From the NCBI RefSeq assembly GCF_000336675.1, contig NZ_AOMB01000030.1, forward strand, positions 16,713 to 62,066: 45,354 bases of DNA, written 5' to 3'. Under the pieces are notes generated by a model. It searched no databases. It saw nothing but the letters and a program-made list of their open reading frames with translations, and was not told the origin of the DNA. Source of the DNA: Halococcus hamelinensis 100A6. GTDB taxonomy: Archaea; Halobacteriota; Halobacteria; Halobacteriales; Halococcaceae. Made by a program: the position numbers and the translations under genes. Below are positions 1 to 45,354 of this stretch, in pieces. Numbering within the stretch: position 1 is the first letter of the stretch; each line of letters begins with the position of its first letter.

Positions 1-160
1 GATGGTCCGCGCCGAGGAGTGGCAGGCGGTCATCGCCGCGGGCGACGGTGCCGCGGCGGCGCTCAACATCCTCACGAAGGAGAAAGGCGAGCACTACCAC
101 GACTTCAACGTGCCCGCCGACGCCGAGGAGGTCTTCGGCGCGATGGCCGACGACGACTGA
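1..160 (+). CDS. C-terminal fragment of an unrecognised acidic protein
   Basis: An open frame enters from the left edge and stops with TGA at 158-160, giving about 52 visible residues. The visible part is rich in Ala, Glu and Asp and ends in GAMADDD, typical of haloarchaeal proteins. An ATG lies at position 2, but nothing shows that it is the true start, because the gene most likely continues upstream of the window. I recognise no family, and no transmembrane segment or catalytic motif is visible. Confidence 0.5.
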   Translation, partial: MVRAEEWQAVIAAGDGAAAALNILTKEKGEHYHDFNVPADAEEVFGAMADDD

Positions 161-230
161 GACGGCGACCGCGGCCACGACGGTGGAACGCTGGCTCACG
201 TGGTTTCGATCGGGATCGAACTTCGAGCCG

Positions 231-249
231 ATTTTCAGCCCCTGAAAAT
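231..249. repeat. 8-bp inverted repeat in the intergenic region
   Basis: ATTTTCAG (231-238) and CTGAAAAT (242-249) are perfect inverted copies with a 3-bp spacer, between the end of the first gene and the ABC transporter promoter. It could be a terminator hairpin for the upstream gene or an operator; there is no long T-run. The rest of 161-410 holds only promoter elements. Confidence 0.4.
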
Positions 250-348
250 CCGGGAAACCGATTTTACCCGTCCGGGACACGACCCGTTTAGAGCCTCCGA
301 CCGCCCGTCGGGGCTCTATCAGGGAGACCCCTCTCCTCTGGCATCACC

Positions 349-355
349 TTTATTA
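349..355 (+). promoter_or_regulatory. TATA-like box for the ABC exporter
   Basis: TTTATTA lies in an AT-rich patch in otherwise GC-rich DNA. It is 56-62 nt before the ATG at 411, so a transcript would carry a leader of about 30 nt. Confidence 0.4.
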
Positions 356-410
356 CACTACCACCTTCCATGTTTCTCAACGACTGTCGGCGATTTCATC
401 CAAACCACCA

Positions 411-1163
411 ATGACAGCGATCGATACCACCGACCTGACGAAACGCTACGGAAGCACGCTCGCCGTCGACTCCCTCTCGCTCTCGGTGCCGGCGGGAACC
501 GTCTACGGGTTCCTCGGTCCGAACGGAGCGGGCAAGACCACCACGATGCGGATGCTCACGGGGCTCACACGTCCCTCCGGCGGGACTGGGACCATCGCGA
601 CCGCCCCGATCACCGACCGCGACCGGCTCCGACCCCACATCGGCTATCTCCCCGAGGAGCCGCCGCTCTACGAGGAGACGACCGCCGAGGAGCAACTCGA
701 CTACGCCGCCGGGCTCCACGACCTCCCCACCGACACGGCACACGAACGGATCGACCGCCTCCTCACGGATCTCGGTCTCGCGGCCGACGCCGGCACACGT
801 ATCTCGGAGTACTCGAAGGGGATGCGCCAGAAGGTCGCCTACGTCCAGGCCGTCCTCCACGAACCCGACGTGGTCTTCCTCGACGAACCCACGTCGGGGT
901 TGGACCCCCGTGCCGCCCGGACGCTTCGCGGGATGATCGCCGACCTCGCCGACGGCGGGACGACGGTCTTCCTCTCGACGCACATCCTACCGGTCGTCGA
1001 GGCGGTCGCCGACACGGTGGGCATCCTCTACGACGGCCGACTCGTCGCCGAGGACGCGCCGGACGCCCTGACGAACCGTGCCGAGGCCGGCGAAACCGGC
1101 AGTCTCGAGGACGCTTTCCTCGAAATCACCACCGACGGGAGCCGGGAGGCCACCGATGGCTGA
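411..1163 (+). CDS. ABC transporter ATP-binding protein
   Basis: This 250-residue ATPase powers a membrane ABC transporter, almost certainly with the permease that overlaps its 3' end. Walker A is GPNGAGKT at about residues 36-43, the signature is YSKGMRQ at about 144-150, Walker B is VVFLDEP at about 164-170 followed by the D-loop TSGLDP, and the switch His is in LSTHIL. The YSKGMRQK form is typical of the CcmA/NatA-type ABC-2 exporter ATPases (drug, lipid or Na+ export). The Q-loop position reads YLPEEPPLY, without the usual Gln. The stop overlaps the ATG of the permease by 8 bp, so the two are translationally coupled. The substrate is unknown. Confidence 0.9.
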   Translation: MTAIDTTDLTKRYGSTLAVDSLSLSVPAGTVYGFLGPNGAGKTTTMRMLTGLTRPSGGTGTIATAPITDRDRLRPHIGYLPEEPPLYEETTAEEQLDYAAGLHDLPTDTAHERIDRLLTDLGLAADAGTRISEYSKGMRQKVAYVQAVLHEPDVVFLDEPTSGLDPRAARTLRGMIADLADGGTTVFLSTHILPVVEAVADTVGILYDGRLVAEDAPDALTNRAEAGETGSLEDAFLEITTDGSREATDG

Positions 1164-2922
1164 GTCGAGGTGGGCACGCCACGCGCTCGGCATCGGGCTG
1201 TTCGAGTTCCGGCGCTCGGTGCGCGCGATCCGGCGCGACAAAGCCCGGCTCGGGATGATGGCCCTCGCCGTGGTGGGGCCGTCGGCGGTGCTGACCGCGC
1301 TTCTCGCGGTGTTCGCGAGCGAGATCCGCGGTATCGGGCCGCTTTCCGTACCGAACGCGGTCAGGGGCATGGTCGCACTGTTCTGGCTGTTCGCGGTGTT
1401 CATCGTCGGTCAGCGCATGGTCTCGGCGCACGCCCACGTCGAGGCCGAGTCGATGATGCTCACGAGCGTCTCGGCGCGGGCGGTCGCGGGCGGGCTGGTC
1501 GTCGCCGAGACGCTCCGCGTGCTCGCCTACGTCGGACTGTACGCCGTCGTGGGGACCGCCGCCGCGGTGTTGCTGTTCGGGTCGCTCGCGAGCCTGGTGC
1601 TCGTCCCGACGACGACCGTGCTGTTCGCCGCCACCGCGGTCGTCGCGGCGACCGCGTGTGGGTACGCGGTAGCGTGGCTGATCGCGAGTTCGCCGTTCGT
1701 CGCGCGCCACAAGACGGTTCTCGGTATCGTCGCGGCGTTGGCGCTGATGGGCGTGTATCTCCTCTTCATCTACTCCCCGCTCGGTATCGTGAGCCCGACG
1801 TCGCTCGCGTGGTTGCCGATGGCGTGGTTCGTCGACCTCGCGACGACCGGATCGCCGTTCGTCGGTTCGCCGATTCGGGCGGCCGGGGCGCTCCTCGGTA
1901 GCCTCCTCCTCGTCGTGGTGGGTGGGGCTCTCGTCGAGCGCGAGGCGGTCGCGCTCTGGTTCACCGAACCGGTGAACCCCGATGCGGACGGCGCGACCCG
2001 TGAGACGGTGGATTCGGGGGCGGCTCGGTTCTCGCATCGCGGCGCGCTCGCTGCCGCCGTGAGCCCGCTCGTCGTTCCGGACCGCCTCTCGACGCCGACG
2101 AGGCGCGTCGCCGAGTGGACGCTGCTCCGCACTCGACGCGACCCGAACCGAACGACGTTCCTGCTGGTTCCGGTCTTCGCTATCGGGAGTTCGCTCGTGA
2201 GTTCGGGCTACCAATCGGGGTCGGTCACGGCCGTCGCAGCACCGCTGTGTGCGGTGATGCTGCCGTGGCTCGCCGGCGCGCTGTTCGCCCTGAACCCCCT
2301 CGGCGACGAGGGGCGAGTGTTGCCGATGACGCTCACGACGGTCCCAGGTCGGCAGTACGTTCGGGGACTCATGACACCCGGCTTGCTCCTCGGTCTCCCG
2401 GCCGTCCTCGTCGTGACGGCCGTCGCGAGCGTGTTCTCGCCCTACACGCTCGTCCGACGGATCGAGACGGTCGTCCTCGGCGGAGCGCTGACCGTGATCG
2501 CGGTCGCCATCGCGCCCGCGGTCGGCATGGCGTTCCCGCGGTTCAGTGCCATCAGCGTCGGGCGGAGCGACGACGTGCTCCCGCCGCGAATGACCGCCGT
2601 GTTCGTCCACCTGGTGGCGGTCGTCGTCCCCGGCGGGCTGTTGGTGCTGCTCACGGTGGTTCCGGGGCTCACACGGGGACTCCTCGGTGCGTTGTTCGGC
2701 TCGTTACCGGCGTTGCTGCTCGGACTGCTTGCGGGGTCCCCCGGTGGACCGGTCTCGATGGCTGCCGGCTGGTTCGACGGGCTGGGGGACGCGATCCGCG
2801 CGCTCGACCTCGTCCAGCTTCAGGTCGTCACCAGCGCGGTGCTCCTCGTCGTCGGTTTCGCCGTCGCGCTCTCGCTCTACCGGAACGCCATCTCTCGGTT
2901 CGAACGCTTCTCGCCGCCCTGA
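1156..2922 (+). CDS. ABC transporter permease (polytopic, exporter type)
   Basis: This 588-residue protein is very hydrophobic, with about a dozen membrane segments; the hydrophobic blocks start near residue 30 and run to the C-terminus, with a polar cytoplasmic stretch near residues 275-330. It is the probable membrane subunit for the ATPase encoded just upstream. I chose the ATG at 1156, which overlaps the ATPase stop by 8 bp; longer forms would run deep into the ATPase gene. The two halves of the protein look like a duplicated permease unit. The closest description I can give is an ABC-2-like haloarchaeal permease; no substrate is inferable. Confidence 0.8.
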   Translation: MAESRWARHALGIGLFEFRRSVRAIRRDKARLGMMALAVVGPSAVLTALLAVFASEIRGIGPLSVPNAVRGMVALFWLFAVFIVGQRMVSAHAHVEAESMMLTSVSARAVAGGLVVAETLRVLAYVGLYAVVGTAAAVLLFGSLASLVLVPTTTVLFAATAVVAATACGYAVAWLIASSPFVARHKTVLGIVAALALMGVYLLFIYSPLGIVSPTSLAWLPMAWFVDLATTGSPFVGSPIRAAGALLGSLLLVVVGGALVEREAVALWFTEPVNPDADGATRETVDSGAARFSHRGALAAAVSPLVVPDRLSTPTRRVAEWTLLRTRRDPNRTTFLLVPVFAIGSSLVSSGYQSGSVTAVAAPLCAVMLPWLAGALFALNPLGDEGRVLPMTLTTVPGRQYVRGLMTPGLLLGLPAVLVVTAVASVFSPYTLVRRIETVVLGGALTVIAVAIAPAVGMAFPRFSAISVGRSDDVLPPRMTAVFVHLVAVVVPGGLLVLLTVVPGLTRGLLGALFGSLPALLLGLLAGSPGGPVSMAAGWFDGLGDAIRALDLVQLQVVTSAVLLVVGFAVALSLYRNAISRFERFSPP

Positions 2923-3042
2923 TGCCCTCGTCGGGCGTTTCGGCCCACCGACGAACGGTGCCATACCTCTCCTGCCAACTGCTACTTCTGGATCCTGTGA
3001 AGCGGATTAGACGAGGCTAACGATCGAATTGGCTCAAAAGAA

Positions 3043-3048
3043 TTATAT
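3043..3048 (+). promoter_or_regulatory. TATA box upstream of the metal-permease operon
   Basis: TTATAT sits 28-33 nt before the ATG at 3076. With the archaeal TATA-to-start distance of about 25 nt, the transcript would begin at or just before that ATG. The tiny ORF, not the permease, would therefore be the first (leaderless) cistron. Confidence 0.5.
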
Positions 3049-3075
3049 CGTTCGCTCTCTCACTTCCACGTAAGT

Positions 3076-3159
3076 ATGAACGACGATCCACGTTCGGGGG
3101 GAAGCACCGTCCTCCGCTCCATCCGTCGGGACGGACGTTCGGGACCCACGGACCGATGA
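3076..3159 (+). CDS. 27-residue leader ORF ahead of the metal permease
   Basis: ATG at 3076 opens a 27-codon frame rich in Arg and Asp (it begins MNDDPRSGG and contains SIRRDG). It ends in a TGA that overlaps the permease start as ATGA at 3156-3159. It lies at the position expected for a leaderless mRNA start given the TATA box at 3043. Its translation could couple to, or gate, translation of the permease. It may instead be a chance frame, because any ATGA start supplies a TGA to one other frame and GC-rich DNA leaves frames open. Confidence 0.4.
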   Translation: MNDDPRSGGSTVLRSIRRDGRSGPTDR

Positions 3160-4385
3160 TCCCCCTGGACCTCACCGCTCAGGGAGCGGTCGACATCTTC
3201 CTCGGGTCCGTGCGTGACGGCTTCGTCCAGGTCTCGGCGTTCGTCGCGGTCACCGTCCTGATCTTCGGCTATCTCCAGTACCGAACGGGCGGGCGAGTGG
3301 TTCGGTTCCTCGAGAACAACGAACACCTCCAGCCGCTCGCGGGTGGACTGTTGGGACTCACCCCCGGCTGCGGCGGCGCGATCGTCGCGATGCCGCTGTA
3401 CATCCGCGGGACGATCAGCTTCGGGACGGTCGTGGCGACGCTCGCCGCCACTGCCGGCGACTCGGCGTTCGTGATCCTCGCGCTCGCACCCGAGGCCGCG
3501 GTCTACGCGTACGTGATGGCGTTCGTCTCGGGCGTGCTGTTCGGTTACGCGATCGACTTTTGGGGTCTCGGGGTCGGGCGCGTCGACCGCGCCGTCGAGC
3601 GGATCAGTCGTCCGATGACCGACGGCGGGTTCGCGACCACGAGCGTCGCTGCTGGCGGGCCGAGCGTCGCCGGGTTCGAGATGGACGACGGCGGACACGA
3701 CCACGAACGGAACACCTCGGGGTTCATGGCGAAGTTCACCCACGGCGTCCACGTCGTCTGGTGGGCGGTGGCGCTCGCCGGTCTCACCGCCGGCGTGCTG
3801 TATCTCGCCCGCGGCGCGCCCGAGGTGCCGTTCGAGTACGGGCCCACGTTCTTCGGGCTGTTCACCGTCGCCGGCCTGGTGGGAACGACCCTCTCCTTTT
3901 ACCTCCACTTCTTCGGCCGTCGATTCATCGGCGAGGGCGATGCGGGACGCATCCGGGAGACGTACACGGACGCCTACGACACCTTCCAGCACGCCGCGAT
4001 GGAGACCAGCATGGTCACCGTCTGGGTGATCGGTGCCTACCTCGTCTACGAGTACGGCGTGGCGCTGCTCTCGATCGACATCGCCGCGCTCGCTGCGGCG
4101 GCGGGCGTTCTCGCTCCGCTGGCCGGTGCGGCGCTGGGCCTGATCCCCGGCTGCGCACCTCAGATCGTGTTCGCGGGGCTCTACGCCGAGGGCGCGATCC
4201 CCTTCTCGGCGCTCGTCGGGAACGCGATCAGCCAGGACGGTGACGCGCTCTTCCCCCTCATGGCGATCGACATGAAGGCCGCGATCATCGCGACGATCTA
4301 CACCACGATACCGGCCGCCATCGTCGGCGTCGCGGTCCACTACTTCTGGCCGTACGCCCAGTTCGGCTTCGGGGTGATAGGATGA
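3156..4385 (+). CDS. ArsP_2-type heavy-metal permease (putative manganese/metal transporter)
   Basis: A 409-residue polytopic membrane protein with about ten segments. Two similar motifs, GLTPGCGG at about 67-74 and GLIPGCAP at about 328-335, each lie in a hydrophobic block followed by GxI-F-x-LV-x(5)-Q/AGD-like residues, so the protein is built of two related halves. The PGC motifs and overall size fit the ArsP_2 (PF11449) family, described as ten-TM heavy-metal exporters and often annotated as putative manganese transporters. A His/Asp loop (DDGGHDHER, near residues 173-181) between the halves could bind metal. It starts inside an ATGA overlap with the leader ORF and ends in another ATGA overlap with a second tiny ORF that leads to UspA. 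Family assignment is fairly firm; substrate and direction are not. Confidence 0.8.
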   Translation: MIPLDLTAQGAVDIFLGSVRDGFVQVSAFVAVTVLIFGYLQYRTGGRVVRFLENNEHLQPLAGGLLGLTPGCGGAIVAMPLYIRGTISFGTVVATLAATAGDSAFVILALAPEAAVYAYVMAFVSGVLFGYAIDFWGLGVGRVDRAVERISRPMTDGGFATTSVAAGGPSVAGFEMDDGGHDHERNTSGFMAKFTHGVHVVWWAVALAGLTAGVLYLARGAPEVPFEYGPTFFGLFTVAGLVGTTLSFYLHFFGRRFIGEGDAGRIRETYTDAYDTFQHAAMETSMVTVWVIGAYLVYEYGVALLSIDIAALAAAAGVLAPLAGAALGLIPGCAPQIVFAGLYAEGAIPFSALVGNAISQDGDALFPLMAIDMKAAIIATIYTTIPAAIVGVAVHYFWPYAQFGFGVIG

Positions 4386-4444
4386 CGCCGTTCGCAGCCA
4401 TCCGACGGAACGCCGGAACGCGAACCAGCGACGGGGAACGATGA
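4382..4444 (+). CDS. 20-residue linker ORF between the permease and UspA
   Basis: ATG at 4382 overlaps the permease stop (ATGA, 4382-4385). The frame runs 20 codons and its TGA overlaps the UspA start (ATGA, 4441-4444), filling the gap between the two genes exactly. The peptide is basic and contains AIRRNAG, which resembles the SIRRDG of the leader ORF at 3076-3159. The double ATGA chain favours translation; the resemblance between the peptides is short and could be chance. Confidence 0.4.
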   Translation: MTPFAAIRRNAGTRTSDGER

Positions 4445-4899
4445 ATCCCATCTACGAACGCATACTCGTTCCGACGGACGGGCGCGGCCCCTCGACGAAC
4501 GCGGTCCGACACGCCGTCGGCCTCGCCGAGACGTACGACGCGACCGTCCACGCGGTCTTCGTCATCGACACCTCGACGAGTTGGCTGACGGTCTCCAAAT
4601 CCGACGTTCACGACACCCTCTGGGCGATCGGTCGGAAGGCCAGCGAGCAGGCGCTTCAGGGGGTCGAGACCGTGGCTGCGGACGCCGATGTCGACCTCGT
4701 GACCGAGGTCCTCGAAGGAACGCCCGCGGAAGCCATCCTCGCCTACGCCACGGAGAACGACGTCGACCTCGTCGTCATGGGGACACACGGCCACTCGGCG
4801 TTCGAGCGTCGACTCCTCGGCAGCGTGACACAGAAAGTGGCCGGTGGCGCTGACGTGCCGGTGATGACGGTGAGCGACGCCACGGAGCGGTCCGACTGA
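4441..4899 (+). CDS. UspA-family universal stress protein
   Basis: A 152-residue single-domain UspA protein (PF00582). It opens with YERILVPTDGRGPS, has the Usp core strand VDLVVMGTHG, and ends in the ATP-binding glycine motif GTHGHSAFERRLLGSV followed by a DVPVMTV strand. Proteins of this class bind ATP and act in stress responses. Placement behind the metal permease, through the coupled linker ORF, suggests co-translation and a role in metal or ionic stress. The start is fixed by the ATGA overlap and by the usual N-terminus of the family. Confidence 0.9.
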   Translation: MNPIYERILVPTDGRGPSTNAVRHAVGLAETYDATVHAVFVIDTSTSWLTVSKSDVHDTLWAIGRKASEQALQGVETVAADADVDLVTEVLEGTPAEAILAYATENDVDLVVMGTHGHSAFERRLLGSVTQKVAGGADVPVMTVSDATERSD

Positions 4900-5074
4900 G
4901 CGAGCTCGTTGACAGATCCGTAGAAGTCACGAGCGCTAGCGCGAGATCGAGAACCGTAGCAGCCGGTTCAGCGGAACCTCGACCCCTCTCGGCAGCGATA
5001 TTGGGACCGACGAATGTCGACCTCCTCTCCACAGGAGACCCCTCGTTCGGCACGAACCCTCACTTCTCCGCCCC

Positions 5075-5545
5075 CTATCGACGCCGTGAGGTCTCCCAAG
5101 TCGGTGGGGAGTCCGGTCGAGGGAGGTCGTCCTCGAAGCGTCGAACGAGGCCGGCGACGAACGCGAACTTGAGCGTCATCGACAGCAGGGTCGCGACGGT
5201 CGCCCCGCCGGTGTCCCGCCGGTAGGCGGCGACGAGCGCGTACAGCGTCACCGGCACGTTCACCAGGTTGAGCCACCCGAGGTGGCCGATATCGGCGTCG
5301 TGGGTTCGCCAGTACCGCTCGGCGAGCACGACCCTCGTCATCCAGGCCTCGGAGTCGTCGGGTGGGGCGAACAGAACGGGGTTGACGACCGCGAAGACCA
5401 GGGTCGCGACGACGAGCCGCCACCGACGCTCGCCGATTCCGTACACCAGGAGGGGGAGGGTGACCGTCCGCGACCAGCCGCTCTTCGGATTGGCGTGGCG
5501 ATCCCAGAACGAATCGACGAGCGTCTCCCGGGAGATCCTCTCCAT
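5075..5545 (-). CDS. DUF6653 family membrane protein
   Basis: 156 residues beginning MERISRETLVDSFWDRHANPKSGWSR, with the conserved-looking HANPKSGWSR block before three or four hydrophobic segments (about 28-55 and 88-135). This matches my recollection of the DUF6653 family, widespread in haloarchaea and of unknown function. It stands alone between a plus-strand operon and the oxidoreductase upstream. The 175 bp on its 3' side (4900-5074) show no gene. Confidence 0.7.
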   Translation of the reverse strand: MERISRETLVDSFWDRHANPKSGWSRTVTLPLLVYGIGERRWRLVVATLVFAVVNPVLFAPPDDSEAWMTRVVLAERYWRTHDADIGHLGWLNLVNVPVTLYALVAAYRRDTGGATVATLLSMTLKFAFVAGLVRRFEDDLPRPDSPPTWETSRRR

Positions 5546-5614
5546 GGGTCCGGTTCGTTCTCCCGGAGTAAGTAGTGGTGGTCGTCGCGGACCGACGACC
5601 GTTCCGCGGGCGGG

Positions 5615-6253
5615 TCAGTAACCGACGCCGAGCTGGGTGTGTACCGCGTCGTCGGCTTCGAGCCGGTCGACGAGCGCGACGGCGAAGTCCTCCATGGAGA
5701 CGTAGCTGTCGCCGTCGTCGTCGACGACCAGCTCGCCTTCGGCCGTCCGGTACTCCCCCGTTCGTTCGCCGGGCTCAATCAGCCCGGCGGGCGCGAGGTA
5801 GGTCCAGCGGAGGTCGTCGGCGTCCTCTAAGAGTTCGTAGGCGTCGATCGCGGCCTGCGAGACGGGTTTCCACTCCTCGGGGAACGCCTCGGTCTCGACG
5901 AGCCGCGTCTCGGGGTCGACGTGGAGGATCCCCGCGCCGCCGGTCCAGACGAGGCGTTCGACCTCGCCGCGACGCATCCCCTCGACGACCGCACGCAGCA
6001 TCTCCGAGAGGATGCCCGGCGATTCGTCGCCGCTCGGTCCGAGCGTGGAGACGACCGCGTCGTGACCCGCCGCGAGCCGTGCGACCGCCTCCGGGTCCGT
6101 CGCGTCGCCCTCGACGACGGTGAGGGCCTCGCTCTCGACGTCGCTCACCTCCCCGCTTCGGGAAACGCCGGTGACCCTGTGCCCCCGGTCCAGCAGCTCG
6201 CTCGCCGTTCGATGCCCGATCCGTCCGCTTGCTCCGAGCAGTAGTACGTTCAT
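5615..6253 (-). CDS. NAD(P)-binding SDR-like oxidoreductase
   Basis: 212 residues. The Rossmann motif GASGRIG is at about residues 7-13 and the core segments (VVEGDATDPEAV, VVSTLG, WTYLAPAGLIEPGER) match the NAD(P)H-binding PF13460 group, related to YwnB and NmrA-like proteins. These are reductases or redox sensors with varied substrates. I placed the start at the ATG directly before NVLLLGASG; an upstream ATG in frame would add 20 residues with no family likeness. It points the same way as the sulfur genes that follow but is separated by about 100 bp from the next one. Confidence 0.8.
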   Translation of the reverse strand: MNVLLLGASGRIGHRTASELLDRGHRVTGVSRSGEVSDVESEALTVVEGDATDPEAVARLAAGHDAVVSTLGPSGDESPGILSEMLRAVVEGMRRGEVERLVWTGGAGILHVDPETRLVETEAFPEEWKPVSQAAIDAYELLEDADDLRWTYLAPAGLIEPGERTGEYRTAEGELVVDDDGDSYVSMEDFAVALVDRLEADDAVHTQLGVGY

Positions 6254-6348
6254 GGTGTCCCGTCCTACACTCCAGTTGTCGTCGGCTCGCTGTATACCTT
6301 TCTGTAGTGACACTGGAGAACTGAACGAAACCGAACGGGTCGTGGCGT

Positions 6349-7500
6349 TCAGGCCGCGCAGTTGTTCGCCCCCGTTTCGAGCATCGTGGCGTCGCGGTCG
6401 CGCTCGACGTCCTCCCGCCCGAGGTTGAGGTCGATGATCGCCTCGTAGTTGTCGGGTTTCTCGGGCACGTCCTCGACCAGCCGGTCCACGAAGGCGTCCT
6501 CGTCGAGCTCCACGAGGTCGAGCCGGGATCCGACCTCAGCCAGCGACGCGCCGACGAGCGTTCCCGGCGCGGCGTTCCCGTAGGTGCCGTCGTCGTTCAC
6601 CGTGACGTGGCCCGGCAGCACCAGCGACTCGTCCGGGAGCGCCAGCAGCGTCCCGTGAAGCGTCTCGTACTGCAGCCTCGCGCCGTGTTCGGCTCCCTCG
6701 TCACCGAACTCGAGCTCCGTTCGTCCGACCGAATCGAGGAAGAGACCGTCCCCGGTGAGGACGGCTTCGTCGGCCACCCGATAGGCCAGCATCTCCGTCG
6801 TGTGTCCGGGCGCGGGCAGGGCTTCGACATCGATCCCACCGACGGCTATCGTCTCCCCGTCGGCCAGCGGCTCGAACTCGTACTCGACGTCGCGTTCGGT
6901 GGCGCGCTCGCTCAGGTGGTAGGGAACGTCGAGTTTCGTCGCGAGGTCGCGCCCGCCGGAGATGTGGTCGGCGTGGACGTGAGTGTCGAGGACGCGTGTG
7001 ATCGTGAGCCCCTCCGCGGCGGCGGTCGTGATGTACTGGTCGACGTGTCGGGTCGGGTCGACGACGACGGCCGTTCCGTCGGTCTTCGACCCGACGAGGT
7101 AGCCAAGACAGCCCTTCGCTCGGCGCTGGAACTGGACGAGTACGAGGTCGTCCCGCGTCGTCTCGACGGGGACCGACTCGTAGAGGGCGTTCCACGAACG
7201 CATCCCGCCGCCGACGACCGCCACGTCGTCGAACCCGTTCGCGTCCAGCTCGGTGGCGAGTCTCGTCGACGTGGCCCCCTTCCCACAGATGACGAGGATC
7301 TCACGACCATCGGCGAGACCCTCGATCGTGGCCCGCTGTTCCCGGCTCAGCCTCTCCGCCGGGCCGAACGAAACGTTCTCGGCTCCCTCGACGCGCCATG
7401 CCTCGTAGCTCTCCCGGGGACGGGTGTCGATCAGCACGTAATCGTCCCGGCTAGCGTCCTGCCGGTCGGCGAGCTCCCTGGCGCTGATCGTCTCGAACAT
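6349..7500 (-). CDS. Rhodanese-MBL fold fusion protein (persulfide-handling type)
   Basis: 383 residues in two domains. The N-terminal rhodanese domain (about 1-105) carries the active-site loop CGKGATS with the sulfur-accepting Cys72. The metallo-beta-lactamase domain (about 115-330) carries THVHADH, PGHT, TGDGLF and LPGH, the metal-ligand pattern of ETHE1-type persulfide dioxygenases and related hydrolases. The C-terminus is NNCAA, with Cys381 three residues from the end and shared with the paralogue at 9216. Known fusions of this kind move sulfane sulfur and oxidise persulfides; the exact reaction here is an inference. The start MFETISARELAD matches the usual rhodanese N-terminus, and TTTAAC-like AT-rich DNA lies about 25-30 nt upstream. 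Confidence 0.85.
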   Translation of the reverse strand: MFETISARELADRQDASRDDYVLIDTRPRESYEAWRVEGAENVSFGPAERLSREQRATIEGLADGREILVICGKGATSTRLATELDANGFDDVAVVGGGMRSWNALYESVPVETTRDDLVLVQFQRRAKGCLGYLVGSKTDGTAVVVDPTRHVDQYITTAAAEGLTITRVLDTHVHADHISGGRDLATKLDVPYHLSERATERDVEYEFEPLADGETIAVGGIDVEALPAPGHTTEMLAYRVADEAVLTGDGLFLDSVGRTELEFGDEGAEHGARLQYETLHGTLLALPDESLVLPGHVTVNDDGTYGNAAPGTLVGASLAEVGSRLDLVELDEDAFVDRLVEDVPEKPDNYEAIIDLNLGREDVERDRDATMLETGANNCAA

Positions 7501-7613
7501 GGAGACGTGTACGGTATTGGGCTGGTTAAACATTTCCACCATCGTCCGACGGTACCGGTGTGCAACGCGATGCTCCCCGCCTCCCGTCCACCCACGACGG
7601 GCGATACAATCGA

Positions 7614-8051
7614 TTAAAGGTTCGAGAAGGCTTCGTCGGCGAGTTCGCCGGTGTCCTCGATGATGCCGGCCATCGCCTCGTCGTCCGGGGCCATCCCGAC
7701 CAGCCGGGCGATCCGCATGATGCTCACGTGATAGACCGTCTGAACCCCCGGCTCCTCCTCCCAGACGACCACGTTGCAGGGGAACAGCCCCCCGAGTCGG
7801 TTTTCCGAGGCGTCAAGCGCGCGGTCGGCGACGGCCGGGTTGCAGGCCCCGAGAACGTAGTAGGGGTCGCGGTCGGCGTCGACCTTCTCGTTGAGCAGCT
7901 CCGACGGCGAGAACTCGACGGGGATACCGAACCCGGCGTCGGTGAAGACGGCTCGAACGTGCTCGATGGCTTCCTCGTGGTCCATCTCGAGGGTCGTTCG
8001 TTTCGTGCCGATGGCCGCGGGGTCGACCTGCGAGGGATCGATCGGTAACAC
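7614..8051 (-). CDS. DUF302 domain protein
   Basis: 145 residues if started at the GTG at 8051, giving a VLPIDPSQVDP N-terminus. A later ATG (giving MDHEEAIEHV) would remove conserved-looking sequence, and an earlier ATG would run through the promoter. The body has the DUF302 (PF03625) layout, including FGIPVEFSPSELLNEKVD, YVLGACNP and LFPCNVVVWEE, with one Cys in each of the last two motifs. DUF302 proteins are small, of uncertain biochemistry, and often found beside sulfur-transfer genes. The operator-like motif at 8052-8063 ends right at this start codon. Confidence 0.85.
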   Translation of the reverse strand: MLPIDPSQVDPAAIGTKRTTLEMDHEEAIEHVRAVFTDAGFGIPVEFSPSELLNEKVDADRDPYYVLGACNPAVADRALDASENRLGGLFPCNVVVWEEEPGVQTVYHVSIMRIARLVGMAPDDEAMAGIIEDTGELADEAFSNL

Positions 8052-8063
8052 TGTAGTGTAGAG
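8052..8063 (-). promoter_or_regulatory. Putative sulfur-regulon operator, DUF302 copy
   Basis: Read toward DUF302 the sequence is CTCTACACTACA, immediately before the GTG start and just downstream of an AT-rich element (CTATCA, 8073-8078). The same 12-mer with one mismatch occurs in the tusA promoter at 9023-9034 in the opposite orientation relative to the gene. ACAATAC, just upstream here (8063-8069), also recurs at 9152-9158. A position at the transcription start suggests a repressor site. Confidence 0.4.
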
Positions 8064-8133
8064 TATTGTGATGATAGCGAAAAGCGTTCGGATCCCCGCC
8101 CACGAGGGCGGGTTCGGCGGAAGACCGGTCGGC

Positions 8134-8703
8134 TCAGACCAGCAACTGGATCTCGGAGTTGGCCATGCGCTGGAAGGCGCTCGCCGCACCGACGCCGGTC
8201 TCGACCCCCTCGTAGAAGTCGTCCTCGTCGTAGTCGAGGAGATCGACCGTCATCTGGCAGGCCTGCAGGTCGACCCCACTCTCGAGGGCGGTTCGAACGA
8301 GTTCCTCGACGCTCGCGACGTCGTTGTCGGCGATACGTCTGGCCAGCAGCATCGAGGTCGCCCGGTCCATGCCGGGGAGGGCGGCCACCGCGTTCGGGAT
8401 GGGCATGTTCGGGTTCCCGACCGAACTCAACTGGAGCTCCTTCGAGTGGTCCTCGTGGAGGATCTCGAGCCCCCAGAACGTGTGAAAGACCGTCACGTCC
8501 CAGCCGAACGCCGCGGCCGTCGAGGCGAGTATCAGCGGTGGATACGCCATGTCGAGGGTGCCCTTCGTGGCGACGATGACCATCCGCCGGTCGTCCGCCG
8601 TCGCCCGATCCCCGGCGAGTTCGGCTTCGAGCTCATCGATGCGGGCTTCGAGCGCCGCGACGTCCTCGCGGGTCCCGTCGGCCGACGGGGATCCCGTACT
8701 CAT
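8134..8703 (-). CDS. DsrE/DsrF/DrsH-like sulfur carrier protein
   Basis: 189 residues. After a charged N-terminal coiled-coil stretch (about 12-32), the sequence RRMVIVATKGTLDMAYPPLILASTA starts a DsrE2-type (PF13686) fold. The single Cys149, in DLQACQMTVDLL, is at the position where this family carries its sulfur-binding cysteine. DsrE2 proteins take persulfide sulfur from or give it to TusA. Here tusA lies 61 bp upstream on the same strand, so the two are probably co-transcribed. The C-terminus IQLLV follows the family pattern. Role in a sulfur relay is well supported by context; partner direction is inferred. Confidence 0.85.
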   Translation of the reverse strand: MSTGSPSADGTREDVAALEARIDELEAELAGDRATADDRRMVIVATKGTLDMAYPPLILASTAAAFGWDVTVFHTFWGLEILHEDHSKELQLSSVGNPNMPIPNAVAALPGMDRATSMLLARRIADNDVASVEELVRTALESGVDLQACQMTVDLLDYDEDDFYEGVETGVGAASAFQRMANSEIQLLV

Positions 8704-8764
8704 CCCTGCCTCCGTTCGCCCGGTCGGAAGCGCTGGACGGACCGGCCCGCCGCGAGCGGGGCCG

Positions 8765-9010
8765 TCATTCGGTCTTCCGGACGTAGTGTCTGTAGACGTC
8801 CGGCTCCTCGACCTGGTCGACCAGTTCCACGTCGGCGGTCGAACCGGCCCATCCCCTGATATCGCTCATGCTGCCGGAGTCCGTCGCGAGCACTTCGAGG
8901 ACCTCGTCCGTCCCCAGCCCGTCGATGGCCTGCTTGGTCTTGATGACCGGCATGGGGCAGTTCTCTCCCTGTACGTCGAGCGTTTCGGTGACGTCGCGTT
9001 CTGCGCTCAT
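8765..9010 (-). CDS. tusA: TusA/SirA-like sulfurtransferase
   Basis: 81 residues with the hallmark CPMPVIKTKQAI at about 18-29. Cys18 of the CPxP motif is the persulfide-carrying residue of TusA/SirA proteins. The later part (VLEVLATDSGSMSDIRGWA) follows the two-layer fold of the family. I chose the ATG at 9010 (MSAERDVTETLDVQ); a frame opening at 9049 would add 13 residues across the promoter. Located between dsrE2 and the divergent MBL-rhodanese gene, it is the likely central carrier of the sulfur island. Confidence 0.9.
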   Translation of the reverse strand: MSAERDVTETLDVQGENCPMPVIKTKQAIDGLGTDEVLEVLATDSGSMSDIRGWAGSTADVELVDQVEEPDVYRHYVRKTE

Positions 9011-9022
9011 GTGTTGTCTTGC

Positions 9023-9034
9023 CTCTACACCACA
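9023..9034. promoter_or_regulatory. Putative sulfur-regulon operator, tusA copy
   Basis: CTCTACACCACA on the plus strand, 13-24 bp ahead of the tusA start. It differs at one position from the motif touching the DUF302 start (8052-8063). It lies between an AT-rich element (about 9049-9057) and the start codon. Confidence 0.4.
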
Positions 9035-9156
9035 ACACTGCACCCTCACTCAAAAGTCTTGTGAGAGGGACAAACAACCTCCCTCTCGTTTCGAATGACA
9101 TCGTACGACAGCGGTCGTGTAGTCCCGTCTCCCCACGATATCGGCACTACTGTATT

Positions 9157-9179
9157 GTATAGTAGGTACTATTCTATAC
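9157..9179. promoter_or_regulatory. Interrupted palindrome over the MBL-rhodanese promoter
   Basis: ATAGTA-GG-TACTAT (9159-9172) is a perfect inverted repeat, and the flanking GTATAG (9157-9162) and CTATAC (9174-9179) extend it with one extra base on the right. The block is strongly AT-rich and contains the likely TATA element of the gene at 9216. A dimeric regulator could therefore block or modulate the promoter. Confidence 0.5.
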
Positions 9180-9215
9180 GAAGTCTTATGTGGTCGAGTC
9201 GAGTAGGTCGGGACG

Positions 9216-10403
9216 ATGAGCGAGAACGGGATCTCCGAACCCGATGCCGAGGTCGAGTCGATCGAGCCGGACGAACTGAAGGACCGGATCGACCGCGGCG
9301 AGGAGGTGGTCCTCCTCGATACGCGTGCGTCCGACGCGTTCGAGGCGTGGCACATCGACGGACCGAACGTCACGACCTACAACGTCCCCTACTTCGAATT
9401 CCTGTTCGACGACGTCCCCGAGGCGCGCCTCGACGGGATCCCCGACGACCGTCCGGTGACGGTGCTCTGTGCGAAGGGTGATTCGAGCGAGTACGTCGCC
9501 GGGGCGCTCCAGGAACGCGGCTACGAGGTCACCCACCTCGCCCGCGGCATGAACGGCTGGGCGGAGCTCTACGAGTACCACGAACTCGACGTCGGGGCCG
9601 ACGTGACGGTCGCCCAGTACCAGCGTCCCTCCAGCGGCTGTCTCGCCTATCTCGTCGTCAGCGGCGACGAGGCAGCCGTGATCGACCCGCTCCGGGCGTT
9701 CACCGACACGTACCGACAGGACGCGCGTGCGCTCGGTGCCGAGGTCGCCTACGCGCTCGACACCCACGTCCACGCCGACCACGTGAGCGGCGTTCGTCGG
9801 GTTGCAAGGGAGAACGACGCCGACGCCATCGTCCCTCAGCCCGCCGCCGAGCGTGGCATCGACTTCGAGACGCCCTACACGACGATCGAGGACGGGGAAG
9901 CCGTCCCCGTCGGCGAAACCGAGATCGAGGCCATCCACGCACCGGGACACACGACGGGGACGACCGCCTACCGCGTCGGTGACGTCCTCTTCACCGGCGA
10001 CAGCCTGTTCACCGAGAGCGTCGCCCGTCCCGACCTCGAAGCGGGTGCCGAGGGAGCGGCCGAGGCCGCGGCCGACCTCCACGGGACGCTGCAGAACACG
10101 ATCCTCCCGCTCCCCGAGGACACCGTCGTCGCGCCGGGGCACTTCGGCGAGCACGCCGAGACCGTCGATGGGACCTACGTCGCGCGACTCGGCGACCTCG
10201 AAGCCCGGATGGAGGCGCTTCGAATGGACCGCGAGTCGTTCGTGGCGTTCGTCCGGTCGGATATGCCGCCGCGGCCGAACAACCACGAGAGGATCGTCGC
10301 GATCAACCTCGGCGAGCGCGACGCGGACGACCGGGAGGCGTTCGAGCTCGAACAGGGGCCGAACAACTGTGCGGCGAGCCAGAACACACTGACGAGCGAC
10401 TAA
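9216..10403 (+). CDS. Rhodanese-MBL fold fusion protein, second paralogue
   Basis: 395 residues with the same two domains as the gene at 6349-7500. The rhodanese domain (about 12-120) has the loop CAKGDSS with Cys85. The MBL domain (about 125-340) has THVHADH, PGHT, TGDSLF and APGHFG. The C-terminus contains PNNCAAS with Cys385, matching the NNCAA tail of the paralogue. It is probably a persulfide dioxygenase- or hydrolase-type enzyme receiving sulfur from TusA or the transporter genes directly downstream. It is divergent from tusA, begins 36 bp after the palindromic operator, and is followed after 3 bp by the split YeeE genes, so the three form one operon. Confidence 0.88.
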   Translation: MSENGISEPDAEVESIEPDELKDRIDRGEEVVLLDTRASDAFEAWHIDGPNVTTYNVPYFEFLFDDVPEARLDGIPDDRPVTVLCAKGDSSEYVAGALQERGYEVTHLARGMNGWAELYEYHELDVGADVTVAQYQRPSSGCLAYLVVSGDEAAVIDPLRAFTDTYRQDARALGAEVAYALDTHVHADHVSGVRRVARENDADAIVPQPAAERGIDFETPYTTIEDGEAVPVGETEIEAIHAPGHTTGTTAYRVGDVLFTGDSLFTESVARPDLEAGAEGAAEAAADLHGTLQNTILPLPEDTVVAPGHFGEHAETVDGTYVARLGDLEARMEALRMDRESFVAFVRSDMPPRPNNHERIVAINLGERDADDREAFELEQGPNNCAASQNTLTSD

Positions 10404-10406
10404 GCG

Positions 10407-10919
10407 ATGAACGGACCGCTCACCGCCGTCGCGCTCCTCGCCGAGGTGTCGTTCACGGGGCTCTTCCCGCGCGGTATCGCTCAGTACGCCACTGGCGGCG
10501 TGCTGATCGGGCTGGGGGTCTCGACCATCTATCTCGGAACGGCGATCACGCCGGGCGCGAGCACGTTCTTCGAGTCGACGCTGTCGTACGTCTCGGCGCT
10601 CCCCCGGTTCAACCGGGCGACGTATCTCGCCTCGCGTGACTGGCGGGTCGTCTTCACGCTGAGCATGGTCGCCGGCGCGGCCGTCTACGCGCTCCTCCTC
10701 GGTGAAGGCGGGTGGACGACCGACGTTCGGGCGTGGCGGCTGCTGGTCGGCGGCGTCCTCGTCGGGGTCGGCACCCGGATCGGGAAGGGCTGTACGTCCG
10801 GGCACGGCATCAACGGGCTCGCGTCGCTCTCGAAGACCTCGTTCGCGAGCGTCGCGACGTTCGTGTCCGTCGCGATAGGCGTCGCGCTGACGATGCAAGC
10901 CCTCGGGGTGACGCCGTGA
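10407..10919 (+). CDS. YeeE/YedE (TsuA-like) transporter, N-terminal half
   Basis: 170 residues with four or five membrane segments. The motif GTRIGKGCTSGHGINGLA near residues 122-139, with Cys129, is the first Cys signature of the YeeE/YedE family (PF04143), whose bacterial member TsuA takes up thiosulfate. The usual protein has about 330-400 residues; here the second half is encoded by the next gene. It starts 3 bp after the MBL-rhodanese stop and ends in a GTGA overlap. Probable role: thiosulfate or another sulfur-species uptake, as a heterodimer with its neighbour. Confidence 0.85.
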   Translation: MNGPLTAVALLAEVSFTGLFPRGIAQYATGGVLIGLGVSTIYLGTAITPGASTFFESTLSYVSALPRFNRATYLASRDWRVVFTLSMVAGAAVYALLLGEGGWTTDVRAWRLLVGGVLVGVGTRIGKGCTSGHGINGLASLSKTSFASVATFVSVAIGVALTMQALGVTP

Positions 10920-11383
10920 CCGGATCCGTGGACCGGCATCCGCTGTTCGTGCCGCTGGTCGTCGTCGGTGGGCTGCTCTTCGGGTTCGGGCTCGCCTACA
11001 GCGAGATGGCTCGCCCGGAGGTCGTGCTCGACTTCCTGCAACTGCAGGACCTCGGACTCGTGTTCGTGATGGGCGGGGCGGCGGGCGTCACGGCGGTCAC
11101 GATCGCGTTCGCGACGCGGTTCCTCGACCGCGCGCCGGTCACCGACGCGCCGTACGGGAAGCGACGGAAGCCCTTCGACCGGAGCGTCCCCGTCGGCGGT
11201 GCCGTCTTCGGCGTCGGATGGGGGCTCTCTGGTCTCTGTCCCGGCTCGGCCTACGCGAGCCTCGGGATCGGGAACTACCCGATCTTGCTCGGGCTCGTCG
11301 GGATGTTCGTCGGCGCGTACGCGCAGGGCTACTGGCGGGCGTATCGGGCGGGCTCCGACCGAACCGCCGCACCGAGCGACTGA
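10916..11383 (+). CDS. YeeE/YedE (TsuA-like) transporter, C-terminal half
   Basis: 155 residues from the GTG start at 10916, which overlaps the stop of the first half as GTGA. Three or four membrane segments are visible. The second family signature, VGWGLSGLCPGSAY with Cys108, is the partner of the GCTSGHG motif in the upstream gene. A polar tail ends the protein. The two half-genes together supply both Cys motifs of a full TsuA-type channel. It looks like a stable two-subunit arrangement rather than decay, because the overlap is tidy and both halves have intact ends. Confidence 0.85.
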   Translation: MTGSVDRHPLFVPLVVVGGLLFGFGLAYSEMARPEVVLDFLQLQDLGLVFVMGGAAGVTAVTIAFATRFLDRAPVTDAPYGKRRKPFDRSVPVGGAVFGVGWGLSGLCPGSAYASLGIGNYPILLGLVGMFVGAYAQGYWRAYRAGSDRTAAPSD

Positions 11384-11405
11384 CTTCGACCCATTCGAAC
11401 CACGT

Positions 11406-11474
11406 ATGAACACGAACACGACGGACGAACGACACGCCGGCAGTGCGCAGCTTTCGATGGAGGAGGACGGATGA
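11406..11474 (+). CDS. 22-residue ORF coupled to DUF2270
   Basis: ATG at 11406 opens a 22-codon acidic frame (ending SMEEDG) whose TGA overlaps the DUF2270 ATG as ATGA at 11471-11474. A GGAGGAGG purine run at 11459-11466, inside this frame, is well placed as a ribosome-binding site for DUF2270. No TATA box is clear ahead of it. It may be a real coupling peptide or a chance frame. Confidence 0.3.
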   Translation: MNTNTTDERHAGSAQLSMEEDG

Positions 11475-12178
11475 GCGAGGACGACGTCTTCGACCCGTGC
11501 GGTGAGGTCGAGCGCGACATCGGCCGCGGCATGTTCGAGGAGGAGATGGGGCCCGGGTCGTCGATGGCCCACCTCTATCGCGGCGAGATCCACCGGATGA
11601 AGTTCTGGCGCGAGCGTCTCGACCGAACCACCAACTGGGCGGTCACGATACTCGCCGCGATCTCGACGTGGGCGTTCACTGGCGATACCCCCCACTTCGT
11701 CGTCCTCATCGGGATGGTGATGCTCACGGTGTTCCTCGTGATCGAGGCCCGGCGTTATCGCGGCTACGACCTCTGGCGCTCGCGCGTCCGAATGCTCCAG
11801 GAGAACGTCTTCGCGAACGCGCTCGATCCGACCACCGGCATCGAGGACCCCGCCTGGCGACGGGAACTGAGCGAGGACTACCGTCGACCGAAGATCAAGA
11901 TCACCTTCGAGGAGGCGCTCGCCCATCGGCTCCGGCGGGTCTACCTCCCGCTCTTGACCGTGCTCCTGGTCGCGTGGCTCGTCCGGATCACGGCGTTCGA
12001 CGGTGCGACTCACTGGCCGGCGAGCGCCGCGGTCGGGGCCGTCCCCGGGGTCGTGGTGAGCGGCGTCGTCGCCGCGTTCTTCGTCGGCGTGACGGCGGTC
12101 GCCTGCCGGCCACGAACGTGGAAGGCCAACGGTGAACTCAGGCTCACGGACGTCGACGTCTGGAGCGACGCCGAGTGA
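11471..12178 (+). CDS. DUF2270 family membrane protein
   Basis: 235 residues. The central part (GSSMAHLYRGEIHRMKFWRERLDRTTNWAV, then EARRYRGYDLWRSRVRMLQENVFANAL) is characteristic of DUF2270. Hydrophobic segments at about 55-92 and 158-205 predict four membrane passes. Function is unknown. It follows the split transporter by 87 bp on the same strand and lies before the TrmB-like regulator, so it may belong to the sulfur operon. A strong purine run (GGAGGAGG) sits five bases before its ATG, unusual among the mostly leaderless genes here. Confidence 0.85.
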   Translation: MSEDDVFDPCGEVERDIGRGMFEEEMGPGSSMAHLYRGEIHRMKFWRERLDRTTNWAVTILAAISTWAFTGDTPHFVVLIGMVMLTVFLVIEARRYRGYDLWRSRVRMLQENVFANALDPTTGIEDPAWRRELSEDYRRPKIKITFEEALAHRLRRVYLPLLTVLLVAWLVRITAFDGATHWPASAAVGAVPGVVVSGVVAAFFVGVTAVACRPRTWKANGELRLTDVDVWSDAE

Positions 12179-12276
12179 CACGACCCCGACGAAACCCGGT
12201 TCACGGAGCCGGCCGTACAGTCGTGCGATGTATGCACAACGCCTATACCCGCTCTTCCGGTAGGGAACGTAGACCA

Positions 12277-12681
12277 ATGCCAGACTCGATGGCCGAGTAC
12301 CTCCGGGCGGATATGGACTGTGAGGGGCTCCTCGAATGTATCTACGGGCTCACCGAACTCGACCGCGACTGCTTCGAGGTCGTGATCGAAGGCGAGGCAC
12401 CGCTGACCATCGACGAGATCGCCGAGGCGGTCGACCGGGAGCGCTCGACGGCGTACCGGTCGCTCCAGCGGCTTCGAAAGGCCGGGTTCGTCCAGAAGGA
12501 GCAGGTCAACTACGACCAGGGCGGCTACTACCACGTCTTTCGACCCGCCGACCCCGACGTCGCGGCCGACGAAATGCAGCGGATGTTGAACGACTGGTAC
12601 GCGAAGATGGGCCAGCTCATCGGTGAGTTCCGGACGAAGTACGAGACCACCGACCGACCGACGGCGGCGGCCGAGAGCTGA
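12277..12681 (+). CDS. TrmB-like HTH transcriptional regulator
   Basis: 134 residues. The N-terminal part (MAEYLRADMDCEGLLECIYGLTELD) leads into a winged helix-turn-helix: LTIDEIAEAVDRERSTAYRSLQRLRKAGFVQKEQ, then a wing around YDQGGYYHVFRP. The layout matches short TrmB/arsR-like regulators of haloarchaea. CTATACC at 12242-12248 sits about 30 nt before the chosen ATG, supporting a leaderless start at 12277 rather than the longer frame. Cys15 and Cys20 in the N-terminal region could sense thiols or persulfide. Its place at the end of the sulfur island makes it the prime candidate to bind the CTCTACAC-type motifs. Confidence 0.8.
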   Translation: MPDSMAEYLRADMDCEGLLECIYGLTELDRDCFEVVIEGEAPLTIDEIAEAVDRERSTAYRSLQRLRKAGFVQKEQVNYDQGGYYHVFRPADPDVAADEMQRMLNDWYAKMGQLIGEFRTKYETTDRPTAAAES

Positions 12682-12709
12682 CCGAGTCCGACCCGTTCGC
12701 CCGGTATAC

Positions 12710-12716
12710 TTATATT
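12710..12716 (+). promoter_or_regulatory. TATA box for the membrane protein at 12740
   Basis: TTATATT lies 24-30 nt before the ATG at 12740, the spacing of a leaderless haloarchaeal promoter. A six-codon frame from the ATG at 12723 also ends in an ATGA overlap with this start. Confidence 0.5.
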
Positions 12717-12739
12717 CAGCGTATGAGGAATTTCACGTT

Positions 12740-13264
12740 ATGAGTTCGCCGCCGAAAGCCGTCGACGACCCGGAGACCCGCAGCGACCGGCGATGGACGT
12801 GGGGGCTGCACGGCCCGCAGATGACCGAGAAGAACGCCTACGGGCGGTTCCTCGACGACGTGGTCGCGGCGTTCGCCGAGGTCTCCATTCCGGGGCTGCC
12901 GGCGCTGTGGTTCCTCATGTACCAGGGCCAGCCGTTCGGTATCACCGACCTCAAACTCGCGGCGCTCGCGACGTGGACGGCGATGGTGCTGGGTGTGGCG
13001 GCGTTCCGCAGCGGTCTGTTCCCGACGCCCGGCGTCGGTTACGACGGGTGGCTGGCAGCCACGCCGTCGCTCCTCCTGTTCCGCGTTCCGTACTACAGCC
13101 TGACGATCGTGGTGGGTGGGTTCCTCGCCGGGGCCGTGGGCACCGTCCTCGACCAGCCAGCACTGGCCGTCGTCGCGGCGCTCCTGGTCGCCGGCGGTGG
13201 GCTCGCAGCCTTCCCACGAGTCACGGAGTACTTCGAGGGCTGGCTCGCCGAGTGGAACCCGTAG
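12740..13264 (+). CDS. Uncharacterised membrane protein
   Basis: 174 residues beginning MSSPPKAVDDPETRSDRRWTWG. A polar N-terminal 40 residues are followed by hydrophobic segments at about 50-68, 75-90, 100-135 and 138-155. I do not recognise a family. It has its own promoter (TATA at 12710), so it is a separate unit from the TrmB-like gene. The polar end EYFEGWLAEWNP is intact. The 186 bp after it contain no convincing gene. Confidence 0.65.
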   Translation: MSSPPKAVDDPETRSDRRWTWGLHGPQMTEKNAYGRFLDDVVAAFAEVSIPGLPALWFLMYQGQPFGITDLKLAALATWTAMVLGVAAFRSGLFPTPGVGYDGWLAATPSLLLFRVPYYSLTIVVGGFLAGAVGTVLDQPALAVVAALLVAGGGLAAFPRVTEYFEGWLAEWNP

Positions 13265-13450
13265 GAGGTCGGAAGCCGAGTCTTCGAACGCCCGCCACGC
13301 GAGCACGCACGGGACGACCGTCACCGGGCCGAGAACCCTCGGTTCAGTGCGGAGCCCCACCGTGCTCGTCGAACCGAGGACGTCGGCCCGGCGCTGGGAT
13401 CCGTTCACGAACGAAAGCCGATAAGCCCTCGAAGAGCGGTACTCCATCAC

Positions 13451-14422
13451 ATGACCACGCGTTCCGCCTTCGTCGACCGAGACGTCCAGCCCGTCGACCG
13501 ACTGGTCGCCGACCTCGACGGCGAGTTCGAGCTCACGGTGGGCGAACCCGCGGACGAGGACGCGCTGATCGAGGCGCTCTCGGGGATGGACGCCGTCTTC
13601 ACCACCTCACGACTCACGCTCTCGGAACGGGTGCTCGAAGCCACGTCGCTCGACGTGGTCGCGAAGATCGGCACCGGCATCGACAACGTCGACCTCGCGG
13701 CGGCCGAGCGGCTCGGGATCCCGGTCACGCACACCCCGGGGCTGAACGCGCTCTCGGTCGCCGAACACACCGTCGCGCTCTTGCTCGCGGTCGCCCGCCG
13801 GATCGGCCAGACCCAGGACCTCCTCCGGGCGGGTGGCTGGCGCGACGACGCCCCCTTCGGGACACAGCTCTCGGGGAAGACCGTGGGGCTGGTGGGCTTC
13901 GGCAACGTGGGTCGCCGCGTCGCGACGCTCCTCTCGGGGTTTCGACCCACGCTGCTCGCCTACGACCCCTACGTCCGCCCGATCGACGGCGAGCTCGTCG
14001 GGGCCGAACTCACCTCGCTCGACCGCGTGCTCACCGAGAGCGACGCCGTCTGTGTGACCGCCGAGCTCACCGACGAAACGCGTGGGTGTATCGACGGGGC
14101 GGCGTTGGGTTCGATGAAATCGTCGGCGTTCCTCGTCAACACCGGCCGCGGACCGCTCGTGGAGACCGACGCGCTCGTCGAGGCCATCCGCGAGGGCAAC
14201 CTCGCCGGGGCCGGGCTCGACGTCTTCGAAGAGGAGCCGCTCCCCGCCGACTCGCCGCTCCACGGGCTCGACAACGTCGTCACGACCCCACACGTCGCGG
14301 CGATGACCACCGAGTACCGTCGCGACGGGATCGATACCCTCACCGAGAACACGATGGCACTCCTGAACGGCGAAACGGTCGATCCGGCCTACATGGCCGT
14401 CGACCCGGCACGTAGCGAGTAA
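13451..14422 (+). CDS. D-isomer specific 2-hydroxyacid dehydrogenase family protein
   Basis: 323 residues. The nucleotide-binding motif GFGNVGRRVA follows KTVGLV in the middle of the protein. The catalytic Arg is in VNTGRGPLVE, the Glu in AGLDVFEEEPLP, and the His in TTPHVAAMT, so the Arg-Glu-His set of the D-2-hydroxyacid dehydrogenases is complete. It is close in layout to C-terminal-binding-protein-type and phosphoglycerate dehydrogenase-like members, but it lacks the ACT domain of long SerA. It should reduce a 2-oxoacid or oxidise a 2-hydroxyacid with NAD(H) in the cytoplasm. It is convergent with hutH, with 54 bp between. Confidence 0.85.
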   Translation: MTTRSAFVDRDVQPVDRLVADLDGEFELTVGEPADEDALIEALSGMDAVFTTSRLTLSERVLEATSLDVVAKIGTGIDNVDLAAAERLGIPVTHTPGLNALSVAEHTVALLLAVARRIGQTQDLLRAGGWRDDAPFGTQLSGKTVGLVGFGNVGRRVATLLSGFRPTLLAYDPYVRPIDGELVGAELTSLDRVLTESDAVCVTAELTDETRGCIDGAALGSMKSSAFLVNTGRGPLVETDALVEAIREGNLAGAGLDVFEEEPLPADSPLHGLDNVVTTPHVAAMTTEYRRDGIDTLTENTMALLNGETVDPAYMAVDPARSE

Positions 14423-14476
14423 CCGCCCGTCGGGTGTGAGTCGTACGTGTCGACCGAAAGCCGGCTGCGCTGCCGG

Positions 14477-16057
14477 TCAGACGACCCGTCGGTCCGTCTC
14501 CGCCTCGATATCGCCTTCGAGTTTCCCGGTGGCTATCAACGCCGACGCGGTCTCGATCTCGGCGTGAAGCGGTCTATCGTCGTCCAGCGGTGCTATCTCG
14601 TCGCGAACCGTCTCGTAGGCGACGCCAGTACCCTCGCCGGGCGCGAGCCCGTCGTCGACGAACTCCATCGCCTGTGCACCACAGAGCAGTTCGATCCCGA
14701 CGACGGTGAGCGCGTTCTCGACGGCGGTGCGGGCGTTGAACGCGCTCTGGGCGCTCATGCTCACGTGGTCCTCCTGCCCACCGCTCACGGGTGTGTTGTC
14801 CGTCGACGGCGAACCCAGCGAGCGGTTCTCGTTGACGAGCGCGGCGGCGCTGTACTGGGCGATCATGTAGCCCGAGCGCACGCCGCTGTCCGGCGTCAGA
14901 AACGGTGGCAGGTGCTCCTCCTGGAGGTTCGGATTGAGCAGCCGGTCGACGCGGCGCTCGGCGACGCTCGCGAGGTCGGTGAGGGCGTTCGTGACGTAAT
15001 CGAGCCGGAGCGCGAGCGGCGCGCCGTGGAAGTTTCCACCCGAGAGCACGTTCACGTTCTCGGTCCCGCTCGCTCGGTCGTCGACGGCTCCGCCGGCGAA
15101 GACCAGCGGGTTGTCGGTCGCGCTGTTGAGTTCGATTTCGACCGCTTCGCGCAGGTGCGCGACCGCGTCGCGGGCCGCCCCGTGGACCTGCGGGAGACAG
15201 CGGATCGAGTAGGCGTCCTGCACGCGGTCGCAGTTGCGGTGGGACTCGACGATCGCCGACCCGGCGGTGAGGGTCCGGACGTTGCGCGCGCTCGTCGCCT
15301 GGCCCGAATGTGGGCGCACGTTCTGGATCGCCGGGTCGCAGGCGGCGGTCGTCCCCATCGTGACCTCGGTCGTGAGCGCGCCGGCGACGTCCGCACCCCT
15401 GAGCGCGCGCTCGGCGTCGACGACACAGAGCGCGCCCAGTCCGACGGAGAGCTGGGTGCCGTTGATGAGCGCCAGCCCTTCCTTCGCCACGAGCGAGAGG
15501 GGTTCGAGACCGGCCCGCGCGAGCGCCGCCACCCCGTCGAGTCGGTCGCCGTCCACCTCCGCTTCGCCCTCGCCGAGCAACACGAGCGCCTGGTGGGCCA
15601 GCGGCGCGAGGTCGCCGCTCGCACCGAGGCTGCCGCGGGACCTGACGACCGGGTGAACGCCCCGGTTGAGCATCGCCACGAAGTGGTCGACGACGACCTC
15701 GCGGATCCCCGAGTAGCCCTTCACGAGCGCGTTGATCCGGGTGAGCATCATCGCGCGCACCTCCTCCCGTTCCAGCTCGCGACCGACGCCCGAGGCGTGG
15801 CTCCTGACGAGGTTGGTCTGGAGCCGTTCGCGTTCGTTCTCGGGGATGCGTTCGGTCACGAGCTGACCGAACCCGGTGTTCAGCCCGTAGACCGCCTCGC
15901 CGCTGTCGAGCACTTCCTCGACGCGCTCTCTGGACTCCCTGACCGCCTCACGTGCGGGGTCGGCGATGGCCACCGTCCGACCACGACGGGCGACCGCGGC
16001 CACGTCCTCGGGCGTGAGCGACTCGCCGTCGAGGACGACGGGTTCCGTCCCGGTCAT
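14477..16057 (-). CDS. hutH: Histidine ammonia-lyase
   Basis: 526 residues, the usual length. The MIO-forming triad Ala-Ser-Gly lies in RGSLGASGDLAPL at about 146-148, and the active-site Tyr is in VYGLNTGFG (about 57). The enzyme deaminates L-histidine to urocanate, the first step of histidine use. It is the last gene of the operon, with its ATG overlapping the hutI stop (ATGA). All expected family blocks are present (SHASGVG, QDAYSIRCLPQVHG, NPLVF, GNFHG), so it looks functional. Confidence 0.95.
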   Translation of the reverse strand: MTGTEPVVLDGESLTPEDVAAVARRGRTVAIADPAREAVRESRERVEEVLDSGEAVYGLNTGFGQLVTERIPENERERLQTNLVRSHASGVGRELEREEVRAMMLTRINALVKGYSGIREVVVDHFVAMLNRGVHPVVRSRGSLGASGDLAPLAHQALVLLGEGEAEVDGDRLDGVAALARAGLEPLSLVAKEGLALINGTQLSVGLGALCVVDAERALRGADVAGALTTEVTMGTTAACDPAIQNVRPHSGQATSARNVRTLTAGSAIVESHRNCDRVQDAYSIRCLPQVHGAARDAVAHLREAVEIELNSATDNPLVFAGGAVDDRASGTENVNVLSGGNFHGAPLALRLDYVTNALTDLASVAERRVDRLLNPNLQEEHLPPFLTPDSGVRSGYMIAQYSAAALVNENRSLGSPSTDNTPVSGGQEDHVSMSAQSAFNARTAVENALTVVGIELLCGAQAMEFVDDGLAPGEGTGVAYETVRDEIAPLDDDRPLHAEIETASALIATGKLEGDIEAETDRRVV

Positions 16058-17286
16058 CGCCGGCCTCCGTCGACGGGCTCGCCGGATTTGAACACCGTCT
16101 CGACGGTGTTCACGCCGAAGTTGTACGGCACGTGGACGTGTGAGGGGCCGTCGACGACCGCGAGGTCCGCGGGCGATCCCTCGCGGAGCGTCCCCGTCTC
16201 ACCCGCCCGATCGAGGGCGTGGGCCCCGCCGTGCGTACCGGCGATCAGCGCCTCGGCCGGCGTCATTTCCATTCCGACACAGGCGAGCGCGATGGCGAAG
16301 CCCATACTCTGTGAGTGACAGTTCGGGTTGAAGTCGGTCGCCACCGCGACCGAGCCGCCGTCGTCGAGAAAGCCCCGCGCGTTCGCGTACTCCGTACCGA
16401 GCGAGAAAGCGGTTCCGGGGAGGAGCACGGGCGTGACACCCGCCTCGGCGAGTGCCGCGCGGTCGTCGCCGTTCGCGTGGAGGAGGTGGTCGGCGCTCGC
16501 CGCACCCAGCTCGGCCGCGAGCCGTGCGCCGCCGAGCCGGACGAACTCCTCGGCGTGGACTTTCGGCGTGAGCCCGTGTTCCATCCCGGCTTCGAGCACT
16601 CGGCGGGACTGGGGGACCGAGAAGACGTCCTCCTCGCAGAAGACGTCGCAGAACTCGGCGACCCCCTGGTCGGCGACCGCGGGAAGCTGCTCGTCGACCA
16701 CCCTGCCGGTGTACGTCTCGGCGTCGGTCTCCGTCGGGACGGCGTGGGCACCCATGAACGTCGGCACGACGTCGATCGGGTGCCGTTCGTCGGCCCGACG
16801 GATCACATCGAGCATCCGGAGTTCGGTCTCGGTGTCGAGGCCGTAACCGGATTTGACCTCGACTGTGGTGGTGCCGTGGGCGAGCATCGTATCGAGGTGG
16901 GAAGACAGGTTCGAGCGGAGTTCGTCGTCGCTCGCCTCGCGGACGGCACGGACGGTCCGGAGGATGCCACCACCCTCGGCGAGGATCGTCTGATACCGCT
17001 CGCCACCGAGTTTCGCCGCGAACTCGTCCGAGCGGTCGCCCGCAAACAGGGCGTGGGTGTGGGAGTCGACGAATCCCGGGATCACGCTCTTCCCAGTAGC
17101 GTCGACAGCGTGGCTGGCGTTCTCCGGCGGATACTCGTCGGTGATCGCCTCGCTCGGCCCGACCGCGGCCACCCGACCGTCGACGACGGCGATGGCGGCG
17201 TTCTCGTACCGTTCGAGCGGCGCGTCCGTGCCGGGCCCGACGACGACCTCGCTCGCGTCGTGGACCACCGTCGTGAGTTCGGTCAC
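16054..17286 (-). CDS. hutI: Imidazolonepropionase
   Basis: 410 residues from the GTG at 17286, which overlaps the hutG stop as GTGA; the longer upstream frame runs through hutG and is not real. Metal ligands are visible in [12 protein letters not shown] (His76, His78), with HAEEF, the HANG region and ATDFNPN later, as in the amidohydrolase superfamily. It opens the ring of 4-imidazolone-5-propanoate to N-formimino-glutamate, step three of the pathway. A GTG start may tune its level relative to the neighbours. Its own stop overlaps the hutH start. Confidence 0.95.
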
Positions 17287-18203
17287 GACGGATCTCCGTT
17301 GCCGCCGCTGAGAAAGTGTGCGATCGCTCGTGCGCCCGCGGCGGCGGTTCGGCCGTCGGTGTCGAGCCGCGGTGCACACTCGACGACCTCGAAGCCCGCC
17401 ACACGGTCGTCGGCCGCGACCGCTCGAAGCAGTCCGAACAGTTCGCGTGACGTGACCCCGCCGGGAGTGGGTGCGCTCACGCCCGGCGCGGCCGTCGCAT
17501 CGAGCACGTCGAGGTCGACGCTGACGTAGACCGCCTCCACGGACCCCATCGCGTCGAGCGCCCGTTCGGCGGCCCCTCCGGGATCGACGCCGACCGCCTC
17601 GCTCGTGACGACCGTCCCACCCTGCTCGGCGACGTACTCGGCGTACGCCGTCGAGGTCTCGAAGTGCCGTGCGCCGACGCAGGCGTAGGCGTCGAGCCCC
17701 GCCTCGTAGAGCTGCCGATAGGGCGTCCCGCTCGTCGGCCCTCCCCGTGGCTCGCGGCAGTCGAGATGGGCGTCGAAGTTGATGACGCCGAGCGACCCCG
17801 TGAGGAGCGGGGCGGCGTTCGGATATGTGATGGAATTGTCGCCACCGAGGAAGACCGGTAGCGCGTCGCTGGCGTGTATCTCACGCGTTCGTTCGAGAAC
17901 CGCCTCCTGTACCCGACCGACGTCGCCGTCCGGAACGTCGATATCGCCACAGTCGCCGATCGAACCGACGGGTCCCGCACCGAAGCGATGGGTCTTGACC
18001 CCGGCGAGCGCGTCACGGAGCGCCGCCGGTCCCTCGCGTGCGCCACGACGACCGATCACTGCGCCGTCGTACGGTTCGCCGACGAGGACGGCGTCGAACC
18101 CGTCGGCATCGTCGAGGGATATCGGCTCGACGACGTCCCCGAACTGCTCGTCGTTCGGGTCGCCGGAGGGCCCGTTCCACACCGGTGGGTCGCGCGGGCT
18201 CAT
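17283..18203 (-). CDS. hutG: Formimidoylglutamase (ureohydrolase family)
   Basis: 306 residues. It follows the arginase/agmatinase fold: GGDNS at about 120-124, FDAHLD at about 143-148, and SVDLDVLD at about 228-235. The last two motifs keep their metal-binding Asp and His residues, but the first has Asn123 where most family members have His (GGDH). The reaction expected from context is hydrolysis of N-formimino-L-glutamate to glutamate and formamide. It is joined to hutU by ATGA and to hutI by GTGA overlaps. The long frame that covers it and runs to 19565 is read-through of hutU in another frame. Confidence 0.88.
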
Positions 18204-19933
18204 CCTCGGTCCCGCATCGGCACGGCCACGTCGGACCGGTCGGCCTCGTCGAGCGCGTCCTCGTAGCCCGCGTCGGCGTGGCGGACCACGCCCATGCCGG
18301 GGTCGGTCGTGAAGACGCGACGGGCTTTCTCGGCGGCGAGTTCGGTGCCGTCGAGCACGACGTGGTTGTTCGTGTGGAGCGCGTTGCCGATGCCGACGCC
18401 GCCACCGTCGTGGACGCTCACGATGTCCGCGCCCGCGGCGCAGTTGAGCAGGGCGTTGAGGATGGGCCAGTCGGCGACCGCGTCGGTTCCGTCGCGCATC
18501 GCCTCGGTTTCGCGGTGGGGGCTGGCGACGCTGCCCGCGTCGAGGTGGTCGCGCGTGACGACGACCGGGGCCGTGATCTCGCCCTCGGCGACCAGTTCGT
18601 TGATTCGAAGCGCGAACCGTGCCCGTTCGGTGACGCCGTTCTCGGTCTCGTACCCGAGCCAACAGACCCGCGAGGGGAGTCCCTGAAACGAGACGTGCTC
18701 CTGTGCGAGCTCGATCCAGCGGGTGAGCGAGTCGTTCTCGGGGAACAGTTCCGTGACCGCCTCGTCCGTGCGGTGGATGTCGGCGGGGTCGCCCGACAGC
18801 GCCGCCCAGCGAAACGGCCCACGGCCGCGACAGAACATCGGGCGGATGTACGCCGGAACGAATCCGGGGAAGTCGAACGCGTTCTCGTGGTCGCAGTGTT
18901 CCTCGACCTGGCCACGGAGGTTGTTGCCGTACTCGAACGCGACCGCGCCCCGCTCCTGGAGTTCGAGAACGGCATCGACGTGGCGCTCCATCGTTTCGAG
19001 GCTCGCTTCGCGGTAGCGTTCCGGGTCCGACGCCCGGAGCTCGTCGGCCTCGTCGACCGTGTAGCCGCTCGGATAGTAGCCTTCGAGTTCGTCGTGGGCG
19101 CTCGTCTGGTCGGTCACGACGTCGGGGACGAAATCGCGCTCGACCATCGTTTCGAGCATATCCGCGACGTTCGTCTCGACGGCGACGCTGTAGGGTTCGG
19201 CCGCTTCGGCCGCCGCCGTCGCGGCATCGAGCGCCTCGTCGAGGCTCTCCGCACGTTCCATCAGGTAGTCCGTTTCGAGCCGGCGCTCGATACGACGGGC
19301 ATCGACCTCGGCGACGATACAGACACCCCGATTCATCGTCACCGCGAGGGGCTGTGCCCCGCTCATCCCACCGAGACCGCCGGTGACGACGATCCTTCCT
19401 TCGAGGTCGCCCTCGTACTCCTGGCGACCGAGTTCGGCGAGGGTCTCGTAGGTGCCCTGCACGATCCCCTGCGTGCCGATGTACGCCCACGAGCCGGCGG
19501 TCATCTGGCCGTACATGATCTTGCCCTCGGCTTCGAGTTCGTGGAACCGTTCCCAGTTGTCCCACTTCCCCACCAGATTCGAGTTCGCGATGAGGACGCG
19601 AGGCGCGCGCTCGTGGGTCGGGAACCGACCGACGGGCTTGCCCGACTGCACGAGCAGGGTCTCCTCGTCACCCAGCTCGCGGAGTTCGTCGAGGATGGCG
19701 TCGTAGGCCTCCCAGCTTCGGGCCGCACGGCCGGTCCCCCCGTAGACCACGAGGGCCTCCGGTTTCTCGGCCACGTCGGGGTCGAGGTTGTTGTTGAGCA
19801 TTCGAAGGGCGGCTTCCTGACGCCATCCCTCACACTCGATATCGGTGCCGGTGGGCGCGCCCTGGTACACACGCCACTGCTCGGACGGTTCGCCGACGCC
19901 ACCGTCGGTCGATGCGGATCCGTGTCGGCTCAT
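18200..19933 (-). CDS. hutU: Urocanate hydratase
   Basis: 577 residues. The NAD-binding motif [11 protein letters not shown], the block [17 protein letters not shown], and the catalytic-Cys region [14 protein letters not shown] are all present, as in the urocanase family. The enzyme hydrates urocanate to 4-imidazolone-5-propanoate using tightly bound NAD+. It is the first gene of the hut operon, so the promoter at 19989-19994 probably serves all four genes. Length and motifs indicate a functional protein. Confidence 0.95.
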
Positions 19934-19971
19934 CGACTACCGATACGTGAACGAGCCACGAGACGATGACC

Positions 19972-19985
19972 CCTCCGTGTGGAGG
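19972..19985. repeat. Small hairpin in the hutU leader
   Basis: CCTCC-GTGT-GGAGG forms a five-pair stem with a tetraloop about 40-50 nt before the hutU start. On the predicted transcript it would fall at the very 5' end, so it may mark the initiation region rather than act as a regulator. Confidence 0.3.
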
Positions 19986-19988
19986 ACC

Positions 19989-19994
19989 GTTTAT
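19989..19994 (-). promoter_or_regulatory. hutU: TATA box of the hut operon
   Basis: Read toward hutU the sequence is ATAAAC. It lies about 56 nt before the hutU ATG, implying a leader of roughly 30 nt. The 16-bp palindrome sits directly upstream of it. Confidence 0.5.
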
Positions 19995-19998
19995 CCCT

Positions 19999-20014
19999 TC
20001 TACCGCGCGGTAGA
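19999..20014. promoter_or_regulatory. Perfect 16-bp palindrome between hutU and its regulator
   Basis: TCTACCGCGCGGTAGA is identical to its own reverse complement. It is flanked on each side by a TATA element (19989-19994 toward hutU, 20017-20021 toward the regulator), a few bases upstream of both. A dimeric activator or repressor bound here could control both directions. The adjacent HTH_10 protein is the obvious candidate. Confidence 0.6.
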
Positions 20015-20016
20015 CG

Positions 20017-20021
20017 TTTAT
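20017..20021 (+). promoter_or_regulatory. TATA box of the HTH_10 regulator
   Basis: TTTAT ends 24 nt before the ATG at 20045, consistent with a leaderless transcript. Confidence 0.45.
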
Positions 20022-20044
20022 GCGACGTGGGCGCTTCGTGCGGT

Positions 20045-20698
20045 ATGCACGAGGCGACCTTCCGTATCGAGGGGGATGGAGCGTACGCCGCCGCGACCGC
20101 CGGCACGGATGCGCGCGTCGAGCTCTGGTGCAACGACCACTGCGACCTCCTCCACGTCACCGGCAGCGCGAGCGACGAGATACTCGCCCACGTCCGCGAG
20201 GAGGTCGGCGTGCAAGAGCGCCTCCAGCGACCGGACGAACTGGTGGTGATCACCGGCGACTGCCTGCAACGCCACGAGGGGGACCTCATCGAGACCTACC
20301 TCGCCCGCCACGACTGCCTGCTCTTGCCACCTCTGCGCTACGCCCGCGGCGCGAAGTCCTGTCGCGTGCTCGCGCTCGACCCGGCCAACCTCACGGCGTG
20401 CTATCGCGACCTCGTCACGGCGGGGTTCTCGGTCTCGGTCGAGCGAACGCGCGAGATCGAGGCGGTCACCCACGACGCGCCGTTGCTCACCCTCGACGGC
20501 ATCCTCCCCGACCTCTCGACACGCCAGCGCGAGACCCTCGCGATCGCCCACGAGTTCGGGTACTACGAGATCCCGCGGGAGACCACGACGGCCGCCATCG
20601 CCAGTGAAGTCGGTGTCGAACGACGGACCGCCGAGGAACACCTCCGGCGTGCGGAGAACAAGTTGGTCGCGGCGATGATCGAGTACGTGTGCGCCTAG
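20045..20698 (+). CDS. HTH_10 (bacterio-opsin activator type) regulator, probably of hut
   Basis: 217 residues. The N-terminal part resembles the sensor-like half of haloarchaeal Bat-family proteins. The C-terminal 55 residues (LSTRQRETLAIAHEFGYYEIPRETT, then AIASEVGVERRTAEEHLRRAENKLV) are the HTH_10 DNA-binding domain (PF04967). Divergent placement from hutUGIH, with a perfect palindrome between, suggests that it senses histidine or urocanate and activates the operon; the ligand is not shown. The ATG at 20045 fits the leaderless promoter; an upstream start at 19979 would run through the palindrome. It ends in CTAG shared with a possible minus-strand gene. Confidence 0.85.
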   Translation: MHEATFRIEGDGAYAAATAGTDARVELWCNDHCDLLHVTGSASDEILAHVREEVGVQERLQRPDELVVITGDCLQRHEGDLIETYLARHDCLLLPPLRYARGAKSCRVLALDPANLTACYRDLVTAGFSVSVERTREIEAVTHDAPLLTLDGILPDLSTRQRETLAIAHEFGYYEIPRETTTAAIASEVGVERRTAEEHLRRAENKLVAAMIEYVCA

Positions 20699-20823
20699 AG
20701 CACGCCGAGCGCATCGAGGAGGTGGGTCATGCCGGCGACGAGCGGAACGAGGATCACCGTTCCTCGGCTTCGCGACCCTGCCGAGTACGAACCGAGCACC
20801 CGGCGGGTCGTCGGCGTGGAAAT
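20695..20823 (-). CDS. Possible 42-residue membrane microprotein with a non-standard start
   Basis: On the minus strand a frame ends in TAG at 20697-20695, sharing the CTAG with the end of the HTH_10 gene. Reading back, it gives a hydrophobic tail (GTVILVPLVAGMTHLLDALG) preceded by a basic, Thr- and Ser-rich head (STPTTRRVLGSYSAG). No ATG stands before the head; the codon there is ATT. The nearest alternative is a GTG that keeps only the last 20 residues. It may be a real gene with a rare start, a gene that lost its start, or chance. The amino-acid pattern looks protein-like. Confidence 0.3.
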   Translation of the reverse strand: MSTPTTRRVLGSYSAGSRSRGTVILVPLVAGMTHLLDALGVL

Positions 20824-20920
20824 CGCGGCATTTTTGGGCTCTATTCGGTGCTCTCGATCCTTCCCCCCGGGCAGACGTTAGTCATCGGGGTTCTTGTGGG
20901 ATGCCGACCGAACGACCGGT

Positions 20921-21208
20921 ATGGCCGAGACGATCGACCGGCTGCCGATATCACGGCTCTCCCTCCAATCGGGCATGATGGTGGTCGGCGGCCTTCTCGT
21001 AGCTCTGATCGGCGTGCTCCTTCTGAGGGATGGACAGAACGGCTGGTGGGCACTCCTCGCTGTCGGCGCGATCAACGTCTTCAGTGGAGCCGTGACCTTC
21101 TATCAGCACGACCCCGCCGAATATTCGGTCGGGAACGGCTGGCTCGCGCTCGGGTTCGTCGCTCTCGTGTTCGAACTCGCTCTGCTCGTCTTCGTGGCGC
21201 TCCAGTGA
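20921..21208 (+). CDS. Small membrane protein (95 residues)
   Basis: Starts MAETIDRLPISRLSLQSG and has two or three hydrophobic segments (about 19-36, 42-60 and 72-94) joined by short polar loops such as LRDGQNGWW. I know no family name. It stands alone with the same orientation as the phosphohydrolase that starts 99 bp later. An upstream in-frame ATG at 20894 would add nine residues of no clear character. Confidence 0.55.
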   Translation: MAETIDRLPISRLSLQSGMMVVGGLLVALIGVLLLRDGQNGWWALLAVGAINVFSGAVTFYQHDPAEYSVGNGWLALGFVALVFELALLVFVALQ

Positions 21209-21307
21209 GTGTGCGGACGGCCGCGCTCTCCCGAGGCAAGCGGTCTCCATCGCGTCCGTATCGCGATCCGGGCAGTACATACCACCCCGTTGGAGAGTAC
21301 ACATCGT

Positions 21308-22681
21308 ATGGCCGACCCGCTCACCGTGATCGGATATTCGGACCTCGAAGGGATCTACGACGAGCCGGAATCCATCGCCCGACTCGGGAGCTTCCTTCTG
21401 TCACGACGGGACGACGACACGCTGCTGGTCGGAGCCGGCGACAACACGGCCCTCGGGGTCGCATCGACCGTCTCGCACAACAAACAGGGTGTCGAGCTTC
21501 CGACACGTCCCGGGCGTGCGATCGCGGCACCGTTCTACCGAGCGGTCGAGCCGGACGTCGAGACGTTCGGCAACCACGACCTCGACCACGGACCCGCGAG
21601 CGCGAGGACGCTCGTTCGCGAGCTTCCGACCGGCTGGACGTGTGGGAACCTCCACACCGACGACGGACCGTTCGGCGCGGAAGCAGGCGTCCGACCGACG
21701 CGTACCTTCGAGACGGCGGCCGGTCGTGTCGGTGTCTTCGGCGTGACGACCACCCAGCTCCCGGCGATCACGCCGAACGCGTCCAGCCTCCGGGTGACGA
21801 ACCCGGTCGACGCCGCACGGACGGCTGCCGCCGACCTCCGCGAGCGGGTCGACTACGTGGTCGGGGTCTCCCACTGCGGTCGCGACGACCCGGCGGTGGC
21901 AACCGCCGCCGATGCCGACCTCGTGGTCGGGGGCCACCTCCACGAGCGGTACGCCGGAACCCACGACGGCACACTGCTCGTCCGAACGGGCGGGACCGGC
22001 GTCGTGGAAGCGACGACTGACGGCGAGTACACGTTCCACGACTCGATAGGGGCGGCCCCCGACCAGGCTCTGCTCGACACCTACACTCGGGTTCGGGAAG
22101 CGCTCGAACTCGATACGATCGTCGCGCAGGTCGACGAACCGGTCGTCCGCGACAGGGAGACGCTCACCGCCGGCGAGTCACGGCTGGGAAACTTCGTCGC
22201 CGATGCGTACCGGGTGGCGACCGACGCCGACGTCGGGGTCATGCACGCCAGCTCCCTTCGGACGGGACCGCCGCTCGCCGGCGACGTCTCCGCGGGGGAC
22301 GTGATCGCCGTCTCGCCGTTCGGCAATCGGTTGACGACGCTCTCCGTATCGGGAACCGCGCTCCGGAAGGCGCTCGCGGTCGCCTGTCCCTCCGCCGAGA
22401 CCGAGCGCTGGCTGCTCTCGGTCTCGGGTGCGTCGGTCGTCTGGGACGATACGACCGACACGTTCGAGGCGGTCCGCATCGACGGCGACCCGCTCGCCGC
22501 GGACCGCGAATACACGGTCGCGATTCAGGAGTACTTCGTCGTCACCGAGACGATGCCCACGTTGACCGGGGAGGACGTCCGCTCGTATCACGGGTTGCAG
22601 TACGACCACCTCGTCGCGCACGCGGCGAACGGCGGCCTCGCGGTCGGTACCGGGGACCGTATCGCCAGACCGGAGCAGTGA
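21308..22681 (+). CDS. 5'-nucleotidase/metallophosphatase family protein
   Basis: 457 residues. The N-terminal half is a calcineurin-type phosphoesterase: GYSDLEG near the start, GDNT in the next metal motif, GNHDLDHG for the catalytic Asn-His, VSHCGRD, and GGHLHERY. The C-terminal half (from about 270: RETLTAGESRLGNFVADAYR, VIAVSPFGNRLTTLSVSGTALRKAL, YTVAIQEYFV) is the 5'-nucleotidase C-terminal domain (PF02872). The first metal motif reads DLEG instead of the usual DxHG. It probably hydrolyses nucleotides or cyclic nucleotides; no secretion signal is visible, so it may be cytoplasmic. Confidence 0.85.
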   Translation: MADPLTVIGYSDLEGIYDEPESIARLGSFLLSRRDDDTLLVGAGDNTALGVASTVSHNKQGVELPTRPGRAIAAPFYRAVEPDVETFGNHDLDHGPASARTLVRELPTGWTCGNLHTDDGPFGAEAGVRPTRTFETAAGRVGVFGVTTTQLPAITPNASSLRVTNPVDAARTAAADLRERVDYVVGVSHCGRDDPAVATAADADLVVGGHLHERYAGTHDGTLLVRTGGTGVVEATTDGEYTFHDSIGAAPDQALLDTYTRVREALELDTIVAQVDEPVVRDRETLTAGESRLGNFVADAYRVATDADVGVMHASSLRTGPPLAGDVSAGDVIAVSPFGNRLTTLSVSGTALRKALAVACPSAETERWLLSVSGASVVWDDTTDTFEAVRIDGDPLAADREYTVAIQEYFVVTETMPTLTGEDVRSYHGLQYDHLVAHAANGGLAVGTGDRIARPEQ

Positions 22682-22784
22682 GGAACTCGAACGAACCGAA
22701 CCAAACCGGATAATTCTCACGGGGAGACACGGTCCATCGACCGACCGGTCCGGTCGCTGTTCGACCCGGCGGAAAATTCGGTCG

Positions 22785-22792
22785 TTTAATAG
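22785..22792 (+). promoter_or_regulatory. TATA box of the sulfhydrylase gene
   Basis: TTTAATAG lies 23-30 nt before the ATG at 22815, the spacing of a leaderless promoter. Confidence 0.5.
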
Positions 22793-22814
22793 GTGGTCCT
22801 CGTGATCGACCGGT

Positions 22815-24110
22815 ATGAGCGACGATCCCACAGACCAGTCGACCGCGACCGACGCGCTCCACGCGGGACAGGAACCGGACCCGGCGACCGGCGCACGCGC
22901 CCCGCCGCTCTACCAGACCACCTCCTACGTCTTCGAGGACGCCGAGGACGCCGCCGCCCAGTTCGCGCTCGAAAAACCCGGCTACATCTACTCCCGGCTG
23001 ATGAACCCGACGGTGGAGACCCTCCAGGAGCGCATGGCGACGCTCGAAGGCGGCGTCGGGGCGGCCGCCACCGGCTCTGGAATGGCCGCGCTGGACCTCA
23101 CGACGTTCCTGCTCGCGTCGGCCGGCGACAACATCGTCTCGGCGTCCTCGCTCTACGGCGGGACCTACACCTACCTCACCCACTCGGTCGAGCGCCGGGG
23201 GGTCTCGACGCGGTTCGTCGACACCCTCGACTACGACGCCTACGAGGAGGCCATCGACGACGAGACGGCGTACGTCCACCTCGAAACGATCGGGAACCCG
23301 GCGCTCGACACCCCCGACATCCGGCGGGTGGCGGACATCGCCCACGACAACGGTGCCCCGCTGTTCGTCGACAACACCTTCGCGACGCCCGCGCTCTGTC
23401 GGCCGCTCGACCACGGTGCCGACCTCGTCTGGAACTCGACGACCAAGTGGCTCCACGGCTCCGGCACGACCGTCGGCGGCGTCGTCGTCGACGGTGGCTC
23501 GTTCCCCTGGGCCGACTATCCCGAGAAGTACCCCGAGATCGCGACGGACAACCCGGCCTACCACGGCGTGAACTTCGTCGAGGCCTTCGGGGACGCGGCG
23601 TTCACCTACGCCGCGATCGCTCGCGGGCTCCGCGACCTCGGCAATCAGCAGTCACCGTTCGACGCCTGGCAGACCCTCCAGGGGCTGGAGACGCTCCCGC
23701 TCCGGATGGACCGCCACTGCGAGAACGCGATGGCCGTCGCGGAGTACCTCCAGGACCACGAGGCGGTCGCCTGGGTCACGTACCCCGGACTCGACTCCCA
23801 TCCGACCCACGAGACCGCGAGCGAGTACCTCGACGGTGGCTACGGCGGCATGATCACCTTCGGATTGGCGGGCGGCTACGAGGCCGCCCGGAAGACCGTC
23901 GAGTCGACCGAGCTCGCGAGCCTGCTCGCCAACGTCGGCGACGCGAAGACGCTCATCATCCACCCCGCGAGCACCACCCACCAGCAGCTGAGCGACGCCG
24001 AGAAGGAATCCTCCGGCGTTACCGACGACCTGGTCCGTCTGTCGGTGGGAATCGAGGACCCGGCGCACATCGTCGCGGACCTGGACCGGGCCATCGAATC
24101 GACGCAGTGA
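22815..24110 (+). CDS. O-acetylhomoserine aminocarboxypropyltransferase/sulfhydrylase-type PLP enzyme
   Basis: 431 residues of the Cys/Met-metabolism PLP family (PF01053). The PLP-binding Lys is about residue 211 (NSTTKWLHGSG), the Asp that pairs with the pyridine N is about 186 (FVDNTF), and YIYSRLMNPT with SLYGGT supply phosphate contacts. Length over 420 and the N-terminus DALHAGQEPDPATGARAPPLYQTTSY match O-acetylhomoserine sulfhydrylases (MetY/Met17 group), which make homocysteine from O-acetylhomoserine and sulfide. Other members are cystathionine lyases and gamma-synthases, so the exact substrate is not certain. It could draw on sulfide made by the sulfur island, though it lies 10 kb away. 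Confidence 0.88.
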   Translation: MSDDPTDQSTATDALHAGQEPDPATGARAPPLYQTTSYVFEDAEDAAAQFALEKPGYIYSRLMNPTVETLQERMATLEGGVGAAATGSGMAALDLTTFLLASAGDNIVSASSLYGGTYTYLTHSVERRGVSTRFVDTLDYDAYEEAIDDETAYVHLETIGNPALDTPDIRRVADIAHDNGAPLFVDNTFATPALCRPLDHGADLVWNSTTKWLHGSGTTVGGVVVDGGSFPWADYPEKYPEIATDNPAYHGVNFVEAFGDAAFTYAAIARGLRDLGNQQSPFDAWQTLQGLETLPLRMDRHCENAMAVAEYLQDHEAVAWVTYPGLDSHPTHETASEYLDGGYGGMITFGLAGGYEAARKTVESTELASLLANVGDAKTLIIHPASTTHQQLSDAEKESSGVTDDLVRLSVGIEDPAHIVADLDRAIESTQ

Positions 24111-24383
24111 CCTCGACGTTCGGGAGCCGACAGCCGGTCTCGACGGGACGACGACCGCTCGTCTCGCGTAACCAGCGGGGTCGTACACCCATCCCGCTCG
24201 AAGACCGGCGCGTATCCGACCGGATCGCCACCCCTGCGACGATCGAGCCTCACACGATCGACCCTTGCATGACCGATCCCGGAGCCACACCGTCACGATG
24301 AGGCCGGCACCCAGGAAGTTCGGCATCGCCGACCGCGTCGGAGATCGAGGGATATCTTTGTCCTCGATTCGAGGGGTGACACG

Positions 24384-24554
24384 ATGAGCGACGCCGACAC
24401 CTCCGGAGCGTGTGACCACGAAGACCTGTGGAAAGAGGGCGTGATAGACGACGGCGGCAACACGGTGCGGGTGTGGAGCTGTCGGGACTGCGATGCGTGG
24501 TTCAAGGAACGACTCCCGGGGGAGACGTTCGGCGGCTGGATCGACGTGGAGTGA
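24384..24554 (+). CDS. 56-residue Cys-rich microprotein (CxH/CxxC)
   Basis: It begins MSDADTSGACDHEDLW and carries Cys10, His12, Cys33 and Cys36 (WSCRDCDAWF), a plausible zinc site of the ribbon type. The end GGWIDVE is intact. A short AT-rich stretch (GATATC, about 24351-24356) lies about 30 nt before the ATG. I know no family name; small zinc proteins of this size are common in haloarchaea and some affect gene expression or motility. It could also be an unusual open frame, but the four ligand residues argue for a real gene. Confidence 0.6.
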   Translation: MSDADTSGACDHEDLWKEGVIDDGGNTVRVWSCRDCDAWFKERLPGETFGGWIDVE

Positions 24555-24663
24555 CCGGTCCGACGGCCGTCCGGTCGGAGGGACTGACAGCGATCGATCC
24601 CCCAACGTCCGAAGCGGGATCCGTGACCGTCCGCCCGGGGGATCCGATGAGACGACCGTTCCC

Positions 24664-24672
24664 TATATAAAT
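24664..24672 (+). promoter_or_regulatory. TATA box of the tandem UspA gene
   Basis: TATATAAAT is the most canonical TATA element seen in the window. It lies 84-92 nt before the UspA ATG, so the transcript should have a leader of roughly 60 nt. Confidence 0.6.
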
Positions 24673-24705
24673 CACGTCCCCACTCCTTCCGGATTGGATA
24701 GGGGA

Positions 24706-24740
24706 GCGGTTTTTACCGCGATCCGGGACGAACTCCCGGA
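24706..24740 (+). promoter_or_regulatory. Two consecutive hairpins in the UspA 5' leader
   Basis: GCGGT-TTTT-ACCGC (24706-24719) and TCCGGGA-CGAAC-TCCCGGA (24722-24740) form perfect stems of five and seven pairs. They lie between the TATA box at 24664 and the ATG at 24756. The second ends 15 bases before the start codon. A structured leader is unusual among the mostly leaderless genes here and could control translation or RNA stability. Confidence 0.5.
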
Positions 24741-24755
24741 CGAGCGTGTCACTCG

Positions 24756-25631
24756 ATGTACGATACCATCCTCATCCCGACCGACGGCAGCGAGGGCGCA
24801 CTGGCCGCCGCCCGCCACGGACTGGCCCTCGCGACGGCCTTCGAGAGTCGGATTCACCTCCTGAGCGTCGTCGACGAACGCACGTACAGCAGTTCGATCG
24901 CGGACGTGGATTCCACGGTCCGAGAACAGCGCGACGCGTTCGAACGGGAGGCGACCGAAGCGGTTCGAATCCTCGAAGAACTCGCCGACGAGACGTCCGT
25001 CGCGTGCCACACGGCGGTGGAACACGGCGTCCCCCACGCGGTGATCGCCTCGTACCTCGACCGACACGACATCGACCTGGTCTCGATGGGAACCCACGGA
25101 CGGACCGGCCTGGACCGGCTGCTCGTGGGGAGCGTGACCGAGCGCATCGTGCGGACGAGCGACGTTCCCGTTCTCACCACCCGACCCGACGCCGACGAGC
25201 GCGGGAGCTACGAGCGGGTTCTGATCCCGACGGACGGGAGCGAGGCTGCAGCCGCCGCGGTCGGACACGGTCTCGCGGTTGCGGACCGGTACGACGCACG
25301 GGTTCACGCGCTTTCGGTCGTCGACGTGAGCGGGCTGATGGGCGCTCCCGATGTCGGAATGAACCCCGACGTGCTCGATACCTGGACCGAGTACGGCGAG
25401 CGTGCGGTCTCGGAAGTCGCCGGGAGAGCCGAGGACCGCGGGCTCGACGTCACCACGGCGGTCGAACAGGGGCTCCCCTACCGCGCCATTCGGGACTACA
25501 CTCGTCAGGAGGACATCGACCTCGTCACGATGGGAACACACGGTAGAACCGGGCTCGAACGGTACTTGCTCGGAAGCGTGACCGAGCGCGTCGTCCGAAC
25601 GATCGACGTTCCGGTGCTCACCGTTCGATAG
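24756..25631 (+). CDS. Tandem UspA universal stress protein
   Basis: 291 residues with two UspA domains (about 1-143 and 149-291). Each starts with an ILIPTDGSEGA- or VLIPTDGSEAA-type strand and ends with the ATP-binding motif GTHGRTGLDRLLVGSV or GTHGRTGLERYLLGSV and a DVPVLT strand. Tandem Usps form intramolecular dimers that bind ATP or AMP. Its promoter and leader suggest regulation at the RNA level. It is unlinked to the UspA at 4441. Confidence 0.9.
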   Translation: MYDTILIPTDGSEGALAAARHGLALATAFESRIHLLSVVDERTYSSSIADVDSTVREQRDAFEREATEAVRILEELADETSVACHTAVEHGVPHAVIASYLDRHDIDLVSMGTHGRTGLDRLLVGSVTERIVRTSDVPVLTTRPDADERGSYERVLIPTDGSEAAAAAVGHGLAVADRYDARVHALSVVDVSGLMGAPDVGMNPDVLDTWTEYGERAVSEVAGRAEDRGLDVTTAVEQGLPYRAIRDYTRQEDIDLVTMGTHGRTGLERYLLGSVTERVVRTIDVPVLTVR

Positions 25632-25763
25632 CTGCGGACACCGAGATCTCGATATCGTCGTCGCGGCACAGGGTCGGTCGTGTCCGATCGGTCCGACGGG
25701 TACGTCGCCGAAGACTCGTGCGGACCCATTTCAACACCGGTCTCTCGCTCGCTCCCGCTCGGC

Positions 25764-26090
25764 CTATCGTCGGTTTCTGTCGATCTCCTCGGCCTCCGTC
25801 CGGACCTTCTCGACCGCCTCGGACTGTTCGCTCCGCGTCAACCCGCCAGCCTCGACGAACCGGCCGTCGTACTGCCAGTCCGGGATCGCTCCCCAGAATC
25901 CCTCACCTCCGTCGTCACGCCGTTCCGTTCGGTGGCGCTTTCTCGCGATGCTCGCGACCAGCACGCCGCTCAGGACGACCCCGGAGACGACCAAAATCCG
26001 ACTTCTCCCGATGGCGGGTATCAACGGTGTGACGACCGGGAGGACGAACAGGAGGCCGACGAATACGAGGGCGATCCGTGATCGCCGCAT
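25764..26090 (-). CDS. Small membrane protein with a C-terminal helix
   Basis: 108 residues. Two hydrophobic segments (about 5-27 and 32-48) are followed by a basic patch (ARKRHRTERRDD) and a polar tail (GAIPDWQYDGRFVEAGGLTRSEQSEAVEKVRTEAEEIDR) that resembles the short helical C-terminal domains of small archaeal membrane proteins. I do not recognise a specific family. It is divergent from the YdjM-type gene, with 87 bp between. Confidence 0.6.
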   Translation of the reverse strand: MRRSRIALVFVGLLFVLPVVTPLIPAIGRSRILVVSGVVLSGVLVASIARKRHRTERRDDGGEGFWGAIPDWQYDGRFVEAGGLTRSEQSEAVEKVRTEAEEIDRNRR

Positions 26091-26177
26091 ACCGCCCCTT
26101 GTCGCGCGCTGCCCTTAAGTGTCGGTGGCGACCGGGAGCGCAAGGTTATCGGCCCGCTGTCGCGTTCGTCGGACCGT

Positions 26178-26753
26178 ATGCTACCCTGGGGGCACCTCGC
26201 GTTCGGCTACGTCTGCTACTCCGGTCTCGTCCGGTGGTTCTCCCGACGACGCCCGGACGGCTACGGCTTCGCGTTCGTCGCGCTCGGCACCCAGCTTCCC
26301 GACCTCGTCGACAAGCCGCTCGCGTGGACGGTCGATCTGCTCCCGAGCGGGCGGTCGCTCGCCCACTCGGCGTTCACCGCGACGCTCGCCAGCACGGCCG
26401 TCTGGACCGTCTGTCGCCGACGCGGCCGTCCGGATCTCGGGGCCGCGTTCGCCGTCGGCTACGCCTCCCACCTCGTCGGCGACGGCTACCGGGCGCTCCT
26501 CGCCGGGCGGTACGCCGCTCTCTCGTCGTTCGGTTGGCCCTTCCTCCCGCCCCCGCGGTTCGACCACGGGGGCGGGATCGTCGACCACTTCCGAGGTCTC
26601 TCGTTCACGCCCACCTTCGCGTTCGATCTCGTTCTCGTCGTTCTCGCCGTCGTCGTCTGGGTCGTGGACGGCGCACCGGGGTGGTCGGCGGTCGGGGAAC
26701 GGCTCGCGAGGCTCGTCGACCGAACCCGCGAACGGGAGAGCGCTATCCGATAG
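26178..26753 (+). CDS. YdjM-type metal-dependent membrane hydrolase
   Basis: 191 residues of the LexA-binding inner-membrane-associated hydrolase family (PF04307). It starts MLPWGHLAFGYVCYSG, carries GTQLPDLVDKPLAW and LAHSAFTATL, and has YASHLVGDGY, giving the His/Asp residues typical of the family. Several membrane segments are visible. Its biological substrate is unknown. The 54 bp after it lead to the FtsX gene and contain a tiny coupled ORF. Confidence 0.8.
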   Translation: MLPWGHLAFGYVCYSGLVRWFSRRRPDGYGFAFVALGTQLPDLVDKPLAWTVDLLPSGRSLAHSAFTATLASTAVWTVCRRRGRPDLGAAFAVGYASHLVGDGYRALLAGRYAALSSFGWPFLPPPRFDHGGGIVDHFRGLSFTPTFAFDLVLVVLAVVVWVVDGAPGWSAVGERLARLVDRTRERESAIR

Positions 26754-26757
26754 AGGT

Positions 26758-26811
26758 ATGGAGGCGGGCCGGAAGCATCGAACAACCATGGAGGCGGCCG
26801 ACCGACCGTGA
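26758..26811 (+). CDS. 17-residue ORF coupled to the FtsX permease
   Basis: ATG at 26758 opens 17 codons (MEAGRKHRTTMEAADRP) whose TGA overlaps the GTG start of the FtsX gene as GTGA. An internal ATG at 26788 begins a second, 7-codon version with the same end; both begin MEA. It occupies the entire gap after the YdjM gene. It may couple translation to the GTG start of the permease, or be chance. Confidence 0.3.
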   Translation: MEAGRKHRTTMEAADRP

Positions 26812-29800
26812 GCTACCGACGGGCGCTGCTCACCCGCTGGTCGCGCCGCGACCGGCTCACGGTGCTCGTGGTGGCGGTCACGACGGCGTTCCTCGTCGGG
26901 ACGACCCTCCTGCTGGCGGCCGCCGGCGCACAGACCGCGACGCTCGCTGGCGACCTCAACACCACCGCGACCGCCACCTACGAGGACTCGTTCAGCGCCG
27001 CGACGGCCGACGCGGACCCGGGCGACCTCGTCTTTCCCACCGCCGTGCTCCGGGCGGCCGACGGCTCCAGCCATCGGTTTATCGGAGTTCCGAACGGGAC
27101 GCCGACCGAGATCGCCGATTCGTCGGTGGACTGGCGGCGCGCGACGATCCCCTCGCCGGGCGGTGGCGTCACGGGCCCCGTAGCGAGTTCGACCCAGCGC
27201 CGGTTCCGGACCGCGAGCGGTTCCACGACGCTCACGATAGACCCACAGACCGACTCCGACTCGCTGTTTCCCGCCGCGTGGTACGTGGCGAACGCCTCGA
27301 CCGTCCGGTCGCTCGGCGGCGGCGACGTCGACGCGCTCGTGATCCACCCCGACGAACGCCTCACGGGGTTGCTGTCGGTGCCGACGGTCGGGTCGCCGCT
27401 CGTCGCCGCCCTCGTCTTCCTGTTCGCCGGGATGCGCCAGCTACTGACCGCGCTGCTCGCCGCGACGGTCGGGAGCGCGCTGCTCGTGCTCGTCGTGGTC
27501 TACAACGTCCTCCGGATGACCGTTCGGGACCGGATCCGCGCGATCCGGGTCATCCGCTCGACCGGCGGCACCCCCCGCCGGGTGCGCTGGCTGTTCGGGC
27601 TCCGGGCCGGGCTGATCGTCGGCCTCGGCGTCGCGCTCGGCTACGCGGTCGGGTTCGTTCTCACGAACGCCGTGGTCAACGTCGCGGTGTTCGCGGGGCT
27701 CCCGATCTCGCTCACGCCCTCGCTCACGCCGCTCGCGCTCGGGACGCTCGCGGTCGTGCTCCCGACGCTGGTGCTCGCGGGCGTGCTGGCGGGCGTGCTC
27801 GCGGCCCGGACCGCGACGCGCCGCCCCCCGACCCGCCTCGGCGACACCCCTCGACGCGCTGGCACGCGGGACGGCTCGACGTTCGGGCGGCTTCGCTCGC
27901 GGCTAACGCCGACGTTACTCGACCCGCGGGCGGTGGTGCCGACGACGCTCACGCTCGCGGTGTTCGCGGTCGTGGTCGTGCTCATCGTCTCGCTCACGGG
28001 CGCGGTCGCGCCGCTCTCGACCCAGGACGAGGGGACCATCGCGGAGGCCGGCTCGGCCAACGTACTCAACAGCCGGATCGACGCCGACTACGCCACGGTG
28101 CTCCGCTCGCGCGGGGTCGACGCCAGCCCGGAGATCATCCTCGCCCAGGCCGTCGACGGCGAGCCGTTCCTGGGGCTCGGCGCGAACTACACCGCCTTCG
28201 CGTCCGTCACGAACGCCAGCCTCGAACGGGGCCACGCACCACGAACCCCCTCGCAGGCGGTCATCGGGGCGGACCTCGCGCGAACGCTCGACGTCGGGGT
28301 CGGCGATCCGTTGACCCTCGGCGGGAGCTTCTCGCCGGCGGTCACCAGGGTCACCGTGGTGGGCGTGTTCAGCGCCGCCGGCGTCGACGACGACCAGGTC
28401 GTCGTCCCGCTCCCGATGGCCCACCACCTCGCGATCCGGGAGGGGTTCGTCCAGTACATCCGTACCAGCGGCGCGGACCTCGACGGGATGGACGGGACGG
28501 CCGCCCGCGCCAACGACACCATCACCACGACGATCGCCTCCGCGCCGAACGTGACGGCGGCGAACCGCACCGTCTCGGTGACAGTGCGCGCCGAGAACCC
28601 GGGTGACGCCGCCGCGACGCGCGAGGTCCCGGTCTCGATCGGGAACGTCACCCGAACCCGGTCGGTGAGCCTCGGCGCGGGCGAGTCGACGCAGTTCTCG
28701 GTGTCGCTGCGCGCGCCCGCACCGGGTGAACGGACGCTTCGCGTCGGGTCGCGGAGCCAGCCGATCCGCGTGCTCGCCGCGAACGCGCTCTGGTTCCCCA
28801 CCGAACTCCCCGGGACCGGGCCGCCGAACGCGACGCTGTTCGTTCCCGTCGTGACCCCCGACGAGGAGCCGATCCCGAACGCGACCGTCGCCGTCGGCGG
28901 ACGAACGACGAACACGGGCTCGAACGGCATCGCGCAGGTCACCCTCCCCGCCGAGCCCGGGAGCTACGTCCTCCGGGCGAGCAAGGCCGGCCGGCCGCGC
29001 GCGACCCACAACCTCACGGTCGCGACCGGGAGTCGCCGCGAGCCCTCGGCACGGCTGCAGGTCACGCCCCGGAGCGGGAGCGTGCTCGAACGCCCGACGG
29101 CGAACGTCACGGTCGCGAACCCCTGGAACGCCCGGCTGTCCCGCGAGCTCACGCTGAGCTCGGCGATAACCAACCGAAACCGGACCGTGACCCTCGACCC
29201 GGGCGAGGTCGCCTCGCTCAACGTGAGCGTCTTCGCCGGGGCCGACGGGCGCGCCTCGCCGGGCACCTACCCCGTCCGGCTGCTCTCGAACGGTACCCCG
29301 ATCGCTCAGGCAGAGTACACCGTCGAGGGCGACCAACGGCTGTTCTCGGCGCTCGCGAGCAACGGGCAGTACTCCGGGAACGCGGGCATCGGTCAGGCGA
29401 TCCAGAGCGTCTTCGGCAACGTCCAGCTCCTGTTCGTGGTGATGGTGCTGCTCGCGGGGCTCACGACGGTCGGGACCACCGCCGCGACGTTCGCCCAGAC
29501 CGTCCACGCCCGGCGGCGCGCCATCGGGGTCCACCGCGCGACCGGCGCGACCCCGCGGGACGTGCTCCGGACGGTGCTCGCGGACGTCTGCCTGATATCG
29601 GTTCCCGCGGCCATCGTCGCGCTCTGCCTCGCGGTCGGCAGCCTTCGCGTTCTCGGGCAGGCCGGGGTGCTCACGCTGTTCGGGATCCGGCTCTCGGTCG
29701 CCACGCCGGCGTGGGTACTTCTCGGAACCGCCGTCGGCGCGTTCGCGCTCTCGGTGCTCGGTGCCGTGCTCGCGACGGTCCCGTTTCTCACTCGGCCGCC

Positions 29801-29861
29801 GACCGGCCTCCTCGGCGAGACGACCGCCGAACCCACCCACCGGGACCAGGAGCGTCGATAA
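26808..29861 (+). CDS. Giant FtsX/MacB-type ABC permease with extracellular Ig-like domains
   Basis: 1017 residues. A membrane segment at about 13-37 is followed by an extracellular region, then a block of four or so segments at about 195-330 and another near 380-405. A second extracellular region (about 420-870) contains CARDB/Ig-like repeats: NRTVSVTVRAENPGDAAATREVPVSIG near 590, a carboxypeptidase-regulatory-like stretch (PNATVAVGGRTTNTGSNGIAQVTLP) near 690, and another NVTVANPWNARLSRELTLSS unit near 765. The C-terminal FtsX domain with three segments ends the protein (about 880-1000). With the ATPase just downstream it forms a Lol/Mac-type exporter or membrane-remodelling complex. The GTG start overlaps a small upstream ORF. 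Confidence 0.85.
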   Translation: MSYRRALLTRWSRRDRLTVLVVAVTTAFLVGTTLLLAAAGAQTATLAGDLNTTATATYEDSFSAATADADPGDLVFPTAVLRAADGSSHRFIGVPNGTPTEIADSSVDWRRATIPSPGGGVTGPVASSTQRRFRTASGSTTLTIDPQTDSDSLFPAAWYVANASTVRSLGGGDVDALVIHPDERLTGLLSVPTVGSPLVAALVFLFAGMRQLLTALLAATVGSALLVLVVVYNVLRMTVRDRIRAIRVIRSTGGTPRRVRWLFGLRAGLIVGLGVALGYAVGFVLTNAVVNVAVFAGLPISLTPSLTPLALGTLAVVLPTLVLAGVLAGVLAARTATRRPPTRLGDTPRRAGTRDGSTFGRLRSRLTPTLLDPRAVVPTTLTLAVFAVVVVLIVSLTGAVAPLSTQDEGTIAEAGSANVLNSRIDADYATVLRSRGVDASPEIILAQAVDGEPFLGLGANYTAFASVTNASLERGHAPRTPSQAVIGADLARTLDVGVGDPLTLGGSFSPAVTRVTVVGVFSAAGVDDDQVVVPLPMAHHLAIREGFVQYIRTSGADLDGMDGTAARANDTITTTIASAPNVTAANRTVSVTVRAENPGDAAATREVPVSIGNVTRTRSVSLGAGESTQFSVSLRAPAPGERTLRVGSRSQPIRVLAANALWFPTELPGTGPPNATLFVPVVTPDEEPIPNATVAVGGRTTNTGSNGIAQVTLPAEPGSYVLRASKAGRPRATHNLTVATGSRREPSARLQVTPRSGSVLERPTANVTVANPWNARLSRELTLSSAITNRNRTVTLDPGEVASLNVSVFAGADGRASPGTYPVRLLSNGTPIAQAEYTVEGDQRLFSALASNGQYSGNAGIGQAIQSVFGNVQLLFVVMVLLAGLTTVGTTAATFAQTVHARRRAIGVHRATGATPRDVLRTVLADVCLISVPAAIVALCLAVGSLRVLGQAGVLTLFGIRLSVATPAWVLLGTAVGAFALSVLGAVLATVPFLTRPPTGLLGETTAEPTHRDQERR

Positions 29862-29916
29862 CCGGGCCCCGACCGGCCGAGGAGGGTTTATCCCGATTCG
29901 GGGGGAAGGGCCGTCG

Positions 29917-30624
29917 ATGACGACGCCCGTTCTCGACGCCGACCACCTCGGCGTCACCCGCGGCGACACGGCGATCCTCACCGACGTCTCGATGACGGTC
30001 GCGCCCGACGCGCGGACGCTGGTCCAGGGGCCGAGCGGGGCGGGGAAGACCACGCTGTTCAACGTGCTCGGGCTGCTCGACCGGCCGTCGAGCGGCACCC
30101 TCCGGATCGAGGGGCGGGTCGCGGATTCGCTTGCGGAGCGCGAACGCGCCCGGCTACGCCGCGAGACGATCGGCTTCATCTTTCAGGAGTTCCAGCTCAT
30201 CGCGGACCTCACCGCGTGGGAGAACGCGAGGCTTCCCCAGGAACACGCCGGCGGTGGCGATACGGCGTGGGTCGACACCCTCTTCGACGCCCTCGGGATC
30301 GACCACCTCCGCGAGCAGTACCCCGCGACGCTCAGCGGCGGCGAGAAACAGCGGGTCGCGATCGCCCGCGCGCTCGCAAACCGGCCGGCGATCGTCCTCG
30401 CCGACGAGCCAACGGGTCAGCTCGACCCCGAGACCGCCGACGGCGTTCTCGACCTCCTGTTCGACATGCAGGACACCGCCGGCACCGCGCTGCTCACCAT
30501 CAGCCACGACCGGCGGCTCCGCTCGCGCTTCGAGGACGTCGTCCGACTCGAAGACGGCACGACGAAACCGGTACCCCGGACGGATTCCGACGCGTCGGAG
30601 GAGCCGGCCGCTACGAACTCGTGA
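29917..30624 (+). CDS. ABC transporter ATP-binding protein (LolD/MacB type)
   Basis: 235 residues. Walker A is GPSGAGKT near residues 39-46, the Q-loop is FIFQEFQLI, the signature is LSGGEKQRV, Walker B is IVLADEPTGQLD, and the switch His is in TISHDRR. The ADEPTG Walker B with FQEFQL is characteristic of ATPases that serve FtsX-type permeases, matching the gene 55 bp upstream. I chose the ATG giving MTTPVLDADHLG. Its last 14 bp overlap the end of the minus-strand lipoprotein gene. Confidence 0.92.
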   Translation: MTTPVLDADHLGVTRGDTAILTDVSMTVAPDARTLVQGPSGAGKTTLFNVLGLLDRPSSGTLRIEGRVADSLAERERARLRRETIGFIFQEFQLIADLTAWENARLPQEHAGGGDTAWVDTLFDALGIDHLREQYPATLSGGEKQRVAIARALANRPAIVLADEPTGQLDPETADGVLDLLFDMQDTAGTALLTISHDRRLRSRFEDVVRLEDGTTKPVPRTDSDASEEPAATNS

Positions 30625-31321
30625 TGGTGTAGTCGTCGGTCTGTGCCGTGGCGTTGTCGACCGCGAGGCCGAAGGTGTAGCTGCCGGCGCTCCCGGTCTC
30701 GACGCCGCCCTCGAGGACCGCGACGATCTCGTCGCCGGGTTCGACGCTCGTGTTGCCGTCGAGCGCGATCCTGAGTCGACGACCGTCGTCGGCCACCTGC
30801 ACGTCGCGTTCGACGCTGGAGGCGAGGCTCTCGTCGGTCCGGTCACGAACGAGGCTGCCGTTCTCGTCGATCCCGGCGGTGTCGACGTTCGCGACCGAGA
30901 CGTTCGTCAGGTCGAGCCCGCCGCCGGTCTCGATGGTGATGGTCTCGATGCCCTCGCTCGCCGTGGCGTCGGTCATGGTCGCGTGAGCGATCAGGTTCAC
31001 GTCGGTGGTGTTCTCGGTCGTGGGATCGACCGTCACTTCGAGCCCCGAGGCGTTGGTGGAGACGTTTGCGGGGACCGTCGAGGTGCCGGCCGTCGACGGG
31101 CTCGTGCTCGATGTCCCAGCCGTCTCCATCGTCGGTGGCGCGCTGGTCGCCGTCTCCTCGACGGGTGCCTCGGTGTTGGCGACCGTGGTGCCACCGTCGT
31201 CGGTGTTGCCCCCACAGCCAGCGAGCAGCACCAGACAGACGAGCACACCGGTCAGCAGCAATCGCGTTCGCGTCGGTCCCGTCGAATCGCTGTCCTGGGA
31301 CCGGAGTCGCTTCGGGTTCAT
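30611..31321 (-). CDS. Secreted lipoprotein
   Basis: 236 residues. A signal peptide (RTRLLLTGVLVCLVLLAGC) ends in the lipobox LLAGC. A Thr/Ser-rich linker (about 40-90) precedes a beta-rich domain (EVTVDPTTENTTDVNLIAHATM to SYTFGLAVDNATAQ). It would be anchored to the outside of the cell membrane. It faces the ATPase gene tail to tail with a 14-bp overlap, and its neighbour's FtsX permease has exported domains, so the lipoprotein may be a partner of that complex. I do not recognise its family. Confidence 0.75.
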   Translation of the reverse strand: MNPKRLRSQDSDSTGPTRTRLLLTGVLVCLVLLAGCGGNTDDGGTTVANTEAPVEETATSAPPTMETAGTSSTSPSTAGTSTVPANVSTNASGLEVTVDPTTENTTDVNLIAHATMTDATASEGIETITIETGGGLDLTNVSVANVDTAGIDENGSLVRDRTDESLASSVERDVQVADDGRRLRIALDGNTSVEPGDEIVAVLEGGVETGSAGSYTFGLAVDNATAQTDDYTITSS

Positions 31322-31482
31322 CGATCGAGAGACGCCCGGCGAGCGATAATAATCCTACTGGTCCAGACGGAGAAATCGAGGTTCGACGAGCGGAAACGAA
31401 GCCGCTGTGCCGTGAATACCGGCGGAACTCCCAACTTTGATATAGCCGTCGGCAGTTGTCTCCATCGATACCACCGACGACC

Positions 31483-32511
31483 ATGAGCAGCGAATCCGAC
31501 GCGTGGCTGTTGGTCCCGCGGCCCCTCCGCCGTCTGCCGGCGGACCTCGCTGTCGTCGCGTTGCTGGTCGTCCTGACCGCGGTCTCGGCGCTCGTCCCGC
31601 CCGTCAGCGGGACGCCGGTCCGGATCGTGCTCGGTCTGCCGTTCGTGCTCTTCCTGCCGGGCTACGCGTTCGTCGCCGCGCTCTTTCCGGAGGCCGGCCG
31701 GACGGCGGGTCCGACGGAGGACGACGGGTCGGACGGACGGGTCGAACGCGCTCGTGAGGACGGCATCGACGGAATCGAGCGCGTCGCCCTCTCGTTCGGG
31801 CTCAGTATCGCGGTCTCGCCGCTCCTCGGGCTGGCGCTCAACTTCACGCCGTTCGGGATCCGGCTCGTCCCCATCGTGGTCACCATCGGCGGGTTCACCC
31901 TCGTCGCGGTCGCCGTGGCCGCCGCCCGGCGGCTGGCGCTCCCGGCCGCGGACCGGTTCCGGGTGCCGTTCGGCCGGTGGTACGCCGCCACCCGCACGGA
32001 GCTGTTCGAGCCCGAAACCCGGACGGACCAGGTGCTGAACGTCGTGCTAGTGGTGAGCCTCCTGCTCGCGGTGAGTTCGGTCGCCTACGCGGTCGCGACC
32101 CCGACCGCCGGCGAGTCGTTCAGCGAGTTCTACCTCCTGACCGAGAACGAGACGGGCGCGCTCACCGCCGAGAACTACCCCGCGAACTTCACCGAGGGCG
32201 CGGGCCAACCGCTCGTGGTCGGGGTCTCGAACCACGAACACCGACCGACGAACTACACCGTCGTCGCCCAGCTCCAGCGCGTCCGGGTGGCGAACGACTC
32301 CACGACGGTACTGGAACGGAGTCCGATGCAGCGGTTCACTCCGCGACTGGAGGACAACGAAACCTGGACCCGCCGACACACCGTCACGCCGACGATGACC
32401 GGCGAACGGCTTCGGTTGGTCTACCTGCTCTATCGAGGACCCGCCCCGGCGAACCCGACGACGGGGAACGCCTACCGCGAGACCCACCTCTGGGTGAACG
32501 TGACGTCGTAA
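31483..32511 (+). CDS. DUF1616 domain membrane protein
   Basis: 342 residues from the ATG at 31483 (MSSESDAWLLVPRPLRRLPAD). Hydrophobic segments at about 22-40, 50-67, 100-122, 127-150 and 192-212 are followed by an exported, beta-rich C-terminal domain (SEFYLLTENETGALTAENYP to YRETHLWVNV). This two-part layout is that of DUF1616 proteins, common in archaea and often beside surface-polysaccharide or S-layer genes. A TATA-like GATATA is at 31439-31444. Function is unknown. Confidence 0.8.
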   Translation: MSSESDAWLLVPRPLRRLPADLAVVALLVVLTAVSALVPPVSGTPVRIVLGLPFVLFLPGYAFVAALFPEAGRTAGPTEDDGSDGRVERAREDGIDGIERVALSFGLSIAVSPLLGLALNFTPFGIRLVPIVVTIGGFTLVAVAVAAARRLALPAADRFRVPFGRWYAATRTELFEPETRTDQVLNVVLVVSLLLAVSSVAYAVATPTAGESFSEFYLLTENETGALTAENYPANFTEGAGQPLVVGVSNHEHRPTNYTVVAQLQRVRVANDSTTVLERSPMQRFTPRLEDNETWTRRHTVTPTMTGERLRLVYLLYRGPAPANPTTGNAYRETHLWVNVTS

Positions 32512-32521
32512 CGACGAAGGG

Positions 32522-32668
32522 TCATTCGGGAGTTTCGTGGTCCGGTTTTTTGAGCCCACTCGTGTCGAGACGGCCGCGGGCTGAACGACTTCGGAGAACG
32601 ACCGTATCGGGAGCGACGGCTCCGCTCCATTCGAGGGGAACGTACTTGCAGTTCGGACACTCGACCAT
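32522..32668 (-). CDS. 48-residue CxxC microprotein
   Basis: It begins MVECPNCKYVPLEWSG and then has a basic middle (LRSRSARGRLD) and an acidic end (DHETPE). Only one CxxC pair (Cys4, Cys7) is present, so zinc would need two copies or an additional ligand. It is convergent with the DUF1616 gene, with 10 bp between. I give it modest confidence because it could be a chance frame. Confidence 0.4.
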   Translation of the reverse strand: MVECPNCKYVPLEWSGAVAPDTVVLRSRSARGRLDTSGLKKPDHETPE

Positions 32669-32991
32669 GTCCCGATCCCATCCCGTCGTCGACCGGTCGG
32701 TGATAGGAGACGGTTCTGTCGCACCGTTCGCGGGCCGTCTTTGGCACCGACTCCCCGTACGGGTGAGTCGATGAAGTGCCACCTGGTTGCAGTAACGGTC
32801 GACAGCACCCGACGATTCGAAACGAGGTGCCGGTTCGAGCGTTCGGTGTGGAGTGGCGGGAGTCGGTTCGGCGTTGGCGTTCGAACCGCTCTACCGCGAC
32901 AGGGGATCGACCGCCATCACCGGAACTTTCGGACTGTCTTCGAGTGGATCCACGCGTTCGGAGCCGTCGTCGGGATCGAACGGGGTCGTGG
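32669..32991. other. 323-bp stretch with no convincing gene
   Basis: Frames are open on both strands as expected for GC-rich DNA, but none shows a family motif, a hydrophobic pattern or a start with a promoter. One frame on the plus strand (32771 to about 33034) has Cys and Arg in abundance but no recognisable structure. The region probably holds the promoter of the minus-strand microprotein at 32668. Confidence 0.5.
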
Positions 32992-33792
32992 CTATGCAGT
33001 CGGTTGCTCCTTCGGAGCGCGGATCTGCTCGTAGAAGGCGACGCTGTACGCGGCCGTGAACGCACCGATGATACCGGTCACTATCGCGAGGCCGACCGAG
33101 AGAACGGCGGCGATAACGAGGAGATCGTTCACGTCGTACAGCGTCGGGAGCGTGCCGATGATCCCGCCAACGGTCCCGAACACCGCCGAGAACACGACGA
33201 TGATGGCCATGTAGCCGAGCGTGCTGAGTTTGTTCCCCCAGACGACGCGGATGCTCTTTTTGAACCCGCCAACGGCACCTTTTCCGTCGAGGACGATCGC
33301 CTGGCCGAAGAACTGGACGAAAAAGGAGAAGGCGAACAACAACACGAACAGCAGCAGTACGATACCCACGAGCGCGAGCAGCGAGCCCGCACCCGCACCA
33401 CCGCTCTGCCCGATCCCCACGGCGAAGAACCCGCCGACTCCGCCGACGACGGCGATAGCGACGAAGTAGACGACCATCGCGACTCCCAGCAGCAGGTATG
33501 CCCCGAATATCGAGACGTAGTTGGCCCGTCCTTCCCGAAGGAACGTCCGGAGACTCGTCTTTCCGTCGAGCGCTTCGGCGACCATTCCGACGATTCCCCC
33601 GAAGTAAAACGGCAGGACGAACACCAACACGAGCGAGAAGAGCCCCGACACGACCAGTCCGATATCCGTGGTGAGAGACGACGAGAGCAACTGCGGGATC
33701 TGGAGGAGCCCGAACAGGAGCGTGACGAGGATGATGACCGGGTTTCGTCTGACGGCGTCCACTGCCTCTCCGATCGCTGCTATCGCACCCAT
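32992..33792 (-). CDS. DUF7847-like polytopic membrane protein
   Basis: 266 residues with about six to eight membrane segments. It opens MGAIAAIGEAVDAVRRNPVIILVTLLFGLLQIP and has an internal amphipathic element (LDGKGAVGGFKKSIRVVWGNKL), the layout of a family whose relatives include the membrane domain of glycerophosphodiester phosphodiesterases and the DUF7847 group. It lacks any catalytic motif. A TATA-like TTTATTG element is about 25-30 bp ahead of its start. Role unknown. Confidence 0.7.
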   Translation of the reverse strand: MGAIAAIGEAVDAVRRNPVIILVTLLFGLLQIPQLLSSSLTTDIGLVVSGLFSLVLVFVLPFYFGGIVGMVAEALDGKTSLRTFLREGRANYVSIFGAYLLLGVAMVVYFVAIAVVGGVGGFFAVGIGQSGGAGAGSLLALVGIVLLLFVLLFAFSFFVQFFGQAIVLDGKGAVGGFKKSIRVVWGNKLSTLGYMAIIVVFSAVFGTVGGIIGTLPTLYDVNDLLVIAAVLSVGLAIVTGIIGAFTAAYSVAFYEQIRAPKEQPTA

Positions 33793-34007
33793 AACTCAAC
33801 GGGAAGTAGTCCCCCAATAAACGTTGTGTTCGCGTATCAGGTGATGTGGTTCCGGGACCAATCGTCCGTCGAAAGCCCCATCGTCCTGTGGGAGGCCACA
33901 CATCGTCGAAGCACGGACTCGCGAAGGGTTGGGAGTAACGTTCGGTTAAACGGTCCTCGCACGCGTCCCGTGCGAACCCTCATGGTTCTGTCTCCCGTAG
34001 TCCTCGG

Positions 34008-34127
34008 ATGTCTAAGATCACGTGTCCGAAGTGTGGCACCGAGTCCGCCTACGAAAAGCCGGCCGGGTCGCGGGACGACGGCGCTCTCACGTGCTGGAAG
34101 TGTGGGCACATCCTCCTCCTTCCGTAG
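34008..34127 (+). CDS. 39-residue zinc-ribbon microprotein
   Basis: Its sequence has CPKC at residues 6-9 and CWKC at 29-32, giving a complete four-Cys zinc ribbon with a 19-residue spacer (KCGTESAYEKPAGSRDD is the first part). It ends HILLLP. GTTAAAC-type AT-rich DNA lies about 60 bp before. Short haloarchaeal ribbon proteins of this kind are often skipped by gene finders because of size. The four Cys and the compact, intact frame make it likely to be real. Confidence 0.65.
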   Translation: MSKITCPKCGTESAYEKPAGSRDDGALTCWKCGHILLLP

Positions 34128-34211
34128 CATATCTCGTCCGGCCATCTCGTCGGCACTCCTCACACTCAGAAATTGCACGCGACCGACGGCCGGAGGAAGC
34201 CATCGTTCGCC

Positions 34212-34352
34212 TCAGAGCGTGAACGGCGGCAACAGAGCATCCCGCACCAAGGCGTGGCCGCATCTATCGCACTCCCACGCTATCCGTTCGCCACCGTCGA
34301 CCTCCGAAATGGTGTACATCTCGTGTCCGAAGAGGGCGCATTTGTATTGCAC
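34212..34352 (-). CDS. 46-residue zinc-binding microprotein with GTG start
   Basis: From the GTG at 34352 the protein begins VQYKCALFGHEMYTISEVD and contains Cys5, His10, Cys28, Cys31 and His34 (CDRCGHA), a plausible zinc site. An in-frame TAG stands just upstream, so the GTG is the only standard start that keeps Cys5. It lies between two other zinc-ribbon genes. It has no ATG that would give a full domain, and so is easily missed. I have no family name. Confidence 0.55.
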   Translation of the reverse strand: MQYKCALFGHEMYTISEVDGGERIAWECDRCGHALVRDALLPPFTL

Positions 34353-34539
34353 TACTATGCTCTACTCACAAGCAACGAAAACAAATGTGTGTCGGCTTTC
34401 CCCCGGTCGGATCTCGGGACCGAGGTCGTGATTCGACGGTGGTCGGAAGCCGAGACGTTTCGGCCGATACCACGCGCTCGTGCCGACCAGACCGAAGCCA
34501 CGATTCGGCGGCGGTCGGGGGATACACAGCCCGAAACGA

Positions 34540-34545
34540 TTATAC
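34540..34545 (+). promoter_or_regulatory. TATA box of the microprotein at 34569
   Basis: TTATAC lies 24-29 nt before the ATG at 34569, the spacing of a leaderless transcript. Confidence 0.5.
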
Positions 34546-34568
34546 TCGACGAGCCGAGCAACGCAGAC

Positions 34569-34679
34569 ATGGCGATGAGTTCGAACGAATCGCCGGTCGA
34601 GACGTGTGCTGAGTGTGGGGAAAGCGTGCTGGCAGCGTATCTCGACGACGACATTTGTCCAGCGTGCCGCAACGAGTGA
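34569..34679 (+). CDS. 36-residue double-CxxC microprotein
   Basis: It carries CAEC at residues 13-16 and CPAC at 30-33, a four-Cys zinc ribbon with 13 residues between, in an acidic context (LDDD). The ATG at 34569 fits the TATA box at 34540 for a leaderless transcript; a second ATG two codons later is possible. It is one of the smallest convincing genes in the window and belongs to the same type as the proteins at 24384 and 34008. Confidence 0.65.
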   Translation: MAMSSNESPVETCAECGESVLAAYLDDDICPACRNE

Positions 34680-34815
34680 GGACACGGTTTCGCAGCGCCA
34701 GTAGTTGTTCCACGTCTCGGATTCGTCTACTCTGTGACGGAATTCTCGTTGCGGAACACCGCGTTTTCGCTGTGAATCGGGAAAGAGTGGGCGGTGCTTG
34801 TCTAAATCGTCTCAG

Positions 34816-35514
34816 CTACATCGCATCCGGCGAAATCTGGATGTTGTAACTCGCGACCGCCGAAGGATCACTGGGAGCCATGATGCAGTCGAAAGTGAGC
34901 GACTCGCCGCTGGAGACACCCTCGGAGCTATCGCTCCCTTCGCCGATGCGGGTACCCTCTGAATCGTAGATCTGGGCGTTGATGAAGAGGAAATCAAAGT
35001 CCTGCTCCGCAGTGAGTTGCCCACGCACGCCGGTCGAGATCCCGCTATCCTCGTTGTACCATTCGCTCTCGTCGAGCGTTACGCCGTCCACAATATCTTG
35101 CTCGTCGAGCTCGATATCTCCGGAGGAACCGTCACTGTCGCCGCTAGAACCCTCGCTTTCGCTCGTTGCAGTCGAGTCGGAATCTTGCCCACTATCCGAA
35201 TCTTCGCTTTCGCTGGTCGCGGTGGAGTCGTCCTCGGAGTCCTCCTCATTCGAGGTCGACTCGCTGTCCTCGCCCTCACTGGTCGACATGGATGTCGACT
35301 CGCCGTCCTCACCGGAGGTGGACATCTCGGTCTCCTCGCTTCCACCCGAAGCCTCCGTGCTCTCACTGCCGCCGCTGGCTTCGGTGCTTTCGCTCCCGCC
35401 ATTGGAACCATTCCCACCGCTGCTACTGTTGTTGCCGCCCGTCTCACCGCTACATCCTGCGAGTCCAGCTCCTACTGCAATTCCAACCGCTGATATGTAC
35501 TTACGTCGGTGCAT
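34816..35514 (-). CDS. Lipoprotein with Ser/Glu/Gly-rich linker and FxLYD-like domain
   Basis: 232 residues. An N-terminal MHRRKYISAVG with RR motif and lipobox VGAGLAGC suggests Tat-type export and lipid anchoring. Residues about 25-130 are a low-complexity linker of Ser, Glu, Asp, Thr and Gly with repeated SESTEAS- and TSESED-type units. The last 95 residues form a compact domain (DGVTLDESEWYNEDSGISTGVRG to DPSAVASYNIQIS) resembling FxLYD domains. It would be held at the cell surface on a long acidic tether, as often seen in haloarchaea. No neighbour suggests a partner. Confidence 0.75.
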   Translation of the reverse strand: MHRRKYISAVGIAVGAGLAGCSGETGGNNSSSGGNGSNGGSESTEASGGSESTEASGGSEETEMSTSGEDGESTSMSTSEGEDSESTSNEEDSEDDSTATSESEDSDSGQDSDSTATSESEGSSGDSDGSSGDIELDEQDIVDGVTLDESEWYNEDSGISTGVRGQLTAEQDFDFLFINAQIYDSEGTRIGEGSDSSEGVSSGESLTFDCIMAPSDPSAVASYNIQISPDAM

Positions 35515-35565
35515 CAGGAATAAATATAGATTTAGTCGGGATAGTTCTTTGTTTTCCGACAACGT

Positions 35566-35594
35566 GAAACTCCGAGAAACTGACGAGGAGTTTC
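35566..35594. repeat. 8-bp inverted repeat between tRNA-Thr and the lipoprotein
   Basis: GAAACTCC (35566-35573) and GGAGTTTC (35587-35594) are perfect inverted copies with a 13-base loop. The site lies about 50 bp beyond the 3' end of the tRNA and upstream of the lipoprotein, so it may take part in termination or tRNA processing. Confidence 0.35.
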
Positions 35595-35646
35595 TACGCC
35601 CGAGCGATCCGGCGCTGCGCGTAGTGGCTCTGATATGTCGTGAGGA

Positions 35647-35720
35647 AGCCAGGGGTGGGATTTGAACCCACGAATTCTCGATTACAAATCGAGTGCTTGC
35701 ACCGCCCAAGCTCCCCTGGC
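35647..35720 (-). tRNA. tRNA-Thr (UGU)
   Basis: On the minus strand the 74-nt sequence folds into a full cloverleaf. The acceptor stem is GCCAGGG with CCCTGGC, the D-arm is GCTT to AAGC, the anticodon stem is CTCGA with TCGAG around the loop TTTGTAA, and the T-arm is GTGGG-TTCAAAT-CCCAC. The anticodon is UGU, which reads ACA (threonine). No intron is visible and CCA is not encoded. It lies 11 bp from the end of the GNAT gene. Confidence 0.93.
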
Positions 35721-35731
35721 GCGGCCGGGAG

Positions 35732-36217
35732 TTACCACCCTGTGGATTTGTGGCTATCGCTTTCGAGGCGTTTCTCGAGGTCGAGCCGCTGTGGCGTGTA
35801 GCCGTGCCGTTCGTAGAATCGCCGTGCGCCGTCGTTGTCGGCGAGCACCGAGAGCGAGACGACGTCGAATCCCTCGGCTCGAAGGGCGTTCTCGGCCGCG
35901 TCGAGGAGCGCACCGCCGATCCCCTCGTCGCGGCGCTCGGGCCGGACCACGAGGTTTCGCACGATACCCCGCGAGACGTCCTGGGCGTACTGTTCGGACT
36001 CCGGCCCGAACATCACGAAGCCAGCGAGGTCGCCCGCCTCGTCGCGCGCGACCAACAGCCCGTCGGTGATGATGTCCCGAACGACCGCCTCGCGGATGGT
36101 CCGCCTGTTCTCCTCGGCGTGGAGATGCGAGCCGTGGGCGCGCTGTCCCCGCGCCAGTTCGACCCACATATCGGCGATGGCGTCGGCGGCTTCCGTGCTC
36201 GGGGACTCGATGTTCAC
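35732..36217 (-). CDS. GNAT family N-acetyltransferase
   Basis: 161 residues. The acetyl-CoA-binding motif RRDEGIGGALLDAAE follows the strand IVRNLVVRPE, and the later block LSVLADNDGARRFYERHGY is the conserved end of the GNAT fold. It probably acetylates an amine, but the target is unknown. Its start overlaps the stop of the pgk gene as ATGA, so it is co-transcribed and coupled with phosphoglycerate kinase. Confidence 0.9.
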   Translation of the reverse strand: MNIESPSTEAADAIADMWVELARGQRAHGSHLHAEENRRTIREAVVRDIITDGLLVARDEAGDLAGFVMFGPESEQYAQDVSRGIVRNLVVRPERRDEGIGGALLDAAENALRAEGFDVVSLSVLADNDGARRFYERHGYTPQRLDLEKRLESDSHKSTGW

Positions 36218-37410
36218 GCCCGCAGCGCCTCGACCGCCGGGAGCGAATCACCCGCGAGCAGCGTCAGCGACGCGCCGCCGCCCGTGCTCACGTGCGAGAA
36301 GCCCTCGATCCCCAGCTGCCGGATCGCCGCCGCGGTGTCGCCGCCGCCGACGATGCTGTACTCGGCCCCGGCGGCCGCGGTGTAGAGGTCGCGGGTGCCG
36401 TGGGCGAACGTCTCCTCCTCGAAGACGCCCGCCGGCCCGTTGAGGATCACCGTTCCCGCCGACTCGATCACCTCGGCGTAGGCCGACACGGTTCGACCCC
36501 CGACGTCCATCGCCGGCGAGTCGGCCGCCGGCGGGAACTCGTCCACGGCGACCTCGTGGCGCTCGCCGTCACGCTCGACCGCGACGTCCCGCGGCACCTC
36601 GATCTCGTCGTAGGTGTCGAGGAGGTCGCCCGCACGGTCGATCTCGTCCCAGTAACCGTGGTCGTAGACGAACTCCGAGGTCGCGGGGCCGAGCTCCGCG
36701 CCGCCCGCGAGCAGACAGACGTTGCCCACGACGCCCGCGGTGAGGACCGTATCGGCCAGCCCGCGTTCGAGCACGCTTCGAGCGACGCCGACCGAGTCGC
36801 CGACCTTCGCGCCGCCGAGGAGGTAGACCCGCGGCGTCGGGGTCTCCTCGATCGCCCCCAGTACGTCGAGTTCGCGCTCCATCACCCGGCCGGCGTAGCC
36901 AGGGAGCCGTTCGGGAAAGCCAACCAGGGAGGGCTGGGAGCGGTGGGCGGCCGCGAACGCGTCGTTGACGTAGACGTCGAGCACGGGGGCCAACCCCTCG
37001 ACGAGATGGGTGTTCGCGGCGTCGGCCGCCTCGAACTCCATGTACTCCTCGGCGTAGAAGCGAGTGTTCTCGAGCACCACGAGGTCCCCCGGGTCGAGCC
37101 CCGCGACCGCCTCGCGCGCCGCCGCCGAGAACGTGGCGTCGCAGTAGCCGACGGGGGCATCGAGTAGCTCGTCGAGGCGGTCGGCGTGGGCGGCGAGGGT
37201 GGAGAAGTCGTCGTCGCCGGGCCGGCCCTGGTGGGCGAGCACCGCGACTCGCGCGCCCCGTTCGGCGAGCTCCGAGAGGGTCTCGACGTGGGCGCGCAGT
37301 CGGGCGTCGTCGGCCAGCCCGTCGTTCCCGTTAGCGAGCGGGCTGTTGATGTCGATGCGGACCCCGACGGCGACGCCCTCCAGGTCGAGGTCGTCGAGGG
37401 TTTGGAGCAT
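36214..37410 (-). CDS. pgk: Phosphoglycerate kinase
   Basis: 398 residues, close to the family length. Recognisable are the N-terminal RIDINSPLANG (usually RVDFNVP in other PGKs), VAVLAHQGRPG, VLENTRFYAEE, the hinge region YVNDAFAAAHRSQPSLVG, LLGGAKVGDS, and the nucleotide-binding end GGGDTAAAI. It transfers phosphate between 1,3-bisphosphoglycerate and ADP in glycolysis and gluconeogenesis. The start is the ATG giving MLQTLDDLDLEG. It sits divergent from the liv operon and is coupled to the GNAT gene. Confidence 0.95.
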   Translation of the reverse strand: MLQTLDDLDLEGVAVGVRIDINSPLANGNDGLADDARLRAHVETLSELAERGARVAVLAHQGRPGDDDFSTLAAHADRLDELLDAPVGYCDATFSAAAREAVAGLDPGDLVVLENTRFYAEEYMEFEAADAANTHLVEGLAPVLDVYVNDAFAAAHRSQPSLVGFPERLPGYAGRVMERELDVLGAIEETPTPRVYLLGGAKVGDSVGVARSVLERGLADTVLTAGVVGNVCLLAGGAELGPATSEFVYDHGYWDEIDRAGDLLDTYDEIEVPRDVAVERDGERHEVAVDEFPPAADSPAMDVGGRTVSAYAEVIESAGTVILNGPAGVFEEETFAHGTRDLYTAAAGAEYSIVGGGDTAAAIRQLGIEGFSHVSTGGGASLTLLAGDSLPAVEALRA

Positions 37411-37511
37411 TGCTATCCCTATTTCGGGCACCCGGCAAATCCCTTTCCCTCCGGGCGGACCTCCCTGGCCTCGGTTCGAGGCTGCGCGTCGTTTGGGGCG
37501 GTGAGCAAAGC

Positions 37512-37517
37512 TTATTA
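37512..37517 (+). promoter_or_regulatory. TATA box of the liv operon
   Basis: TTATTA lies 21-26 nt before the ATG at 37538, consistent with a leaderless transcript for livH. Confidence 0.5.
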
Positions 37518-37537
37518 GCACATCCCTACCGCGATTC

Positions 37538-38656
37538 ATGTGGAACACTATCATGGCTATCGCTGAGACCTACTCTCGCGGCCGAAACTACCTCGCCGAG
37601 CAGCCGCTCGGTTTGCTCGTCGCGGTCGTCTGCGTGATCTTATTGCTCGACCTCGTTCGCAAGCTGCTCGACGGCTCGCTCTCGGCGCTCAGCCTCGGTA
37701 TCTTCGTGAAGGAGGGGCTGATCCTCGGGCTCGAACTCGGCCTCGCCGGCGTGGGGCTCTCGATGACCTACTCGATCCTCGGATTCGCGAACTTCGCACA
37801 CGGCGATTACATCTCGACGGGCGCGTTCGCTGGCTGGGCGACGACCTACGTCGTCGCGGGCTTCGGCGCGCTCCCGCTCGGCGACCTCGTCCTCGTCGGT
37901 GTGAGCGGCGACGCCACGGCGGGCGACGTCGGCGTCAGCGTGGTCTCGACTCCGCTCGCCGTCGTCGCGGGTCTCGTCGTCGCGGTGGGCGTCGCGATCG
38001 TTCTCTCGCTGGTCCTCGACCGCGTGGCCTACAAGCCCATGCGCAACCAGGAGGGGATCGCGCTCCTCATCGCGAGCATCGGGGTCGCGCTCGCGCTCCG
38101 CTACCTCCTCGCGTTCGTCTTCGGCACCAGCGCACCGGGCGTCACCGGCGGGGAGGTTCCGGGGGTCACCGTTCCCGGCATCGGGATCCAGATAAACGCC
38201 CACGAGGCCACGCTCGCGGTCTGCACCGTCGTTCTACTCGCCGGCGTTCACGTCCTGCTCCAGTACACCAAGCTCGGCACCGCGATGCGTGCGATGGCCG
38301 ACAACCGTGACCTCGCGCGCGTCACGGGCATCCCGACCGAGCGCGTCGTCCGCATGACCTGGATCATCGGCGGGGGGCTCACCGGCGCGGCGGGCTACCT
38401 CGTCACGCTCGAAACCGGAACCATCAGCTTCGACTTCGGCTGGACGCTGCTCCTCCTGATCTTCGCGGCAGTGATCCTCGGCGGGATCGGGTCGGTCTAC
38501 GGCGCGATGTTCGGCGGCCTCGTGATCGGGTTGGCCAGCCAGGTCTCGCTCGTCTGGATCCCCTCCGACTTCACGACCGCCGTGGCGTTCGCCGTGATGA
38601 TCGTCGTTCTCGTCGTGAAGCCCTCGGGGCTGTTCAGCGGGGTGACGACCACATGA
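37538..38656 (+). CDS. livH: Branched-chain amino acid ABC transporter permease LivH
   Basis: 372 residues and about nine membrane segments. The blocks GLGLSMTYSILGFANFAHGD-like (here LAGVGLSMTYSILGFANFAH) and RAMADNRDLARVTGIPTERVVRMTWIIGG are characteristic of the LivH permease, and VILGGIGSVYGAMFGG is the conserved end. It forms the membrane channel with LivM. A 60-residue N-terminal extension precedes the first family motif. An alternative start five codons later is possible. It overlaps livM by ATGA. Confidence 0.93.
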   Translation: MWNTIMAIAETYSRGRNYLAEQPLGLLVAVVCVILLLDLVRKLLDGSLSALSLGIFVKEGLILGLELGLAGVGLSMTYSILGFANFAHGDYISTGAFAGWATTYVVAGFGALPLGDLVLVGVSGDATAGDVGVSVVSTPLAVVAGLVVAVGVAIVLSLVLDRVAYKPMRNQEGIALLIASIGVALALRYLLAFVFGTSAPGVTGGEVPGVTVPGIGIQINAHEATLAVCTVVLLAGVHVLLQYTKLGTAMRAMADNRDLARVTGIPTERVVRMTWIIGGGLTGAAGYLVTLETGTISFDFGWTLLLLIFAAVILGGIGSVYGAMFGGLVIGLASQVSLVWIPSDFTTAVAFAVMIVVLVVKPSGLFSGVTTT

Positions 38657-39990
38657 GCGCCGTCGAGGGACTGCGCCGGCGGCTCTCCGGGACGGACACG
38701 ACCCTCGTGCTCGGGGTCGTGTTCGGCCTCTACGCGCTCTACATCGTCTTCGGCTGGATGCTCGGGCTCAGCGTCGGCGGGATCGTGAGCACCCTCCAGC
38801 AGGTCACGTTCCTCGCGGCGGTCTACGCGCTCGTGGCGCTCGCGTTGAACCTCCAGTGGGGGTACGCCGGCCTGTTCAACATCGGCGTCGCCGGCTTCAT
38901 GGCGGTCGGGGCCTACACCATGGCGATGCTGACCGCGCCCGTGAACCCCGAGGTCGGTGGGATCCCGGGGCTCGGCCTGCCGCTCTGGGTCGGCATCGTC
39001 GGCGGGATGCTCGCGGCGGCGCTGGTCGGTGCGGTGGCGGCGCTCCCGGCACTCCGGCTTCGGGCCGACTACCTCGCCATCGTCACGCTCGCGCTCTCGG
39101 AGATCATCCGACTGATCTACAACTCCACCCCCGTTCAGACCTTCTCGCTCGGCGGGGTCGAGCTCGGTACCGGCGGCGCACGCGGGATCCAGGCTCCAAC
39201 CAACCCGGTCGGTGCGCTCTACTACACCGACCCCGCGAGCCCGGGGGCTGGAACCACGGCCCTCGGCGACGCGGTCTTCGGGTTCTTCTCCGGGCTCGGG
39301 ATCGGCGACACCACGGTCGTGGATTCGACATACACCCTGGTGCTCGTGCTGTTCGTCGTCGCCTTCTACCTCCTGCTCTCGCGGGTCGGCAACTCGCCGT
39401 TCGGTCGGGTGCTGAAGGCCATTCGGGAGGACGAACTCGTGGCGAACGCGCTGGGGAAGAACACCCGTCGGTTCAAGGTCAAGACCTTCATGCTCGGCTG
39501 CGCGCTGATGGGGCTCGCGGGGATCCTCTGGCAGGGCAGCCAGGGCCGGATCACGCCCGCGCAGTTCCTGCCGATCGTCACCTTCTACGTCTTCACCGCG
39601 GTGATCATCGGCGGCTCGGGATCGAACACCGGGAGCGTCATCGGCGGCGCGCTGTTCGCGGGCCTCCTGTTCCTCGGTCCGACCTACGTCGGCCGGATCG
39701 TCGGCAACTTCTTCGACCTCGGAAGCGGGCCGAACACGTTCACGGCCGCCGTCGGCGCGCTTGGGACACTGGATCCGGAGCCGGTAGTGGCGTACGCGCT
39801 CAGCGACATCGCCAGCCTCCGGTTCGTCCTTCTCGGGGTCGTGTTGGTCTACCTGATGCAGAACCGTCCCGACGGGCTGCTCGGCCATCGGACGGAACCC
39901 GCGGCGGCGGTCTCGCTCGCACGACCCAGCTCTGACGAGTCCACGGCCGCCCGCGCCGACGGCGGACCACGAACGGAGGAAGGCCGATGA
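38653..39990 (+). CDS. livM: Branched-chain amino acid ABC transporter permease LivM
   Basis: 445 residues with about ten membrane segments. ALNLQWGYAGLFNIGVAGFMAVGAY, RLRADYLAIVTLALSEIIRL and RVGNSPFGRVLKAIREDELVANALGKN are LivM signatures. A 60-residue loop near 170-235, with runs of Gly, Ala and Thr, is longer than in bacterial relatives. The Asp/Glu-rich C-terminal tail is typical of haloarchaea. It overlaps livH and livG by ATGA. Confidence 0.93.
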   Translation: MSAVEGLRRRLSGTDTTLVLGVVFGLYALYIVFGWMLGLSVGGIVSTLQQVTFLAAVYALVALALNLQWGYAGLFNIGVAGFMAVGAYTMAMLTAPVNPEVGGIPGLGLPLWVGIVGGMLAAALVGAVAALPALRLRADYLAIVTLALSEIIRLIYNSTPVQTFSLGGVELGTGGARGIQAPTNPVGALYYTDPASPGAGTTALGDAVFGFFSGLGIGDTTVVDSTYTLVLVLFVVAFYLLLSRVGNSPFGRVLKAIREDELVANALGKNTRRFKVKTFMLGCALMGLAGILWQGSQGRITPAQFLPIVTFYVFTAVIIGGSGSNTGSVIGGALFAGLLFLGPTYVGRIVGNFFDLGSGPNTFTAAVGALGTLDPEPVVAYALSDIASLRFVLLGVVLVYLMQNRPDGLLGHRTEPAAAVSLARPSSDESTAARADGGPRTEEGR

Positions 39991-40883
39991 GCGAAACCGG
40001 TGATGCCGACCAGACGAACGTCATCGAAGGGACGGAGGGTGGCCCGGAGAACCTCTCCGAGATCGACCCCGACACCGAATCCGACGTCGAACGCGCCGCC
40101 CGTCGAACGCCGCCGGGCAAACCCCTCCGGGTCCGCGACCTCAGAAAGGAGTTCGGCGGGCTGACCGCGGTCGACGGCGTGAGCTTCGACATCGAGGAAG
40201 GGTCGCTGACGGGGCTCATCGGGCCGAACGGCGCGGGGAAGTCGACGACCTTCGACTGCATCACGGGTGTCCATCGTCCCACCGGTGGCTCGGTCCACCT
40301 TCGCGACGAGGAGATCACGGGTCTCAGACCACATCGGATCGCGAACCGTGGGCTGGTTCGAACGTTCCAGATCACCCGCGAACTCACCGAGATGACGGTG
40401 CTCGAGAACATGCTGCTCGCGCCGCGGGGACAGCGGGGCGAATCGCTCTGGCGGTCGGTGCTGCCGGGCGCGCGGGGCGGCGTCCGCACCCAGGAACGCG
40501 AACTCCGGGATCGGGCTTGGGAGACGCTCGAACGCTTCGAGATCGACCACCTCGCCGAGGAGTACGCGGGCAACCTCTCGGGTGGCCAGCGCAAACTCCT
40601 CGAGATGGCGCGGGCGCTCCTCACCGACCCCGACGTCGTCCTGCTCGACGAACCGCTCGCGGGGGTGAACCCCACGCTCGAACGGAAACTCCTCGCGCAG
40701 GTCCACGAGCTTCGCGAGGAGGGCTACACCTTCCTCCTCGTCGAACACGACATGGACGTGATCATGGAACACTGCGAGCGCGTCATCGTGATGCACCAGG
40801 GTCGCGTGCTCGCCGACGACGACCCCGAAACCGTTCGGGCGGACGAACGCGTGATCGACGCCTACCTGGGGGCGAACGTATGA
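39987..40883 (+). CDS. livG: Branched-chain amino acid ABC transporter ATPase LivG
   Basis: 298 residues. Walker A is GPNGAGKST at about 79-87, the Q-loop is RTFQITREL, the signature is LSGGQRKLL, Walker B is VVLLDEPLAGVNP, and the switch His is in LVEHDMDVI. The HDMDVIMEHCERVIVMHQGR block is typical of LivG. An acidic N-terminal extension of about 45 residues precedes the fold. It ends in a 4-bp ATGA overlap with livF, which fits a single polycistronic mRNA. Confidence 0.94.
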   Translation: MSETGDADQTNVIEGTEGGPENLSEIDPDTESDVERAARRTPPGKPLRVRDLRKEFGGLTAVDGVSFDIEEGSLTGLIGPNGAGKSTTFDCITGVHRPTGGSVHLRDEEITGLRPHRIANRGLVRTFQITRELTEMTVLENMLLAPRGQRGESLWRSVLPGARGGVRTQERELRDRAWETLERFEIDHLAEEYAGNLSGGQRKLLEMARALLTDPDVVLLDEPLAGVNPTLERKLLAQVHELREEGYTFLLVEHDMDVIMEHCERVIVMHQGRVLADDDPETVRADERVIDAYLGANV

Positions 40884-41689
40884 GCGCCGACTCGACGGAC
40901 GAATCCGGGGACGGGGATGGCTCCCCGACGACGGACGAATCCACAGCGGCATCGACGACGGACGAATCGTCCGCACAGTTCCCTGGCGACCTGCTCGCGG
41001 TCTCGGCGCTCGACGCGGGCTACGGCGACCTCCAGATCCTCTCGGCCGTCGACCTCGCGGTCCACGACGGCGAGTACGTCACCATCGTCGGGCCGAACGG
41101 CGCGGGGAAGTCGACGGTGATGAAGACCGTCTTCGGGCTCACGACCTACATGGGTGGGGAGATACGGTTCGACGACGACGACATCAGCGGGCTCGCCCCC
41201 GAGCGGATAATCCACCGGGGCGTGAGCTACGTCCCCCAGAACGAGAACGTCTTCGCGGGGCTGTCGGTGCGCGAGAACCTGGAGATGGGGGCGTACATCC
41301 TCGATTCGGTGCCCCAGTACCGGCTCGATTGGGTCTTCGAGCGGTTCCCGATCCTCGAAGAACGGCAGACACAGCGCGCGGGCACGCTCTCGGGCGGCCA
41401 GCGCCAGATGCTCGCGATGGGCCGGGCGCTGATGCTCGACCCGGACCTCCTGATGCTCGACGAACCCTCGGCGGGGCTCGCCCCGGACCTCGTCGACGAG
41501 ATGTTCGACCGGATCGACGCCATCAACGAGTCGGGCACCGCAATCCTGATGGTCGAACAGAACGCGGTCGAGGCGCTCTCGCGGTGTGACCGGGGCTACG
41601 TGCTGGTCCAGGGCCAGAACCGCTTCGACGACACCGGCGAAGCGTTGCTCGGTAACGACGAGGTGCGCCAGGAGTTCCTCGGCGGGTAG
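40880..41689 (+). CDS. livF: Branched-chain amino acid ABC transporter ATPase LivF
   Basis: 269 residues. Walker A GPNGAGKST is at about 71-79, followed by SYVPQNENVFAGLSVRENLEMGAYI, the signature LSGGQRQML, and Walker B LLMLDEPSAGLAP, the pattern of LivF. The start overlaps livG by ATGA. The first 32 residues contain three TDES units encoded by near-identical DNA (GACGGACGAATC), an acidic, disordered head not seen in bacterial LivF. It ends 4 bp before the convergent livK. Confidence 0.94.
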   Translation: MSADSTDESGDGDGSPTTDESTAASTTDESSAQFPGDLLAVSALDAGYGDLQILSAVDLAVHDGEYVTIVGPNGAGKSTVMKTVFGLTTYMGGEIRFDDDDISGLAPERIIHRGVSYVPQNENVFAGLSVRENLEMGAYILDSVPQYRLDWVFERFPILEERQTQRAGTLSGGQRQMLAMGRALMLDPDLLMLDEPSAGLAPDLVDEMFDRIDAINESGTAILMVEQNAVEALSRCDRGYVLVQGQNRFDDTGEALLGNDEVRQEFLGG

Positions 41690-41693
41690 CCGA

Positions 41694-43127
41694 CTACCCG
41701 CTGGTGGCGTTCGCGCTCGAATTGCCGCTGGCACCGCTCCCGCCACCGCCGCCCGCGCTGAACTCGACGGTGTCCTCCTGTTCGATGCTGCCGTCCTCGG
41801 CGTAGGCGAAGACCTCGTAGGTGACGGACTCGACGTCACCGTTGTCGTCGAAGTTCACGCTGCTCGATGCGCCCTGATAGTTGATCGCCTCGCCGCTGGC
41901 GGCCATCCGAACCCCTTCCGCGAGGTTCTCGGGGCCGACGGCGGTTCCACCGGGGTTGGCGACGGCCGCGACGTGCTCTTGGACCGCCGGACCGCTGTTC
42001 TCGCCCGCGGCGGCGTTGGCGAGGATCTGGACCGCGGTGGCGTCGTAGGCTTGTGAGGTGAACACGCCGGGTTCGTTGCCGTACTGTTCCTGAAAGGCGT
42101 TGGTGAAGAACTCCTGGGCGGGCCCCGCGGCGAGCGGCGCGGTGCCGATCACGTTCGTCATCGACTGGCCGACGTTGCCCGGGAGTTCCGGGTCGCGCAG
42201 GCCGTCGGTCACCATGATGGTCGTGTCGCGGCTGTAGTTCGAGTAGTAATCCCGGAAGAGCTGATTGCCGCTCTCGGGGTAGCCGATCACGAGGAGTCCA
42301 TCGGGACTCGACGACATCGCCTGCTGGAGCTTCGAGGTGTAGGAGGACTGGGCCTTCTCGAAGGAGACCTGCGCTGGCACGTTCCCCTCCCCGAAGGCCT
42401 GCACGAAGCTATCCGCGAGCGCCTGGCCGTAGGAGTTGTTGACGTACATGACCGACACCGTCGAGGCGCTGACGCGCTCGTTGGCCACCTGCGCCAGTAC
42501 CTGCCCCTGGAGCGCGTCCGAGGGCGGCGTCCGGTAGACGTAGCCGTTGTCCTGAAGGTCGGTGATGTCGGGCGAGGTGCTCGCGGGCGAGACCAGCACG
42601 ACCTGGTTCGGGATCGTGACCTCCTGGGCGACCTGGATCGTGGTCTCGGAGGAGGCCGCACCGGTTATCGAGGGATAGCCGCCGTCGACCAGCGACTGCG
42701 CCGCGGTGATACCGGCCTGGGGGTCGGTCTGGGTGTCCTCGGTCTGGGTGTCGATCGGAAAGCCGAGGTCGGAGTCGCTCAGCTGGCGGGCCGGCAACAA
42801 CGCCGCCTGCTGGATCGGCTGGCCGACCGAGGCGAGGTCGCCCGTCGTCGGCTGGAGGACGCCGACCTTGATCGACCGACCCCCGCTTCCACCACCGCCG
42901 CCACCGCTTCCACTGCTCGTACCCCCCTCACCGCCGCTGGTTCCAGATCCACCACCGCCGGTTTCGCCTCCGCCACCGCCGGTCCCTTCGCCGCCGCTTC
43001 CGCTGCCTCCACCACTGGTTCCGTTGCCCCCACTCCCGCCGTCGTCGCTCGCACACCCGGCGACGCCAGCGATACCGGCCACGCCGAGAGCCGCGAGAAA
43101 TTCACGCCGTTTGTGATCACGTGACAT
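41694..43127 (-). CDS. livK: Branched-chain amino acid ABC transporter substrate-binding protein
   Basis: 477 residues. KRREFLAALGVAGIAGVAGC combines a twin-Arg Tat signal with a lipobox, so it should be exported folded and lipid anchored. A Gly/Ser/Thr-rich linker (about 30-95) leads to the periplasmic-binding type 6 fold: IKVGVLQPTTGDLASVGQPIQQAALLP, AAQSLVDGGYPSITGAASSE, VLVSPASTSPDI and MYVNNSYGQALADSF. The final Gly/Ser-rich tail is another flexible segment. It lies convergent with livF, with 4 bp between, and should deliver ligand to LivHMGF. A TTATGA-type element is about 30 nt before the start. Confidence 0.9.
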   Translation of the reverse strand: MSRDHKRREFLAALGVAGIAGVAGCASDDGGSGGNGTSGGGSGSGGEGTGGGGGETGGGGSGTSGGEGGTSSGSGGGGGGSGGRSIKVGVLQPTTGDLASVGQPIQQAALLPARQLSDSDLGFPIDTQTEDTQTDPQAGITAAQSLVDGGYPSITGAASSETTIQVAQEVTIPNQVVLVSPASTSPDITDLQDNGYVYRTPPSDALQGQVLAQVANERVSASTVSVMYVNNSYGQALADSFVQAFGEGNVPAQVSFEKAQSSYTSKLQQAMSSSPDGLLVIGYPESGNQLFRDYYSNYSRDTTIMVTDGLRDPELPGNVGQSMTNVIGTAPLAAGPAQEFFTNAFQEQYGNEPGVFTSQAYDATAVQILANAAAGENSGPAVQEHVAAVANPGGTAVGPENLAEGVRMAASGEAINYQGASSSVNFDDNGDVESVTYEVFAYAEDGSIEQEDTVEFSAGGGGGSGASGNSSANATSG

Positions 43128-43220
43128 GATACCGAAACACTTCGTTGACGAGGTCATAAGTCTTCCCCATCGTTTCGGCTGCTCACGGCCGGTTTCAACC
43201 GAAATTACGGCCGTCGGGTC

Positions 43221-43985
43221 CTACGGTTCGTCGAAGACCACGTCGCGGCCGTCGTGCCGACAGACTTCGAGGGCGTGTTTCGCGGCCATTCCGGCCGGTT
43301 GGGCGGTCCGTGCCCGCCCGACCCCGACCTTGAGGTCGACGTCGACCACCTCGCGGACGTGCGCGATGGCGTCGTGGTAGGCCGTCTCGTCGAGGCTCGA
43401 ACAGACCGCGATGATGTTGTCGCCGCCGACGAAGAAGGCGAGCGAGTCGTGGGCCTCGCGGAGGTAGCGCATGAGTTCGGCGTAGCCCTGCTCGATGTGG
43501 ATGAAGGTGTCGAAGGCCCCGATCCGGTCGGTGTACTTCTCGGTCGCGTCGTTGACGTCGAAGTGGGCGACCTGGACGTCCTCGGCCGTTCGACGGTCCT
43601 CGGCTACCGGCTCGCCGCGCAGGATCTCCCGGCGGTCCTTCGCCTGGGCGCTGCCCGCGTCCTGTAACTGCGTACTCGCCGTGTCGAGCGCCGCGGCGGG
43701 GGTCCCACCGGTCGCGACGCTCAGGCTCAGCGTCACGGGATACCGGTTCGCCACCGACTCCTGGACCAGCGCGTGGGCGTCCATCCCGATGCCGTTGGTG
43801 ACCGCGATCATGTTGTCGAACCGCGAGAAGAAGACGTAGCCGTCGCGGTTGCCGAACAGCTGCGAGAGGTCGGCATAGAGGCGCGACTGGAGCGTCTGGA
43901 GGTCGACTTCGCGACGCGGTTCGGGGGTGACGGTCCAGGGCCCGTAGTTGTCGATCTGGATGAGCGTTACCTGCGTGTTCGTCAC
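43221..43985 (-). CDS. gch3: GTP cyclohydrolase III
   Basis: 254 residues from a GTG start. The opening TNTQVTLIQIDNYGPWTVTPEPRREVDLQTLQSRLYADLSQLF and FFVGGDNIIAV near 195-205 are signatures of the archaeal GTP cyclohydrolase III family (ArfA type). This enzyme converts GTP to 2-amino-5-formylamino-6-ribosylaminopyrimidinone phosphate, an early step of F420 and riboflavin synthesis in archaea. The fold is related to GGDEF cyclases, hence the GGDN motif. It sits 93 bp beyond the livK start, on the same strand but in a separate unit. Confidence 0.9.
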   Translation of the reverse strand: MTNTQVTLIQIDNYGPWTVTPEPRREVDLQTLQSRLYADLSQLFGNRDGYVFFSRFDNMIAVTNGIGMDAHALVQESVANRYPVTLSLSVATGGTPAAALDTASTQLQDAGSAQAKDRREILRGEPVAEDRRTAEDVQVAHFDVNDATEKYTDRIGAFDTFIHIEQGYAELMRYLREAHDSLAFFVGGDNIIAVCSSLDETAYHDAIAHVREVVDVDLKVGVGRARTAQPAGMAAKHALEVCRHDGRDVVFDEP

Positions 43986-44039
43986 GGTGGTCGGGCTATG
44001 GAAGCCGCCAGTATGCGTCTTTGGATATCGAGGCTCGGC

Positions 44040-45296
44040 TCAGTCCGCTCTCGAACGCGACTCGGTTCGCAACGGCGGAGCGGACGGCTCCCCCGCCCCG
44101 GTGTCAGCCGATCCACCGGCGAGCACCGCGAGGATCACCACGAGTTCGTTCGCCGCGCCGACGAGCGCGAGGTACTGGATGGCGGGGAGCGACACCGACT
44201 CGACGCTGCCGGCGAGCGAGGGGAGCACCACGAGCGCACCCGCGATGCCCGCGAGCCCCGCCAGCGCCGCGAAGCCACAGAACGCGAGCCGTAGCCGGCG
44301 CGAGAGGGACTCGATACCGAGCAGCGCGGTCGGGATCACGACCGGGAAGGCGATGAACAGCACCCGGGTGATGTTGCGCGCGATGAGCGGCTGGAGGAAG
44401 GCGAGCGGCACGACGGCGATCCCGGCGGCGAGGAACGCGGTTCGGCGGTCCACGGACCGCTCGCGAACGACTTTCGGGAGCGTGACGACCCCGTAGAGCG
44501 CCGCGAGCACCCAGAGCGTGCCGAAGGCGCTGTAGACCTCGTAGGGGATGTAGAAGACGCTCATCGCGAACTTATCGAGCTGTGCGCCGACCCCGCGGGC
44601 GACGATCGCGCCCAGGGTGTCGCCCGAGAAGCCGTAGAACACCCGCAAGCCGAGGTACATTACGCCGGCGGGTATCGCCGCGGCGATGGGACGGACCACG
44701 CCACGGACTCCCCGTCGCTGGAGGCAGTAGAGCCCGTAGATCGGGAGGGCGAACAGCACGCTCTCCTTGGTGGCGACGCCGAGCGCGAGGAGGAGCGCGA
44801 AGACGAGGAGTCGGTCGCGGTAGGCCGCCCAGAACACGCATGCCAGCATGAACATCGTCACGCCGTCGACCAGCACGAGGTTGGTCGAGAGGTACGCGAC
44901 CGCCGGCGAGACCACGAACAGCGCGAGGCCGAACGCCGCTCGCCGAACCCCGAACCCGAGGTCGCGGAGGTAGGCGTAGCCCACGACCCCGGCCGCGGTC
45001 AGCGCCGAGAGGTTCACGACCGCGAACCCGGTCAGTCGGGAGGTCGGGAGCAACCAGGCGAGGGTCGGCGTCACCACGCGATAGCGAAACGGCGCGGACG
45101 GCACGTCCGTCGCGTCGAACGGTGCCCGTGCGATCTGGAAGTACTTCGGCGCGTCGCCGGGTCGCACGACGAGGAGCGGATCGACGAGCAGCGACGCGCC
45201 GGCCACCACGAGGCCGACGAGCGTCGCGCTCGCGAGGATGGCGGCGGGGAGTTCGTGGTCGCGCCACACGTTGGCGACGGACTGGCGGGAACTCAT
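44040..45296 (-). CDS. Polytopic GT-C-like membrane protein
   Basis: 418 residues with about ten to twelve membrane segments. The first loop carries RPGDAPKYFQIARAPFDATDVPSAPFRYR, with the acidic residues in the first extracytoplasmic loop that GT-C-type glycosyltransferases use. NLVLVDGVTMF and GVATKESVLFALPIYGLYC are the other recognisable blocks; TKE is a common motif in such proteins. The likely role is in surface glycosylation, but neither donor nor acceptor can be named. It is 54 bp from the GTP cyclohydrolase start. Confidence 0.6.
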   Translation of the reverse strand: MSSRQSVANVWRDHELPAAILASATLVGLVVAGASLLVDPLLVVRPGDAPKYFQIARAPFDATDVPSAPFRYRVVTPTLAWLLPTSRLTGFAVVNLSALTAAGVVGYAYLRDLGFGVRRAAFGLALFVVSPAVAYLSTNLVLVDGVTMFMLACVFWAAYRDRLLVFALLLALGVATKESVLFALPIYGLYCLQRRGVRGVVRPIAAAIPAGVMYLGLRVFYGFSGDTLGAIVARGVGAQLDKFAMSVFYIPYEVYSAFGTLWVLAALYGVVTLPKVVRERSVDRRTAFLAAGIAVVPLAFLQPLIARNITRVLFIAFPVVIPTALLGIESLSRRLRLAFCGFAALAGLAGIAGALVVLPSLAGSVESVSLPAIQYLALVGAANELVVILAVLAGGSADTGAGEPSAPPLRTESRSRAD

Positions 45297-45318
45297 CGAT
45301 GACGCGCCACGAGCGGCG

Positions 45319-45354
45319 TTAGATCCGTTTGAAGACGCCCTTCACCAGCGTGAG
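45319..45354 (-). CDS. C-terminal end of a gene continuing beyond the window
   Basis: The minus strand shows a frame ending in TAA at 45321-45319 with the visible end LTLVKGVFKRI. It lies 22 bp upstream of the membrane-protein start, on the same strand, so the two may form one operon. Too little is visible to assign a family. Confidence 0.4.
   Translation of the reverse strand, partial: LTLVKGVFKRI

Follow-up and report, generated by a model that had tools for sequence, protein, structure and literature searches.

A cluster of predicted zinc-site microprotein genes from different families in Halococcus hamelinensis, and their possible role as accessory regulators

A 45,354-nucleotide stretch of the genome of the haloarchaeon Halococcus hamelinensis 100A6 (hereafter, the window) contains, within 2.2 kb, three apparently intact genes for zinc-site microproteins, each belonging to a different family, and the decayed remains of a fourth. 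The clustering of such small zinc-site frames is real, and one of the families is found behind Bat/HTH_10 regulator ORFs in some other genomes of the genus and in one outside it. The products may act as single-domain accessory regulators, a reading that we regard as a serious contender which stops a little short of probable; we infer that frames 2-4 are translated and that their products bind zinc, bind partners and regulate.

The window lies on contig C30 of its own genome (G000). The closest relative found, a genome of the same genus (G006), served as the reference for frame-by-frame alignment. It has the same stretch, with DNA 91-94% identical across the greater part of the 17 kb compared and identity dropping to 80-88% over positions 32960-35586. 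The first-pass annotation had described a group of four Cys-rich frames of 48, 39, 46 and 36 amino acids and a fifth, similar frame of 56 amino acids at 24384, and these positions and lengths were right on re-reading. Its description of the frames as small zinc-site proteins holds for frames 3, 4 and the 24384 frame, which are under selection by dN/dS, and fails for frame 1, which is not a protein. The Pfam scan brought none of the five frames to a family cut-off, and an NCBIfam scan of frames 1-4 was likewise negative.

Judged from their sequences, frames 2, 3 and 4 and the 24384 frame are very probably real genes. Conservation, on which the first-pass annotation had staked its reading, is seen in G006 for frames 3, 4 and 24384, with dN/dS of about 0.2. 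The probability of so few nonsynonymous changes is 0.014 for frame 3, 0.016 for frame 4 and 0.014 for the 24384 frame (Fisher combined, 3e-4), each dN/dS value resting on only 11-13 changes. Homology was also assessed with held-out profiles, from which the sequence under test and its G006 copy had been left out, searched against six-frame segments of the window and of locus L043. Frames 2, 3 and 4 were each found by the profile of their own family (families A, B and C, respectively). Between families, the best match was that of the family C profile to frame 3 in its G006 version (E 0.018; E 0.046 for the window copy), and such cross-family matches are no better than generic zinc-knuckle likeness. 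Since frames 2, 3 and 4 come from three different families, the local duplication offered earlier as one explanation of the cluster is not supported.

Frame 1 as first read (32522-32668, minus strand) runs for 48 amino acids from an internal ATG and has a single CPNC only. Its G006 counterpart is a 40-amino-acid, GTG-start protein with two CxxC motifs in another frame (L043:13549-13671). Compared with G006, the window copy has the first Cys changed to Arg, has lost the stop codon and is 2 nt shorter, and thus reads out of frame. The remnant was placed at 32627-32747 on the minus strand by alignment and translations, its low end being mapped by hand, and the 48-residue frame is the second half of this remnant in a shifted frame. 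On this alignment, frame 1 is what remains, read in the wrong frame, of a C4 zinc ribbon gene that is intact in G006. The difference is more simply explained by loss in the window copy, the ancestral state not being polarised. The idea that frames 1 and 2 are paralogues was dropped: the G006 counterpart of frame 1 matches the family A profile built without itself only weakly (E 0.011), and falls to E 0.73 when frame 2 is also removed. Its match to the full family A profile (A1) is circular, as A1 was built with that sequence among its rows. What is listed as a Cys-rich microprotein can thus prove to be a frameshifted remnant, and comparison with a close relative should therefore come before bench work.

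Frame 2 (34008-34127, plus strand; 39 amino acids) has two CxxC motifs and is predicted to be a C4 zinc ribbon of family A. It sits in a segment of approximately 260 nt (33880-34141, an alignment gap with approximate ends) that has no equivalent at the matching place in G006; the segment was either gained in the lineage of the window or lost in G006, and the difference is not polarised. Relatives of frame 2 are present elsewhere in both genomes. Two strong ones are encoded in G000, on contigs C40 and C13, and family A has two more orthologue pairs in G000 and G006. Single-sequence matches of frame 2 have E values of 1.5e-6 to 5.1e-4, and the held-out family A profile finds it with E 4.3e-10. 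The A1 profile has matches in at least 27 of 292 genomes of the class at E 0.001; among the matches listed, those outside the genus have E 1.5e-4 or weaker. The predicted model of frame 2, made from a single sequence, has four strands (pLDDT 82.5). The solved fold closest to it is LysW (TM 0.75 over 36 columns; fold E 0.16, insignificant), and LysW is also the best match of the family A profile (E 5.7e-4). LysW has a carrier C-terminus, and this is absent from frame 2.

Frame 3 (34212-34352, minus strand; 46 amino acids from a GTG start) has a C5-x4-H10 pair and a C28-x2-C31 pair and belongs to family B. Its G006 copy is 89% identical and keeps all zinc ligands, with a dN/dS of 0.22, and the held-out family B profile finds the frame with E 5.9e-13. 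It has relatives at C30:86778 in G000 and in G006; the A2 profile of this family has matches in at least three of 292 class genomes at E 0.001. Family B members match the start of DUF1660 (PF07874), a prophage protein, in the part where the C-x4-H pair lies. This likeness stays below the cut-off of 21.4 bits, frame 3 scoring 14.4 bits and the best family B member 18.7 bits (E 0.0025).

Frame 4 was first read as 36 amino acids with two CxxC motifs (34569-34679, plus strand). The frame is present, and its length needs correction: the ATG at 34569 is ACG in G006, so the start common to both genomes is the ATG at 34575, which gives a C4 protein of 34 amino acids of family C (34575-34679). The frame is kept in G006 with all zinc ligands (dN/dS 0.19) and is found by the held-out family C profile with E 9e-15. 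The leaderless TATA promoter proposed for it holds at the sequence level. A TATA-box-like element (34540-34545, plus strand) begins with TTATA at 34540, 35 nt upstream of the ATG at 34575, and is preserved in G006; by the spacing rule of haloarchaeal promoters, this distance is compatible with a transcript that has no leader or almost none. The window has three occurrences of TTATA-N24-30-ATG against 0.12 expected. A scan for sigma-70 promoters, which are in any case the wrong type, returned nothing. The predicted model of frame 4 (two-sequence alignment; pLDDT 87.7) consists of a hairpin followed by a short helix at the C-terminus, and its nearest folds, FmdE-like and PHD-type zinc modules, are insignificant; fold searches with the models of frames 2 and 4 gave nothing that reached E 0.001. 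Frame 4 scores 21.8 bits against DUF7573 (PF24458), short of the gathering score of 30.2 bits.

Family C is a lineage-level expansion. The A3 profile has matches at E 0.001 in at least 14 of 292 class genomes, with at least ten in G000, at least nine in G006 and at least five in G007, some of them weak. All of the A1, A2 and A3 counts are lower bounds, as only 24-25 first-look candidates were scored in many genomes, and they include circular matches of the rows of A2 and A3 to their own profiles in the class-wide searches.

The frame at 24384-24554 (plus strand; 56 amino acids) is present, as the first-pass annotation had it, and is conserved, with a C10/H12 pair and a C33/C36 pair (C-x-H and C-x2-C). 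It is 91% identical in G006 (dN/dS 0.20) and has no Pfam match. The frame was found in G000 and G006 among 18 genomes of the family and, among the rows listed, in two of 155 class genomes, namely G000 and a weak match in G141. By sequence it is a separate family, found in G000 and G006.

To measure clustering, a strict frame was defined as a CxxC..CxxC frame of 25-75 amino acids. Background density was taken from one genome, G000, and applied to several. The sample comprised 14 stretches of 261,951 nt in total and left out contigs C7 and C13, stretches of which were already in use as loci of family members; it contained six strict frames, or one per 44 kb. The C7 stretch would add two, so that six in 262 kb is slightly low, and this is covered by the tests at doubled density. 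The number of strict frames in the window is ordinary for G000; their tight grouping is not.

Within 1.5 kb on either side of 23 family C loci there are 20 further strict frames, against 1.6 expected. Five family B loci have five (0.36 expected), all of which belong to the window locus, to its counterpart in G006 or to the locus on C3 of G006. There was one further strict frame at nine family A loci (0.64 expected), none at two loci of the 24384 frame, and none at seven control loci (0.49 expected). Manual merging of orthologues and tandem pairs reduced the 23 family C loci to 18 independent ones. A strict neighbour lies within 1.5 kb in ten of these, against approximately 1.2 expected (P 4e-8; 2e-5 at double density), so that the grouping noticed in the first pass is indeed tighter than expected. 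The Cys-rich but chance-looking neighbour at L122 is excluded from these ten and included in the 20 above; the neighbour at L126 is the tail of a longer ORF, and without it the count is nine of 18. When only neighbours outside family C are considered, seven of 18 loci remain (P 9e-5; 0.005 at double density). Family B and family C frames adjoin at two independent loci, the window and position 365 kb of C3 in G006, where the expected numbers of such pairs are 0.012 in G000 and 0.015 in G006. A neighbour of a family C frame in G004 is B-like mainly by motif (9.4 bits) and was not counted.

A viral origin of the families was considered and set aside. For family B, 169 pattern matches in viral contigs yielded none that was confirmed. 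Family A was seen in one viral contig of 43% GC, judged not haloarchaeal; by eye, the adjoining genes of this contig look like portal and terminase genes. The one viral contig with family C has a neighbourhood matching the G004 region and was not taken as evidence. A scan of genome contigs gave one partial match, in Haloarchaeobius sp. FL176, and the motif pattern finds no frame at that locus.

The neighbourhood of family C has a second recurrent element. In six of the 18 independent loci, the gene that we read as following next after an HTH_10 ORF, on the same strand, is a family C frame. It overlaps this ORF by 4 nt in G007 C24, follows it by 17 nt in both G007 C27 and G001 C1, directly abuts a short HTH_10 ORF in G006 C3, and stands approximately 170 nt behind one in G266 C11; the sixth locus, G007 C23, is decayed. 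Pfam finds HTH_10 in all five intact upstream ORFs and a BAT domain in four of them, one exactly at the cut-off. In G007 C24, G007 C27 and G001 C1, a further HTH_10 ORF and a frame of DUF7563 type stand ahead of this pair (DUF7563 was scored for the G001 copy only).

An HTH_10 profile was built from five of these ORFs together with the regulator ORF of the window (HVO_A0563_N and HTH_10 domains in the Pfam scan); scanned over the 23 family C loci, it found HTH_10 at those six places and no other. The background was at least 275 matches in seven genomes (26.0 Mb), with one gene per kb assumed. On this basis approximately 0.2 of 18 loci are expected, against the six observed (P 2e-8; 5e-4 with alike cassettes counted once); dropping the decayed G007 C23 leaves five of 18 (P 1e-6). 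The Bat link comes from six loci, four of which are one cassette type within the genus. A clear HTH_10 ORF is present at one of seven control loci (L041), with a weak match at another (L035); HTH_10 genes are hence not uncommon.

Six copies of family C in G000 were examined (that of the window, two on C44, and those on C7, at C30:124656 and at C3:27497), and in no case is an HTH_10 ORF the immediate upstream gene. Around the C3 copy a single HTH_10 ORF was found, approximately 1.7 kb downstream. Frame 4 itself has no Bat-type HTH_10 gene next to it; the closest gene of the HTH_10 class seen in the window is at 19979-20698.

Several other readings of these frames deserve consideration. Chance open frames in GC-rich DNA would suit their shortness, the GC content of the window (68%) and the lack of a curated family match. 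Against this, the window has two strict frames, whereas in 40 Markov-1 shuffles there were 0.025 on average and never more than one, a control that is lenient because it does not mimic shadow frames of the coding strand; the purifying selection and held-out homology described above point the same way. A chance origin holds only for frame 1 as read, is largely refuted for frames 2-4, and overall seems very hard to credit. It is also improbable that the proteins are structural or translational, as zinc ribbons on the RNA polymerase or the ribosome, like HVO_2753-like proteins. The family A profile does give weak matches to polymerase chains (E 0.0017 to 0.14), to eS27 (from E 0.086) and to ribosome-bound HVO_2753-like chains (E 0.13 and 0.41). 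However, these are of the generic zinc-knuckle type, the best match being the carrier protein LysW, and the narrow, patchy distribution of the families is unlike that of core machinery.

The genes may also be real and their cluster without functional unity: a tolerant intergenic island would gather small genes of fast turnover, and the grouping would mark permissive landing sites. This is possible, if somewhat doubtful. The cluster does mix three different families on both strands, frame 1 is decayed, and frame 2 is missing from the same place in G006. A family C-like copy at C30:124656 lies just upstream of terminase genes, a pair on G006 C18 is near an integrase, and the G000 copies of family C examined have no Bat-type gene beside them. 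However, permissive sites alone sit poorly with an enrichment of neighbours at family C loci that is seen neither at family A loci nor at controls, and with the specific order behind HTH_10 ORFs, which abut or overlap the small frame in two loci. A shared function is indirectly favoured by the recurrent clustering and by the Bat-type neighbours in other genomes.

Under the accessory-regulator reading, a zinc-stabilised knuckle would dock on a transcription factor or on the basal transcription machinery and tune its target promoters. In Halobacterium, such a mode of action alongside Bat-type regulators has been suggested for Brz and for the Boa-linked zinc fingers. Those H. salinarum precedents of a Bat protein with a small zinc finger favour such a role, most strongly for family C, which would be the best candidate for a Bat/HTH_10 partner. 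The earlier suggestion that these small proteins are regulators is plausible. Frame 4 might then act in trans, as a solo copy expressed from a near-leaderless promoter of its own. A broader version, on the unlikely side as it stands, is that family C is a modular, lineage-expanded class of partners for Bat/HTH_10 regulators: a cassette of regulator and 34-47-amino-acid zinc hairpin-helix would be copied, decay and shed solo copies such as frame 4, and the microprotein clusters would be where such add-ons accumulate.

The kind of protein described here is already known. CPxCG-like small zinc fingers have been defined as proteins of <100 amino acids with two Cys/His pairs (2-3 residues between) that are 7-40 residues apart, at least one pair being CPxCG-like (PMC2253796). 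Frames 2 and 4 conform to this definition. Frame 3 differs in that one pair is C-x4-H rather than a second CxxC; its CDRCG is CPxCG-like, but four residues separate its other pair where the published spacing is 2-3, and its fit to the definition is loose. In H. volcanii, two reports describe 49 CPxCG-related small zinc finger proteins under 70 amino acids, with nine zinc-binding sites in 14 purified C(P)XCG proteins, not all of which bind zinc (PMC11241148), and phenotypes for 12 of 16 deletions of zinc-finger microproteins (PMC6562870). Families A, B and C differ from that class in falling short of the curated family models scanned, and their zinc binding is predicted. No published account of genomic clustering of such genes was found in an incomplete search of titles and abstract beginnings, and the word 'cluster' is absent from the main texts of PMC11241148 and PMC6562870.

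The closest parallel is with Brz and Brb of Halobacterium salinarum, where a small zinc protein goes with a Bat-type regulator, as family C frames stand behind Bat/HTH_10 ORFs. Tarasov 2008 places small CPxCG zinc finger genes beside both H. salinarum Bat homologues and raises Bat-Brz cooperation at the protein level as a possibility (PMC2253796); Tarasov 2011 has Bat, Brz and Brb cooperating (PMC3184054). The present case differs from Brz in having no meaningful sequence match and no Bat gene beside frame 4. Against the Brz family (NF041795, PF23454), frame 2 scores 12.5 bits (cut-off 100; E 0.14) and frames 3 and 4 have no match; a 65-amino-acid neighbour of the C7 family C copy matches the Brz model weakly (E 0.13). 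The likeness of family C to the small zinc finger genes OE2447F, beside boa4, and OE3131F, beside boa2 (PMC2253796, PMC3184054), is one of arrangement, a small zinc protein beside a Bat homologue. The association of family C with Bat is not a new idea and extends a published suggestion, that of Tarasov and colleagues for two Halobacterium genes. Haloarchaea have dozens of CPxCG microproteins, few of them with known partners, and family C offers a concrete, testable one.

The contig from which the window is taken (C30 of the Halococcus hamelinensis genome) also carries, at 124656-124745, a frame (1495-1614 of the extracted locus, L122) resembling family C, one of the zinc-site microprotein families. 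Genes for the small and large terminase subunits lie just downstream of it, and this stretch of the contig is therefore provirus-like. In the closest relative found, a member of the same genus (G006), an integrase gene (phrog_1) is located near two family C frames (L047 7663-9077) on contig C18, which is 24.7 kb long. A further relative, G007, has a frameshifted family C-like frame on contig C12 (L123), and this frame adjoins ORFs that resemble, and may be, gas vesicle genes.

On another H. hamelinensis contig, C44, near 6.9 kb of locus L060, the reading frame of a helicase-like ORF runs across both an ambiguous base and an unusual motif, which suggests an assembly or adapter artefact.

Within the window, a lipoprotein-like ORF rich in Ser, Glu and Gly is found at 34816-35533 on the reverse strand. 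Sequence comparison shows that its repetitive part is strongly divergent from the G006 counterpart. Domain matches identify a regulator with HTH_10 (a domain of Bat-type regulators) and HVO_A0563_N domains at 19979-20698 on the forward strand; its neighbours resemble histidine-utilisation genes.
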